DNA of 50,730 nt from positions 1 through 50,730 of the forward strand of contig JADGOO010000014.1 in assembly GCA_017882905.1 (NCBI GenBank), in the 5' to 3' direction. A program made the position numbers and the translations under genes. Of the stretch, positions 1-50,730 are shown piece after piece (the stretch's first letter is position 1; every line of letters begins with the position of its first letter). Under the pieces are notes generated by a model. The model did no database searches, was not told the origin of the DNA, and saw nothing but the letters and a program-made list of their open reading frames with translations. Origin of the DNA: Acidimicrobiia bacterium (lineage in GTDB: Bacteria; Actinomycetota; Acidimicrobiia; IMCC26256; PALSA-610).

Positions 1-835
1 CCATCTCCTCCCATCGGCCCTGCTTCGAGAGGGTGTTGAGCTCGGGTTGGAGGTCGCCCCAGCCGTGCAGCTCGAGCACGCCGCGGTACGCGGGCGTGGA
101 GCCGTAGAACGCGATCTGCTGCTTCACCGCGGCTTCGGCCGCGGCCATCTCCTGCTCGTTCGATCCCGTCACCACGAACAGCGGGCCGCTCACCTGGAAG
201 TCGGAGCGCGTCCGACCGGCCCGCGCCAGGCCACGCTCCACGGCGGGCAGTGTGACCTCACGCACGTACCGCTCGGTGGTGAACCCGTGGATGAGGATGC
301 CGTCGCACACCTCGCCCGCGACCTCGGTCATCTTCTCGCCCACGGCAGCGAGGAACACCTTCGGCGCGCCGTACGGGTTCGGTCCGGGGTTGAAGAACGG
401 CGTCATCAGCGTGTGCGTGTAGAACTCGCCGCGAAAGTCGAGCTTGGCGCCGTCGGACCATGACGCCCAGATGGCGCGCATGGCGAGCACCAGCTCGCGC
501 ATGCGCGGCGCGGGGTGCGACCACGGCATGGAGAACCGCTTCGTGATGTGCGGCTGGATCTGGCTGCCGAGGCCGAGCAGGAAGCGACCCTGGCTGTACA
601 GGTTCAGGTCCCAGGCGGTGCCGGCGAGCGTCATCGGCGAACGGGCGAACGCGACGGCGATGCCGGTGGCCAGCTCGACGGTGGTGGTGTGCTCAGCCGC
701 GACCGCGATCGGCAGGAACGGGTCATGGCTCGTCTCGGCCGTGACCAGACCGTCGTAGCCCAGGGATTCGAGCTCCTCGGCGCGGGCGGCCATCTCCGCG
801 AGGTCGGCACCGCCGAGTCCGCTGTCGATCTTCAT
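1..835 (-). CDS. LLM-class F420-dependent oxidoreductase (3' end outside window)
   Basis: This is a luciferase-like, TIM-barrel flavin/F420 oxidoreductase, probably cytoplasmic with coenzyme F420 as hydride carrier; the substrate is unknown. The protein begins MKIDSGLGGADLAEMA and is open to the left edge, giving 278 residues with no stop. Typical family segments are visible: an early SLGYDGLVTAETSHDPF stretch, TTVELATGIAVAFARSPM (the barrel strand after the first helices), GRFLLGLGSQI, and a late EVCDGILIHGFTTERY segment. The start is fixed by ATG at 835 preceded by a strong AGGAGG ribosome site. It diverges from the RecB-like nuclease gene across about 120 bases. The match is to the F420-dependent subgroup often annotated TIGR03617, from memory. 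A second LLM gene lies at 28085 and an F420 biosynthesis gene at 46856. Confidence 0.85.
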   Translation of the reverse strand, partial: MKIDSGLGGADLAEMAARAEELESLGYDGLVTAETSHDPFLPIAVAAEHTTTVELATGIAVAFARSPMTLAGTAWDLNLYSQGRFLLGLGSQIQPHITKRFSMPWSHPAPRMRELVLAMRAIWASWSDGAKLDFRGEFYTHTLMTPFFNPGPNPYGAPKVFLAAVGEKMTEVAGEVCDGILIHGFTTERYVREVTLPAVERGLARAGRTRSDFQVSGPLFVVTGSNEQEMAAAEAAVKQQIAFYGSTPAYRGVLELHGWGDLQPELNTLSKQGRWEEM

Positions 836-956
836 GGAACCTCCTGATGACGACCGGGTGATCGCCGACCATTCTGGCTGGCCGGGAGCCACCGCAGCAT
901 CTTCGGCGCCGCGACGCTCCGCGCCGCTGTCACACCCCTCCGGTATCGTCCAGAGC

Positions 957-1811
957 GTGGAGTGGGAGGCACCGCTGCGGCTTTCGCCCAGCTCGATGGG
1001 AGCGTTCACGAGCTGCCCGCTCGCGTTCCGCTTCTCCTACGTGCAACGCCTCCCCGAGCCGCCCTCGGCGCCGGCCAGCAAGGGCACCCTGGTGCACCGG
1101 GCGCTCGAGCTGTTGCTCGACCGGCCCGGTCCGCAGCGCACGCTCACGGCCGCCCTCGCCGACCTCGACCGCGCCGCCGCCGAGCTCGCCGCGCATCCCG
1201 AGTTCAGCGGCCTCGACCTCGGCGCGGAAGAGCTCGAGCGGTTCCGCTCCGACGCAGAGAAGCTCGTGCGCAACTACTTCGAGCTCGAAGACCCCGCGGG
1301 CGTGCGGCCCATCGGCTTGGAGATCAAGCTCGACGCCAAGCTCGACGGTGTCGTGATCCGCGGCATCATCGACCGCCTCGAGCTCGATGCCGACGGCGAG
1401 CTCGTGATCTCCGACTACAAGACGGGGAACACACCGAGCGAGCGCTGGGAAGAACAGAGCCTGGCCGGCGTGCATCTGTACGCGCTGCTCTGCGAGCAGA
1501 ACTTCGGGCGCCGCCCCGCCCGGGTCCAGCTGCTCTACCTCTCGAAGCCCGAAGCGATCATCGCCCGCCCGTCGGAGGGCAGCGTGCGCTCCGTCGTCTC
1601 GAAGTCGAAGGCGATCATGATGGCGGTCGAACGCGCCTGCTCGCGAGACGACTTCCGGCCGCGTCCGAGCGCACTGTGCGACTTCTGCAGCTTCCGTGAG
1701 TTCTGCCCGTCGTACGGCGGCGATCCGGCTGAGGCCGAGGTGGTCATGCGCCAGCGCGCCGAAGCTGCTGTCGAGCGGCCGCCGCTGTCGCTGCCGTTGA
1801 CCGTCGCCTGA
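957..1811 (+). CDS. RecB-like PD-(D/E)XK nuclease with Fe-S cysteines
   Basis: This 284-residue stand-alone nuclease resembles the C-terminal nuclease domain of RecB/AddB and Cas4. The conserved pieces run in order: SPSSMGAFTSCP near residue 15 (contains the lone N-terminal cysteine), GTLVHRALE (motif around the active-site histidine), RGIIDRLEL followed by ISDYKTG (PD-ExK aspartate and lysine), and a C-terminal cluster CDFCSFREFC. One upstream plus three downstream cysteines is the usual 4Fe-4S 'iron staple' pattern of this family. The open frame extends upstream to 834, but that part is non-typical sequence, so GTG 957 (VEWEAPLRL) is the preferred start. It is followed after one base by the PAP2 gene, suggesting one transcript. 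The role is probably DNA end processing; no helicase partner is visible in the window. Confidence 0.85.
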   Translation: MEWEAPLRLSPSSMGAFTSCPLAFRFSYVQRLPEPPSAPASKGTLVHRALELLLDRPGPQRTLTAALADLDRAAAELAAHPEFSGLDLGAEELERFRSDAEKLVRNYFELEDPAGVRPIGLEIKLDAKLDGVVIRGIIDRLELDADGELVISDYKTGNTPSERWEEQSLAGVHLYALLCEQNFGRRPARVQLLYLSKPEAIIARPSEGSVRSVVSKSKAIMMAVERACSRDDFRPRPSALCDFCSFREFCPSYGGDPAEAEVVMRQRAEAAVERPPLSLPLTVA

Positions 1812-1812
1812 C

Positions 1813-2337
1813 GTGCGCGACCTGGTCCGTCGCGTCGATGCCGCGACGGCGCGCGCCGTCGACTCGGTTCGCAATCCGGCGCTCGACCAGGTGGCCTACG
1901 CGCTCGGCTCGGCGTGCGATCACAGCTTGCTGTGGCATGCGATCAGCGCGACGCGCGGTGCGCAGACCGGCTCGTGGCGGCCCGTCGCGCGGCTGTCGGG
2001 CGCCCTCGCGGTCGAGTCCGCGCTCACCAACGGGGTCGTGAAGTCGCTGTTCCGGCGGGTTCGGCCCACGCAACCGGCCGAGGTCGCGAGCGGGCCGTTG
2101 CCGTTCGGGATGCGGGTGCCGATCACCACGTCGTTCCCGTCGGGCCACGCCGGTTCGGCGTTCTGCGCGGCGACGATCCTCGCCGACGACACCGGTTCGG
2201 GCGCCTGGTACGTGCTGGCTGCCGTAGTCGCGGCCAGTCGGGTCTACGTGCGCATGCACCACACCTCCGACGTGGTGGCGGGCGCCGCGTTGGGCTGTCT
2301 GATCGGCCGCGTGGTGCGGGTAGCGTTTCCGCGATGA
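1813..2337 (+). CDS. PAP2-family phosphatase
   Basis: This 174-residue member of the type 2 phosphatidic acid phosphatase superfamily would act on lipid or isoprenoid phosphates at the membrane. The three signature motifs are all visible: KSLFRRVRP (motif 1, Lys and Arg), FPSGHAGSA (motif 2, PSGH with the catalytic acid His), and SRVYVRMHHTSDVV (motif 3, nucleophilic His and Asp). The GTG start at 1813 is one base after the nuclease stop. The end overlaps the next start by four bases (ATGA), so translation is probably coupled. The protein is short for a membrane PAP2 and its hydrophobic segments are modest, so it may be a minimal or soluble member. The exact substrate cannot be told from sequence. 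Confidence 0.85.
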   Translation: MRDLVRRVDAATARAVDSVRNPALDQVAYALGSACDHSLLWHAISATRGAQTGSWRPVARLSGALAVESALTNGVVKSLFRRVRPTQPAEVASGPLPFGMRVPITTSFPSGHAGSAFCAATILADDTGSGAWYVLAAVVAASRVYVRMHHTSDVVAGAALGCLIGRVVRVAFPR

Positions 2338-2927
2338 GTCGAGACATCGGTGTCACGTTCGACTACCGCTGCCCATTCGCCCGCAACGCCCACGAAGCCG
2401 TTGTCAACGCGATCCAGTCCGGAGCGCTACCCGATGTCACGTGGCGCTTCGTGCCCTTCTCGCTCGACCAGGTGCACGTGGAAGAAGGCGATGCCCCCGT
2501 GTGGGAGCGGCCCGCGGCGGAACGTGGGGGCGGCGTCCTGGCACTCGCTTGGGGCATCGCGCTGCGCGACGAGTTCCCGGCGCACTTCCTCGACTCGCAC
2601 GTGGCCCTCTTCGCGGCCCGCCACGACCACGCCAAGAAGCTGCATCTCGAAGAGACGGTGCGCGAAGCCGTCGCCACCAGCGGCGTCGACGTCGATGCCG
2701 TCGCCGACGTCGTGGCGAGCGGTCGACCGCTGGCCACGCTGGCCAAGGAGCACGTGGAAGCTGTCGACGGCTTCGCCGTCTTCGGCGTGCCCACGTTCAT
2801 CGAGGGCGAAGAAGCGACGTTCATCCGCTACATGGAACGCGGCCGCGTCGACGACCTCACCCGCTCGCTCGAATGGCTCGACTGGTCGAGGCTCAACGAG
2901 TTCAAGCGGACGCGCGTCGCGCGCTGA
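2334..2927 (+). CDS. DsbA-family thioredoxin-fold protein
   Basis: This 197-residue protein is of the DsbA/FrnE/2-hydroxychromene-2-carboxylate isomerase superfamily. The N-terminal strand-turn DYRCPFARNAHEA holds the usual active-site position, and the C-terminal GVPTFI gives the cis-proline loop. The active site reads C-P-F-A, so the second cysteine of a CxxC dithiol is missing. A general disulfide oxidase role is therefore doubtful, and a glutathione/mycothiol-linked isomerase or single-Cys role is more likely (inference). A helical insertion (about residues 70-140) lies between the two halves, as in the family. The ATG overlaps the PAP2 stop by four bases. No signal peptide is present, so it is cytoplasmic. 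Confidence 0.8.
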   Translation: MSRDIGVTFDYRCPFARNAHEAVVNAIQSGALPDVTWRFVPFSLDQVHVEEGDAPVWERPAAERGGGVLALAWGIALRDEFPAHFLDSHVALFAARHDHAKKLHLEETVREAVATSGVDVDAVADVVASGRPLATLAKEHVEAVDGFAVFGVPTFIEGEEATFIRYMERGRVDDLTRSLEWLDWSRLNEFKRTRVAR

Positions 2928-2941
2928 GCGACGCCACCACC

Positions 2942-4324
2942 ATGGTCCGCATGTCGGCCGCCGAAGCGCTGATGTGGGCCGTCGAGAAAGACCCCGCGCT
3001 CCGCAGCGACTTCTGCAACCTCACGATCGTCGACGGTCCACTCGACGTGGCGCGCCTGCGCGCCAAGGTCGAGCACGCCGTGGTGGCGATCCCGCGTCTC
3101 GGCCAGCGGGTGGTCACGCCGCCACTGCGCCTCGCGGCGCCGCAGTGGGCCGACGATCCCGATCTCGACCTCGACTATCACGTGCGCCACGCACGCGTGC
3201 CGGGCGAAGGCACGATGCGCGACCTGCTCGATGCGGCCGGCGCGCTGAGCGAGACGCCGTTCGATCGGGCCCGTCCGCTGTGGGAGTTCACGGTCTTCGA
3301 CGGGCTCTCGGGCGGCCGGTCGGCAATGCTCCAGAAGCTGCACCACACGATCACCGATGGGGTGGGTGGCCTGCGCCTCTCGCTCGAGATCGTCGACCTG
3401 CGCACCGACCCGCCCGCGCCCGTCGACGCCTCCGAGGAGGTCGACGCCGCGCCTGACCACGACACCGTCACGCCGTTCACCGTGACTCGCGATGCGCTGG
3501 TCGACGTGGCCACTCGTCCGCTGCATGCCGCCCGCGCTGCCGCCGGGGGCGCGCTCGGCTTCGTGAGCGACCCCCGACGGGTCCCGCAACGAGTCGGCGA
3601 GGCGTTCGCGTTGGCCGGCTCGCTGCACCGCCAGGTGGTCGTCACCGAACGGGCCCGCTCCGACGTGATCGACGACCGCTCGCTGCGGCGGTTCTTCGAG
3701 ACGCTGATCATCGAGATGCCGGCGCTTCGGGCCGCCGCAACCGCACTCGGCGGCAGCATCAACGACGCGTTCGTCACTGCCGTCGCCGGGGCGCTCGGCC
3801 GCTACCACGAAGCAAGTGGCAGCACGATCACCGAGCTGCGCATGGCGATGCCGGTGAGCACGCGAGCGCGCGGCGACGTCGCCGCGAACAGCTTCGTGCC
3901 GTCGCGTGTGCTCGTGCCGATCCAACCGCTCCACGACGTGGCCGCGCGCTTCGCGCAGACCCACGATCGTCTCGACGCCACCAAGCGCGAGCCGGCGCTG
4001 GGATCGGCCGAAGGGCTCGCCGGGCTTGCCCTGGGTCTGCCGACCGCGATGCTCGTGGCGCTCACGCGCGGCCAGACGCGCACGATCGACTTCGCGGCGT
4101 CGAACCTGCGCGGCTCGCCCGTACCGCTGTACCTCGCGGGCCGGCGGATCATCGCCAGCTACCCGTTCGGCCCGCGCACCGGCTGCGCGCTGAACGCCAC
4201 GCTGCTCTCGTACTGCGACGAGCTGCACATCGGCCTCAACATCGACCCAATGGCCTTCGCCGAGCCCGAGCTGCTCGTCGACATGCTGCGCGATTCGTTC
4301 GCCGAGCTGTGCGCGTTCGCGTGA
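2942..4324 (+). CDS. wax ester synthase/diacylglycerol acyltransferase (WS/DGAT)
   Basis: This 460-residue bifunctional acyltransferase makes wax esters or triacylglycerol from acyl-CoA and alcohols or diacylglycerol. The catalytic signature HHxxxDG is seen as KLHHTITDGVGG with His134, His135 and Asp139. The N-terminal MSAAEALMWAVEKDP and the C-terminal SNLRGSP, with a following LNIDPMAFAEPELL, are typical of the actinobacterial family. Length fits the family (about 450-480). The chosen ATG 2942 lies 14 bases after the previous stop; a second in-frame ATG at 2951 is possible, and no strong ribosome site is visible. The enzyme suggests storage-lipid synthesis and fits with the nearby thiolase and SCP2 genes. 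Confidence 0.92.
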   Translation: MVRMSAAEALMWAVEKDPALRSDFCNLTIVDGPLDVARLRAKVEHAVVAIPRLGQRVVTPPLRLAAPQWADDPDLDLDYHVRHARVPGEGTMRDLLDAAGALSETPFDRARPLWEFTVFDGLSGGRSAMLQKLHHTITDGVGGLRLSLEIVDLRTDPPAPVDASEEVDAAPDHDTVTPFTVTRDALVDVATRPLHAARAAAGGALGFVSDPRRVPQRVGEAFALAGSLHRQVVVTERARSDVIDDRSLRRFFETLIIEMPALRAAATALGGSINDAFVTAVAGALGRYHEASGSTITELRMAMPVSTRARGDVAANSFVPSRVLVPIQPLHDVAARFAQTHDRLDATKREPALGSAEGLAGLALGLPTAMLVALTRGQTRTIDFAASNLRGSPVPLYLAGRRIIASYPFGPRTGCALNATLLSYCDELHIGLNIDPMAFAEPELLVDMLRDSFAELCAFA

Positions 4325-4331
4325 CTCCGAT

Positions 4332-4691
4332 TCAGTTGCGCGGGTGAGGCCGCACCGGCTCGCCGGTCACGTCGGCCCACTCTTCGTATCCCGGATCGAG
4401 CCAGCGCGGATGCTCGCACTCACCGTCGACATCGGTCACGTAGATGTGGAGCGTGGGCGCGTCGTCGGCGAGGTCGACGAGCGCTGTGCTCGCGGGATGC
4501 GGCGGCGCCGCGTCGAGCAGGTCGACGAGCGCGACGGCCGCGACGATGCGGCACGGGCAGTCGGGACACGCCGAGACGGTGGCCGCTTCGAGGTTGCCGG
4601 TGAGTGCGAGCAGCGACGCGGATTCACGGCGGTCGAGGACGACTTCGTTGCCTTCGTCGTCGGCAAATCCCAGGCGGACCACGGGCGTCAC
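4332..4691 (-). CDS. conserved small protein with CxxCxC motif
   Basis: I do not recognise a named family. The likely product is 119 residues, starting at GTG 4691 (VTPVVRLGFADDEGN). It has a hydrophobic helix-rich centre, a CPDCPC cluster near residue 44 that could bind a metal or form disulfides, and an acidic end with one further Cys (GECEHPRW). The frame is open further upstream to 4847, but that extension would overlap the start of the divergent secreted-protein gene and looks non-coding, so the shorter form is preferred. It is convergent with the WS/DGAT gene (7 bases apart) and divergent from the gene at 4817. No signal peptide is seen. Confidence 0.6.
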   Translation of the reverse strand: MTPVVRLGFADDEGNEVVLDRRESASLLALTGNLEAATVSACPDCPCRIVAAVALVDLLDAAPPHPASTALVDLADDAPTLHIYVTDVDGECEHPRWLDPGYEEWADVTGEPVRPHPRN

Positions 4692-4816
4692 CGTACCGTC
4701 GGGGCGGCACCGCTCGGCCCGGCGACTGGTCGGAACCAGGGTGGGAACCGGCGCAGGGCGACGAGCGTCACAACGGGTGGGCCACCGACCCGGTGCCCCG
4801 ACCATGGAGGAGCCCC

Positions 4817-6220
4817 GTGAGCGAATCGACAGCCATCCCGGAGGCACCGCTCGAGGGCATTCCCGAGCGCTCGAGGGGCGGGCGCGGCGTCCTCGCGGCC
4901 GTCACGGCCGCCGCCGTGGTGGTCGGCGCAGTCGTCGCGTTTGCCGGGCGCTCCGACCACACGTCGTTGCCGGTGCTCGCACTGCAGTCGACCAGCCGGT
5001 CGGCCGCCGCCGATGGCGTCGCCGTCGCGCCGGGTGTGATGCAGCCGTACCGGCTCGTCGACTACGTGCACTCCGGCCCGTGGACCGCGCTCCCGGCGCA
5101 CGCCGTCGTGCACGAGCTGCGTGGCGCGACCGTCGACGAGGCTGTGGTCCGCCGAACGGCACACGCGTTCGGCATCGACGGCACACTCCAGCACGATGCC
5201 AACGGCTGGACCGTGACCGGCGCGCAGCAGATCGTGCAGATCGACACGACGGGCGTGGTTCCGATGGTGTCGCTGTACGCCGGCGCGGGCCGCGGATCGA
5301 GCCCGGGGAGCACCGGCAGCGGGACGGGCACCGTGGGCGGCGGCAGCACCGGTTCGACCGGCACGGGCGGCACCAGCACCGTGATCCCTCCCGATCTGCC
5401 GACGCCCGCGACTTCCCAGCCGTCGAGCGGCGGAGGCGGGACCGTCACACCGCAGACGATCCCCGCAGCGTCGTCCACACCGGCTCCGACGTCGACTGCG
5501 CCGGCCGATCTTCCCTCCCCCGCCGCTGCGGAAGCTCGTGTGCGCCGCATCCTGAGTGACGCAGGGATCCTCGACGGCGAGTGGCGCGCCGAGGTCGCCG
5601 ACAACGGCACCGTGAGCGTCGGCGCCGCGTGCCCGCCGAACGCGTCCTGCGTCGCGCCGAACCTGCTGCCGAGTTCGGCGACGTCACGGTCGGTCACGTT
5701 CCACCGGGTGGTCGACGGCCACGACCTGAACGGCGCCGACTGGTACGTCGAGATCGGCAATCACGGCGCAGTGCTCGGCGCGAGCGGTCCGCTCGCCACG
5801 CTCGTGGCGCTCGGCGACTACCCGTTGCGCTCCATCGACGACGCCTTCGCCGACGTGCGCGCCGGCCGGAACACCGTGCCCGGCACACCGGGCGAGGTGC
5901 GACCGCTCGCCGCCGGCGGCGCGTCGAGCACACCGGTGAGCGACGCGCCGGTTCCCGGCTCGTCGAGCACCACGCCGACGATCCCCCCCACGCGTGCCGT
6001 CGTCGACTCGGTGGCGATCGCACTCGTCGTCGCCGACGGCACGGCCGACGGCCGCAACGGTCGCTTCGTGATCCCCGTCTACCGGTTCCACGCCACCGAC
6101 GCGTCGGGGGTCGGGAGCACCGTCGATGCGAGCGCGCTGTCGGCCCAGCTCGTCTCGACGCCCACGTCCACACCCACGCCGGTCCCGCAGCCGGCGCCCG
6201 CGCCAAAGCCGGCGCCGTAG
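4817..6220 (+). CDS. membrane-anchored extracellular protein with Gly/Ser/Thr and Pro linkers
   Basis: This 467-residue protein is of unknown function. A short cytoplasmic N-terminus (about 18 residues, acidic/proline-rich) is followed by one transmembrane helix at about 24-42 (AAVTAAAVVVGAVVAF). An exported domain follows, then a low-complexity Gly/Ser/Thr linker around 160-190 and a Pro/Thr-rich stretch to about 230. A second globular domain has a CPPNASC cysteine pair (residues about 275-281) and the protein ends in PAPAPKPAP. The layout is like an anti-sigma or envelope sensor with its catalytic part outside, but no family could be assigned. The GTG start at 4817 is preceded by GGAGG at 4806. 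The quinone oxidoreductase gene follows after 10 bases. Confidence 0.75.
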   Translation: MSESTAIPEAPLEGIPERSRGGRGVLAAVTAAAVVVGAVVAFAGRSDHTSLPVLALQSTSRSAAADGVAVAPGVMQPYRLVDYVHSGPWTALPAHAVVHELRGATVDEAVVRRTAHAFGIDGTLQHDANGWTVTGAQQIVQIDTTGVVPMVSLYAGAGRGSSPGSTGSGTGTVGGGSTGSTGTGGTSTVIPPDLPTPATSQPSSGGGGTVTPQTIPAASSTPAPTSTAPADLPSPAAAEARVRRILSDAGILDGEWRAEVADNGTVSVGAACPPNASCVAPNLLPSSATSRSVTFHRVVDGHDLNGADWYVEIGNHGAVLGASGPLATLVALGDYPLRSIDDAFADVRAGRNTVPGTPGEVRPLAAGGASSTPVSDAPVPGSSSTTPTIPPTRAVVDSVAIALVVADGTADGRNGRFVIPVYRFHATDASGVGSTVDASALSAQLVSTPTSTPTPVPQPAPAPKPAP

Positions 6221-6230
6221 CCTGCGCGCG

Positions 6231-7226
6231 ATGCGCGCAGTCACGGTCGTCGACGGTCGTGTCGAGGTGCGCGAGCACCCGACACCCGAGCCCGGTGCAG
6301 GCGAGGTGCGCGTGCGCGTCACCGGTGCCGGGATCAACCGCGCCGACCTGCTGCAGCGTGCTGGCTTCTATCCGGCGCCGCCCGGCACGCCGGCCGACAT
6401 CCCTGGGCTCGAGTTCGCCGGCACCATCGACGCCGTCGGTGCCGGCGTCGACGACCTGGCGGTCGGCGTCGCAGTGTTCGGCGTCGTCGGTGGTGGCGGC
6501 CAGAGCGAGCTGCTCGTCACTCGGGCCGATCACTGCGCCCGAGTACCCGACGGGCTCGACCTGGTCGCCATGGGCGGCGTGCCCGAGACGTTCGTCACCG
6601 CGCACGACGCCCTCGTCACGATCGCGGGTCTGACCGCCGGCGAGTGGGTGCTCGTGCACGCCGTCGGCTCCGGGGTCGGTACGTCGGCCGTGCAGCTCGC
6701 CAAGGCGATGGGCGCGCGCGTGGTGGGCACGACGCGCACGGCCGCCAAGCTCGAACGCGGGAGCGAGCTCGGTCTCGATCACGGCATCGTCGTGCCGACC
6801 ACGAGCGATGGTGCCCTCGACATCGGTGCGCTCGCGGCCGAGGTGCGCGACGTCACGGGTGGCGGCGCGCACGTCACGCTCGAGCTCGTCGGCGGCGCGT
6901 ACGTGGAGGCCGATGTGGCGGCCGCGGCGATGCGCGGTCGCATCGTGTTGGTGGGCACGCTCGCCGGCGGCCGCGCGCAGCTCGACGTGCTCTCGACGAT
7001 GCAGCGGCGCCTCGCGATCCACGGCACGATGCTCCGCAGCCGCAGCGCAACCGAGAAGGCGGCGGCCACCGCGGCGTTCGCCCGCGATGTGGTGCCGCTG
7101 CTCGCGTCGGGCTCGATCAAACCCATCGTCGACAAGGTCCTGCCCCTCTCCAACGCCACCCAGGGCTACGACCTCGTCGCGTCGGACGCGACGTACGGCA
7201 AGGTCATCCTCACCCCCTCCCCCTGA
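6231..7226 (+). CDS. NAD(P)H quinone oxidoreductase, zinc-independent MDR (PIG3-type)
   Basis: This 331-residue member of the medium-chain dehydrogenase/reductase superfamily is of the quinone oxidoreductase/PIG3 group. Visible segments are the N-terminal GroES-like domain with NRADLLQRAGFYPAPPG and PGLEFAGTIDAVGAGV, and the Rossmann part VLVHAVGSGVGTSAVQLAKAMG, which binds NAD(P)H. The C-terminal IKPIVDKVLPLSNA is typical of the family. The catalytic and structural zinc cysteines of alcohol dehydrogenases are absent, consistent with one-electron or two-electron quinone reduction. The start is ATG 6231, ten bases after the upstream stop; the open frame further upstream belongs to another gene. 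Expected location is the cytoplasm. Confidence 0.9.
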   Translation: MRAVTVVDGRVEVREHPTPEPGAGEVRVRVTGAGINRADLLQRAGFYPAPPGTPADIPGLEFAGTIDAVGAGVDDLAVGVAVFGVVGGGGQSELLVTRADHCARVPDGLDLVAMGGVPETFVTAHDALVTIAGLTAGEWVLVHAVGSGVGTSAVQLAKAMGARVVGTTRTAAKLERGSELGLDHGIVVPTTSDGALDIGALAAEVRDVTGGGAHVTLELVGGAYVEADVAAAAMRGRIVLVGTLAGGRAQLDVLSTMQRRLAIHGTMLRSRSATEKAAATAAFARDVVPLLASGSIKPIVDKVLPLSNATQGYDLVASDATYGKVILTPSP

Positions 7227-7319
7227 CACCCCAGCCCGCGCACTGGTCCTCTGGGAGGACCCCATTCGGTCGCCGGGGAGGAAGAAAGCCGTGGATCGAC
7301 CCCAGGTACGATCGCGGCC

Positions 7320-8507
7320 ATGACTCTTGCCGACACCGATGTCGTGATCGTCGAAGCCGTGCGGGCCCCTCTCGGGCGCCGCAACGGCGGCCTCTCCACC
7401 GTGCACCCGGCCGACCTGCTCGCCTCGGTGTACACGGCCCTCGTGGAGCGCTCCGGCATCGACCCGACCGAGGTCGGTCAGATCGTGGGCGGCTGTGTGA
7501 GCCAGGTTGGCGAGCAGACGTTCAACACCGCCCGCACGGCCTGGCTCACGGGCGGCTTCCCGATGAGCGTCGCCGCGACCACGGTCGACAGCCAGTGCGG
7601 ATCGAGCCAGCAGGCCACGAACCTCGCCACCACGCTCATCAAGGCCGGCGTGGTCGACGTGGCCGTCGCGGCGGGCGTGGAATCGATGTCGCGTATTCCG
7701 CTCGGCGCGGCCGTGCGCGGCGACTTCGGCCGTCCCACCCCGAAGAGCTACTTCGAGCGCTACGAGGTCACATCGCAGTTCGAGGGCGCCGAGCGCATCG
7801 CCGATCAGTGGGGTGTCACCCGCGACGACTGCGACCGCTTCGGCCTCGAGTCGCAGCAGCGCGCCCAGCGCGCCTGGAGCGAGGGACGCTTCGAGCGTGA
7901 GGTCGTGCCGATCGACGCGCCCGACGTCGACGCCGACGGCAAGCCGACCGGCACCACGCATCACGTGGCGCGCGACGAAGGTCTGCGCGAGACGTCGCTC
8001 GAGAAGCTCGCCGCCCTCAAGCCGGTGGCACGCGACAACGGCGTGCACACGGCCGGCAGCAGCTCACAGATCACCGACGGCGCGGCCGCGGTGCTGCTGA
8101 TGAGCGCCGCGAAAGCGAAGGAGCTCGGCCTCCGGCCCCGCGCTCGCATCGTGGATCAGTGCCTCGTGGGCGTGGACCCGGTGCTCATGCTCACCGGGCC
8201 GATCGACGCGACACGGCGCATCACGGCACGGACCGGCATGACCGTCAGCGACTTCGACACGATCGAGATCAACGAGGCATTCGCATCGGTGGTGCTCGCG
8301 TGGGAACGCGAAGTCAAGCCCGACATGGCAAGGGTGAACCCGAACGGTGGCGCGATCGCCCTCGGCCACCCGGTGGGTGCCACCGGCGCACGGCTCATCA
8401 CCACTGCCCTCCACGAGCTCGAGCGCACCGACGGCACGTTCGGCTTCGTGACGATGTGCTGCGGCGGCGGTCTCGGCACCGGCACACTCATCGAGCGCGT
8501 CGGCTGA
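7320..8507 (+). CDS. acetyl-CoA acetyltransferase (thiolase)
   Basis: This 395-residue thiolase catalyses thiolytic cleavage or Claisen condensation of acyl-CoA in fatty acid or sterol side-chain metabolism. The active-site residues are all present: nucleophile Cys93 in DSQCGSSQQA, His350 in ALGHPVGATG, and the Cys380/Cys381 pair in CCGGGLGTG. NEAFASV is the conserved NEAF motif. Length matches thiolase family II. ATG 7320 is the first in-frame start, with a 93-base gap from the previous gene that could hold a promoter. The gene does not sit in a recognisable beta-oxidation operon, so degradative versus biosynthetic use cannot be decided. Confidence 0.93.
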   Translation: MTLADTDVVIVEAVRAPLGRRNGGLSTVHPADLLASVYTALVERSGIDPTEVGQIVGGCVSQVGEQTFNTARTAWLTGGFPMSVAATTVDSQCGSSQQATNLATTLIKAGVVDVAVAAGVESMSRIPLGAAVRGDFGRPTPKSYFERYEVTSQFEGAERIADQWGVTRDDCDRFGLESQQRAQRAWSEGRFEREVVPIDAPDVDADGKPTGTTHHVARDEGLRETSLEKLAALKPVARDNGVHTAGSSSQITDGAAAVLLMSAAKAKELGLRPRARIVDQCLVGVDPVLMLTGPIDATRRITARTGMTVSDFDTIEINEAFASVVLAWEREVKPDMARVNPNGGAIALGHPVGATGARLITTALHELERTDGTFGFVTMCCGGGLGTGTLIERVG

Positions 8508-8531
8508 TCCGCGCCGCGGCGCGATCCGGCG

Positions 8532-9110
8532 ATGGACGACGACAGCGCGCCGCGCGGTCTCGACGACGACAACGACGATCCGCTCGGGCTCGAACCGGGC
8601 GAATCGATCCTCGCGCAGCTGAACGCGTCGTATGCCGGTCGCTTCGAACGTGAGCTGAACCTGCCGGGCTCCGACCGGCGCCCGACACCCACCCCCACGT
8701 CCGCCACGATGGGCTCGATCCTGCGGGGCGGCAGCATGGGCGGCATGAGCGCGATGCACCGTCCGCGCATGACCGGCGTGGGCCGTTACCTGCAATGGCA
8801 GCACCACGCGGCGTCGGTCGGGTTCCCGGTGGCCGGCATGGCGATGCTCCTCGGCGTGAGCGAGCGCAGGTTGCTCGTGTATCGCGCCACGTTCGTGCGC
8901 GGGCGGCCGAAGCAGCTGGCCGGCTCGCTCCCCCTGCGGCGCGTCGTGCAGGCCGCCGCGTCGCGCCGTGCCGTCTCCAGCCGGGTGCTGTTCGTGCTCG
9001 ACGGTGGCGGGATCGTCACCCTGGAGACCATGAGCTATCGCCGTGGCCGCCGCTTCGTGGACACGCTCCTCACGACTCGCGACGCGATGGGCCACTCGCG
9101 GGAGTCGTAG
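8532..9110 (+). CDS. hypothetical protein with acidic N-terminus and PH-like C-terminal domain
   Basis: This 192-residue protein is unrecognised by name. The first 50 residues are acidic and low-complexity (MDDDSAPRGLDDDNDD), followed by a Gly/Met-rich stretch (GGSMGGMSAMH). The last hundred residues alternate beta strands, LLGVSERRLLVYRATF then VLFVLDGGGIVTLE, and end in a helix RGRRFVDTLL. That order resembles a bacterial PH/GRAM-like barrel, but this is only a pattern impression. No signal peptide or clear transmembrane helix is present. It lies 24 bases after the thiolase and 11 bases before the ChbG-type gene, so it may share their transcript. Confidence 0.65.
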   Translation: MDDDSAPRGLDDDNDDPLGLEPGESILAQLNASYAGRFERELNLPGSDRRPTPTPTSATMGSILRGGSMGGMSAMHRPRMTGVGRYLQWQHHAASVGFPVAGMAMLLGVSERRLLVYRATFVRGRPKQLAGSLPLRRVVQAAASRRAVSSRVLFVLDGGGIVTLETMSYRRGRRFVDTLLTTRDAMGHSRES

Positions 9111-9121
9111 CCTCGCTCACA

Positions 9122-9952
9122 ATGGACTCCCTCGCCGCCCGCCTCGGGCACGATCCCGAAGCCCGGCTCGTCATCATCAACTGCGACGATCTCGGTTCGT
9201 CACGCTCCGCCAACGTGGCGGTGTACGACGCGCTGCGCAACGGCTGGGCCACAAGTGCGTCGCTCATGGTGCCGTGCCCATGGGCTCGCGACGCAGCGGC
9301 GATGTACCGGGGCGAAGACGTGGGCGTGCACCTCACGTTGAATGCCGAGTGGGACACGTACCGTTGGGGACCGATCACGCACGCGCCGAGCCTGTTCGAC
9401 GGCGACGGCGGCTTCCCGCGCACGATCACCGACGTGTGGGACCACGCCGACATCGAAGAAGCGCGCCGTGAGCTGCGTGCGCAGGTGGAACGGGCCATCG
9501 TGTGGGGCTTCGACGTGAGTCATCTCGACAGCCACATGGGCACGGTGCAGCTCCGCCCGGAGTTCTTCGATGTGTACCTCGAGCTCGCCGTCGACTTCGA
9601 CCTGCCGCTGCGCATGGCCGGCGCCAGCGCGCAACGCGTGGTCGGGTTCCCATACCGCGATCTCGCGGCCGCCGAAGGCATCGTGTTCCCCGACCACTTC
9701 GTGCGCACCGGTGTGGGCTCGCGCGCCGCGATCGATTCGGCGCTCGCCGATCTGCGGCCCGGAGTGACAGAGATCTATCTGCATCCCGCGGTCGACACCG
9801 ACGAGCTACGTGCGTCGCACCCCGACTGGCAGCAACGCGTCCACGACCATGCCTTCCTCACCAGCGGCGACGAGCTCACGGGCATGCTCGATCGGGCCGG
9901 CGCGACGCGCATCGGGTTCCGAGAGCTGCGCGAGCTGCAGCGCAGCGCTTAG
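9122..9952 (+). CDS. ChbG/YdjC-family carbohydrate deacetylase
   Basis: This 276-residue polysaccharide deacetylase of the YdjC/ChbG fold removes N-acetyl groups from oligosaccharides using a divalent metal. Visible ligands are the Asp pair in NCDDLGSS near residue 20, HLT in GVHLTLNAEW, HLDSHMG (HxxxH-type metal site) near 138, and a late EIYLHPAV segment. Length fits the family (250-300). The chosen ATG at 9122 gives a clean N-terminus (MDSLAARLGHDPEARLVIINCDD). Its TAG stop overlaps the TAA stop of the convergent SCP2 gene in the four bases TTAG. The substrate in this organism is unknown. Confidence 0.87.
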   Translation: MDSLAARLGHDPEARLVIINCDDLGSSRSANVAVYDALRNGWATSASLMVPCPWARDAAAMYRGEDVGVHLTLNAEWDTYRWGPITHAPSLFDGDGGFPRTITDVWDHADIEEARRELRAQVERAIVWGFDVSHLDSHMGTVQLRPEFFDVYLELAVDFDLPLRMAGASAQRVVGFPYRDLAAAEGIVFPDHFVRTGVGSRAAIDSALADLRPGVTEIYLHPAVDTDELRASHPDWQQRVHDHAFLTSGDELTGMLDRAGATRIGFRELRELQRSA

Positions 9953-10245
9953 AGGCCGGGCGAGCGAGCGAGCACCGGAAGCACGCGCAACAGCGCACCG
10001 AAGTCGCCGGCCATCTTCACGTCGCCGCGCATGAAGCCCACATCGAGACGGAGCGACCCGTTCGCCACCGCATCGGCGAGCGGTGGTGTGAGCGTGAACG
10101 TGACGGCGGCCTCTGCGTCTCCGGCGTCGTCGGCGTTCGTGACCTGATCGCCGTCGACGCGCACGCGGTGCCGCGCGAGCTCCTTTTTGCCCTGTTGCAC
10201 TACGTAGTCGACGACGGAGCCCGGCACAGGCGACGCGGCGGCCAC
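9949..10245 (-). CDS. SCP2 sterol-carrier-like domain protein
   Basis: This is a 98-residue single SCP-2 domain. Sequence support is the strand-rich centre VTFTLTPPLADAVANGSLRLDVGFMRGDVKMAGDFG followed by a terminal helix LLRVLPVL; the G-x-VK-(hydrophobic)-GD step is characteristic of SCP2 lipid-binding pockets. The family binds fatty acids or sterols and stimulates their transfer. GTG 10245 is the likely start because it lies one base after the mca stop; the open frame upstream overlaps mca. The two genes are probably co-transcribed. It is convergent with the ChbG gene with overlapping stop codons. Confidence 0.78.
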   Translation of the reverse strand: MAAASPVPGSVVDYVVQQGKKELARHRVRVDGDQVTNADDAGDAEAAVTFTLTPPLADAVANGSLRLDVGFMRGDVKMAGDFGALLRVLPVLARSPGL

Positions 10246-10246
10246 G

Positions 10247-11134
10247 TCAGGCGCGTTCGCCGGCCCGGGCGCGGATGCCGGCGAACAGGTCGGTCTCGAA
10301 CTCGCCGTCGGGGACACCCGTGTCGACGAGGCTGCGGGCGAGGATGTACTCCTCCCACGGATGCACGCGGCGCACCACGTCGTCGGGGAGCTTCATCCAA
10401 AAGCCGTCGGGCGACACTTGCGTGGCATGCGCGAGCAGTGCGTTGCGACGCTCGGCCATGTAGTCGCCGACGTCGATGCGGGTCGTGAAGCGATCGTCGC
10501 GGTCGGGGAAGGAACCCTCGAACCAGCGCTCGAACGGGCTCTCGAGACCGAGCTCGAGGTGGGCGTCGTGCAGTGCCTTCACCCGCGAGAACGACCACGC
10601 CACGTAGTAGAGCTTCAGTGGCTGCCACGGCTCACCCGCGTCGGGATACCGATCGGGATCGCCCGCCGCGTCGAACGCGGGTCCGGAGATCTCGTGCACC
10701 CGGATGTGATCGGGATGCGGATACCACTCGCGGTCTTCGTGGTAGGTGATGATCACCTGCGGGCGCTCCTCGCGGATCGCGCGCACGAGCTCACCCACTG
10801 ATTCGTCGAGCGGTGCGTTCCAGAAGTTGTCGGGGCGCGCGTTTGCTTCGGTCTCGGGCATGCCCGAGTCGCGGTAGGGCATCACACGCAACGAGTCGTA
10901 GCCGAGGATGCGCACGCTTTCTCGCAGCTCGGACATGCGCACCTCGTGCAGGTTCTCGCGCACCTCGGGGCGTTCCATCGCTGGGTTCAGGATGTCGCCC
11001 TCTTCGCCGCCGGTGCAGCAGACAAGGACGTTGCGGATGCCTTCCGCGGCGTACTTCGCGGTGGTGCCGGCACCTTTGGAGGCTTCGTCGTCGGGATGCG
11101 CGTGCACCTGCATCAAGCACAGCGGTTCGGCCAT
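10247..11134 (-). CDS. mca: mycothiol S-conjugate amidase
   Basis: This 295-residue zinc amidase of the LmbE/PIG-L superfamily cleaves mycothiol S-conjugates of toxins, releasing a mercapturic acid for export and recycling GlcN-Ins. The metal-binding AHPDDEASKG is at residues 12-21 and the third ligand is in HPDH near 147. The stretch CCTGGEEGDILNPAMERP is the Mca signature and separates it from MshB. A tryptophan/tyrosine-rich second half (LYYVAWSF) is also typical. Its presence implies mycothiol as the low-molecular-weight thiol, an actinobacterial trait. It is preceded by a nucleotidyl cyclase gene 10 bases upstream and followed by SCP2. Confidence 0.92.
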   Translation of the reverse strand: MAEPLCLMQVHAHPDDEASKGAGTTAKYAAEGIRNVLVCCTGGEEGDILNPAMERPEVRENLHEVRMSELRESVRILGYDSLRVMPYRDSGMPETEANARPDNFWNAPLDESVGELVRAIREERPQVIITYHEDREWYPHPDHIRVHEISGPAFDAAGDPDRYPDAGEPWQPLKLYYVAWSFSRVKALHDAHLELGLESPFERWFEGSFPDRDDRFTTRIDVGDYMAERRNALLAHATQVSPDGFWMKLPDDVVRRVHPWEEYILARSLVDTGVPDGEFETDLFAGIRARAGERA

Positions 11135-11144
11135 GTTCCGCAGG

Positions 11145-12272
11145 CTATCCGCCCTCTGAGGGCGTCCCGGCCCGCAATGCGTACGGTCGCACCTCCCCGA
11201 TGCCGCGGATGCGCCGCGAGCGCAGCGCGCGGAACCGGAGCTCCTCGTCGTCGACGAGCTGGTCGCGCATGGCCTCGGTGGCGAGGACCGTGCCCGGGTT
11301 GGCGATGTCGCTCAGGCGGCTCGCCAGGTTCACGATCGGCCCGTAGTAGTCGCCGTCGCGCGCGAGCACCGGTCCATACGCGACGCCTTGACGCAGCGAC
11401 GGCAGGCCCTCGTAGGGCTCCGACAGCTCGAGCGCGACTCGCGCGACCGACGCGGGCAGACCCACGAACATGACGGCGTCGCCGATGCTCTTCACGATGC
11501 GGGCCCCTCGTCCGGCGACGGTGTCGTACACGCGGCCTTCGAAGCGCGAGAGCAGCGCCGAGAGCTCGGTCTCGTCGACTTGTTCGGAGATCGCGGTGTA
11601 GCCGGCAATGTCGGCGAAGCCGACTGCGAGCTCAGGCGTTCCGGCATGCTGCGGGAGGGCGAGCCGGCGCCACAGGGCCGCGCGCAGCTGGATTCGATGG
11701 GCGTAGTCGACGAGCGAGCTCAGGTTGTCCCAGTCGAGTGCGTCGACGATGGCGAGCGCGATCTCCTCGTCGGTGCAACCCGCATCGCGCAACGCCGCCT
11801 CGGCGTTCGCCACTTCTTCGGCTTCGAGCGTGGCGATGCGTGCCAACGCGCCGCTGATCACGCGCACCTGCTCCTCGAGGCGCGCGAGTGCGGCCGGTTC
11901 GAGTGGACCGCGCGCCTCGCCACGGGCCAGCAGCGCGCGCATCATCGCGGCGTCGCTCTCCGTGAAGGCCGCGACACCGTCGGGCACGTCGGGAAAGCCG
12001 AGCGCCCGCCACAACGCCACCGCGACCTCGCGTGGCGCATCCGCCGCGGCGGCAAGACCGTCGAGGTCGTAGCGGCCGCGACCGGGCATGAGCGTGCGGT
12101 CGAGGGCGAGCAACGGGAGCCAGCCCTCGTCGCGTGCCTGCGCGAGATCGGCATCGGTCGCGCCCGCGACCCGCAACACCGCGTCGATCATCTCGTGGTC
12201 GGTCGCGGGACCCGACGGAGGCGCACCGGCGGTCACCAGCTCGGTGTCGGCCGGCCGAGCGGTGGGGTCCAC
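11145..12272 (-). CDS. class III adenylate/guanylate cyclase with helical N-terminal domain
   Basis: This 375-residue protein has a 200-residue alpha-helical N-terminal region (possible ligand or signal-sensing domain, with an internal DUF-like helical bundle) and a C-terminal class III cyclase domain. Catalytic residues are visible: metal aspartates Asp221 (GFADIAGYT) and Asp265 (SIGDAVMF), the base-recognising Lys in VKSIGD, and DYYGPIVNLASRL with the transition-state Asn and Arg. It is therefore probably active and makes cAMP or cGMP. GTG 12272 is chosen; GTG 12236 and ATG 12191 are alternatives, and the longer frame to 12443 would run into the divergent VanW gene. It resembles the cyclase at 36845 in size and spacing of catalytic residues. 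Confidence 0.85.
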   Translation of the reverse strand: MDPTARPADTELVTAGAPPSGPATDHEMIDAVLRVAGATDADLAQARDEGWLPLLALDRTLMPGRGRYDLDGLAAAADAPREVAVALWRALGFPDVPDGVAAFTESDAAMMRALLARGEARGPLEPAALARLEEQVRVISGALARIATLEAEEVANAEAALRDAGCTDEEIALAIVDALDWDNLSSLVDYAHRIQLRAALWRRLALPQHAGTPELAVGFADIAGYTAISEQVDETELSALLSRFEGRVYDTVAGRGARIVKSIGDAVMFVGLPASVARVALELSEPYEGLPSLRQGVAYGPVLARDGDYYGPIVNLASRLSDIANPGTVLATEAMRDQLVDDEELRFRALRSRRIRGIGEVRPYALRAGTPSEGG

Positions 12273-12342
12273 CTGCTCATGCTCGCGCGCCGTCCGCCCG
12301 CGTGTTGGTCTGCCGGAGTCGATCGGTAGCCTGACCGACCGC

Positions 12343-14271
12343 GTGACCCTTCCCGCCCCGGATGTCTCGTTGCGCGCGCCGCGACCTCGCGCCTGGCGTC
12401 CCCCCGACGACTGGCCCTGGCGCATCGCGCTCGGCTCGATCATCGTCGTCGCCGTGCTCGTGCTCGTCGCCGTCGTCGAGCGGGTGACCTACCGCGGCGA
12501 TGTGCTTCCCGGGGTGACCGTCGACGGCGTGCCGGCCGGAGGCCACAGCGAAGCGCGCGTGCTGCACGACATCGCGGCGCTCGCCCGGACGATCAACGCC
12601 CGCACGGTGCACGCCCGGGCCGGAACCGTGTCGCTCACCGCAACCGCGCGTCGGGTCGGATTGCGGCTCGACCTGGCCCGGACGCTGCGCGCCGCGCGCC
12701 ACGACGGGAGGAGCCGCAACCCGATCGATGTGGTCGCCGGCGTCGTGTTGCGCAGGCTCCGCAACGACCACATCCCGATCGCAGTCACGTACGAGGCCAA
12801 CGCGATCGACAACCTGCTCGACCAATGGCAGCGTGCTGCGAGCAAGGGCGTGCGCGACGCGGCAGTGCAGATCTCGCCGAACAGCGTGACGGTGCTCCCG
12901 CCTACGAGCGGCACGGGCATCGACATCGCCGCGGCGCGCCGGGCCCTCACTGCCGCCCTCGTCGCGCGAACGCCGCCCGCCGTGCTCACGCTGAAGGAAG
13001 CCCACGTGGATCCGGCCGTGTCGCTCGCCGAAGCCGAGCAGGCCGCGGCCGCGGCCCGACGGGTGCTCACGGGCAGCTACACGGTGCACAGCGACGGGCA
13101 CACGTTCACGATCACCTCCGCGCAGCTGGCCACCGCGCTCGGCACCCGCGTGGGAGCCGGGCGCCTCGAGCTGACGATCGACGCCGACCGTCTCGGTCGC
13201 ACGCTGGAGCCGCAGCTCGGTCCGATCGGCGCACCGGCCGTGCCGGCGTCGTTCGACGTGCACGGCGACCTGACCGTCAGTGTCGTGCCATCGAGTGACG
13301 GTCGTGGTCCGGATCTGGCCGCGGCCGGACGGGCGATCCTCGCCGGGCACCGCACCATCACGGTGGGCTTGGCCGCGAGCCACCCGGTGCACGACACGGC
13401 CTGGGCGCAACGCCTCGGCATCACGGAGATGGTCTCTACCTTCACCACACACCATCCGTGCTGCGCGGCCCGCGTACAGAACATCCATCGGGCCGCCGAT
13501 CTGATGAACAACACCGTCATCGAGCCGGGGCAGATCTTCTCGTTGAATGGCGTGGTCGGACCGCGCACGATCGCGCGGGGCTTCGCCGTCGCGCCCGTGT
13601 ACTACGGCGAGTTCACCGAAGATGTGGGTGGTGGCGTCAGCCAGATCTCGACCACGACGTTCAACGCCGCATGGTGGGGCGGCTTCGACATCGTCGAGCA
13701 CCAGCCACACACGATCTACTTCGACCGATACCCCATGGGCCGCGAGGCGACCGTCAACTACCCGTACCTCGATCTGCGCTGGCGCAACAACTCGCAGCAC
13801 GGCGTGCTCGTGCGCACGTCGTACACCGATACGTCGATCACGGTCACCTTGTTCGGCAACCGCGAAGGCAAGGTCGTCAAGGAGGTGAACGGCACCTGTC
13901 GAGTCGGACCGGAGACCGACACCGCGAACGATCCGCGCTGCATCGACGTGATCGCCACCGTGCCGATCGTCCGCCAAGTGGTGCCGTGCCCCGCCAAGCA
14001 CGCCGCCGACGACCCCACCAACATCTGCGCGACGCTCAAAGCCGGCGAACAGGACGACCTGGCCGCGGGACACGCCGGCTACACGGTTCGCTTCTACCGC
14101 GAGATCACCCAGCCCGGGAAGCCGCTCGCGCGCGAGCAGTACTACTGGCACTACGACATGCTGCCCGACGTGGTGCTCGTCGGCGCCGGTACGCCACCGC
14201 CGACCACGACGGTGCCGGGCGCAACGACGACGACGACGACGCCAGGTGGCGTCACGACCACCACCGGCTGA
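12343..14271 (+). CDS. VanW-family envelope protein with peptidoglycan-binding-like repeats
   Basis: This 642-residue membrane-anchored protein starts with a Pro/Arg-rich cytoplasmic N-terminus, then one transmembrane helix at about 29-47. Two extracellular repeats of the 'putative peptidoglycan binding' type (PG_binding_4-like) span about 60-340. A VanW domain covers about 360-530 with STFTTHHPCCAARVQNI, NTVIEPGQIFSLN and EDVGGGVSQISTTTFNA, all diagnostic. The tail is Thr/Pro-rich and ends in TTTTTTPGG-type low complexity. VanW was named from vancomycin resistance clusters, but its biochemical function is still not settled, so no resistance is inferred here. GTG 12343 is the start; 70 bases separate it from the divergent cyclase gene. 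Confidence 0.9.
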   Translation: MTLPAPDVSLRAPRPRAWRPPDDWPWRIALGSIIVVAVLVLVAVVERVTYRGDVLPGVTVDGVPAGGHSEARVLHDIAALARTINARTVHARAGTVSLTATARRVGLRLDLARTLRAARHDGRSRNPIDVVAGVVLRRLRNDHIPIAVTYEANAIDNLLDQWQRAASKGVRDAAVQISPNSVTVLPPTSGTGIDIAAARRALTAALVARTPPAVLTLKEAHVDPAVSLAEAEQAAAAARRVLTGSYTVHSDGHTFTITSAQLATALGTRVGAGRLELTIDADRLGRTLEPQLGPIGAPAVPASFDVHGDLTVSVVPSSDGRGPDLAAAGRAILAGHRTITVGLAASHPVHDTAWAQRLGITEMVSTFTTHHPCCAARVQNIHRAADLMNNTVIEPGQIFSLNGVVGPRTIARGFAVAPVYYGEFTEDVGGGVSQISTTTFNAAWWGGFDIVEHQPHTIYFDRYPMGREATVNYPYLDLRWRNNSQHGVLVRTSYTDTSITVTLFGNREGKVVKEVNGTCRVGPETDTANDPRCIDVIATVPIVRQVVPCPAKHAADDPTNICATLKAGEQDDLAAGHAGYTVRFYREITQPGKPLAREQYYWHYDMLPDVVLVGAGTPPPTTTVPGATTTTTTPGGVTTTTG

Positions 14272-14289
14272 GACGCCGCTCGGGCGCGC

Positions 14290-16680
14290 TCAATCCGTTC
14301 GGGCCCGCCGAACCTGGTGCCACCGACTGCTCACCTCGAGCGCGCTGACCGCGACCACCGCTCCCGTGACGGTGACCACCCACGTGACACCCGCGCTCGG
14401 GATCGACAGCTCGTAGAAGTGCCTCAGGAAGTGCACGCTCAACGCGAGCACGAATCCGGCCGCCATGGCACCGACCAGCACCGCGCGGCCCATCGTGAAC
14501 GGGCGCGCCAGGATCACGAGCACCCAGAGGCTGGCGACCAACAACACGATCATGGCGCACGTGCGGGCCTCGCGCAGATGCACGCCGTCGAGCGTGCGCA
14601 CGATGCCGTACACGCCGAGCGTGGAAGCCGCGATCACTACCCCTGACGGCATCGTGAAGCGCATCACGCGCGCGATGAAGCCGGGTACGTAGCGCTGCTT
14701 GTTCGGCGCGAGGGCGAGGAAGAACGATGGCACGCCGATCGCGAGTGTCGACACGATCGTGAGGTGCCGTGGGAGGAACGGGTATGCCCACGCGGTGATG
14801 CCGACCACGATGGCGATGATCGCGGCGTAGACGGTCTTGGTCACATAGAGGTTCGAGACGCGCTCCACGTTCGCGATCACCCGCCGACCTTCCGCGACGA
14901 CGCCAGGCATCGTGGCGAAGCTGCTGTCGAGGAGCACGATCTGCGCGACCGCCCGTGTCGCCGCGGCGCCGTTGCCCATCGCGATCCCGATGTCGGCATC
15001 CTTCAGCGCGAGCGCGTCGTTCACGCCATCGCCTGTCATCGCGACCACATGGCCGCGCGATTGGAGCGCGCGCACCATGGACCGCTTCTGTTGCGGAGTG
15101 ACGCGGCCGAACACCATGTGACTCTCGAGGACGTCGGCGAGCTCGTCGGCGTCGTCGGGCAGCTCACGGGCGTCGAACACGCTCTCGGCGCCCGGGATGC
15201 CGGCCCGCTGCGCCACGGCACCCACCGTGCGAGGGTTGTCGCCCGAGAGCACACGCAGCCCCACGCCCTGATCGGCGAAGTAGCGGAACGTCTCGGCGGC
15301 GTCGGAGCGGATCCGCTCGGTGAACGTGACCAGTGCGCGTGCCACCAGCCCTTCGGGGAGGACATCACCGTCGAGCGCGGCGTCGGTCGATGCCAGCAGC
15401 AACACGCGACGCCCCTCTGCTGCCAGCGCCAGTGCCCGCGAGATTGCCGGGTCGTCGGACGCGGCGTCGGGCTGCACCATCTCGGGCGCGCCGATCACCC
15501 AGCAGCCGTGGCCCGCGAAGCAAGCCCCCGACCACTTGCGCGCCGACGAGAACGCCACCGACGACTGGCGGCCCCAGCCGTCGCTCCCGGCGAACGAATC
15601 GGCGATCGCCTGCATGGTCGCATTCCCGTGCTCGTCAGCGGCGAGCGCGCCAAGCGCGGCATCGATCTCATTCCGGTTGCCGTCCGGGCTGCCGCGCCCG
15701 CCCGACGCGTCGATGGTCTCCAGCGAGTCGAACTCGATGATGCCTTCGGTGATCGTGCCCGTCTTGTCGATGCACACGATGTCGACGCGTGCGAGCCCTT
15801 CCACGGCGGGGAGCTCTTGGACGAGCACCTTGCGCCGCGCCAGCGCCACTGCCGCCAGCATGAACGCCAGGCTCGTGAGGAGCACGAGCCCTTCGGGCAC
15901 CATCGCGACCACACCGGCGACGATGCCCTGCACCGACGCCTTCCACGTTGCGTGCAGCCGCAGCTGGCTCCATGAGAGGAGCGCGAACGCGGGCACGATC
16001 GCCCACGTGACGTAGCGCAGGATGCGGTTTGTTCCCTCTTGGAGCTCGCTACGCACCAGCCCGAAGCGCCGCGCCTCGTGCGCGAGCTGTTGTGCGTACG
16101 CCTGCGCGCCCACTCGCGTCGCCTGCATCGTGGCGTAGCCCGCCACGACGATGCTGCCCGACATCACCTCGTCATCGGGCTCCTTGACGATCGGGTCGCT
16201 CTCTCCGGTGAGCAGCGACTCGTCGACCTCGATGCCGGCGGCGTCGCGCACGACACCGTCGGCGGGCACCTGATCGCCGGACCTCAGGTCGATCACGTCG
16301 CCGAGCACGACGGCGGCGACCGGAACGTCGAGCACTTCGCCGTTGCGGCGCACGTGCGCGACCGGAGCACTCAGCACCGCGAGCCGGTCGAGCACCCGCT
16401 TGGCCCGCCATTCCTGGTAGATGCCGATCGTCGCGTTGGCGACCAGCACGATGCCGAACAGGCTGTCTTGGATCTGACCCGTGGCCAGGATCACCACGAG
16501 CATCGCGCCGAGAATCGCGTTGAACCTGGTCAGGACGTTGGCGCGAGCGATCTCACCGATCGTGCGACTGGTGCGGTCGCCCGTCTCGTTCGTCTCGCCC
16601 CGCGCCACCCGGGTGGCGACCTCGGCGTCGGTGAGGCCCTCGGGACGCGTCGTCGACGTCGCGCGCTGCGTGTCGACCAT
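14290..16680 (-). CDS. ctpE: cation-transporting P-type ATPase (CtpE-like)
   Basis: This 796-residue P-type ATPase has the complete catalytic set: LLTGESDPI (actuator domain), DKTGTITEG with phosphorylated Asp305, KWSGACF-type nucleotide-binding region, and TGDGVNDALALKDADIG in the hinge. About ten transmembrane helices are visible, including the PEGLVLLTSLAF segment that carries the ion-site proline/glutamate. The VPEGLVLL plus VQELPAVEGLARVD combination matches mycobacterial CtpE, a calcium transporter, from memory; the ion specificity here is inferred. ATG 16680 starts MVDTQRATSTTRPEGL, and the frame open to 17634 is antisense to the neighbouring gene. It diverges from the GNAT-synthetase gene by only 33 bases, so the promoters overlap. 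Confidence 0.9.
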   Translation of the reverse strand: MVDTQRATSTTRPEGLTDAEVATRVARGETNETGDRTSRTIGEIARANVLTRFNAILGAMLVVILATGQIQDSLFGIVLVANATIGIYQEWRAKRVLDRLAVLSAPVAHVRRNGEVLDVPVAAVVLGDVIDLRSGDQVPADGVVRDAAGIEVDESLLTGESDPIVKEPDDEVMSGSIVVAGYATMQATRVGAQAYAQQLAHEARRFGLVRSELQEGTNRILRYVTWAIVPAFALLSWSQLRLHATWKASVQGIVAGVVAMVPEGLVLLTSLAFMLAAVALARRKVLVQELPAVEGLARVDIVCIDKTGTITEGIIEFDSLETIDASGGRGSPDGNRNEIDAALGALAADEHGNATMQAIADSFAGSDGWGRQSSVAFSSARKWSGACFAGHGCWVIGAPEMVQPDAASDDPAISRALALAAEGRRVLLLASTDAALDGDVLPEGLVARALVTFTERIRSDAAETFRYFADQGVGLRVLSGDNPRTVGAVAQRAGIPGAESVFDARELPDDADELADVLESHMVFGRVTPQQKRSMVRALQSRGHVVAMTGDGVNDALALKDADIGIAMGNGAAATRAVAQIVLLDSSFATMPGVVAEGRRVIANVERVSNLYVTKTVYAAIIAIVVGITAWAYPFLPRHLTIVSTLAIGVPSFFLALAPNKQRYVPGFIARVMRFTMPSGVVIAASTLGVYGIVRTLDGVHLREARTCAMIVLLVASLWVLVILARPFTMGRAVLVGAMAAGFVLALSVHFLRHFYELSIPSAGVTWVVTVTGAVVAVSALEVSSRWHQVRRARTD

Positions 16681-16713
16681 AGGGAGCGACCGTACCGGAT
16701 CTACCGTGCAACG

Positions 16714-19452
16714 ATGCGTCCCGACCCGGAGGTCCCTATCGGCAGCTGGGAGAGCGATGTCGTGCTGGCCGATGGCGGCACGCTCCATGTGCGGCCGCTC
16801 GCAGTCTCCGACACCGACGCGATCGTCGGCCTCTACCAGCGGCTCTCCGCAGAATCGATCTACCTCCGCTTCTTCTCGCCCGTTCCACGACCGACCGCGG
16901 CGCAGCTCGAACGACTCACCGATCATGCCGGCCACGAGCGCTTTGCGTTCGTCGCGCTGCTCAACGACGAGATCGTGGCGATCGCCCGTTACGACCTCGG
17001 CCGAGACCACGACGATGTGGCCGAGGTGGCGTTCGTCGTGCAAGACGACCAACAGGGCCGCGGGATCGCGACGGTGCTGCTCGAGCACCTTGCCGCATAC
17101 GCACGTGCCCACGGGATCACGAAGTTCGTCGCCGACACGCTGCCGCACAACCACAAGATGCTGCGCGTGTTCACCGACGCCGGGTGGGAGGTCGAGCGAC
17201 ACTTCGAATCGGGTTCGGTGCGGGTGCGCTTCTCGATCGCGCCGACCGAATCCTCGGTCGCGAAGTCGCAAGCCCGCGAGACGATCAGCGAAGCGGCGTC
17301 GGTCGCCCGTCTGCTCGCACCCCGGTCGGTCGCGGTGATCGGCGCCAGCCGTACACCCGGCACGATCGGCCACGAGCTGTTCCGCAACCTGCTCGCGTAC
17401 GAGTTCACGGGCACGATCTATCCGGTCAACCCGAACACCGAAGCCGTGGTGGGCGTACGCGCCTATCCCACCGTCGGCGACATTCCCGACGCCGTCGACG
17501 TCGCCGTGATCGTCGTGCCCGCCGCGGCCGTGCCCAACGTGATCGAGGAATGCGCCGCCAAGGGCGTGCACGGGCTCGTGGTGATCACCGCCGGGTTCGC
17601 CGAGACGGGACCCGACGGGCGCGCCACCCAACATGCGCTCGTGACGCGCGCCCGCGCGCTCGGCATGCGAATGATCGGCCCGAACTGCATGGGCATCGTC
17701 AACACGGCCGCAGCGGTGCGCCTCGACGCCACGTTCGCACCGTCACTCCCTGCATCAGGTCGCGTTGCGTTCTCGTCACAGTCGGGCGGTCTCGGCATCG
17801 AGCTCATCGCACGAGCCGCGCGGCGCGGCATCGGCATCTCACAGTTCGTGTCGGTGGGCAACAAGGCCGATGTCTCCGGTAACGACCTGCTCCAATACTG
17901 GGAGCACGACCCCGACACCGACGTGATCCTGCTGTACCTCGAGTCGTTCGGTAACCCGCGCAAGTTCGCCCGGATCGCCCGCCGGGTGGCGTACTCGAAG
18001 CCGATCGTGGCGGTGAAGAGCGGTCGCACCGCTTCGGGGCGCAGGGCTGCGTCGTCGCACACGGCCGCGCTCGCCAGCAGCGACGTAGCGGTCGACGCGC
18101 TCTTCCGCCAAGCCGGCGTGGTGCGCGTCGACACGCTCGAAGAGCTCTTCGATGTGGCCGAGCTGTTCGTGCACCAGCCGTTGCCCGCGGGGCGTCGCGT
18201 CGCCATCGTCGGCAACGCCGGCGGCCCCGGCATCCTCGCCGCCGACGCATGCGGCGGTGCGGGCCTCGAGGTGCCGGAGCTGGCCGAGGCGACGCAGCGC
18301 GAGCTCGAGTCGTTCCTCATCGAGGGCGCGGCCGTGCGCAACCCGGTCGACCTCATCGCGTCGGCGTCGGCCGATCACTACGAGCGCGCGCTGCGCGTCG
18401 TGCTCAACGATCCCGGCATCGATTCGGTGCTCGTGCACTTCGTGCCGCCGCTCGTGACGCGCCCACACGATGTGGCCGAGGCGATCCGCCGCGCCGCGGG
18501 AGAGGCCACCGCGCTCGACAAGCCGATCGTGGCGTGCTTCTTGGGCCAAGACGGTGTCCCGGAAGGACTTCGTGGCGACTCCGGCGGCCGCGCCGTGCCG
18601 TCGTACGCCTTTCCCGAATCGGCCGCCCGCGCCCTCGGACGCGCCAGCGCGCTCGCCGAGTGGCGGGCGCGACCCACCGGCCAGGTCCCCGATCTCGCCG
18701 GCGTCGACGTGGCTGCCGCACGTGTCGTGATCGACGCCGCGCTCGCCGGCGTGACCGAGGAAGCGGGTGTGTGGCTCGATGTCGCGCAAGCGGGTTCGCT
18801 GCTCCGCGCGTTCGGGATCTCGCTCGTGGATTCGCGTCTGGCGGCCACCGCCGACGAAGCCGTTGTCGCGGCATGCGAGCTCGGCTTCCCCGTGGCCCTG
18901 AAGTCGGCGTCGCCGGCAGTACTGCACAAGACCGACGTGGGTGGCGTCGCGCTCGCGCTGCAGGACGCCGCCGCGGTGCGGGACGCGTTCGCAGCGATGC
19001 ACACGTCCCTCGGCGCGCAGATGGGCGGTGCCGTCGTCGAGCCGATGGTGGCGCCCGGTGTCGAGGTGCTGGCCGGCGTGCTCCACGACCCGAGCTTCGG
19101 GCCGCTCGTGCTGTTCGGCCTCGGCGGCACGACCGCCGAGCTGCTCGCCGACCGGTCGTTGCGCATCCTGCCCCTCACCGACCAGGACGCGCACGACCTC
19201 GTGCGCGGCTTGCGCGGGTCACCGCTGCTGTTCGGTTACCGCGGTCGCCCGCTCGCCGACGTCGCCGCGCTCGAAGACCTGCTGCTGCGCGTGGGGCGGC
19301 TCGCCGACGAGATTCCCGAGCTTGCTGAGATGGACCTGAACCCCGTGATCGTGCACGAGCAGGGCGTAGTGGCCGTCGACGCCAAGATCCGCGTGGCGGC
19401 CGTCACTCCCGGCCCTCCGCCCGAGCTCAGGCGGTTGCGTTCACTAGCGTGA
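16714..19452 (+). CDS. GNAT acetyltransferase fused to ADP-forming acyl-CoA synthetase (Pat-like)
   Basis: This 912-residue fusion has, in order: a GNAT N-acetyltransferase (about 20-175, acetyl-CoA loop QQGRGIA), a CoA-binding Rossmann domain (from SVAVIGASRTPGTIGH near 205), succinyl-CoA-ligase-like domains with His449 in SSHTAALASSD, and a C-terminal ATP-grasp (about 700-900, including ALKSASPAVLHKTDVGGV). The GNAT-first order is that known for actinobacterial protein lysine acetyltransferases such as streptomycete Pat; enterobacterial Pat has the reverse order. Those enzymes acetylate and switch off acyl-CoA synthetases. His449 is at the phosphohistidine position of ADP-forming acetyl-CoA synthetase, so catalysis in the synthetase half may be retained. 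ATG 16714 is the first plausible start. Confidence 0.9.
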   Translation: MRPDPEVPIGSWESDVVLADGGTLHVRPLAVSDTDAIVGLYQRLSAESIYLRFFSPVPRPTAAQLERLTDHAGHERFAFVALLNDEIVAIARYDLGRDHDDVAEVAFVVQDDQQGRGIATVLLEHLAAYARAHGITKFVADTLPHNHKMLRVFTDAGWEVERHFESGSVRVRFSIAPTESSVAKSQARETISEAASVARLLAPRSVAVIGASRTPGTIGHELFRNLLAYEFTGTIYPVNPNTEAVVGVRAYPTVGDIPDAVDVAVIVVPAAAVPNVIEECAAKGVHGLVVITAGFAETGPDGRATQHALVTRARALGMRMIGPNCMGIVNTAAAVRLDATFAPSLPASGRVAFSSQSGGLGIELIARAARRGIGISQFVSVGNKADVSGNDLLQYWEHDPDTDVILLYLESFGNPRKFARIARRVAYSKPIVAVKSGRTASGRRAASSHTAALASSDVAVDALFRQAGVVRVDTLEELFDVAELFVHQPLPAGRRVAIVGNAGGPGILAADACGGAGLEVPELAEATQRELESFLIEGAAVRNPVDLIASASADHYERALRVVLNDPGIDSVLVHFVPPLVTRPHDVAEAIRRAAGEATALDKPIVACFLGQDGVPEGLRGDSGGRAVPSYAFPESAARALGRASALAEWRARPTGQVPDLAGVDVAAARVVIDAALAGVTEEAGVWLDVAQAGSLLRAFGISLVDSRLAATADEAVVAACELGFPVALKSASPAVLHKTDVGGVALALQDAAAVRDAFAAMHTSLGAQMGGAVVEPMVAPGVEVLAGVLHDPSFGPLVLFGLGGTTAELLADRSLRILPLTDQDAHDLVRGLRGSPLLFGYRGRPLADVAALEDLLLRVGRLADEIPELAEMDLNPVIVHEQGVVAVDAKIRVAAVTPGPPPELRRLRSLA

Positions 19453-19459
19453 GCAGCGG

Positions 19460-20368
19460 ATGTCGGAACCGGAGACGACGGCCCCCACCACCTGCTACCG
19501 CCACACCGATCGGGAGACCGGCCGGCGCTGCACGCGCTGCGGACGGCCGGCCTGCTGGGAGTGCCTGCGCGACGCGCCCGTCGGCGCGCACTGCCCCGAG
19601 TGCGTGAAGTCGGAGCAGCTCCCGGTGACCGACCAGCTCAAGGGTGCGCTGCGCGACCCGCTGCTGATCACCAAGGTGATCATCGCCCTCAACATCTTGG
19701 TGTTCGCGATCGAGATCGCACGCGGCTCGTCGTTCGGCGGACTCTTCGGTGGCAACACCTCGGCCGGTCCCGTCGAAGCCAACCTCGGCCTCTACGGACC
19801 TGCCGTTGCGGCCGGCGAGTGGTGGCGCGTGGTGTCGAGCGCCTTCATCCACTTCGGCGCGATCCACATCCTGTTCAACATGCTCATCCTGTACCGCCTC
19901 GGCGTCGACATGGAGCCGGGTGTGGGCCGGTCCCGGTTCTTCACGCTCTACGCGGTGTCGTTGTTCGCCGGTTCGTTCGGCGCGATGGTCCTCAGCCCCA
20001 ACCAGCTCAGTGGCGGCGCTTCGGGTGCGGTGTTCGGAATGGCCGCCGCCGCCACGATCGCGCTCTGGCAGCGCGGTGTGCGCTTCTACCAGACGGGTTG
20101 GGGACCGCTTCTGGCGATCAACCTGGTGATCACGTTCACGCTGCCCGACATCTCGGTCGGCGCGCACCTCGGCGGCCTCATCGGCGGCGGGCTCGTGGGT
20201 TGGCTCATGCTCCACCCCACCCACGGCGTGCGCAACAAGACCGCCGCGTTCGCGCTCGCGGCGATGGTGTGCATCGTGTCGATCGTGGGCACCATCGGCT
20301 TCGCGCAGTACAAGTACGGCACGTGCACCAAGGTGGGCACCGACGCGTACAACTGCTCGAAGCGCTAG
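19460..20368 (+). CDS. rhomboid-family intramembrane serine protease with N-terminal zinc finger
   Basis: This 302-residue protein starts with a B-box-like zinc-binding region with Cys/His pattern CYRHTDRETGRRCTRCG, CWECL and HCPEC (residues about 12-52). It is followed by a six-helix rhomboid domain. The catalytic dyad is Ser188 in GGASGAVFG and His236 in GAHLGGLIGG, and the loop WWRVVSSAFIHFGAIHILFNM is the conserved WR/HxxxN region. Rhomboids cleave transmembrane substrates within the membrane; targets are unknown. The gene begins 7 bases after the Pat-like gene, suggesting one transcript. Its TAG overlaps the TAG of the convergent PhoU-RCK_C gene in the palindrome CTAG. Confidence 0.93.
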   Translation: MSEPETTAPTTCYRHTDRETGRRCTRCGRPACWECLRDAPVGAHCPECVKSEQLPVTDQLKGALRDPLLITKVIIALNILVFAIEIARGSSFGGLFGGNTSAGPVEANLGLYGPAVAAGEWWRVVSSAFIHFGAIHILFNMLILYRLGVDMEPGVGRSRFFTLYAVSLFAGSFGAMVLSPNQLSGGASGAVFGMAAAATIALWQRGVRFYQTGWGPLLAINLVITFTLPDISVGAHLGGLIGGGLVGWLMLHPTHGVRNKTAAFALAAMVCIVSIVGTIGFAQYKYGTCTKVGTDAYNCSKR

Positions 20369-21594
20369 CTCGCGACGAGTGGGAGCAGCTCGATCTCGCC
20401 GGTGTCCTCGTCGTCGATGAGGCGATAGCCGCACTGCTCGGCCAGGTCGTCGCGGCCTTCCCACGGACCACGCGCCAACAGCTCGTCGCCCGCTTCGACC
20501 TTCGTGCCCGGCCGCGGTCGGTAGAGGTAGCGCCCGCCACGACGCAACGCGAGCAGGAAGAAGCCCGTGTCGTCGCCGAGCTGGCTGCCTCGGAGCGGCT
20601 TGCCGTCGAGCGCGCTGCCGGCCGCGACCGGCATGCGGATCACCACGTCGTCGGTGTCGCCCAGCGCCGCCTGCAGCACCGGGTGGAGCTCCTCGCCCGC
20701 TTCGATCAGCCACACCATCTGCTGCGCGGCATCGCCGATCTCCTCGGCCGACGCGCCGAGGTGCAGCAGGCCGCGCAGTGGCGACGGGTCGACCGTCTCG
20801 GCCGCGGCGCGCAGCACCCACAGCTCGAGGTGCTCGCGCATCTCGTCGAGGCGGTCCTCGAGCGCAGTGACCTCGGCCGCGAGCCCGGCGTCCTTGTAGA
20901 TCAACGCGCTGTACGCGAGGCCGACGGCGGCTTCCGACACGTTCTTCATCTCGACGAGCACGTCGACGGCGCGGTCGAGGTCGGTGAGCGCAGTGTTCTC
21001 CTCGGGCACGGCCACCCGCCACTCGGGCGCCCCGGCCAGCTCGCGCAGCTCGGGGATGCCGTCGGCGGGGCCGCGCGCGATCAGCACGTCGCCGGGGCGC
21101 AGCACCTCGTCGTCGTCGGGGTCGACGAGCCACTTGCGGGCGCGGCGGATGGCCACGACGCGCAAGCCCGTCTCCACGGGTAGCTCGAGCGCTTCGAGGG
21201 AACGGCCGTCGAGCGCGCTGGCTTCCCGCACGCGCACACGGTGCGAGATCTCGTGCGCGGCGGCGAGGTCGGCGACGAGCGACGTGGGGATGCCGAGCTG
21301 ATGCGTGACGATCTTGGCCACATCGACGGCGGCGTTGCCCATGCGCTCGATGGCCGAACCGAGGTGCAGCACACCCGACATCTGCTCGGCTTCACGCGGC
21401 GAGCGCGCCGCGAGCACGCAGATCGCGCGCATCTCGTGGACGAGCTCGGAGAGCTGCTGTTCGAGGTCGATGACCTCTTCGGCCATCTCGTCGTCGGCGA
21501 AGAAGAGCGCCGCGTAGGCGAGGTCGACCATCAGCTCGGAGGTGTCTTTCGCCTCCGCGAGCATGGCCTTCAGATTTCGTGGTCGTTCGTCCAT
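20365..21594 (-). CDS. tandem PhoU-RCK_C regulatory protein (MgtE partner)
   Basis: This 409-residue soluble protein is built as a duplicated module: PhoU-like helical bundle (about 5-95), TrkA-C/RCK_C domain (about 105-185; VLRPGDVLIARGP), PhoU-like bundle (about 195-295), and a second RCK_C domain (about 305-390; VEAGDELLARGP). The two PhoU-like halves share an LLHLG(A/S)-type segment (VLHLGSAIERMGNAA and LLHLGASAEEIGDAA). RCK_C domains bind small ligands and gate cation transporters. It starts 19 bases after the MgtE gene ends, so it very probably regulates that transporter (inference). ATG 21594 is clear. It is similar to archaeal 'potassium transporter TrkA' PhoU-fusion proteins. Confidence 0.87.
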   Translation of the reverse strand: MDERPRNLKAMLAEAKDTSELMVDLAYAALFFADDEMAEEVIDLEQQLSELVHEMRAICVLAARSPREAEQMSGVLHLGSAIERMGNAAVDVAKIVTHQLGIPTSLVADLAAAHEISHRVRVREASALDGRSLEALELPVETGLRVVAIRRARKWLVDPDDDEVLRPGDVLIARGPADGIPELRELAGAPEWRVAVPEENTALTDLDRAVDVLVEMKNVSEAAVGLAYSALIYKDAGLAAEVTALEDRLDEMREHLELWVLRAAAETVDPSPLRGLLHLGASAEEIGDAAQQMVWLIEAGEELHPVLQAALGDTDDVVIRMPVAAGSALDGKPLRGSQLGDDTGFFLLALRRGGRYLYRPRPGTKVEAGDELLARGPWEGRDDLAEQCGYRLIDDEDTGEIELLPLVAS

Positions 21595-21613
21595 AAGGGA
21601 GTGCCGATCGAGG

Positions 21614-22981
21614 CTAGTGGGTGAGGGCGTGCAGTCCGCTGAGAAGATGCCCAGCGGCGTGGACGTGGGGCGCGTGCGCCAGGCCGAGGAGCACCACGGC
21701 CAGAATCAGGGAGAACGCGCCGAGCAGGTCGAGGGTGGAGGTCACGATCGGGATCGAGTGGTTGTCGGGATCGAGTCCGAACCGGTACGTGAGCACGGCG
21801 CCCACGTAGCCGATCGTGCTGGCGAAGATCGTGGCGAACAGGCCACCCAGCATCGACACGGCGATCATCTTCGCCATCCCCGGACTCGCCTGGTTCGTGA
21901 CCGAGGCCGCCACCGTGGCCGACACGCCGAGCAGTAGGAACACCGGCACGGCGTACACGAACACGAGCATGAAGTCGTCGCCGGCGCTGCGGAACGGTCG
22001 GTGCGTCTCGCCAAGCGTTCCGAGATGCAGCTTGGTGGAGACCCGGGCGCTGAGAATGGCACCGAGCGAGCCGGAGTCCTCCAAGAATGCAGGCAGCATC
22101 ACCAGCAGTGCGGGGAACACGAGGAAGCTCTCGAAGCGCTTCTCGAGCAGCACACCGCTCAACACGTCGACGGTGCCGGCAATCACGAGAATGGGGGCCG
22201 ACTCGAGCACGATGCGGCGCAGGATCGGCAGCTTCGAGCGCAGCGCGAGCACGAGCGACACGACACCGATCGCCGCACACACCGTTCCGATCGACAACGT
22301 GAGCACGTGGTAGCCGACGAAGAACGTGGCGATCCACAGGCTCGGCAAGGTGACCATGTCGCCCGCTGCGGTCACGATGGGCGCGGCAACGTTGTCGAGA
22401 TCCCAACGGCGGTTCGCGCACAATGCGGCCACGCCCACCGTGAGCGCCATCACCACGAACGACGAGAAGACGGCGCCGAGTACCGAGATCACCACGAAGT
22501 CGAGGAGTGAGATCGACGTGAGACCGAACGCGAGCGCCATGCCGCGCGCCAAGAACGAGAGCGCGAGCGATGTCGACAGCGACAGCGACAGCGCGGCGGC
22601 AAGGTTCTGGCCCACGATCGTCTCGCGCCGGCGCGACAGGCGGAACGTGCCCGCGTGGATCGAGGTGCCGAGGCGGCTGCCGAGCGCCCCCATCACGTTG
22701 CCCCGCATCCCGATCGCGGCGGGGACGAGCACGAGCAGCGCAGGCAGCTGCTTCAGGGTGTCGGAGAGGCGACCGAGTGCGATGCCGGCGAGGAGATCCC
22801 CACCGGAGCTGATCAGGAGCGCGCCGAAGCCGGCGCGGACGCCGGCAGCGTCCGCGCGTAGCAGCGCGACGAATCGCGCCGGCAGGCGGCGGATACGGCG
22901 AAGCACGTGGGATCCGGGGGCTCGTTCATCGTCATCGGTCTCATCGGCGGAAAGCGGCCACAGGCTAGTTGCCACAGTCAC
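21614..22981 (-). CDS. MgtE/SLC41-type divalent cation transporter
   Basis: This 455-residue membrane protein has two homologous halves of about five helices each, as in eukaryotic SLC41 and the membrane part of MgtE. Conserved pieces are GNVMGALGSRLGTSIHAG in the first half, DNVAAPIVTAAGDMVTLPSL between the halves, and EDSGSLGAILSARVSTKLHLG and DPDNHSIPIVTSTLDLLG in the second. The aspartates in the DN(V/H)-x-PIVTS/A-x-x-D segments line the Mg2+ path in the family. The cytoplasmic N and CBS domains of classical MgtE are absent; the PhoU-RCK_C protein downstream may replace them. The start is uncertain (TTG 22984, GTG 22981 or GTG 22975); no good ribosome site is seen. Confidence 0.88.
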   Translation of the reverse strand: MTVATSLWPLSADETDDDERAPGSHVLRRIRRLPARFVALLRADAAGVRAGFGALLISSGGDLLAGIALGRLSDTLKQLPALLVLVPAAIGMRGNVMGALGSRLGTSIHAGTFRLSRRRETIVGQNLAAALSLSLSTSLALSFLARGMALAFGLTSISLLDFVVISVLGAVFSSFVVMALTVGVAALCANRRWDLDNVAAPIVTAAGDMVTLPSLWIATFFVGYHVLTLSIGTVCAAIGVVSLVLALRSKLPILRRIVLESAPILVIAGTVDVLSGVLLEKRFESFLVFPALLVMLPAFLEDSGSLGAILSARVSTKLHLGTLGETHRPFRSAGDDFMLVFVYAVPVFLLLGVSATVAASVTNQASPGMAKMIAVSMLGGLFATIFASTIGYVGAVLTYRFGLDPDNHSIPIVTSTLDLLGAFSLILAVVLLGLAHAPHVHAAGHLLSGLHALTH

Positions 22982-23039
22982 CAACGGGCGGCGAATGTGC
23001 GCGCCTGGCGCGCGTGCGCGACGCCGGCTCGGGGTGAGT

Positions 23040-26000
23040 TCAGTGGAAGTCGCGGGATCGCAGGGCCGCGGCGAGCGGGCTCGGGAGGCGCGTGATCCGG
23101 CCCGCGACGAGGTTCGTCACACCCTGATGACGTTCGAGCACGCCGCGCACCCGCAAGGCCGAGGCGCCCCGCGCCACCGTACGGAAGCGCTTCCACACAC
23201 CCTTGCTGCAGATCACGTTGATGAGACCCGTCTCGTCTTCGAGGTTGATGAAGACCGTGCCCTTCGCCGTCTCGGGCTGCTGGCGGTGCGTGACCACACC
23301 CGCCACCTCCACCACCGTTCGGTCGGGCAGCTCGCGCAGCGCGGCCGCGGTGACCACGCCCTGGCGGCCCAGCTCTTCGCGCACGAACTCGGTCGGATGA
23401 CGCCCCACCGACAAGCCCATCGACCACAGGTCGCTCGACACCTCCTCGACCTCACTCATCCCGGGCAGCTCCGGCGCGTCGAGGCCCGGCAACAGGCCGG
23501 GCAGCGTGGCGCGCACCGTGCCGTCGCGCCCCACCTCGGAGCGCGCGTTGCGCAACGCACCCGCAGCCCACAACGCGCGGCGCCGCCCCAGACCGAAGCA
23601 CTGCTCGAACGCGCCGGCCGTGGCCAGCGCCTCCAACGTGTCGACGGTGGCGCCCGTACGGCGCACGAAATCTTCGATGTCGCGGAACGGTGCGAGCGCG
23701 CGCTCGTCGTCGACATGGTCGAGGAACGCATCGTGCAAGCCCCGCACACTGCGCAATCCGAGGCGGATCGCGTGCACGCTTTTTTCTCCGTGATGACCCG
23801 GCAACGGAAGACCGATCGGATCGTCGGGTGGCCGCGGCTCGAGGATCGCGTCGCGACGCGACGCCATCACGTCGGGGCCGAGCACCATCACGCCGTGGCG
23901 GCGCGCGTCGCGGATGATCGTATGCGGCGAGTAGAAGCCCATCGGCTGCGCGTTGAGCAGCGCCGCGGCGAACGCCGCCGGATAGTGGTACTTGATCCAC
24001 GAGCTCGAGTACACGAGGTAGGCGAAGCTCACCGAATGGCTCTCGGGGAACCCGAAGTTCGCGAACGCCTCGAGCTTGTGCGCGATGTCGTCGGCCACCG
24101 CGCCCGTGATGCCCCGTGCCGCCATGCCGTCGAGCAACCGGCCCCGTAACCGGGCCATGCGCTGCTGGCTGCGCTTCGAGCTCATCGCCTGGCGGAGCTG
24201 ATCCGATTCGGCGGCCGTGAAGCCGGCCACGTCGATCGCCATCTGCATGAGCTGCTCTTGGAACAGCGGCACGCCGAGCGTCTTCTCCAGGCACTTCTCG
24301 AGCAACGGATGCGGATAGGTGACCGGCTCCTCACCGTTGCGGCGCCGCAAGTACGGGTGCACCGATCCGCCCTGGATCGGTCCGGGACGGATCAACGCCA
24401 CCTCGATCACCAGGTCGTAGAAGCAGCGCGGGCGCAGCCTCGGCAACGTGGCCATCTGCGCCCGGCTCTCCACCTGGAACACGCCGACGGTGTCGGCCGC
24501 GCACAACAGGTCGTAGACGCTGGGATCTTGGGGGATGGTGGCGAGATCGATGTCGATGCCCTCGGTGTCGCGGATCATGTCGACGGCGAGGTGCAGCATC
24601 GTGAGCATGCCCAGACCGAGCAGATCGAACTTCACGAGCCCCGCGGCCGCGCAGTCGTCCTTGTCCCACTGGAGCACCGATCGGCCTTCCATGCGCGCCC
24701 ACTCGACAGGACAGAACTCCACGAGCGGCCGGTCGGCCATCACCATGCCCCCCGAATGGATCCCGAGGTGCCGCGGGTAGTCGAGCACCTGGCCGGCGAG
24801 CTCGAGCGCGAGCAACGGGATCGACGGCGGGCGCGTGGTGGAGAGATCGGGCACGTCGACACCCGACATCGGTTGGTCGCCGCGCGCGTTGCGCACGAAC
24901 CGGCGCTCGTGGCGGGCCGTGACGCGCTGATGCGGCGCGGCCGCGCCAGCACGTGCATCGGCGCCCTGGCTCTCGAGCAGCTCGTCGAACGCCTCCCGGC
25001 TCGAGCTCCAACGATCCACCCACTTGCCCAACGCGTCGGCTTGGCCCGGTGCCACACCAGCCGCCTTGGCCATCTCGCGCAACGCCGAGCGCGGCCGGTA
25101 CGTGATCACGTTCGCCACCTGCGCAGCACGGTCGCGGCCGTAGCGGTCGTACACGTACTGGATCACCTCTTCGCGTCGCTGGTGCTCGATGTCGAGATCG
25201 ATGTCGGGCGGCCCGTCGCGTTCGGGTGAGAGGAAGCGCTCGAACAGCAGACCGAGCGCGACCGCGTCGGCTTTCGTCACACCGAGCGCGTAGCAGACCG
25301 CGCTGTTCGCGCTGCTCCCCCGCCCTTGGCAGAAGATGTCGTGGGTGCGACAGAACTCCACGATGTCGTGCAGCAACAAGAAGTAGCCGGCGAAGCCGAG
25401 CTCCTCCACCACCGCGAGCTCGTGCGCCATCTGCCGTTGCGCTTGTTCGTAGTGGCTGTGCGTGGGTGGGTAGTACACCGCCGCGCCACGCCGCACGAGC
25501 TCGCGCAACCACGACATCTCGGTGTAGCCGTCGGGCACCGGATAGTCGGGCAGGTTCGGTGCTGCGAGCTTGAGATCGAACGCGCAGGCGCGGGCCACCT
25601 CCACGGTGCGCGCCACCGCGCCCGGCCAGCGCGCGAAGCGACGGTGCTGTTCGGCTGCGCCACGGAGATGCGCGAGCGGGGTGGCCGGCAACCAGCCGTC
25701 GATCTCGTCGAGGCTGCGCCGGGCCCGCACCGCGGCGAGCGCAGTGGCGAGCGGTCGTTGCGCGCTCACCGCGTAGTGCACGTTGTTGGTGGCGATCACC
25801 TCCACATCAGCCTGCAGCGCGATGCGCGCCATGGCATCGTTGCGGTGACGGTCGAGTGGGTCGCCGTGGTCCCAGAGCTCCACGAGCACGCGGTCGCGCC
25901 CGAACGCGGCGATCAGCTCGTCGAGCGCACGGCGAGCCGCCGCCGGGCCGTCGCGCACGAGCGCGCCCGGCACCGTGCCCTTGCGGCACCCGGTGAGCAC

Positions 26001-26465
26001 GAACCAGTGATTCGCCGCATGGGGCGCGACGTACACGGGCGCGACGGCGGCCGCGGCGAGCTCGGCGAGCGTGAGCCGCGGCGCGCCCTTCTGACCGCGC
26101 AGCTGCGCTTCGCTGATCGCACGGGACAAGCGCGCGTAGCCCACGGGCCCTTCGGCGAGCACGAGCAGGTGCTCGCCACCCGGGTCGGCGACACCGTTGG
26201 CCGGCTTCGGCGCGTGGAGCGTGAGCTCGGCCCCGAAGACGGTGAGCAGCCCGAGCGGGCGGGCGGCCTCGGCGAAGCGCACGGAGCCGTAGAAGCCGTC
26301 GTGGTCGGTGAGGGCGAGCCCAGCCAGGCCGAGGCGAGCCGCTTCTTCGACCAGCTCCTCGGGGTGGCTGGCCCCGTCGAGGAAGCTGAAGTTCGAATGG
26401 CAGTGCAGCTCGGCGTAGGAATCGCGGTGAGCATTGAGGTAGGAATCGCTGTAGGAATCGGGCAC
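23040..26465 (-). CDS. dnaE2: error-prone DNA polymerase DnaE2 (mutasome polymerase)
   Basis: This 1141-residue C-family polymerase performs SOS translesion synthesis with ImuA' and ImuB. The N-terminal PHP domain starts AELHCHSNFSFLDGASHPEELV. The palm has GRGSSANSAVCYALG and PDIDLDIEHQRRE around residue 418 (catalytic aspartates), then SHSVSFAYLVYSSSWIKYHYPAAF. The C-terminal OB fold is HRQQPETAKGTVFINLEDETG. Length is typical of DnaE2 and shorter than DnaE1. GTG 26465 is chosen because GGAGAAGGGG precedes it; the longest frame would begin at GTG 26504, inside the LexA box. Its own promoter with LexA operator lies at 26499. imuB and imuA' are 2.6 kb away beyond three rightward genes. Confidence 0.93.
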   Translation of the reverse strand: MPDSYSDSYLNAHRDSYAELHCHSNFSFLDGASHPEELVEEAARLGLAGLALTDHDGFYGSVRFAEAARPLGLLTVFGAELTLHAPKPANGVADPGGEHLLVLAEGPVGYARLSRAISEAQLRGQKGAPRLTLAELAAAAVAPVYVAPHAANHWFVLTGCRKGTVPGALVRDGPAAARRALDELIAAFGRDRVLVELWDHGDPLDRHRNDAMARIALQADVEVIATNNVHYAVSAQRPLATALAAVRARRSLDEIDGWLPATPLAHLRGAAEQHRRFARWPGAVARTVEVARACAFDLKLAAPNLPDYPVPDGYTEMSWLRELVRRGAAVYYPPTHSHYEQAQRQMAHELAVVEELGFAGYFLLLHDIVEFCRTHDIFCQGRGSSANSAVCYALGVTKADAVALGLLFERFLSPERDGPPDIDLDIEHQRREEVIQYVYDRYGRDRAAQVANVITYRPRSALREMAKAAGVAPGQADALGKWVDRWSSSREAFDELLESQGADARAGAAAPHQRVTARHERRFVRNARGDQPMSGVDVPDLSTTRPPSIPLLALELAGQVLDYPRHLGIHSGGMVMADRPLVEFCPVEWARMEGRSVLQWDKDDCAAAGLVKFDLLGLGMLTMLHLAVDMIRDTEGIDIDLATIPQDPSVYDLLCAADTVGVFQVESRAQMATLPRLRPRCFYDLVIEVALIRPGPIQGGSVHPYLRRRNGEEPVTYPHPLLEKCLEKTLGVPLFQEQLMQMAIDVAGFTAAESDQLRQAMSSKRSQQRMARLRGRLLDGMAARGITGAVADDIAHKLEAFANFGFPESHSVSFAYLVYSSSWIKYHYPAAFAAALLNAQPMGFYSPHTIIRDARRHGVMVLGPDVMASRRDAILEPRPPDDPIGLPLPGHHGEKSVHAIRLGLRSVRGLHDAFLDHVDDERALAPFRDIEDFVRRTGATVDTLEALATAGAFEQCFGLGRRRALWAAGALRNARSEVGRDGTVRATLPGLLPGLDAPELPGMSEVEEVSSDLWSMGLSVGRHPTEFVREELGRQGVVTAAALRELPDRTVVEVAGVVTHRQQPETAKGTVFINLEDETGLINVICSKGVWKRFRTVARGASALRVRGVLERHQGVTNLVAGRITRLPSPLAAALRSRDFH
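26415..26460. repeat. three 10-base copies of GTAGGAATCG at the dnaE2 5' end
   Basis: The 10-mer GTAGGAATCG occurs at 26415-26424, 26439-26448 and 26451-26460, with spacings of 24 and 12 bases, both multiples of three. On the coding strand it gives repeated Asp-Ser-Tyr near the N-terminus of DnaE2 (DSYSDSYLNAHRDSY). It looks like a local duplication within codons 2-16 of dnaE2, before the PHP domain. Confidence 0.8.
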
Positions 26466-26498
26466 GGCCCCTTCTCCGCTCGGGCCCGTCACGCTATC

Positions 26499-26510
26499 GA
26501 ACACTTGTTC
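26499..26510. promoter_or_regulatory. LexA/SOS box before dnaE2
   Basis: GAACACTTGTTC matches the actinobacterial SOS box GAAC-N4-GTTC and is flanked by C and G to give a longer palindrome. It lies 33 bases upstream of the preferred dnaE2 start on the minus strand and 30 bases before the metallophosphoesterase start on the plus strand. LexA binding here is predicted from the motif and from the known SOS control of dnaE2. Confidence 0.9.
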
Positions 26511-26540
26511 GCTTCCACAACCCCTCTAGGGTGCAGCGGA

Positions 26541-27299
26541 GTGGTGCGGCTCTTGCTGGTGGGCGATTCGCACGCCAACACGACCTGGTGGGCCCAGGCC
26601 GTGGTCCCGACGGCGCTGCGCTGTCGGGCCGAGCGCATCATCCAGCTCGGCGACTTCGGCTACTGGCCCCGTCACACCAAGGGCCGACGCTTCCTTGCGA
26701 CCGTGGCCGCGGGAGCGGAACGGTCGAGGATCCCCGTCGACTTCATCGACGGCAACCACGAAGACCACGAGTCGCTCACCCGGCGGGCCACGGCGCCGTA
26801 CGAGGTGGCGCCGGGCGTGCGGCACCTGCCCCGTGGCTACCGGTTCGAGCTCGGTGGCGTGCGCTTCCTCGCGCTCGGTGGCGCGCACTCGGTCGACCGG
26901 CGCCTGCGCAAGGTGGGCGTGAACTGGTTCGCCGACGAGACGCTCGATCTCACCGACCTCGAGCGCGCCGAGGTGGGCGCCCCCGTCGACGTGGTGCTCG
27001 CGCACGACACATTCACCGGCTACGACCTGCCGGCATCGCTGGCCGTCGCCGACATCCCCGAGTGGCTGGCACGCGAGTTCGCATCGAGCCGCGCGCATCG
27101 CGATCTCGTGCGCACCGTGATCGACTCCGTCGGCCCGACGCTCGTGGTGCACGGTCACTACCATGCGCGCTACGGCGGCCAGATCGACATCGACGACCGC
27201 ACAGTGCGCGTCGAAGGACTCGACCGCGATGGCACCGAGGGCGCGTTCCTCACGCTCGATGCCGTCGACGGAACCTACGAGCTCTACAGCTGCCCATGA
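26541..27299 (+). CDS. metallophosphoesterase
   Basis: This 252-residue calcineurin-like phosphoesterase carries the five canonical motifs in order: GDSHANT (normally D-x-H), QLGDFGYWP (GDxx-type), DGNHEDHES (GNHE/D), LAHDTF (H), and VVHGHYHARYG (GHxH). These bind a dinuclear metal centre and hydrolyse phosphoesters; the substrate is unknown and could be nucleotide or nucleic acid. GTG 26541 or GTG 26544 starts VVRLLLVGDSH; the open frame upstream is antisense to dnaE2. It ends in ATGA, overlapping the methyltransferase start by four bases, so the two are probably translated together. Its promoter region is shared with dnaE2 and contains the SOS box. Confidence 0.88.
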   Translation: MVRLLLVGDSHANTTWWAQAVVPTALRCRAERIIQLGDFGYWPRHTKGRRFLATVAAGAERSRIPVDFIDGNHEDHESLTRRATAPYEVAPGVRHLPRGYRFELGGVRFLALGGAHSVDRRLRKVGVNWFADETLDLTDLERAEVGAPVDVVLAHDTFTGYDLPASLAVADIPEWLAREFASSRAHRDLVRTVIDSVGPTLVVHGHYHARYGGQIDIDDRTVRVEGLDRDGTEGAFLTLDAVDGTYELYSCP

Positions 27300-28075
27300 A
27301 CGACAAGCCCTTCTACGGTGCCGAACAGGCCGCCATCCACGACGAGCGCTTCGGCGATCTCGCGGCGGAGGCCGCGTCGCGATTGATCGACGAGCTGCAC
27401 CACGCGGGGCTCACCGGCGGAACGGTCGTCGATCTCGGTAGCGGTTCGGGCATCCTCGCCGCTCGAATGGGCGACGCGGGCTACGACGTGGTCGGTGTCG
27501 ACATGTCGCCGTCCATGATCGAGCTCGCACGGGCCGCCGCGCCGCGCGCCACGTTCGTGCTCGGCTCGCTGCTCGACGTGGCGATCCCGCCGGCGGTTGC
27601 TGTCACCGCAGTGGGTGAACCGCTCAACTACGCGATGGCGGGCCCGGCCGCGCTCGACCAGCTCGCATCGTTCGCGCAGCGGGTGCACGACGCGCTCGCT
27701 CCCGGCGGCATCTTCCTCTTCGATGTGACCACCGCCGGGCGCTACGGACCGACGACGGTGGAGCGATTCCACGATGCCGGCACGTGGTCGCTCGGCATGC
27801 ACGGTCGCGAAGACGGCGACGCGCTGGTGCGGGAGATCGCGGTCTTCTACCGCGAGCCCGACGGCCGCTACCGGCGCGTCGACGAGCGCCACGTGCTGCG
27901 CCTCGCCGACCCGGAGCGCGTGCGCGCCACGCTCGAAGCAGCCGGCTTCACCGTTGCAACGTTCCCCACCTACAACCTGGAAGCGTCGCGCTCCACGCCG
28001 TTGGCCGGGTTCGTGGTGTTCCTCGCCCGTCGTGCGCGTGGCGCGCCCGTCGTGCGCGTTGACACCGGCCGGTAG
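27296..28075 (+). CDS. SAM-dependent class I methyltransferase
   Basis: This 259-residue methyltransferase has the SAM-binding motif I at VVDLGSGSGILAARM (about residues 43-57), motif II acidic loop VVGVDMSPSMIELAR, and the late LAPGGIFLFDVTTAG motif. Target specificity is unknown. It starts at ATG 27296 in the ATGA overlap with the phosphoesterase gene. The C-terminus after FVVFLARRAR is unusual: a 20-base tandem duplication (28024-28063) shifts the reading frame and adds GAPVVRVDTGR, while a single copy would end at LARRAR followed by TGA. The LLM oxidoreductase gene starts 9 bases later. Confidence 0.85.
   Translation: MNDKPFYGAEQAAIHDERFGDLAAEAASRLIDELHHAGLTGGTVVDLGSGSGILAARMGDAGYDVVGVDMSPSMIELARAAAPRATFVLGSLLDVAIPPAVAVTAVGEPLNYAMAGPAALDQLASFAQRVHDALAPGGIFLFDVTTAGRYGPTTVERFHDAGTWSLGMHGREDGDALVREIAVFYREPDGRYRRVDERHVLRLADPERVRATLEAAGFTVATFPTYNLEASRSTPLAGFVVFLARRARGAPVVRVDTGR
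28024..28063. repeat. 20-base tandem duplication at methyltransferase 3' end
   Basis: The 16-mer CGCCCGTCGTGCGCGT occurs at 28024-28039 and again at 28044-28059, a period of 20 bases. Because 20 is not a multiple of three, the second copy is read in another frame. Removing one unit would place a TGA directly after the ARRAR codons. Confidence 0.9.
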
Positions 28076-28084
28076 CGTCGAATC

Positions 28085-29020
28085 GTGACGACCTTCGGTT
28101 TCCAGCTCCCCAACTTCGCCTACGGCACGCCCGACGCGCAGACGTTCGAAGGCGCGCTCGGTCGCGTGCGTGCCGCGGAGGCGAGCGGCTTCGAGTCGGT
28201 GTGGGTGATGGACCACTTCTATCAACTGCCCGCGCTCGGCGGCGCGGCGCAACCGATGCTCGAGGCGTACACGTTGCTCGGCGCGCTCGCCGCGTCCACG
28301 TCGCGCGTCTCGCTCGGCACGCTCGTCACCGGCGTCACGTATCGCAACCCGGCGATGCTCGCCAAGCAGGTGACCTCGCTCGACATCATCAGCGGTGGGC
28401 GCGCCGTGCTCGGCATCGGCGCGGCTTGGCACGACGAGGAGCACCTCGCGCTCGGCTTCAACTTCCCGGCGGCACGGGAACGACTCGACCGTCTCGAAGA
28501 GGCGCTGCAGATCTGTCGGGCAATGTTCACCGAGGAGGCGCCGAGCTTCGCGGGCCGCTACTACCGCATCGACGAGGCCCGCAACGTGCCGCGTCCGCTG
28601 CGGGGCAACATCCCGATCATGGTCGGCGGTTCGGGCGAGAAGCGCACGCTGAAGCTCGTGGCGCGCTACGCCGACATGTGCAACATCACCGGCTCCCCTG
28701 CCACCGTGCGGCGCCTCAACGGCGTGATCGACGCGCATTGCGCAAGCGTCGGCCGCGACCCGCGCGCCATCAAGCGCACGCGACTCAGCTCGTTGTTCGT
28801 GTGTGACAGCGACGCGCAAGCCAACGAGATGCGGGAGTTCACCCGTTCGATCGCGGGCGACGAAGCCGACGAGCGCTTCGACGTGGGCACCGCGTCGCAG
28901 CTCGCCGATCGCGTGAGCGCGCTCACGGCGGCGGGCATCGACACGCTGATCTTCAACCTGCCGCTCGGTGACGCCGCAGCAGTCGGCCGTGCCGGCGAGC
29001 TCCTCACCTCCCTCGCCTGA
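28085..29020 (+). CDS. LLM-class F420-dependent oxidoreductase
   Basis: This 311-residue luciferase-like monooxygenase-fold protein likely uses reduced F420 or FMN. Seen in order are FGFQLPNFAYG at the N-terminus, ESVWVMDHFYQLPALGG (the barrel strand with the MDH motif), VSLGTLVTGVTYRNPAMLAKQVTSLD, RAVLGIGAAWHDEEH and a PIMVGGSGEKRTLKL late strand. These match the subgroup TIGR03560 from memory. The GTG start at 28085 follows the methyltransferase after 9 bases. It faces imuB tail to tail with 23 bases between stops. The substrate is unknown. Confidence 0.9.
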   Translation: MTTFGFQLPNFAYGTPDAQTFEGALGRVRAAEASGFESVWVMDHFYQLPALGGAAQPMLEAYTLLGALAASTSRVSLGTLVTGVTYRNPAMLAKQVTSLDIISGGRAVLGIGAAWHDEEHLALGFNFPAARERLDRLEEALQICRAMFTEEAPSFAGRYYRIDEARNVPRPLRGNIPIMVGGSGEKRTLKLVARYADMCNITGSPATVRRLNGVIDAHCASVGRDPRAIKRTRLSSLFVCDSDAQANEMREFTRSIAGDEADERFDVGTASQLADRVSALTAAGIDTLIFNLPLGDAAAVGRAGELLTSLA

Positions 29021-29043
29021 CCACGACGACGACTCCTTCGGGG

Positions 29044-30684
29044 TCAGTCGTAGATCGCTTCGAGTGACGCCTGGGCGCCTTCGACAAGCACGAGGCACGC
29101 CACGTCACCCGCGACGGTGCTCGCCACCAGCTGCCAACGTGCGCCCCGACGGCGCGCCGACGCATCCCACCAGCGCACGTCGCCGGGCCACGGACCCACC
29201 CACGCCCGCACCGGTCCGCCTCCCCCCGCCAGCGCATCGCACCCCACCCGCGCCGGGACCGCGCTCGCCTCGCCCCTGCCCCCGACCCGCACCGGCAGGC
29301 CGGCCGCGTCGAGCAGCTCGGCCGGCCGCGGCGGATCGAACACCCGCGCCGGCGCCGGCGCCGGGACCGCTCCCGGCCACGTCGCCACCTCCGCGCCGAC
29401 CCGCAACGGGCGCAACGGCTCACGGGGCTCCCCCCACGGCACGAAGCGGATCCGCTCCGCGGGTGTACGGCCTCCCTGTTCCACCAACGTGCCCACTGAG
29501 TCGAAGCCGAGCAGTCCCTGCACGCGGCTCAACGCGCGATCGGCGCGGGCCGCGGCCGCCGCATCGCCGCCGAAGAACGCGAGCTGGCGCGCCGGGATCG
29601 GCACGACCTCATCGGGCACGAGCCGCAACAGTGTGAGCGCGCCGGTCGTGGAGTCGAGACCACCGTCGGCGAACGCGTCGGCGTCTTGCTGCGCGCGTAC
29701 GTTGCCGTCGGGGATCACGACGGCTTGTGCCGCGAGCCAGCCGTCGAGCTGCCAACGCACCCGTTCTGCGAGCACACCCGGCCGGAAGCCATCTTCGTGG
29801 CCCCAGGTGCGCGAGAGCGTCTCGCCGTGTTCGGTCTGGGCTTCCACGACCACACGCGTGCAGGCCAAGCCGCGGCCCGCCAGCTCGCCCACGAGACGAT
29901 CGGCCAGGGCCTTGCCTGCGAACGCGGCCGCGTCGACGCTCGTCACCGGTGGATCGAGCTCCATCGTGACCACGAGGTCGGGTGGCGGATCACCGAGCGC
30001 CATCGCGCTCACATCGTCGCCCCGCGCCCACGCGTGGCGACGCGCACCGTCGACACCGAAGCGTTCCAGCACGGCATGTTCGGGCAGCGCCGCGAACGCG
30101 CCCAACGTGGTCAACCCGAGCCGCTCCAACAAGCCGACGAGCGCCGCTTCGCCCAACCGCGCCACGGGGAACGGGGCGAGGAACTCGGCGGCACCGCCGG
30201 GGGCGACCACCGTGTCGGTGCGCGCCGCCAGCCGGGCCGTGAACCGTCCATCGGCGATCCCCACCGACACCGGAGCCTCGGCACCGAGCACGCCGCGCAC
30301 CGTGGCGCGCACCGCGCGCGCGAGCGCATCGTCGCCACCGAAGTAGCGCGACGGGCCGTGCGTGGGAAAGGCCAGGCTGCCCGGCGTCTCGAGCTCGAGG
30401 CGGGCGGTGACCGACTCGAGTGCCCGTGCCACCGGTTCGAACGCCCGCGCGTCGGCCAACGGGTCGGCTTCGAACGCGATCGCCTCTCCGCAGTGCGCCT
30501 GCGCCTCGCGCCAGCGCATGCCGATCTCCACGCCGGCTGCACACGCTTCCTCCGACGCGTCGTGCACGAGATCCCGTGCACCCACACGTGCGTGGATCAC
30601 GATCGGCGCGCCACGCAGCTCCGGCGACCGCCGCCGCGCCGCGATGATCGCCCAGTGCGGACACCGCACGAAGCACGTACGCAT
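29044..30684 (-). CDS. imuB: ImuB, catalytically dead Y-family polymerase of the mutasome
   Basis: This 546-residue Y-family polymerase-like adapter links ImuA' and DnaE2 to the beta clamp. The N-terminus MRTCFVRCPHWAIIAARR is typical of ImuB; the DxDxFFAS acidic signature of active Y-polymerases is absent, as known for ImuB. A helix-hairpin-helix area (EAALVGLLERLGLTTLGAFAALPEHAVLERFG) and a little-finger-like region follow. RQLAFFGGD resembles the clamp-binding QLxLF(W) motif. The frame is open to 30912, but ATG 30684 fits the family start. The 142 bases to imuA' contain no other gene. It likely shares the imuA' promoter. Confidence 0.9.
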   Translation of the reverse strand: MRTCFVRCPHWAIIAARRRSPELRGAPIVIHARVGARDLVHDASEEACAAGVEIGMRWREAQAHCGEAIAFEADPLADARAFEPVARALESVTARLELETPGSLAFPTHGPSRYFGGDDALARAVRATVRGVLGAEAPVSVGIADGRFTARLAARTDTVVAPGGAAEFLAPFPVARLGEAALVGLLERLGLTTLGAFAALPEHAVLERFGVDGARRHAWARGDDVSAMALGDPPPDLVVTMELDPPVTSVDAAAFAGKALADRLVGELAGRGLACTRVVVEAQTEHGETLSRTWGHEDGFRPGVLAERVRWQLDGWLAAQAVVIPDGNVRAQQDADAFADGGLDSTTGALTLLRLVPDEVVPIPARQLAFFGGDAAAAARADRALSRVQGLLGFDSVGTLVEQGGRTPAERIRFVPWGEPREPLRPLRVGAEVATWPGAVPAPAPARVFDPPRPAELLDAAGLPVRVGGRGEASAVPARVGCDALAGGGGPVRAWVGPWPGDVRWWDASARRRGARWQLVASTVAGDVACLVLVEGAQASLEAIYD

Positions 30685-30826
30685 GCTCGCACTCACCACC
30701 CCGCTCGCCTTCGGCTCGCGCCCGGCGGGCAGTTGTCCGCCCGTGCCGCGAGCATGTCGGCAACTGTTCGCCACCCGCGACGCGTTCGGCAGCTTCGCTG
30801 CGTCCGGGCGCCACGGGTTTTCTCCA

Positions 30827-31510
30827 TCACGCGACGATGCGGGCATCGCGCGGCGGGGCGCCCTTGCCGGCCACGTGCGCGTGCACGACCCGCTCCGCGA
30901 GCAGCCCGGCACCCGGTTCCAGCCCTCGCCACTCGACGCCGTCGATCACGATGCGGCGGGTTGCGTCGGCAGGCCAGGCACCGGTGAGCGCACGCGGTAC
31001 CGACTCGAGCGCGACGATGACAGCTTGGCGCTCACGGGCACGGGCCTGCAGCCGGCGCGCGTCGCCGAGCGCCAACCGGGGCGGGATCGCGGCGACCACC
31101 ACGAGCATCCCGTCGAGCAGTGCGCCCACCACCGTGGCCCACCGCTCCCGCGACACTGCCCGCACCACCGCGCAGCGCGCCGGTTCGACCCCACTCTCGA
31201 TGGCGGCGATCCCACCGAGCAAGGAGCTCGCACCGTTGCGGCCCTCGGGTTCCACGAACGCCGCCCATTCACCAGCCGCGGTGGCTGCCGCCGCGAGCGC
31301 GACCGCGGCGCTCGTGGCCCCCGCACCGGCCGGCCCCGTGACGGTGACCACGCTGCCGCGCGGGATGGCCCCGCCGAGCAGATCCCCGAACCGGCCCGGC
31401 ACCGCCAGCACCCGGTCACGAGCCAGGCTCACCGGCGCGGCGCGCCGATCGACCTGGGCCACCTGAGCGAGCTGGATGAGCCGAGCACGGTCGGCTGCGG
31501 CGAGAGCCAT
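30827..31510 (-). CDS. imuA': ImuA' RecA-like mutasome accessory protein
   Basis: This 227-residue RecA/SulA-like ATPase-fold protein of the ImuA' group works with ImuB and DnaE2 in SOS mutagenesis. The P-loop region reads VTGPAGAGATSAAVAL: the glycine-rich loop is present, but the Walker A lysine is replaced by alanine (GAGAT in place of GxGKT), so ATP binding may be weak. ARDRVLAVPGRFGDLLGGAIPRGSVVTVTG is the usual segment before the loop. ATG 31510 starts MALAAADRARLIQL; it is preceded by AAGGTACAGGG and by the SOS box at 31525. Identification rests on fold pattern plus its position next to imuB. Confidence 0.85.
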   Translation of the reverse strand: MALAAADRARLIQLAQVAQVDRRAAPVSLARDRVLAVPGRFGDLLGGAIPRGSVVTVTGPAGAGATSAAVALAAAATAAGEWAAFVEPEGRNGASSLLGGIAAIESGVEPARCAVVRAVSRERWATVVGALLDGMLVVVAAIPPRLALGDARRLQARARERQAVIVALESVPRALTGAWPADATRRIVIDGVEWRGLEPGAGLLAERVVHAHVAGKGAPPRDARIVA

Positions 31511-31524
31511 CCCTGTACCTTACC

Positions 31525-31536
31525 GAACAGGTGTTC
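31525..31536. promoter_or_regulatory. LexA/SOS box before imuA'-imuB
   Basis: GAACAGGTGTTC fits GAAC-N4-GTTC and is extended to CGAAC/GTTCG. It lies 14 bases upstream of the imuA' ATG on the minus strand, overlapping the region where the promoter and leader must be. LexA repression of imuA'-imuB is known in mycobacteria and other actinobacteria. Confidence 0.92.
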
Positions 31537-31573
31537 GCATCTCCAAGAGCGCCTCAGTGCATCCGTGAGGAGA

Positions 31574-32308
31574 TCATTGCAACGATCCGCTCTCGGAGAA
31601 CTCGGGACTGCCGTCGCTGGTGACCTGCGCGGTGATCACCACACTGCCCCGCCGCCCAACCAGGACGATCCTGTGCGGCGCCGCCGCGGGCGCGTATTGG
31701 ACCAGCAACCCGTTGCGCGTGATGGCCACCGGCTTGCCGTCGACGGTCGCGCGAAGCGCGGCGTCGGGTACGAACAGACCCAGCGCGCCGCGTGTCTGCG
31801 TGCCGGTGCCCAAGAACACGCCGTTCGTAGCGAACCGTGATGCAGGAGTAGAGCCGCCGCTCGCGAACGAGTCCTCGGGGTTCTGTCCGAGCACAAGGCC
31901 GATGCCGTAGTTGCCGGGCACGTCGCGGTATCCGTACACGCGGCCGTCGCCGTTGGCGGCAAGCAACCGTACGGTCGACCGAACGGCACCCACGTACAAG
32001 CGTGGCGGGACTCGGAACAGCAACAGGTCGTCGGGTGTCTGCGGTGTCTCGAGCACGGCGGCGCCACCGCGCTCCGGACGATCCGTCGCCACCACTCGTA
32101 CAGGATTCGCCGTGGTCGCGTGAACGGCGGCGATCGTTCCGCCGGTCGCGGCGACGGCGACCAGCATCGCACCGACGGCGCGCCGTCGGACTCGCGTTCG
32201 GACACGACGCGCGGCACCGTCGAACGCGCTCCCGAGCTGATCTTCCGGCACGGCGATCGGGATGCTCAGGAGCGTTCGGAGTGCGACGACGTCGTTGGGG
32301 TCGTTCAT
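31574..32308 (-). CDS. single-pass membrane protein, putative anti-sigma factor
   Basis: This 244-residue protein is encoded directly after the broken ECF sigma gene and starts in the ATGA overlap with that gene's stop. It has a 40-residue cytoplasmic N-terminus (MNDPNDVVALRTLLSIP), an Arg-rich stretch RVRTRVRRR, one transmembrane helix at about 45-63 (AMLVAVAATGGTIAAVHA), and a 180-residue extracellular part rich in beta strands. This order is typical of proteins paired with SigE-like ECF factors in actinobacteria. No zinc anti-sigma HxxxCxxC motif is seen, so the anti-sigma role is inferred only from position. With its sigma partner destroyed, it may be on the way to loss. Confidence 0.75.
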   Translation of the reverse strand: MNDPNDVVALRTLLSIPIAVPEDQLGSAFDGAARRVRTRVRRRAVGAMLVAVAATGGTIAAVHATTANPVRVVATDRPERGGAAVLETPQTPDDLLLFRVPPRLYVGAVRSTVRLLAANGDGRVYGYRDVPGNYGIGLVLGQNPEDSFASGGSTPASRFATNGVFLGTGTQTRGALGLFVPDAALRATVDGKPVAITRNGLLVQYAPAAAPHRIVLVGRRGSVVITAQVTSDGSPEFSESGSLQ

Positions 32309-32572
32309 GGGTGGGCTCTCTCACCAACGGTGACCGAGCTCGCCGCAGCGCGGAGTCGGGCGAGGGCACGGGCGGTCTGACTCTTGACGGTGCCGACCGA
32401 GCAGCCGAGCTCCGCGCTCGACGATGCGCTCCCAGCGCGGCCAGATCTTGGCCAAGGCGGTCTGCACCAGATCCCGGGCATCCGGCCAGCTGCCTGCGAG
32501 CATCCACGCCTGACCGAGGAGCTGACGCTCATGATCGGCGACGTAGCTCCGAAAGCCCGCCGGCTCACGCAT
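32305..32572 (-). pseudogene. ECF sigma factor (SigE-like) broken by internal deletion and frameshift
   Basis: Two frames hold the two ends of one ECF sigma factor. The first (from ATG 32572) reads FRSYVADHERQLLGQAWML, then DARDLVQTALAKIWPRWERI, which is the start of sigma region 2. The second frame reads AELGCSVGTVKSQTARALARL, the DNA-binding helix of region 4, and runs to the stop at 32305. The frames meet near the bases GTCGAGCGCGG around 32415-32425. In intact SigE-like factors (about 160-170 residues) some 80-90 residues lie between these blocks. Those residues, including the rest of region 2 and the linker, are missing, and the frame is lost. The downstream membrane gene is still intact and overlaps the stop by ATGA. 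Confidence 0.88.
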
Positions 32573-32696
32573 CGCCCACGCCCAGCACGGGCGAGACCAG
32601 CTCCTCCACGGGCTTATACACGCACACCCACACCAAGAAGGTTGTCACGCGCGCCATTATCGATCGACGAGGAGACCGCGACAGGACCGCACGCGT

Positions 32697-33308
32697 CTAC
32701 CGCGGGGCGTCGCGACGCATGAGGAGGCTGCGCAGCCCGGGGCCGCCAGGATCGTCGAACTCGGTGACCCGCCGGAAGCCCATGTTCGCGTAGAACTGCT
32801 CCCGACCCGTGAGGCACTCGAGCACCGCACACCGCGCGCCGGCATCCCACAGCCGCGCGACGAGGTGCTCGACAACCTGGCGACCAACACCACAGCCCTC
32901 GAGCACCGGCTCGGTTGCGACGCTCGCGATGTGCGCGTGCGGCGGGAGACCGGCATCCAGGTGTGCGCGCCGGCTACGCAGCTGGAACTCGTGCTCGATC
33001 TGCGCGGCCCGCGTCGCTTCCGGAGGCTCGCTCTCATCGAAGTCGTCGCACAGATGGCATGCACCGGGCGGCGTCGCGACTGCGACCCCGACAACCGTTC
33101 CGGCGAGCTCGGCACCGACCGCCACCGGATTCGCGCCCCACGGCCAGGTGCTGTACTCGCGGCACATGCCGGCAAACCGGTCGAGCTGCGACTCGCCGAA
33201 CATCCCGACCGCGAACGGCTCCCCCGCGAACGCGCTTGCGACAAGGCGGCGGGCGACCGGGTAGTCGGCGGCAACGAGCGCTCGGAGCGACACAGCTTCA
33301 CGATGCAT
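32697..33308 (-). CDS. GNAT-family acetyltransferase
   Basis: This 203-residue single-domain GNAT acetyltransferase shows an N-terminal SLRALVAADYPVARRLV (beta1-alpha1), the strand GTVVGVAVATPPG, ASVATEPVLEGCGVGRQVVEHLVARL containing the acetyl-CoA loop (EGCGVGRQV, equivalent to Q/RxxGxG/A), and the late AVLECLTGREQFYANMGFRRV. The substrate is unknown. ATG 33308 gives a normal N-terminus; the frame is open for another 390 codons upstream but that is antisense to other genes. It is an isolated gene, with 263 bases separating it from the next stop. In that gap I see no gene. Confidence 0.85.
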   Translation of the reverse strand: MHREAVSLRALVAADYPVARRLVASAFAGEPFAVGMFGESQLDRFAGMCREYSTWPWGANPVAVGAELAGTVVGVAVATPPGACHLCDDFDESEPPEATRAAQIEHEFQLRSRRAHLDAGLPPHAHIASVATEPVLEGCGVGRQVVEHLVARLWDAGARCAVLECLTGREQFYANMGFRRVTEFDDPGGPGLRSLLMRRDAPR

Positions 33309-33571
33309 GCCCACATGTAAGTCGCGACGCCGGTTGCGCTCCAAGATGTTCCGATGCAGTCGATGCTCGGGCGCGGCAACGCCGAACGGCAGCTCGGCGC
33401 CACGTGCGACTCGTTGCGAACTCGCCGACGAGCACACGCAGCAGCTCAGATGCCGCGTTCGGCGATGTTCGATCCGTATCCATCCGTAGCTCGTGGATCC
33501 AGCCGTCGCAGCGCAGCGCAGGACCACGGCGGCGCGGCGCGGTGCACGTGAGCGGCGGGTACGCCTCGGCC
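33309..33571. other. intergenic stretch without recognised feature
   Basis: These 263 bases between the acyltransferase and the dehydrogenase gene have only short open frames without actinobacterial third-position bias. I see no tRNA, repeat or clear hairpin. They could hold the promoter of the GNAT gene. Confidence 0.5.
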
Positions 33572-34735
33572 TTACAGGAGGGGCATCGCTGAGGTGCCCG
33601 TCAAGCGGAGCTGACCGATCATCTCGTACATGCGCTCTTGCGTGGCAATGTGTTGGCTCATGGTGATGGCATCGCGCACGAGCCGTTCCAGCGGGTGGTT
33701 CTGGTAGATCGAGGCGGCACCGATCAGATCGCTCATCGATTCGGCGACGTCTCGGGCCATCTGGAACGAGTGCGCGCGCGAGAGCGCGACCGCGATTCTG
33801 ATGTCGACATCGAGATCTTGGCCGGCGACGATCATGTCCCAGAACCGGTCGAGTGCGTCGTAGACGTAAGCGCGTGCGGCACCGAGCTCTGCTTCGGCAC
33901 GCGCGATCGCGAGGCGGGCACGGGACGTGTCGCACAGGCGCACCATCTCCGGCATGAGGACCTTCTCGCGCGTGACGGTGATCGCCTCGTCGATGGCGTG
34001 GCGGGCGAGGCCGAGGGCGACGCCGGCCATGTTGATGAAGAACATGCCCGGCCAGCCGTACAACGGTTCGGGTCGCTGCACCGGGTCGCTGAAGCGAAAG
34101 ACATGCCGCTTCGGCACAAAGAGCTCTTCGGCTTCGTAGTCGTTGGACCCGCTCCCGGCGAGGCCCGTCGTGTACCACGTATCGAGCACCGTCCACGACG
34201 TTGCCGGTGCGCACGCGACCACGATGTCCGGTCGGCCATCGACGAGCACTGGAGCGTCGCCGTCCGTCACCAGACAACCTCCCACGATGACGTCCGCGTG
34301 GGTCGATCCGCTCCCGAACGACCATCGGCCGCTGACCAGGTATCCACCGTCGACCGATCGCGCCCGACCGTTGGGCGGGATCTGTCCGGCGGTGATCGCA
34401 TCGATCGACGGCCACAGCTCTGCCGCCGCGTCCGGGGCCAGGAACGAGCCGTAGTAGGGCGCGTCGGAACCGATCATGGCGCACCAACCCACCGACGCGT
34501 CGTACCGCGACAACGTCTCGATCACCTCGGTCTGTTCACGCGGGCTCAGCTCGGGCCCACCCAGTGCCCGCGGTGCGGCGATGCGGAACGCTCCCGCCTC
34601 ACGCAACGCGCTGACCACATCGTCGGGTAGCCGCCGCGCTGCGGCGATGTCATCGCCCCGATCGGCCAGCTTGGGTGCGAGCGCAGCCAACTCCTCGATC
34701 ACGTCAACGGTCCCGTCCGAAGGATCTCGAAACAT
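33572..34735 (-). CDS. acyl-CoA dehydrogenase-fold flavoprotein (HsaA/HpaB-like monooxygenase group)
   Basis: This 387-residue protein has the acyl-CoA dehydrogenase fold: helical N-terminal domain (ELAALAPKLADRGDDIAAARRLPDDV), beta middle domain with VSGRWSFGSGSTHADVIVGGCLV, and a helical C-terminal domain. The early RLPDDVVSALREAGAFRIAAPRALGG and the SDAPYYG region resemble flavin-dependent two-component hydroxylases (HsaA type) more than classical dehydrogenases. No catalytic glutamate could be placed with confidence. A reductase partner is not seen nearby. It begins at ATG 34735 and overlaps the 3' end of the membrane protein gene by 32 bases in another frame. Confidence 0.8.
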   Translation of the reverse strand: MFRDPSDGTVDVIEELAALAPKLADRGDDIAAARRLPDDVVSALREAGAFRIAAPRALGGPELSPREQTEVIETLSRYDASVGWCAMIGSDAPYYGSFLAPDAAAELWPSIDAITAGQIPPNGRARSVDGGYLVSGRWSFGSGSTHADVIVGGCLVTDGDAPVLVDGRPDIVVACAPATSWTVLDTWYTTGLAGSGSNDYEAEELFVPKRHVFRFSDPVQRPEPLYGWPGMFFINMAGVALGLARHAIDEAITVTREKVLMPEMVRLCDTSRARLAIARAEAELGAARAYVYDALDRFWDMIVAGQDLDVDIRIAVALSRAHSFQMARDVAESMSDLIGAASIYQNHPLERLVRDAITMSQHIATQERMYEMIGQLRLTGTSAMPLL

Positions 34736-35240
34736 CTATGCGCCGATGTTCAACCACGAGCACTCCGGTGATCCAGCCGATCCACCGTGGAAACCCGCCG
34801 GTGCCCCTCCACGCGGCGATGCCCACCGGAGCGATGAGCAGTATCACCGACACGGTGAGGACAGGACCGAAGTAAGCGTGCACGTCGGAGACGGCTCGTG
34901 CCATGTGGGGATCCAAGCTCTGCGGGTGCAGGGCGAGCCCGGCGCTCAGCCACGTCCACACCACGGTCGGTACGACGTACCCGACAGCACCGAACAGCAG
35001 CACATCGCGACCGATCCCGCTCAGACGACTGCGGAGCCAAGCGACGAGCAACACGAACGGGATCGCTGAGATCGTCGCGAGCCATGTCGCGATGCGAACG
35101 CCATCTCCGTGGTCCTGGTAGTAGCGCACGACCCTTGCACCGGACGCCGTGACTTCCGGTGCGGCCGGAACCGCGAAGAGACCGACCAGCACCACCACGA
35201 CATATGCGATCGCTGCGTACAGCGGCCAGCGCCTCGCCAT
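34704..35240 (-). CDS. four-helix membrane protein, probably truncated at its C-terminus
   Basis: This 178-residue integral membrane protein is of unknown function. Helices are visible at about 7-24 (AAIAYVVVVLVGLFAV), 47-66, 76-98 and 117-140 (LTVSVILLIAPVGIAAW). After GFPRWIGWITGVLVVE, which looks like the start of a fifth helix, the reading frame runs into a charged tail (HRRIDVSRSFGRDR) that overlaps the start of the next gene. This suggests loss of the last helix by deletion or frameshift. ATG 35240 is preferred because GGGGGTG precedes it; GTG 35270 is possible. Its function cannot be inferred. Confidence 0.6.
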   Translation of the reverse strand: MARRWPLYAAIAYVVVVLVGLFAVPAAPEVTASGARVVRYYQDHGDGVRIATWLATISAIPFVLLVAWLRSRLSGIGRDVLLFGAVGYVVPTVVWTWLSAGLALHPQSLDPHMARAVSDVHAYFGPVLTVSVILLIAPVGIAAWRGTGGFPRWIGWITGVLVVEHRRIDVSRSFGRDR

Positions 35241-35294
35241 CGTTGCACCCCCATGCCAGCGGCCGCTCACACTGAGTCGCGGCCCATCAGCTGG

Positions 35295-35570
35295 TCAACC
35301 GCACATACTGCACGACGTCACCGTCCGATGCGGTGATCCTCCGGGCTGGCCGTATACGCAGATCGGCGCATTGGAATCGCGAGGCACAACGCACCCGACT
35401 CGCCCTGTACCACGAGATTGTCGACGGTTCGGTGGCATCCACTGATCGCGGCCGGCGATGAACTGGATCACCGCGAGATTCGCATCACGGCCGACGACCG
35501 GCCCGATGCATGCGTGCACCATCGTGACCCGATCGGAGAACAGCGGACCGACCGGCAGGGATGATGTCAT
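35295..35570 (-). CDS. small hypothetical ORF coupled to the HNH gene (doubtful)
   Basis: This is a possible 91-residue product starting at ATG 35570, which overlaps the HNH gene stop as ATGA. The first half (SLPVGPLFSDRVTMVHACIG, then AVIQFIAGRDQ) has moderate GC at third positions. From about codon 46 on the codon use loses this bias, so only part may be real, or the end may be frameshifted. No family recognised. The remaining bases to 35240 show nothing else. Treat as low-confidence; it may be a decayed gene fragment. Confidence 0.3.
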   Translation of the reverse strand: MTSSLPVGPLFSDRVTMVHACIGPVVGRDANLAVIQFIAGRDQWMPPNRRQSRGTGRVGCVVPRDSNAPICVYGQPGGSPHRTVTSCSMCG

Positions 35571-36769
35571 GGCGAGCGGGGTGGGTCGGCTCCTGGGCGC
35601 TGTGCGACGGTGCTGATCGGTTCGCCGTTGGGGTTGGTGATGGTGAGGGTGTGGCCGTCGAAGGTGGTGGTCCAGCCGGGCCGGTGGATGGTGTGGTGGT
35701 GGAACGAGCACAACAGGACCAGATTGTGGAGGTCGGTGTTCCCGCCGTTCTCCCATGGTTGGACGTGGTGGGCTTGGCAGCGGTTGGGTGGTCGTTCACA
35801 TCCGGGGTAGCGGCAGCCGCCGTCGCGTTTCGCTAACGCTTTGCGCATCCATTTCGGGGCGGTGCGTTGCTCGCGGGCGACGTCGAGGGGTTGGCTGTCG
35901 GGGCCGGTGACGATCCGGCTCACGTTGCAGTCGCACAACAGCTGGCGGAGCTGGGCGGGTGAGAGCGTCGGCCCGAACACTTTCGAATCGAACACTGCCG
36001 GCGTCGGCACTGCTGCGGTGATGGTGGTCCAGTCGACTACGATCGACACGTGGGGTGCTTCGCCGGCTTCGAAGGGGAGGTCGGCGTGGTCGAGGTAGAA
36101 GCGCGCCACATCGACCAGCGCATCGGCGCGCCGCTTCGCCGGCGTCCGCTCATCACCCTCGACCGGTCGGCCCATCGCCGCAGATATCGCCGTGTTGATC
36201 ACATGGCCGCCAAGATCGTCGAAGTCACCGGCCTGCGCCCAACGATCCAACGTGTTCGACAGGTGCAGCCCGTTACGGTCGGAAGGTTCGCGTTCGTCGA
36301 GCGCATCCACATACCGCCGGTAGTGGCGCACGACCGCGTGCAGGCTCCGCCACTCGTTCGCCGCCGCATACTCCACGAGGGTCTGTTCCATCTCCCCGTA
36401 CACATCGCCATGCGCATCGACACGGCCCGCGCCGATCACCGCTGCGGCCGATGCGGAGATCTCGCCTTGCGCCCACGCCTTATCGACCAACGGCAACACG
36501 TCACACGCCAGGCCGGCATCCAACGACACCTTCGCGTCACGCCACCGTTGCCCGGTCTGCCACTGCACCCACGCCGGCGTCGACGACGCGCCCGCCGCAC
36601 ACGCGATCCCGCGTTGATGCACCGCCACCAACAACGCCGCGGCGCGGTGTTCCTGACGGTCGATCTCGCGGCGGAGCTGGGCGTACTCGGCGCCGATCGC
36701 CGCGTCGGTCATCCCGTTGACCGCGACGCCGACGAGCTCGTCGACTGCGGAGACGAGCGTTTCGAGCAT
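35567..36769 (-). CDS. DUF222 and HNH endonuclease domain protein (13E12-like), SOS-linked
   Basis: This 400-residue protein has a helical DUF222 domain (about 1-300) and a C-terminal HNH nuclease (about 320-375). The HNH core is CRYPGCERPP, then QAHHVQPWENGG with the His-His pair, NTDLHNLVLLCSFHHH with the Asn and final His; the two Cys pairs probably bind zinc. The family is abundant in actinobacteria and in mycobacteria as the 13E12 repeat proteins, whose function is unsettled. A consensus LexA box sits 16 bases upstream of ATG 36769. It may act as an SOS-induced nuclease; it is often multi-copy and mobile in nature, though no second copy appears here. Confidence 0.9.
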   Translation of the reverse strand: MLETLVSAVDELVGVAVNGMTDAAIGAEYAQLRREIDRQEHRAAALLVAVHQRGIACAAGASSTPAWVQWQTGQRWRDAKVSLDAGLACDVLPLVDKAWAQGEISASAAAVIGAGRVDAHGDVYGEMEQTLVEYAAANEWRSLHAVVRHYRRYVDALDEREPSDRNGLHLSNTLDRWAQAGDFDDLGGHVINTAISAAMGRPVEGDERTPAKRRADALVDVARFYLDHADLPFEAGEAPHVSIVVDWTTITAAVPTPAVFDSKVFGPTLSPAQLRQLLCDCNVSRIVTGPDSQPLDVAREQRTAPKWMRKALAKRDGGCRYPGCERPPNRCQAHHVQPWENGGNTDLHNLVLLCSFHHHTIHRPGWTTTFDGHTLTITNPNGEPISTVAQRPGADPPRSP

Positions 36770-36784
36770 GCCACCATTCTATAC

Positions 36785-36796
36785 GAACATACGTTC
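36785..36796. promoter_or_regulatory. LexA/SOS box before the HNH gene
   Basis: GAACATACGTTC is a GAAC-N4-GTTC operator inside a longer palindrome ACGAACATACGTTCGT at 36783-36798. It is only 16 bases from the HNH start. From memory, several mycobacterial 13E12-type genes are LexA-controlled, which agrees with this site. The 75-base gap to the next gene holds no other feature. Confidence 0.9.
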
Positions 36797-36844
36797 GTAA
36801 CCAAGGGAAAGGGCCAAGCAATGCAGGGTAGATTGCCGTTCGAC

Positions 36845-37978
36845 CTATCCGAGCAGCGGCGCCAGCGACGAGAGCGCCACCGGCTCGGCAATGCCCTTCA
36901 ACATGCGGCGCCCCGCGGGTTCGAGCGCGAAGCGGCCCGCCACACGCGCAGCCAGCTGGTCGGTCACGAGGATCTCCCACGGCACCGCGATGTCGGCCAC
37001 GCGCGACGCCAGATTGACGATCGGCCCGTAGCAGTCGCCGCCGTGCGCCAACACTCCACCGAACGCCACGCCACCGCGCGGTGCCACATCACCCCGCTTG
37101 CGCAGCCGGTCCACGAGGGCGAGCGCGATCGCGGCCGCTTCGACCGGATCGAACGAGGTGAACATCACTTCATCGCCGATCAGCTTCACGACACGTCCGC
37201 CACGCTCGGCGACGATGTCGTACGCGCTGCTCTCGAACTCGAGCAGCAACGCGAGCAGCTCACTCGTGCTCGCCATCTCGGTAAGCGACGTGTAGCCGAC
37301 GAGGTCGACGAAGCCCACCGCCATCGACACCACTTCGAGCTCGCTCGTCCCTCGGCGCATCTCGCGCGAGTGCCTGATCGAGTGGTCGACGTGCAAGCGG
37401 AAGAGCGTGCCGATCGATTCGCACACGGAGGCAAGCATCTCCGACGCGAACAGCTGGGTCTGGGCCATCTGCAGCTCGGAGGTCGATGCGTCGTTGCGCA
37501 ACGGTCTCTCCACATCGAGCAAGAACAACGAGTTGGCGGCGTCGGCAAGGCGAGCCAGTGACGAACCCATGACCCGTACGAAGTGCAGCGCCTCGGCTTC
37601 GCTGAACAAGGTGCGGGCGGCGGCGAACAAGCGGAACATCTCGATGCTGCCGGCCGTGATGCGCGCCCGATCAGGGCCGAAGCCCGACGCCCGCAGCACC
37701 TTGGCGAGGGTGCTGGGCTCGAGACCCGACGCGCTCGCGGCCGACGCGAGATCGAAGAACGGTCCTCCGAGCAGGGCCCGATCCGCCGGCAGCGTGGTGA
37801 GCTGATCGTCGGCCCACGCGGCGACCATCTCGGCCACCGTAAAGCTCTGGCTCGTGAGCCACTGGAGCAGCTCGAGACGCTCGGCCGCATTCGCAGCCGT
37901 TGGGTCGTAGAGACCCGCCGCTTCGAAGTCGCCGGCGTTCGGGCGGGTGGCGCCGTCGTCGTCGAGACCCGGTTGCAC
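36845..37978 (-). CDS. class III adenylate/guanylate cyclase with helical N-terminal domain (second copy)
   Basis: This 377-residue protein has the same layout as the cyclase at 11145: about 200 residues of helices followed by a class III cyclase domain. Catalytic residues are present: Asp225 in VGFVDLVGYTSL, Asp269 in KLIGDEVMF, the Lys of VVKLIGD, and GDCYGPIVNLASRV with Asn and Arg. The N-terminal region contains a short helical stretch ASASGLEPSTLAKVLRASGFGPDR, suggesting a regulatory fold. Start GTG 37978 lies 13 bases after the upstream stop; the frame upstream overlaps the next gene. The upstream Nfu_N-like gene and rnhB are probably in the same transcript. Confidence 0.83.
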   Translation of the reverse strand: MQPGLDDDGATRPNAGDFEAAGLYDPTAANAAERLELLQWLTSQSFTVAEMVAAWADDQLTTLPADRALLGGPFFDLASAASASGLEPSTLAKVLRASGFGPDRARITAGSIEMFRLFAAARTLFSEAEALHFVRVMGSSLARLADAANSLFLLDVERPLRNDASTSELQMAQTQLFASEMLASVCESIGTLFRLHVDHSIRHSREMRRGTSELEVVSMAVGFVDLVGYTSLTEMASTSELLALLLEFESSAYDIVAERGGRVVKLIGDEVMFTSFDPVEAAAIALALVDRLRKRGDVAPRGGVAFGGVLAHGGDCYGPIVNLASRVADIAVPWEILVTDQLAARVAGRFALEPAGRRMLKGIAEPVALSSLAPLLG

Positions 37979-37991
37979 GGTCGGTGCCGCG

Positions 37992-38354
37992 CTACTGGAC
38001 CGGTGAGGGCTTGCTCTCGATGCCGTAGGCCGCGAGCGCTTCCGGCGACCAGCCCGCACTGTCGCCGTAGTAGTTGAACAGGTGCTCGACGGCGGCCACG
38101 GCCTTCGGTTCGAGGAGCGGCCACGCTTGCACGTCGGCCTCGACCGTGACGGTGTTGGAGTAGATCGTCACAGAGCGCGCGCCGAGCTCGAAGAGCCGCC
38201 GGGCCAGCACGTCGGGCGGGCGCTCACCGCGTGCAGCCACGTCGGCCGACGGGTAGCGCTCGTTCTTCATGCCTGTGAATGACCGGTTCGTCGACAGCAC
38301 GCGAACTTCGGGGCGAGCCCCGGTCGTGACAGTCACCGTGATCGTCTGGCCCAT
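37992..38354 (-). CDS. small protein resembling NifU N-terminal (Nfu_N) domain
   Basis: This 120-residue protein has strands VTVTTGARPEVRVLSTNRSFTG, then LARRLFELGARSVTIYSNTVTVEADV and a helix AVAAVEHLFNYYG. The LA-xx-LF-xx-GA-xx-V-x-(V/I)-x-x-N/D-x-(I/V)TV pattern is that of Nfu N-terminal domains, which support iron-sulfur cluster delivery. There is no CxxC cluster-binding domain. The start ATG 38354 is preceded by AGGGAGGA. It sits between rnhB (26 bases away) and the cyclase. Assignment by pattern only. Confidence 0.65.
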   Translation of the reverse strand: MGQTITVTVTTGARPEVRVLSTNRSFTGMKNERYPSADVAARGERPPDVLARRLFELGARSVTIYSNTVTVEADVQAWPLLEPKAVAAVEHLFNYYGDSAGWSPEALAAYGIESKPSPVQ

Positions 38355-38380
38355 CGGATGGTCCTCCCTCGCGGCTGAAT

Positions 38381-39046
38381 CTAGAAGAGCCGGGGCTGGC
38401 GCTCGTACTTGAGCGACGGCCAGGGCAGGGCATCCATGAAGATCCAGGAGCGCCGGTGGATCGAGCAGGGCCCGTAGGCAGCCAGCGCGGCCCGGTGCAC
38501 GGGTGCCGGATAGCCCCGGTTCGAATCGAAACCGTAGGCCGGGTAGTGCTCCGACTCGGCGGCCATGATGGCGTCGCGGGTGACCTTGGCAATCACCGAT
38601 GCGGCCGCCACCGACAGCACGGTCGTGTCGCCCTTCACCACCGTGTGCACCTTGGCGCCGAGCCTCAAGTAGTCGTGCTTGCCGTCGAGGACGATCCGGT
38701 CGGCGACGAACCCGCACGCCGCTACCTCGGCGAGCGCCCGCTGCGCGGCCAGCCGGAGCGCCTCGGTCATCCCGAGCTGGTCGCACTCGTCGTGACTGGC
38801 GTGTCCGACGCCGTACGCCAGCGCCCACTTGCGCACGGTGATCGCGCAACGATCGCGATCGTTCGGGCTGAGGAGCTTCGAGTCGCGCACACCCTTCAGG
38901 TGACGATCCGGCGCCACGACAGCACCCACCGTGACCGGACCAGCCCACGACCCTCGGCCCACCTCGTCGATCCCGATCACGACCTCGTCACCCGCTTCCC
39001 AGAGTCGCCGTTCGAGGCGAAGCGTGGGACGCGGAGCTGAGATCAC
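38381..39046 (-). CDS. rnhB: ribonuclease HII
   Basis: This 221-residue RNase HII removes ribonucleotides and RNA primers from DNA-RNA hybrids. Active-site acids are in GIDEVGRGSWAGPV (Asp27, Glu28) and VLDGKHD, with the final Asp in ASVIAKVTRD. DSKLLSPNDR is the family motif and GYPAPVHRAALAAYGPCSIHRRSW is its typical C-terminal part. The longest frame begins at TTG 39064; GTG 39046 (MISAPRPTLR) is the preferred start. It is divergent from the small gene at 39108. Confidence 0.92.
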   Translation of the reverse strand: MISAPRPTLRLERRLWEAGDEVVIGIDEVGRGSWAGPVTVGAVVAPDRHLKGVRDSKLLSPNDRDRCAITVRKWALAYGVGHASHDECDQLGMTEALRLAAQRALAEVAACGFVADRIVLDGKHDYLRLGAKVHTVVKGDTTVLSVAAASVIAKVTRDAIMAAESEHYPAYGFDSNRGYPAPVHRAALAAYGPCSIHRRSWIFMDALPWPSLKYERQPRLF

Positions 39047-39107
39047 AACAACGCAACGTAGCAACGTGGAGGTTCACAAGCGCGGTTCAGAGGTTTACCC
39101 TCGAACG

Positions 39108-39311
39108 GTGCGAGTGGGAACGCATGTCGAAGTTCGCAACCGCTTCGAGGCGAAGTGGTCTCGTGGGTTCGAGGTGGCCGAGGAGCAGCGCGCGCCCGAC
39201 ACGGAGCGCTATCGAGTGCGGCGCCGTTCCGACGGCACGGTGCTCCCTGCGTGGTTCAACGGCACCGATCTGCGCGAGGAGCACCGCCGCCAGACGTGGT
39301 GGATGAGCTGA
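39108..39311 (+). CDS. conserved small hypothetical protein
   Basis: This 67-residue basic protein is unrecognised. Sequence shows EVRNRFEAKWSRGFEVAEEQ, then YRVRRRSDGTVLPAWFNGTDLREEH and the tail RRQTWWMS. The alternation of strand-like segments resembles small actinobacterial proteins found next to rnhB, but no function is known to me. GTG 39108 (or 39114) is chosen; the frame is open further upstream to 38931 but there it is antisense to rnhB. Third-position GC is high, supporting a real gene. Confidence 0.6.
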   Translation: MRVGTHVEVRNRFEAKWSRGFEVAEEQRAPDTERYRVRRRSDGTVLPAWFNGTDLREEHRRQTWWMS

Positions 39312-39324
39312 CCGCCGCGTCGCG

Positions 39325-39627
39325 TCACGCCTGATCGGCGTCGGCGCGCAACATCCTCACGAGATCCTCGACCGGGATCGCCGCGAGCGTGGTCGTGCGC
39401 ATCGTGCCGCGCGCGGCGAGCATGATGGCCGCGCGTGCCATCGTCGACTCGTCGGGCGCTTCGATCACGTTGAGGAAGTCGTACTGGCCCATCAGCGCGT
39501 ACTGCGCGACCACCTTCAGGCCCATCGCCTCGACCTCGCTGCGCACCTGCAGGATGCGCTCGGGATTCTGGCGGAGCGTCTCCCAACCGTCGGGTCCGAG
39601 CGTGGTGAGCATCGCGTAGGTCGGCAC
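39325..39627 (-). CDS. GYD-domain protein
   Basis: This 100-residue small protein of the GYD family is related to dimeric alpha-beta barrel regulators. The core is MPTYAMLTTLGPDGWETLR, then VVAQYALMGQYDFLNVIEAPDEST, with the GQYD motif corresponding to the family's GxYD. The end LAAIPVEDLVRMLRADADQA is helical. Function is unknown. It is convergent with the small gene at 39108 (13 bases) and 37 bases from the Rieske gene going the other way. Confidence 0.85.
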   Translation of the reverse strand: MPTYAMLTTLGPDGWETLRQNPERILQVRSEVEAMGLKVVAQYALMGQYDFLNVIEAPDESTMARAAIMLAARGTMRTTTLAAIPVEDLVRMLRADADQA

Positions 39628-39664
39628 GAATCGGAGCCTAAGCGGTCGCTACCGTGACCCGTCG

Positions 39665-40018
39665 ATGTGGCATCGCCTGTTGCGCAGCGACGACCTGCCG
39701 CGCGGCGCGGTCGTCGCGGCGGAGCTCCCCGCAACCGACGCCGTCGGCGACAACGCGCCGGCCGACGAGATCGTCGTGTGGCGAGCGAGCGACGGCACGC
39801 CGTGCGCAGCGGCTCGCCGCTGCCCCCATCTCGACTGGGATCTGATCGACTCCACGGTGCAGGGCAGCGAGCTCGTCTGCGCCGGCCACGGCTGGTCGAT
39901 CATGGGCGACGGCCGGGCGTTCAAGCGCAACGAGTTCGGCCGGGAAGACCCCAAGGGCACGACCCGGGCGGTGGCGGTTCGCGACCACGATGGGTACGTC
40001 GAAGCAGCGACCGGCTGA
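39665..40018 (+). CDS. Rieske 2Fe-2S domain protein
   Basis: This 117-residue Rieske-type ferredoxin is a single domain. The two halves of the cluster site are RRCPHLDWDL and LVCAGHGWSI, which supply Cys-His pairs as in CxH...CxxH. No oxygenase domain, transmembrane helix or signal is seen. Such small Rieske proteins serve as electron carriers for oxygenases, but the partner is not obvious here. ATG 39665 starts MWHRLLRSDDLPRG. The exported phosphoesterase gene follows 36 bases later. Confidence 0.87.
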   Translation: MWHRLLRSDDLPRGAVVAAELPATDAVGDNAPADEIVVWRASDGTPCAAARRCPHLDWDLIDSTVQGSELVCAGHGWSIMGDGRAFKRNEFGREDPKGTTRAVAVRDHDGYVEAATG

Positions 40019-40054
40019 CCTGCGCGACACTGAGCCCACACAGGGGGCTGGACC

Positions 40055-41497
40055 ATGGATCGACGACAGTTCTTGCGACACTCCGCGCAGCTCGCAGGCG
40101 CAGCAGCAGTCGGGACCACGCTCGGTTGGAACGCCGTCGAAGCGGCGGCCGCGAACCTCGACGGGCACCGCCGTACCAAGTTCCGCAGCGTGCTCGACTT
40201 GCCCGCCGCCGAGTCGGGCATCGACACCGTCGTCATCGTGATGATGGAGAACCGCAGCTTCGACGCGTACCTCGGCTGGCTCGCACACGAGCCGGGCTAC
40301 CTCGCCGCCGGACGCCGCCGCTACGGGAAGTCGTTCTCGGTCATCGGCGACCAGAACCTCGCCTATCCCGCGCCCGACGGTTCGGTCATCAGCACCGCCC
40401 ACTACCCACTGCGCTCCGCGGGCCCCGAGATCCATCGTGGTTGCGGGCATCCGGATCCGGGCCACGGTTGGGATCAGGGCCGCGCCGAGCGCGACCACGG
40501 CTTCCTCGATGTGGCGAGCGGCAACGACGAGTTCGCGCTCTCCACCTGGCGCCGCAACGATCTGCCCGTGTACCGCAACCTCGCGGAGCGGTTCACGGTG
40601 TGCGATCGCTGGCACGCATCGCTGCTCGGTCCCACGTTCCCGAATCGCGAGTATCTGATGTCGGCGCAGTCGGGTGGGCACAAGGACAACTCACTCGACC
40701 CGAACGGGTTCCAGTGGGAGGCGCTCTTCGACCGTCTGCTCGCCGGCGGTGTCAGCGTGCACGACTACGCGAGTGACCTGCCGCAGACGTTGCTGTTCGG
40801 TTCGCGCGCCGCGCCGATGGTGCGCACGATCACCGACTACTTCGACGACTGCGCGGCGGGAACACTCCCCCAGGTGTCGTACGTGGATCCGAAGTTCGCC
40901 GAGCCGAACGAGAACGACGACCATCCGCTCGCCGACTTCCGCTTCGGCCAGGCCTTCATCCGCGACACGTTCGCGGCGTTCGCACGTTCGCCGCAGTGGG
41001 CGCGGGGCCTGTTCATCGTGGTGTACGACGAGTGGGGTGGCTTCGCCGACCACGTGGCGCCGCCCGTGGTGCCCGACGCGATGGCGAGCCCGATCGACGA
41101 GGAGAACTTCGGTCAGGCCGGGTTCCGCGTGCCGGCGATCCTCGCTTCGCCGCGCGCGCTCCCCGGCTTCGCCGACCATACGCGCTACGACCACACGTCG
41201 ATCCTCCGCTTGCTCGAATGGCGCTTCCTCGGCGCGCCGCCCGAGGGTCCCGGGGGCAACGGCTGGTGGCTCACCACACGCGACCAGTACGCGAACAACG
41301 CGGGTCGGAGCCTGTCGGCCGACGTGTTCGACCCCGATCCCGGCTTCGATCTCGACGTGCACATCGACCCGGGCACACCGCCATGCGCACCGAGTGGCGC
41401 CGTGGAGGGGACGCACCCGATGGTGCTGGCCCGCGACCGCGGTTTCTTCGAGCATGTCGCGCCGAGCGCGATGCGCCGCATCGCCGCCACGGTCTGA
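40055..41497 (+). CDS. Tat-exported phosphoesterase (phospholipase C/acid phosphatase family)
   Basis: This 480-residue phosphoesterase of the PLC/AcpA superfamily is probably secreted or surface-bound. The N-terminus MDRRQFLRHSAQLAGAAAVG is a twin-arginine signal peptide, ending in an Ala-rich cleavage region near 33. MMENRSFDAYLGWL holds the metal-binding Glu-Asn and neighbouring Ser. HPLADFRFGQAFIRDTF and VYDEWGGFADHVAPP are conserved, the latter with the metal-binding Asp-Glu pair. Substrates in the family are phospholipids or phosphomonoesters. ATG 40055 is preceded by AGGGGG. Length is within the family range. Confidence 0.88.
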   Translation: MDRRQFLRHSAQLAGAAAVGTTLGWNAVEAAAANLDGHRRTKFRSVLDLPAAESGIDTVVIVMMENRSFDAYLGWLAHEPGYLAAGRRRYGKSFSVIGDQNLAYPAPDGSVISTAHYPLRSAGPEIHRGCGHPDPGHGWDQGRAERDHGFLDVASGNDEFALSTWRRNDLPVYRNLAERFTVCDRWHASLLGPTFPNREYLMSAQSGGHKDNSLDPNGFQWEALFDRLLAGGVSVHDYASDLPQTLLFGSRAAPMVRTITDYFDDCAAGTLPQVSYVDPKFAEPNENDDHPLADFRFGQAFIRDTFAAFARSPQWARGLFIVVYDEWGGFADHVAPPVVPDAMASPIDEENFGQAGFRVPAILASPRALPGFADHTRYDHTSILRLLEWRFLGAPPEGPGGNGWWLTTRDQYANNAGRSLSADVFDPDPGFDLDVHIDPGTPPCAPSGAVEGTHPMVLARDRGFFEHVAPSAMRRIAATV

Positions 41498-41548
41498 CTC
41501 GGCGCGCTCCTGGCAGCCGGCCCGCGGTCCGCTCGTAACATCCGACCG

Positions 41549-44353
41549 ATGGGTGACCCGCGGGTAGCCGGCGAGCAGCGGGTCGCGATCGTTGCGCACA
41601 CGCACTGGGACCGCGAGTGGTACGAGCCGTTCCAGGCGTTCCGCTACCGCCTCGTCGGCCTCGTCGATCGCCTGCTCGACGTGCTCGAGTCGGAGCCCGG
41701 CTACCGGAGCTTCCTGCTCGACGGTCAGACCCAGGCCGTCGACGACTACCTCGAGCTGCGCCCCGACGCGGCGCCACGCATCGAACGTCTCGCGCGTGCC
41801 GGTCGCCTCTCGGTGGGGCCGTGGCGGATCTTGATGGACGAGGCGATGGTGTCGGGCGAGACGCTCGTGCGCAACCTCCAGATGGGCCTGCGGCGCGCCA
41901 CGCAGATCGGCGGCCTCATGGAGGTGGGCTACCTCCCCGACATGTTCTGCCACATCGCCCAGATGCCGCAGCTGCTCGCGCTCGCAGGGCTGCGCGACGC
42001 GGTGCTCTGGCGCGGTGTGCCGAACGCGATCACCACGACCGGCTTCTGGTGGGAGTCACCCGACGCGAGCCGCGTACGCGTCGAGTACCTCTACGGCTCG
42101 TACGCGAACCTCGCGCAGATCGCCGACACGGGCGCCGGCTTGATCGGGCTCACGCATGACTACGCCGCCGAAGTGGGCGACGGCCTGGTGGGCGACCTGC
42201 TGCTCATGCACGGCGGTGACCACCGAGTGCCCGATCCGGCGCTGCCGCGCGTCGTGCAGGCCGCGAATGATCTCCATGCCGGCTTCCACTTCGACGTCGT
42301 GTCGCTCGCCGAGCACCTGGCACGCCAGCCGCGCGACGACACGCTTCCCCTGTGGCGCGGCGAGCTGCGCTCCGGCGCGCGGGCCAACGTGCTGATGGGC
42401 ACCGCGTCGAACCACATCGACGTGCACCAGCGGTGCGCGGCCGCCGAGCGCGCCCTCGAGCGGGTGGCCGAACCGCTCGCCACGCTGCTGTTCCCCGCCG
42501 AGCGCTATCCGCACGCCGCACTCGACCTGGCGTGGGATCAGCTCGTGTTGAACAGCGCGCACGATTCGTCGTGCGCGTGCAGTCACGACGACACCGTCGC
42601 CGCGGTCAACACCCGCTACGCCGAGGCACGCCATCTGGCCGAGGCGGTCGCCCGTGACGCCGTGCGCTCGCTGGGCGCGGCAGTCGACGCGCCGCCCTGG
42701 TCGGTGGTGGTCGTGAACCCCACCGCGCGCGCCCGCGGCGGCCTGGTGGAAGTGGCCGCGGGCACGCACCGGCCGTTCCACCTCACCACGCCCGATGGTC
42801 GCGCGATGCCGGGCCAGATCGTGGGCGAGGAGTGGGCCGAGTCGACCACGACCGTGGTGCAGGGCACGAAGGTGCACTGGCTGCTGCGCATGCTCCGCGA
42901 CCGGGTTGGCGAAGGCATGCGCATCCGCGCCATCGAGATGCACGACGACGCCGCCGGCGAGCACGCCGTCACGGTGCATCGAGCGGCCGACGACGACGAG
43001 CCGATCGGCTCCGACGCGATCGAACGAGCTCTCGCCGCCGTCGACGAGCGCGGGCGCGCCGGTGCCACGCAGCGGATCACGATCACGGGCGGCCCGCGGC
43101 GCACGATGCTGTTCGCGGTCGCTGCAGTATCCGGGTTCGGGTGGACCACGCTGCGCCGCGCGGATGGAGCGACACCCGCCGGCAGTATGGCGGGCGCCGC
43201 AGTGCAGGGCGACGAAGCCGAGCGCACGATGCACAACGAGTACGTCAGCGTGACCGTCGCGACCGATGGCACGTACACAGTGACGGCCACGGGCATCACT
43301 GTCACCGGGCTCGGACGCTTGGTCGACGGTGGCGACGGCGGCGACACCTACAACTACTCGCCGCCGCCCGACGACGTGATCGTCGACGCGCCGCGCGCCG
43401 TGCGGGTGACGATGACCGAAGCCGGGCCGGTTCGTGCCCGCATCGAGATCGAGTCGGAGTACGACTGGCCCACGCACGCGCTCGGCGACCATGTGCAGGT
43501 CACGGCCCGCGCCGCGTCAACGGTGTCGGTGGCCGTGCACACCACGCTCGAGCTGCGCGCCGGCGAAGCTTGGCTGCGGGTCGGCCATCGCTTCGACAAC
43601 CCGAGCCGCGACCACCGCCTGCGCGCCCATTTCCCGCTGCCGGCTCCTGTAGACGGCTCCGACGCCGACTGCGCGTTCGCGGTCGTGCACCGCGGCCTGA
43701 CTGCCGAGGGAGGGCCACAGGAGCACGGCCTGCCCACGTTCGTCGCGCGGCGCTTCGTGGACTGCTCCGACGGCGCCGCCGGGCTCGCGCTGATCCCCGA
43801 CGGACTGCTCGAGTACGAAGTCGTTGACGGCGGTCGGGAGCTCGCGCTCACGCTGCTGCGGTCCACGGGATGGATCTCGCGGTCGTCGATGGCGTACCGC
43901 GCCGAACCGGCGGGACCATCGATCGCGACACCGGGCGCGCAGCTCATCGGACCGGTCGAGATGCAGTACGCCGTGCTCGTGCACGTGGGCGATTGGCAGA
44001 CCGCCGAGCTGCACGCCGTCGCCGACGCAGTGCTCGTGCCACTGCGCACGACGTTGGCCGGGAGTGTCGATGCCGCCACCGAACCGCGGGTGCCGCTCGA
44101 CCCGCAGCCGGCAACTGGCACGGTGCTGCGCGTCGACGGTGCCGAGGTGTCGGCGGTGCACCGCGACGACACGGGCGCCTGCATCGTGCGCCTCGTTCGC
44201 GATGCGCCGACGCCGGGCACCGCGCGTGTGCTGCGGGGCGGCGCCGACGCACACGGCGAGATCATCGACCTGCGCGGCCGTCGCATCGCCGGCTTCACTG
44301 GCCGCGTCGAGATGCGGGCGTGGGAGATCGTCACGGTGCGGCTCACACCGTGA
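41549..44353 (+). CDS. glycoside hydrolase family 38 alpha-mannosidase
   Basis: This 934-residue retaining alpha-mannosidase has the GH38 N-terminal catalytic domain (about 10-290) with HTHWDREWY (zinc-binding His and Asp) and YLPDMFCHIAQMPQLL, in which Asp131 is the probable nucleophile. A middle helical region has the zinc-site segment NSAHDSSCACSHDDTV, and the C-terminal beta domains run to the end. No signal peptide is present, so the enzyme is probably cytoplasmic and acts on imported or internal manno-oligosaccharides. ATG 41549 gives MGDPRVAGEQRVAIVAHTHWD. It is convergent with the unknown gene at 44363 with only 9 bases between. Confidence 0.9.
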   Translation: MGDPRVAGEQRVAIVAHTHWDREWYEPFQAFRYRLVGLVDRLLDVLESEPGYRSFLLDGQTQAVDDYLELRPDAAPRIERLARAGRLSVGPWRILMDEAMVSGETLVRNLQMGLRRATQIGGLMEVGYLPDMFCHIAQMPQLLALAGLRDAVLWRGVPNAITTTGFWWESPDASRVRVEYLYGSYANLAQIADTGAGLIGLTHDYAAEVGDGLVGDLLLMHGGDHRVPDPALPRVVQAANDLHAGFHFDVVSLAEHLARQPRDDTLPLWRGELRSGARANVLMGTASNHIDVHQRCAAAERALERVAEPLATLLFPAERYPHAALDLAWDQLVLNSAHDSSCACSHDDTVAAVNTRYAEARHLAEAVARDAVRSLGAAVDAPPWSVVVVNPTARARGGLVEVAAGTHRPFHLTTPDGRAMPGQIVGEEWAESTTTVVQGTKVHWLLRMLRDRVGEGMRIRAIEMHDDAAGEHAVTVHRAADDDEPIGSDAIERALAAVDERGRAGATQRITITGGPRRTMLFAVAAVSGFGWTTLRRADGATPAGSMAGAAVQGDEAERTMHNEYVSVTVATDGTYTVTATGITVTGLGRLVDGGDGGDTYNYSPPPDDVIVDAPRAVRVTMTEAGPVRARIEIESEYDWPTHALGDHVQVTARAASTVSVAVHTTLELRAGEAWLRVGHRFDNPSRDHRLRAHFPLPAPVDGSDADCAFAVVHRGLTAEGGPQEHGLPTFVARRFVDCSDGAAGLALIPDGLLEYEVVDGGRELALTLLRSTGWISRSSMAYRAEPAGPSIATPGAQLIGPVEMQYAVLVHVGDWQTAELHAVADAVLVPLRTTLAGSVDAATEPRVPLDPQPATGTVLRVDGAEVSAVHRDDTGACIVRLVRDAPTPGTARVLRGGADAHGEIIDLRGRRIAGFTGRVEMRAWEIVTVRLTP

Positions 44354-44362
44354 CCCCGAGGA

Positions 44363-45745
44363 TCAGGTGAACGAGCCCGCCTCGGGTGGGTTCGGTTCCT
44401 GAGCCGCCTCGTCGCCGCCCGACACATCGGAGCTGGGTGCCGCCACACCGAGCGCCAACAGCTCACCGCGCGGCGCGTCGAGGAGCACCTCGCCGTCGCC
44501 GCCCGTCGCCTCCCACGCAGGGTCGAGACGCGGCGCGCGCAGCGTCACGCCGGCGGGCGCGCTCCACAGCAAGGCGGGTCGCGGTCCGTGCCACCGCACT
44601 GCGAATGAGACGGGGCCGCGTCGCGACGGTGCGTCGTGCACAGCGAGGTTCTGGCCGAGCCATTCGGCAGGAAAGCCGCCGAGGAGCTCGACGCCAGCAT
44701 CGGTCTCCCTCAAGAGCACTTCGTGCAGTGCGCGCAACAGCCGAGCTGGTTGCGCCGATGGACCACTCGCGGCCTGCTGCACGTGACTCCGGAGCCGTAC
44801 CCACGCGCCCGCGTGCGCGCTCGGATCGCGCCGAGCCGCGGCGCGCCGATGCCGGCCACCGAGATGGGCCCACACGGCGAGCGCCTCCTCGTCGAAGCCC
44901 CAGTCCTCGCAGGCGACCGCTTCGTCGGAGCCCGGTCGGGGTCGATCGGCGCCGGCCAGGAGCAGCAGCGCACCGCGGGCCGCGTCGACGATCTCGGCGA
45001 GTGCGGTGTCGTCGTGCTCGAAGCGCATGCCGCGCTCGAGCAGCTGATCCCAGCCCCGGACCGCGGCCGCGGCATCGGGCGCGCCGGCGAGGTCGACGCC
45101 GGCGAGCTCGCCTGGAGAGGTCGCGACGAGAGGGATCGCGGCGCGCAGGCTCGTGCGGTGCGGGATCGCCCACACGAGCGCGGCGGCCACTTCGCGGCGA
45201 CGTTCCCGGCACACGAAGTCGCTCCCCGCGGCGGTGCCGTTCGCCATCACGACCTCGACCAGGTGCGCGGCGTCGTTGGCCGTGGCCGCATGCTGCGCGC
45301 GGCGGGTCGCGCTGAGGATCGGGTTCCCGTCGAGCAGCACGATGCCGTCGGCACCACTCAGCTCGCGCACAGCGCGCCCTGGTTCGCCGCGCACCACCAT
45401 CGCAAACGCCACGGCCTCGGCGGAGTCGTTGCGCACGTCGATGATCGCCACCGGGATCCGCCCAGCCGTGGCGTACACCTGATGCACGATGTCGCCGCCG
45501 GCCACTGCGAGGCGGGTCTCCACCGCCGGCGCGCCACCGATACGGCGTTGGCGCACACTGGCTTCGGCACCAGGTCGGCGCCAGCGGTCGGCAGAGCCCA
45601 CGAGCCACTCGATCTCGGCGCGCTCGGTCGGTAGGTACACGCCAGCGCGGGTGTCGACGGTCACGATCCGACTGGCACCCAGCGTGCCGATCGGCGCGCC
45701 TCGCCGCGACGCGCCCGGCGCGTCGCGGCGCGCACTGCCGCGCAT
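44363..45745 (-). CDS. hypothetical protein coupled to gpsA
   Basis: I do not recognise the family. The 460-residue protein starts at ATG 45745, overlapping the gpsA stop as TGATG; the longer open frame (to 46723) is gpsA antisense-frame sequence. The first 200 residues are beta-rich (VDTRAGVYLPTERAEIEWLV, PVAIIDVRNDSAEAVAFAMVV), then helical hairpins (EIVDAARGALLLLAGADRP, EEALAVWAHLGG), and a C-terminal beta part (WHGPRPALLWSAPAG). This order is similar to proteins with a six-hairpin glycosidase-like barrel, which would fit with the neighbouring mannosidase, but no catalytic motif is apparent. It is probably cytoplasmic. Confidence 0.6.
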   Translation of the reverse strand: MRGSARRDAPGASRRGAPIGTLGASRIVTVDTRAGVYLPTERAEIEWLVGSADRWRRPGAEASVRQRRIGGAPAVETRLAVAGGDIVHQVYATAGRIPVAIIDVRNDSAEAVAFAMVVRGEPGRAVRELSGADGIVLLDGNPILSATRRAQHAATANDAAHLVEVVMANGTAAGSDFVCRERRREVAAALVWAIPHRTSLRAAIPLVATSPGELAGVDLAGAPDAAAAVRGWDQLLERGMRFEHDDTALAEIVDAARGALLLLAGADRPRPGSDEAVACEDWGFDEEALAVWAHLGGRHRRAAARRDPSAHAGAWVRLRSHVQQAASGPSAQPARLLRALHEVLLRETDAGVELLGGFPAEWLGQNLAVHDAPSRRGPVSFAVRWHGPRPALLWSAPAGVTLRAPRLDPAWEATGGDGEVLLDAPRGELLALGVAAPSSDVSGGDEAAQEPNPPEAGSFT

Positions 45746-46752
45746 CAGCGCATGCCGTGCAGCTCGGGCTTCGCCTTGCGCAGCATCAGCTCGGGCACGA
45801 GATCGGCGGCGTTGGCGCCGTCGTACAGCACCTTGCCGATGAAGTCGGCGAGCGGCATCTCGACGCCGTAGCGGCGGGCGAGCTCGATCACGGCCTCGGT
45901 CGACTTCACACCTTCGGCGACCATGTGCATCTCGGCCACGATGTCGTCGAGTCGGCGGCCGGCACCGAGCTGCACGCCGACCGTGCGGTTGCGGCTCTGC
46001 GGGCTCGAGCACGTGGCGATCAGATCGCCCATGCCCGCGAGGCCGGCGAAGGTGAGCGGGTCGCCGCCCATGGCGATGCCGAGACGGGCGAGCTCGGCGA
46101 GACCGCGTGTGATGAGCGCGGCCTTGGCGTTGTCGCCGTATTCCATGCCGTGCGCGATGCCCACACCGATCGCGATCACGTTCTTCAGCGCGCCGGCGAT
46201 CTCGCAGCCGACCACGTCGGGATTCGTGTACACGCGGAACGTGGGCGTCATGAACACGGCCTGGAGCTGCTCGGCGACACTCGCGTCGGTCATGGCCACG
46301 ACGGTGGCGGCCGGTTGACCGGCGACGACCTCCTTGGCGAGGTTCGGCCCGGTGAGCACACCGATCCGCGCCCGATCGTGATCGGCGAGCACCTCGGCGA
46401 TCACCTCGGTCATGCGGCACAAGGTGCCTTGCTCGATGCCCTTCGAGAGGCTGATCACCGCGGCATCGGTCCCGATGTGCGGTGCAGCTTGCGCGAGCAC
46501 GGCACGGAAACCGTGGGAGGGAACTCCCATCACGACCACGTCGGCGCCGGTGCACGCCTGTTCGAGCGAGGCGGTGGAGCGCAACATCACGGGGAGGGCC
46601 AGACCCGGGAGGTACTCGGTGTTCTGGTGCGAGTCGTTGATCGTCTGCGCGAGATCCGGGCGGCGGGCCCACAGCACCGTGTGGGCGTGTTGCGCGGCGA
46701 TCGACGCCACGGCGGTCCCCCACGAGCCGGCCCCGATGACGGCGACCTTCAT
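45745..46752 (-). CDS. gpsA: NAD(P)-dependent glycerol-3-phosphate dehydrogenase
   Basis: This 335-residue enzyme makes sn-glycerol 3-phosphate from dihydroxyacetone phosphate for phospholipid synthesis. NAD(P) binding is at VIGAGSWGTAVAS (residues 5-17). VLTGPNLAKEVVAGQP, the GALKNVIAIGVGIAHGMEYGDNAKAALITRG region with the catalytic Lys, and FAGLAGMGDLIATCSSPQSRN are all diagnostic. ATG 46752 is clear. It is divergent from cofC/fbiD with 103 bases between and is translationally coupled to the downstream gene. Confidence 0.95.
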   Translation of the reverse strand: MKVAVIGAGSWGTAVASIAAQHAHTVLWARRPDLAQTINDSHQNTEYLPGLALPVMLRSTASLEQACTGADVVVMGVPSHGFRAVLAQAAPHIGTDAAVISLSKGIEQGTLCRMTEVIAEVLADHDRARIGVLTGPNLAKEVVAGQPAATVVAMTDASVAEQLQAVFMTPTFRVYTNPDVVGCEIAGALKNVIAIGVGIAHGMEYGDNAKAALITRGLAELARLGIAMGGDPLTFAGLAGMGDLIATCSSPQSRNRTVGVQLGAGRRLDDIVAEMHMVAEGVKSTEAVIELARRYGVEMPLADFIGKVLYDGANAADLVPELMLRKAKPELHGMR

Positions 46753-46855
46753 GGCGCGGTCCTCACGTCGGCCTGTGCATCGCGACCATCATGGGCGCCG
46801 GCGAGACGGGCCGGCCGGTCGAGGCACTCCACGCCTCGGTAGCATACGCATCCTC

Positions 46856-47473
46856 ATGGATCGGCCGTCCGATGCACTCGTCGTGCCGATCCGCTCGTTC
46901 GTGCGCGGCAAGGCCCGCCTCGCCGAGGTGCTCGACGACGTGGCCCGTCACGATCTCGTCGCACGGATGGCCGCTCGAGTGCTCGACGCATCGGGCACGC
47001 TCACGACGGTTGTCGTCACGAACGACTCGGAGGTCGCGACGTTCGCCCGCGCGCACGGCGCGACGGTGATCGACGATCCGGGCACGCTCGACGGTGCGGC
47101 CGATGCGGGCCGCGAGTGGGCGCGGGCACGCGGTGCCACCCGTGTGGTGATCGCCCACGCCGACCTCCCCCACGCGCACGGCCTCGACGCGCTGGGCGCG
47201 ACCGGCGCGCAGCGCGTGGCAGTGCTCGTGCCCGACCGCCACGACGACGGCACGCCGGTGCTGAGCATCCCGGTCGACGCCCCGTTCGAGTTCGCCTACG
47301 GACCCGGATCGTTCGCACGACACTGCGCGGCCGCGGCCGCCGCGGATCTCGAAGTGCGCGTGCTGCGCGACGCGGCGCTCGGCTTCGACATCGACGAGCC
47401 GGCCGACCTCGCCGCCCTCGACGCGCTCACGCCGTGCCCCGGACCCACTGCAGGAGACACGTCGGGGCGATGA
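46856..47473 (+). CDS. fbiD: phospholactate/phosphoenolpyruvate guanylyltransferase (F420 biosynthesis)
   Basis: This 205-residue CofC/FbiD-type nucleotidyltransferase activates 2-phospholactate or phosphoenolpyruvate with GTP, early in coenzyme F420 synthesis. Sequence support is the N-terminal VVPIRSFVRGKARLAEVLDD (GTP-binding loop and Lys), the strand VVIAHADLPHAHG with the metal-binding Asp, then GTPVLSIP, and GFDIDEPADLAALD at the end. Length fits the family (about 200-220). ATG 46856 is the start. It overlaps the PIG-L gene by ATGA. The window carries two F420-dependent LLM genes that would use its product. Confidence 0.9.
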   Translation: MDRPSDALVVPIRSFVRGKARLAEVLDDVARHDLVARMAARVLDASGTLTTVVVTNDSEVATFARAHGATVIDDPGTLDGAADAGREWARARGATRVVIAHADLPHAHGLDALGATGAQRVAVLVPDRHDDGTPVLSIPVDAPFEFAYGPGSFARHCAAAAAADLEVRVLRDAALGFDIDEPADLAALDALTPCPGPTAGDTSGR

Positions 47474-48180
47474 GCGAGCCGCTGGCAGTCCCGAAGCGCG
47501 CGCTGGCAATCGGCGCGCACCCCGACGACATCGAGTTCGGTTGCGGCGCCACGCTCGCGCGGTGGGCCGAGGCCGGCTGCGAAGCCCACCTGCTCGTGCT
47601 CACCGATGGGTCGAAGGGCACATGGGACGCGAACGCCGACCTCGGCGCGCTGGTGGCCACGCGCCGGGCCGAACAGCTCGACGCGGCCGCAGCCTTGGGT
47701 GCACACGAGGTGCATCTCCTCGACGTGGTCGACGGCGACCTGGAGACCACGCGGTCGATCGTGGCCGAGGTGTGTGCCGTGATCCGTGCGGCGCGGCCCG
47801 ACGTGGTGCTCGGTCACGATCCGTGGAAGCAGTACCGGCTGCACCCGGACCACCGCAACGCAGGATGGATCACGCTCGACGCGATCGTGGCGGCCCGCGA
47901 CCCGCACTTCTTCCCCGACCAGCCTCACCCGCACCATCGACCCGATGCGCTGCTGCTCTTCGAGGCCGAGGTCGTGGATCACCACGAGCCGGTGGCGGAA
48001 CCTGCGCTCGACGCCAAGGTCGAGGCACTCCTGCGCCACCGGAGCCAGTGGCGCTCCACGCACGGCATCGACCAGGACCCCGAACGCGAGATTGCCGCGT
48101 TCTCGGCCCGGGTGCGGGCCGACACCACGGTTGCCGGCGGCAGGCTCGCCGAGTCGTTCAAGCTCATCACGGAGCTCTGA
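47470..48180 (+). CDS. PIG-L/LmbE-family deacetylase
   Basis: This 236-residue zinc-dependent amidase/deacetylase has [20 protein letters not shown] at the N-terminus (His-Pro-Asp-Asp metal site), DGSKG, and [12 protein letters not shown] (third ligand). This superfamily includes GlcNAc-type deacetylases of mycothiol synthesis; without MshB-specific motifs, the substrate is not assignable. It starts at ATG 47470 overlapping the fbiD stop. A perfect hairpin terminator follows 14 bases after the stop. It is a paralogue of mca by fold but not by signature. Confidence 0.88.
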
Positions 48181-48194
48181 GCCCGGAAGCACAA

Positions 48195-48220
48195 CGGCGC
48201 CCCGCCGGAGCGGGGCGCCG
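48195..48220. terminator. perfect hairpin, likely shared terminator
   Basis: The sequence CGGCGCCCCG, a 6-base loop CCGGAG, then CGGGGCGCCG forms a perfect 10-bp stem (48195-48204 with 48211-48220), extended by one A-T pair. It lies between the end of the PIG-L gene (plus) and the end of the lysine-rich gene (minus), and could stop transcription in both directions. No long T-run follows, as is usual in high-GC actinobacteria. Confidence 0.75.
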
Positions 48221-48246
48221 TGTTCGCAGATCGTCGGAGCGATCCG

Positions 48247-48594
48247 CTACTTCTTGGCCGCGCGCTTCTTGGCCGGAGCCTTCTTCACAGCGCGCTTCTT
48301 GGCCGGAGCCTTCTTCGTTGCCTTCTTGGCTGCACGCTTCTTGGCGGGCGCCTTCTTGGCAACGCGCTTCTTGGCGGGCGCCTTCTTGGCCGCACGCTTC
48401 TTGGTCGCCTTCTTGGCCGCGCGCTTCTTGGCGGGGGCCTTCTTGGCGGCCTTCTTGGCCGGAGCCTTCTTCGCAGCCGCCTTCTTCGTGGTCTTCTTGG
48501 CCGCGCGCTTCTTGGCGGGGGCCTTCTTGGCGGCTTTCTTAGCGGGCGCCTTCTTGGCCGCCGCCTTCTTCGTTGCCTTTTTCGCCGGAGGCAC
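48247..48594 (-). CDS. lysine/alanine-rich histone H1-like nucleoid protein
   Basis: This 115-residue protein consists almost wholly of short repeats such as [16 protein letters not shown] and TKKAA. It has no folded domain and is expected to bind DNA by charge, like the PAKKA tail of mycobacterial HupB or the H1-like Hc proteins. The codons (mostly AAG for Lys, many GCC/GCG for Ala) follow the host bias. Start GTG 48594 is preferred since AAAGGTGGTGA stands just before it; GTG 48603 or 48600 is possible. It lies 92 bases downstream of hup on the same strand, so they may share transcripts. Confidence 0.85.
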
Positions 48595-48686
48595 GGTCAC
48601 CACCTTTCCGTGGTTTGTTGTGTGTTGCTGTCACCACTCGGGGATAACCGCGGCCATCCTGGCCGCCCCCTACCCGGGTTGGGGAT

Positions 48687-48965
48687 CTAGCTGCCGGAGA
48701 CCTGTGCTTTGAACTTGGCGCCGACAGAGAACTTCGCCGACTTGCCGGCGGGCACCTGGATCGCCTCGCCCGTGCGCGGGTTGCGCGCCGTGCGAGCCGA
48801 CGTCGACTTGGGCGCGAACACTCCGAAGCCCGGCAGGGTGACCTTGTCGCCCGCCGTCACCGTGTTCTGCACCACTTCGATGAATGCGTTGAGCGCACTC
48901 TCCGCGTCGGTCTTCGAGAGACCACTCGACTCGTGGATCTGATCGATGAGCTCGCTCTTGTTCAC
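48687..48965 (-). CDS. hupB: HU-family DNA-binding protein
   Basis: This 92-residue HU/IHF-type dimeric nucleoid protein has an N-terminal helical part [17 protein letters not shown], the [15 protein letters not shown] strand region, and the arm [20 protein letters not shown] with the Pro that intercalates DNA. It ends at VSGS with no basic tail. GTG 48965 is the start, with GGAG 8 bases before; the longer frame is not HU-like. Mycobacterial HupB has the same domain with a lysine-rich tail fused on; here that tail is a separate gene. The long upstream region may hold regulatory elements. Confidence 0.94.
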
Positions 48966-49016
48966 GTAGCAACTCCATCTCACGCAACGCGACGATCGCC
49001 GCGCGCCATCCGGTGC

Positions 49017-49045
49017 ATGAGAACGCATCTCAACCCAAAGGTCAA
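49017..49045 (-). promoter_or_regulatory. candidate sigma-70 promoter for hupB
   Basis: On the minus strand TTGACC (49045-49040) and TCTCAT (49022-49017) are separated by 17 bases, about 52 bases before the hupB start. The -35 matches 5 of 6 and the -10 4 of 6 consensus positions. The score is moderate. Confidence 0.35.
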
Positions 49046-49106
49046 GCATCTCCACCCACGCGAAGCGGCAGATGCGCGCACTGCGCGGTCATCGACGTGT
49101 TCGAGC

Positions 49107-49387
49107 GCGCAACGGAGCGCGTGAACGTCGCGCGCCGTCGCGAGCATGCGTCGACGAGCACGACAACGACGGCGCGCGTCACGACGCGCGCCGCGCCAAG
49201 CGCGTGCCCGCGATGTTGCGCGTTTCCGTTTCGCGCCGAAGTATCCCCCTTCAAACCCGACGAAGGTGTCAGAATGGACACGCGGAGTGAGGTGGAGTCG
49301 CCGACGACACGTCGATGAACGGTGTGTCGTGCACGAGCGCAACGGAGCGCGCACTACGGGTCGCGATGCGCACGAGAGCGCGTGAAC
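49107..49387. repeat. short direct repeats upstream of hupB
   Basis: GCGCAACGGAGCGCG occurs at 49107-49121 and at 49337-49351 (exact 15-mer). GAGCGCGTGAAC occurs at 49115-49126 and 49376-49387. The two repeats overlap in the first copy. They sit in the non-coding stretch and could mark a duplication or protein sites. Confidence 0.6.
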
Positions 49388-49401
49388 CCCTGGATGTTCG
49401 C

Positions 49402-49451
49402 GCGCTCGCGCACCTGTCGAGCGCCGCGCGACGAGCGCTGAGATTTTTTTT
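49402..49451 (+). terminator. candidate intrinsic terminator of an unassigned transcript
   Basis: GCGCTCG (49402-49408) can pair with CGAGCGC (49432-49438), followed by TGAGA and eight T residues (49444-49451). A T8 run is rare in this GC-rich sequence. A second CGAGCGC at 49418-49424 competes for pairing. No gene on the plus strand upstream is recognised, so this would end an unknown short RNA. Confidence 0.35.
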
Positions 49452-49686
49452 CTGCGATCGACGATTTCGCGCTGCCGAAGGACCCGAACAGGACGCGCGA
49501 GCACGTCCGCGCGACGCGCGCACGACCGTCGCGACACTCGATCGACACCGCGACGCATCGCCGCGCGCGCTACATCGACGCGGCGCAACGTACGCGTGCA
49601 CCGACACCATCGGTGACAGCGATGTCGATGATCGCCTCGCCCAACATCGTGCATGAGTCGGCGTTCGCACCACTCGATGCGCACGA

Positions 49687-50730
49687 CTATTCAGCGTGAA
49701 CCGGATCCGGAGAATCAAGCCGGCCCGCGCACGTGAGGAGACTCGCGAACTGGTTGTGCGGATCGGCCGGGTCGAAGCTCGTGTTGGCGACCGTGCCCGC
49801 GCCGTTCAAGAGTCGCACTCGCCATGCCGCCGGTACGACGCGGTGGGAGTGGCACAGACCGTCTGGGCTCGACGTGTCGTCGCGGTACGGCGCGCCGATC
49901 AGGAGATCCGCGACCACCTCGCCCGCCGGCGCGCTCGCGCCAACTGGCACGCGTGGAGCGCGAGCGGTGAGGACGAGATGGTCGTCGACGGGATAGGAGA
50001 CGGATTGCGTCACGGGCCTGCTCGCCGCATCGACGCCGACGATCGAGATGGGGCCGACGAGGGTGCAGGGAACGTTCGCCACATCGCGGATTCTGATCGT
50101 GCCGAAGTCGTTTCCTGCGCCCGCGCCGCCGCCGTAGTAATCGAGCGCCAGCTCGTGCACGGCACATCGGGGCGCGGGAGCAGCCACCGCGGGCGCGACG
50201 ACGCGCACCGGCACCGGCGCCGCCACGAACACGTCGGGCCGCGGATCATCGAAGACGACCCACGCGAAGAACGCGCCTGGCCGAATGGCGACGCCCGCTT
50301 CAGACGGTGTTGCACGGAGCTCGCCGCGCACCGTGCTGGTGCCGACGGGGACGGTGTACATGACAAGGCACTGGAGCCAGACGACGGAGCTTGGCCCACG
50401 CCTGTCGCCGAGAACGATCTGGAAGAAGCCGCCACAACCCGGCACGCGAAGCGCCGAGCCCGTCTCGTTCACGAACGTGACCGTCGCGCCGATCGAGCCG
50501 CCGCTCGGGAGCGACGCCGCGTCGAGATGCAAGGAGACTCGCACCCGGGTTCGATCGAACGGCGTGGTGGTCGTGGCATGAGTCGCCGCGGATGTGCCGG
50601 GCCTAGAGGAAGTGGCGGACACGTTCACCGCGTCACTGCGGGCGTGCACCGCAAGCGTCGTCGCGGCAAGCCCTCCCGCGCAGAGCGCCGCGATCGTCGT
50701 GGCGGTGAAGATGCGTCGGCTGTGTAGCCG
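49687..50730 (-). CDS. secreted protein, DUF4232-like (5' end outside window)
   Basis: The frame is open to the right edge: before GTG 50649 another 27 codons read RLHSRRIFTATTIAALC then AGGLAATTLA, a clear signal peptide. The real start therefore lies at or beyond the edge and the gene is 5' truncated. The mature part is beta-rich with cysteine pairs (VPGCGGFF, WLQCLV, RCAVHELALDYYGGG, NVPCTLVGP, GLCHSH, LLTCAG). The C-terminal half with C-x-x-x-L-x-L...(N/D)V-x-C-x-L-x-G-P resembles DUF4232 domains of secreted actinobacterial proteins, by pattern only. The function is unknown. It ends at 49687 beside the long non-coding stretch. Confidence 0.75.
   Translation of the reverse strand, partial: RLHSRRIFTATTIAALCAGGLAATTLAVHARSDAVNVSATSSRPGTSAATHATTTTPFDRTRVRVSLHLDAASLPSGGSIGATVTFVNETGSALRVPGCGGFFQIVLGDRRGPSSVVWLQCLVMYTVPVGTSTVRGELRATPSEAGVAIRPGAFFAWVVFDDPRPDVFVAAPVPVRVVAPAVAAPAPRCAVHELALDYYGGGAGAGNDFGTIRIRDVANVPCTLVGPISIVGVDAASRPVTQSVSYPVDDHLVLTARAPRVPVGASAPAGEVVADLLIGAPYRDDTSSPDGLCHSHRVVPAAWRVRLLNGAGTVANTSFDPADPHNQFASLLTCAGRLDSPDPVHAE

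Follow-up and report, generated by a model that had tools for sequence, protein, structure and literature searches.

The sigma/partner locus at 31574-32572 of the window (the whole 50,730-nucleotide stretch analysed here, which is contig C19 of a 4.36 Mb draft genome) carries, in the assembled sequence, the two ends of an ECF sigma factor gene without its middle. The reading we prefer, with a probability of about three in four, is recent pseudogenisation, in which an accessory SigE-type ECF gene lost regions 2.3-4.1 through an out-of-frame deletion of about 235-245 bp. The deletion is known from one sequence only, in a draft assembly of 259 contigs, and from it we infer that the deletion exists in the living cell. 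The gene immediately downstream, which overlaps the old sigma stop codon and encodes a membrane protein, is intact. The initial annotation had drawn the limits of this pair correctly and had proposed an ECF sigma factor gene destroyed by an internal deletion and a frameshift. The profile searches bear this out, with two family matches in different frames and 78 model positions missing between them.

Both ends of the gene are recognised by the same family model, TIGR02983 (Table 1). The 5' remnant matches model positions 7-55 (44.6 bits, E=1.4e-11), with regions 2.3-2.4 absent, as well as the Pfam domain Sigma70_r2 (24.4 bits, E=2.4e-5). The 3' remnant, read in a frame that differs from that of the 5' remnant, matches model positions 134-160 (29 bits, E=8e-7) and Sigma70_r4_2 (20.8 bits, E=3e-4). 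In a profile search of the genome the two TIGR02983 matches are contiguous on the DNA, at 32411-32557 and 32338-32415, and the frame switch is placed between them, within about 32407-32420. Since two pieces of one family model adjoin each other in order and on the same strand, chance is excluded as their origin. Neither piece reaches the curated TIGR02983 cut-off of 141.55 bits, which says little alone because no intact copy in the same genome reaches it either, the best scoring 133.9 bits. The absent model positions are 56-133 of 162. Measured against 20 intact homologues from the same genome and its relatives, the gap corresponds to 70-88 residues with a median of 82, which agrees with the 80-90 residues estimated in the initial annotation. 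The two motifs quoted there are both present and are joined near 32420. The start of region 2, LVQTALAKIWPRWERI, lies inside the 83-aa frame (32572-32321), and the region 4 helix, LGCSVGTVKSQT, lies inside the neighbouring frame, which runs to the old sigma stop codon, TGA (32307-32305).

Table 1. Coordinates of the broken sigma gene, its partner and the adjacent LexA box (positions in the window)
Feature	Position	Strand	Description
5' remnant of ECF sigma gene	32420..32572	-	ATG, residues 1-51, region 2.1-2.2 up to ...WPRWERIV
Deletion junction	32407..32420	-	GAGCGCGGAGCTC; upstream frame reads ERG.., downstream frame AEL
3' remnant of ECF sigma gene	32305..32412	-	shifted frame, ELGCSVGTVKSQTARALARLRAAASSVTVGERAHP, region 4 recognition helix
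ORF left after the frameshift	32321..32572	-	83 aa; ends 12 bases before the partner ATG
Partner gene	31574..32308	-	intact 244-aa single-pass membrane protein, putative anti-sigma factor; open frame, hydropathy, ATGA overlap
LexA/SOS box CGAACAGGTGTTCG	31524..31537	.	pattern match; lies between the sigma/partner pair and the SOS genes, upstream of imuA

The locus thus shows the features expected of a pseudogene, namely recognisable homology, a disrupting deletion with frameshift, and intact homologues elsewhere. With intact SigE-family (TIGR02983) ECF factors of actinobacteria it shares the family model and the region 2 and region 4 sequences, and over the N piece it is 46% identical to one such member (G002:C123:20660-20797). 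In contrast to these intact genes, it is frameshifted and lacks model positions 56-133. Two frames that belong to one family might also be read as a programmed frameshift, or as a split gene, that still gives a full sigma factor. However, neither frame encodes about 80 of the residues, among them regions 2.3, 2.4 and 4.1, and the same genome contains neither the missing middle as a separate fragment nor a second copy of the gene. No change of frame could restore coding sequence that is absent, and this explanation is therefore refuted; we give it virtually no credence. A consensus scan found no sigma-70-like promoter or terminator. The segment GTGACAACC...GTGTATAAG (32620-32655, minus strand), located upstream of the broken sigma gene, is loosely promoter-like and was missed by that scan.

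Translation from the original start codon would now yield a protein of 83 aa in which the region 2.1-2.2 helices are all that is left of the sigma factor. The promoter-reading roles of the sigma-70 regions are established, and the remnant would be devoid of the -10-recognition helix, of region 4.1 and, owing to the frameshift, of the -35-recognition helix. Judged from its sequence, it could not direct transcription because it retains no promoter-reading elements in frame. The sigma region 2.2 helix binds the RNA polymerase clamp, and the remnant might have acquired a role of its own, for example as a decoy directed at the partner or at RNA polymerase. Such a functional short form would be consistent with the start codon, region 2.1-2.2 and the close spacing to the partner, all of which the remnant ORF keeps, and with the intact state of the partner itself. 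On the other hand, about 29 of the 83 residues are an out-of-frame translation of region 4 DNA. Read in the original frame, this DNA retains its conservation, a sign of a recent break rather than of adaptation. In addition, no conserved short form stands beside a partner homologue in 395 genomes of the class. Conservation of the short form in orthologues, one of the two outcomes that the initial annotation had set against its own proposal, was looked for and not found; the genomes searched contain no orthologue, and the sigma factor of the one related pair, in the relative G001, is full-length. We consider a functional short form very improbable.

The two remnants show little sign of age. The N piece scores 44.2 bits, compared with 26.2-48.7 bits for nine intact homologues cut to the same segment (rank 3/10), and the C piece scores 30.6 bits, compared with 19.6-31.0 bits for the eight intact homologues that match there, the ninth giving no match (rank 2/10). 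The codon-position G+C of the remnants is of the coding type, in a small sample of 153 and 111 bases. Since both pieces score as well as the corresponding pieces of intact homologues, the break is either recent or confined to the assembly. As far as such scores can date it, the deletion is probably recent. It may have arisen at a few bases of microhomology.

The absence of erosion would also be expected from a pure assembly error. In that case, the cell would hold an intact gene, and either ~240 bp were skipped at a G+C-rich, partly palindromic junction or the reads of two strains were joined. The fragmented state of the draft and the unimpaired condition of both remnants fit such an error, as does the position of the junction within a palindromic stretch with overlapping arms (32404-32415). 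However, no direct repeat spans the junction that could have collapsed or slipped. The remainder of the genome bears on the question as well. It contains roughly 45 ECF-type sigma loci, many of them with a single-pass membrane protein as partner, the outer domains of these proteins seeming unrelated to each other, and two of these loci are frame-broken, the one on C19 and G000:C17:6001-6404 (locus L034, 1002-1402 on the minus strand). The C17 gene encodes a SigE-type ECF factor with residues 1-83 and region 4 in different frames; compared with a paralogue of 65% identity, it is short of about 20 linker residues. Its partner is open and encodes a single-pass membrane protein (326 aa, GTGA overlap, no Pfam match). 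This second break counts in favour of the pseudogene reading, but two ECF genes broken alike in one assembly could also mean a systematic fault. Among ~98 SDR loci and 56 loci of the luciferase family in this assembly, no adjacent matches in different frames were seen when the tables were read by eye with contig-edge fragments ignored, and gross assembly damage is therefore not common. An equivalent search of the ECF genes of the relatives G001 and G005 revealed no split in about 70 loci. The difference between 2 broken genes of ~45 ECF loci and 0 of ~150 other loci is a hint at most, as it is not significant (Fisher p = 0.052) and the counts are approximate. Taken together, we regard an assembly artefact as unlikely, albeit with a real chance of being true, and as the main rival of the pseudogene reading.

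The partner gene is an uninterrupted ORF of 244 codons with a coding-like G+C of 0.71/0.55/0.80 at the three codon positions, and its ATG (32308-32306) shares the ATGA at 32305-32308 with the sigma stop codon. The hydropathy of the product has one peak, at residues 44-62, which follows an Arg-rich stretch. The predicted topology places ~43 residues in the cytoplasm, a transmembrane helix at 44-62 and ~180 residues outside. The one clear relative of the partner is a protein on G001:C33, which is 37% identical over most of the length, N-terminus included. G001 belongs to a different genus of the same family, and its partner homologue likewise overlaps an ECF gene, which is intact and full-length. 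Several other ECF genes of the genome under study have the same overlapping-partner arrangement with unrelated outer domains, and several pairs with intact SigE-family factors share the order of sigma gene and single-pass membrane partner with a 4-base overlap. The layout, together with the G001 homologue overlapping an intact ECF gene, makes it likely that the sigma gene and the partner form a regulatory pair. The partner was initially described as intact, overlapping by ATGA and arranged like an ECF partner, and it proves to be so, with an open ORF, one TM helix and a homologue beside an intact ECF gene.

Its description as a putative anti-sigma factor stands in part. The layout and the G001 pair speak for it; a Pfam search of the partner up to E<=10 gave no match, its sequence is devoid of the Hx3Cx2C zinc motif, and a structure model from two sequences, with a mean pLDDT of 30, is too low in confidence to use. 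Class I anti-sigma factors are defined by a four-helix anti-sigma domain (PMC7406223), and recognition from sequence is difficult for divergent anti-sigma factors (reviewed in PMC8999054). With canonical membrane ECF/anti-sigma pairs (PMC7406223, PMC8999054), the locus has in common the gene order, the translational overlap, one TM helix, a short cytoplasmic N-terminus and an extracytoplasmic C-terminal part. Unlike canonical class I anti-sigma factors, the partner has no detected ASDI, zinc motif or Pfam domain, and its cytoplasmic part would be only ~43 residues long. No anti-sigma domain was found, and it is the gene arrangement that makes it plausible that the partner is an anti-sigma factor.

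The pair is sparsely distributed. Among 61 relatives and 395 genomes of the class, one clear partner homologue (in G001) and one marginal homologue were found, and no homologue turned up in two scans of 84,980 species. A profile built from the two partners returned further hits, which were weak, fell on the TM stretch and were set aside, since a neighbouring ECF gene is present for just a single one, in G008 (L093). Neither an ECF gene nor a partner is present beside imuA in eleven relatives, within flanks of about 1.5 kb or less. Since the pair is missing beside imuA in relatives and the partner is nearly missing from the class, the pair is, by this distribution, an accessory locus unrelated to the adjoining SOS cassette.

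In the pseudogene reading, the partner would originally have been translated through ATGA coupling. It may still be made, since its frame is open and the truncated sigma frame ends 12 bases before its start, and it is probably a sensor or anti-sigma factor left without a client. The loss of this regulator should have cost little, because about 45 other ECF genes are kept and the pair shows no conservation across related genera. If real, the deletion is a further instance of decay in a set of ECF regulators rich in paralogues, one in which the sigma gene was lost ahead of its partner. It also calls for caution, as annotation would label the neighbour an anti-sigma factor though its client is gone. 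The initial annotation saw in the locus an early stage of regulon loss or a strain-specific change, and both ideas are hypotheses. A comparable situation is known from Nocardia, where a truncated RskA is found beside an intact SigK (PMC7509140). One member of the pair is broken and the other is kept, as here, but the roles are reversed: in Nocardia it is the anti-sigma gene that was disrupted, beside a sigma gene that is kept. A rule that the sigma factor is always lost before the anti-sigma factor was dropped, since the reverse has been described (PMC7509140). The two broken loci on C19 and C17 could also belong to a wider process, in which the lineage prunes an enlarged accessory ECF set by disabling sigma genes first while the membrane partners persist as orphans, perhaps because an orphan anti-sigma factor is harmless or has found a second client. 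We consider pruning of this kind improbable, at slightly less than one chance in ten.

The SOS genes begin 63 bases downstream of the partner with imuA (30827-31510), followed by imuB. The names rest on gene position and on an IMS domain match in the second of the two. A box similar to the one upstream of imuA is present at all of the imuA loci examined (12/12, from this genome and eleven relatives). The window contains three perfect CGAAC-N4-GTTCG LexA boxes, at 31524-31537, 26498-26511 and 36784-36797. The second is located where a DNA polymerase III alpha-type gene (23040-26504), probably dnaE2, begins. The third is located 15 bases before a DUF222-HNH gene (35567-36769), and this position suggests SOS control of the HNH protein.
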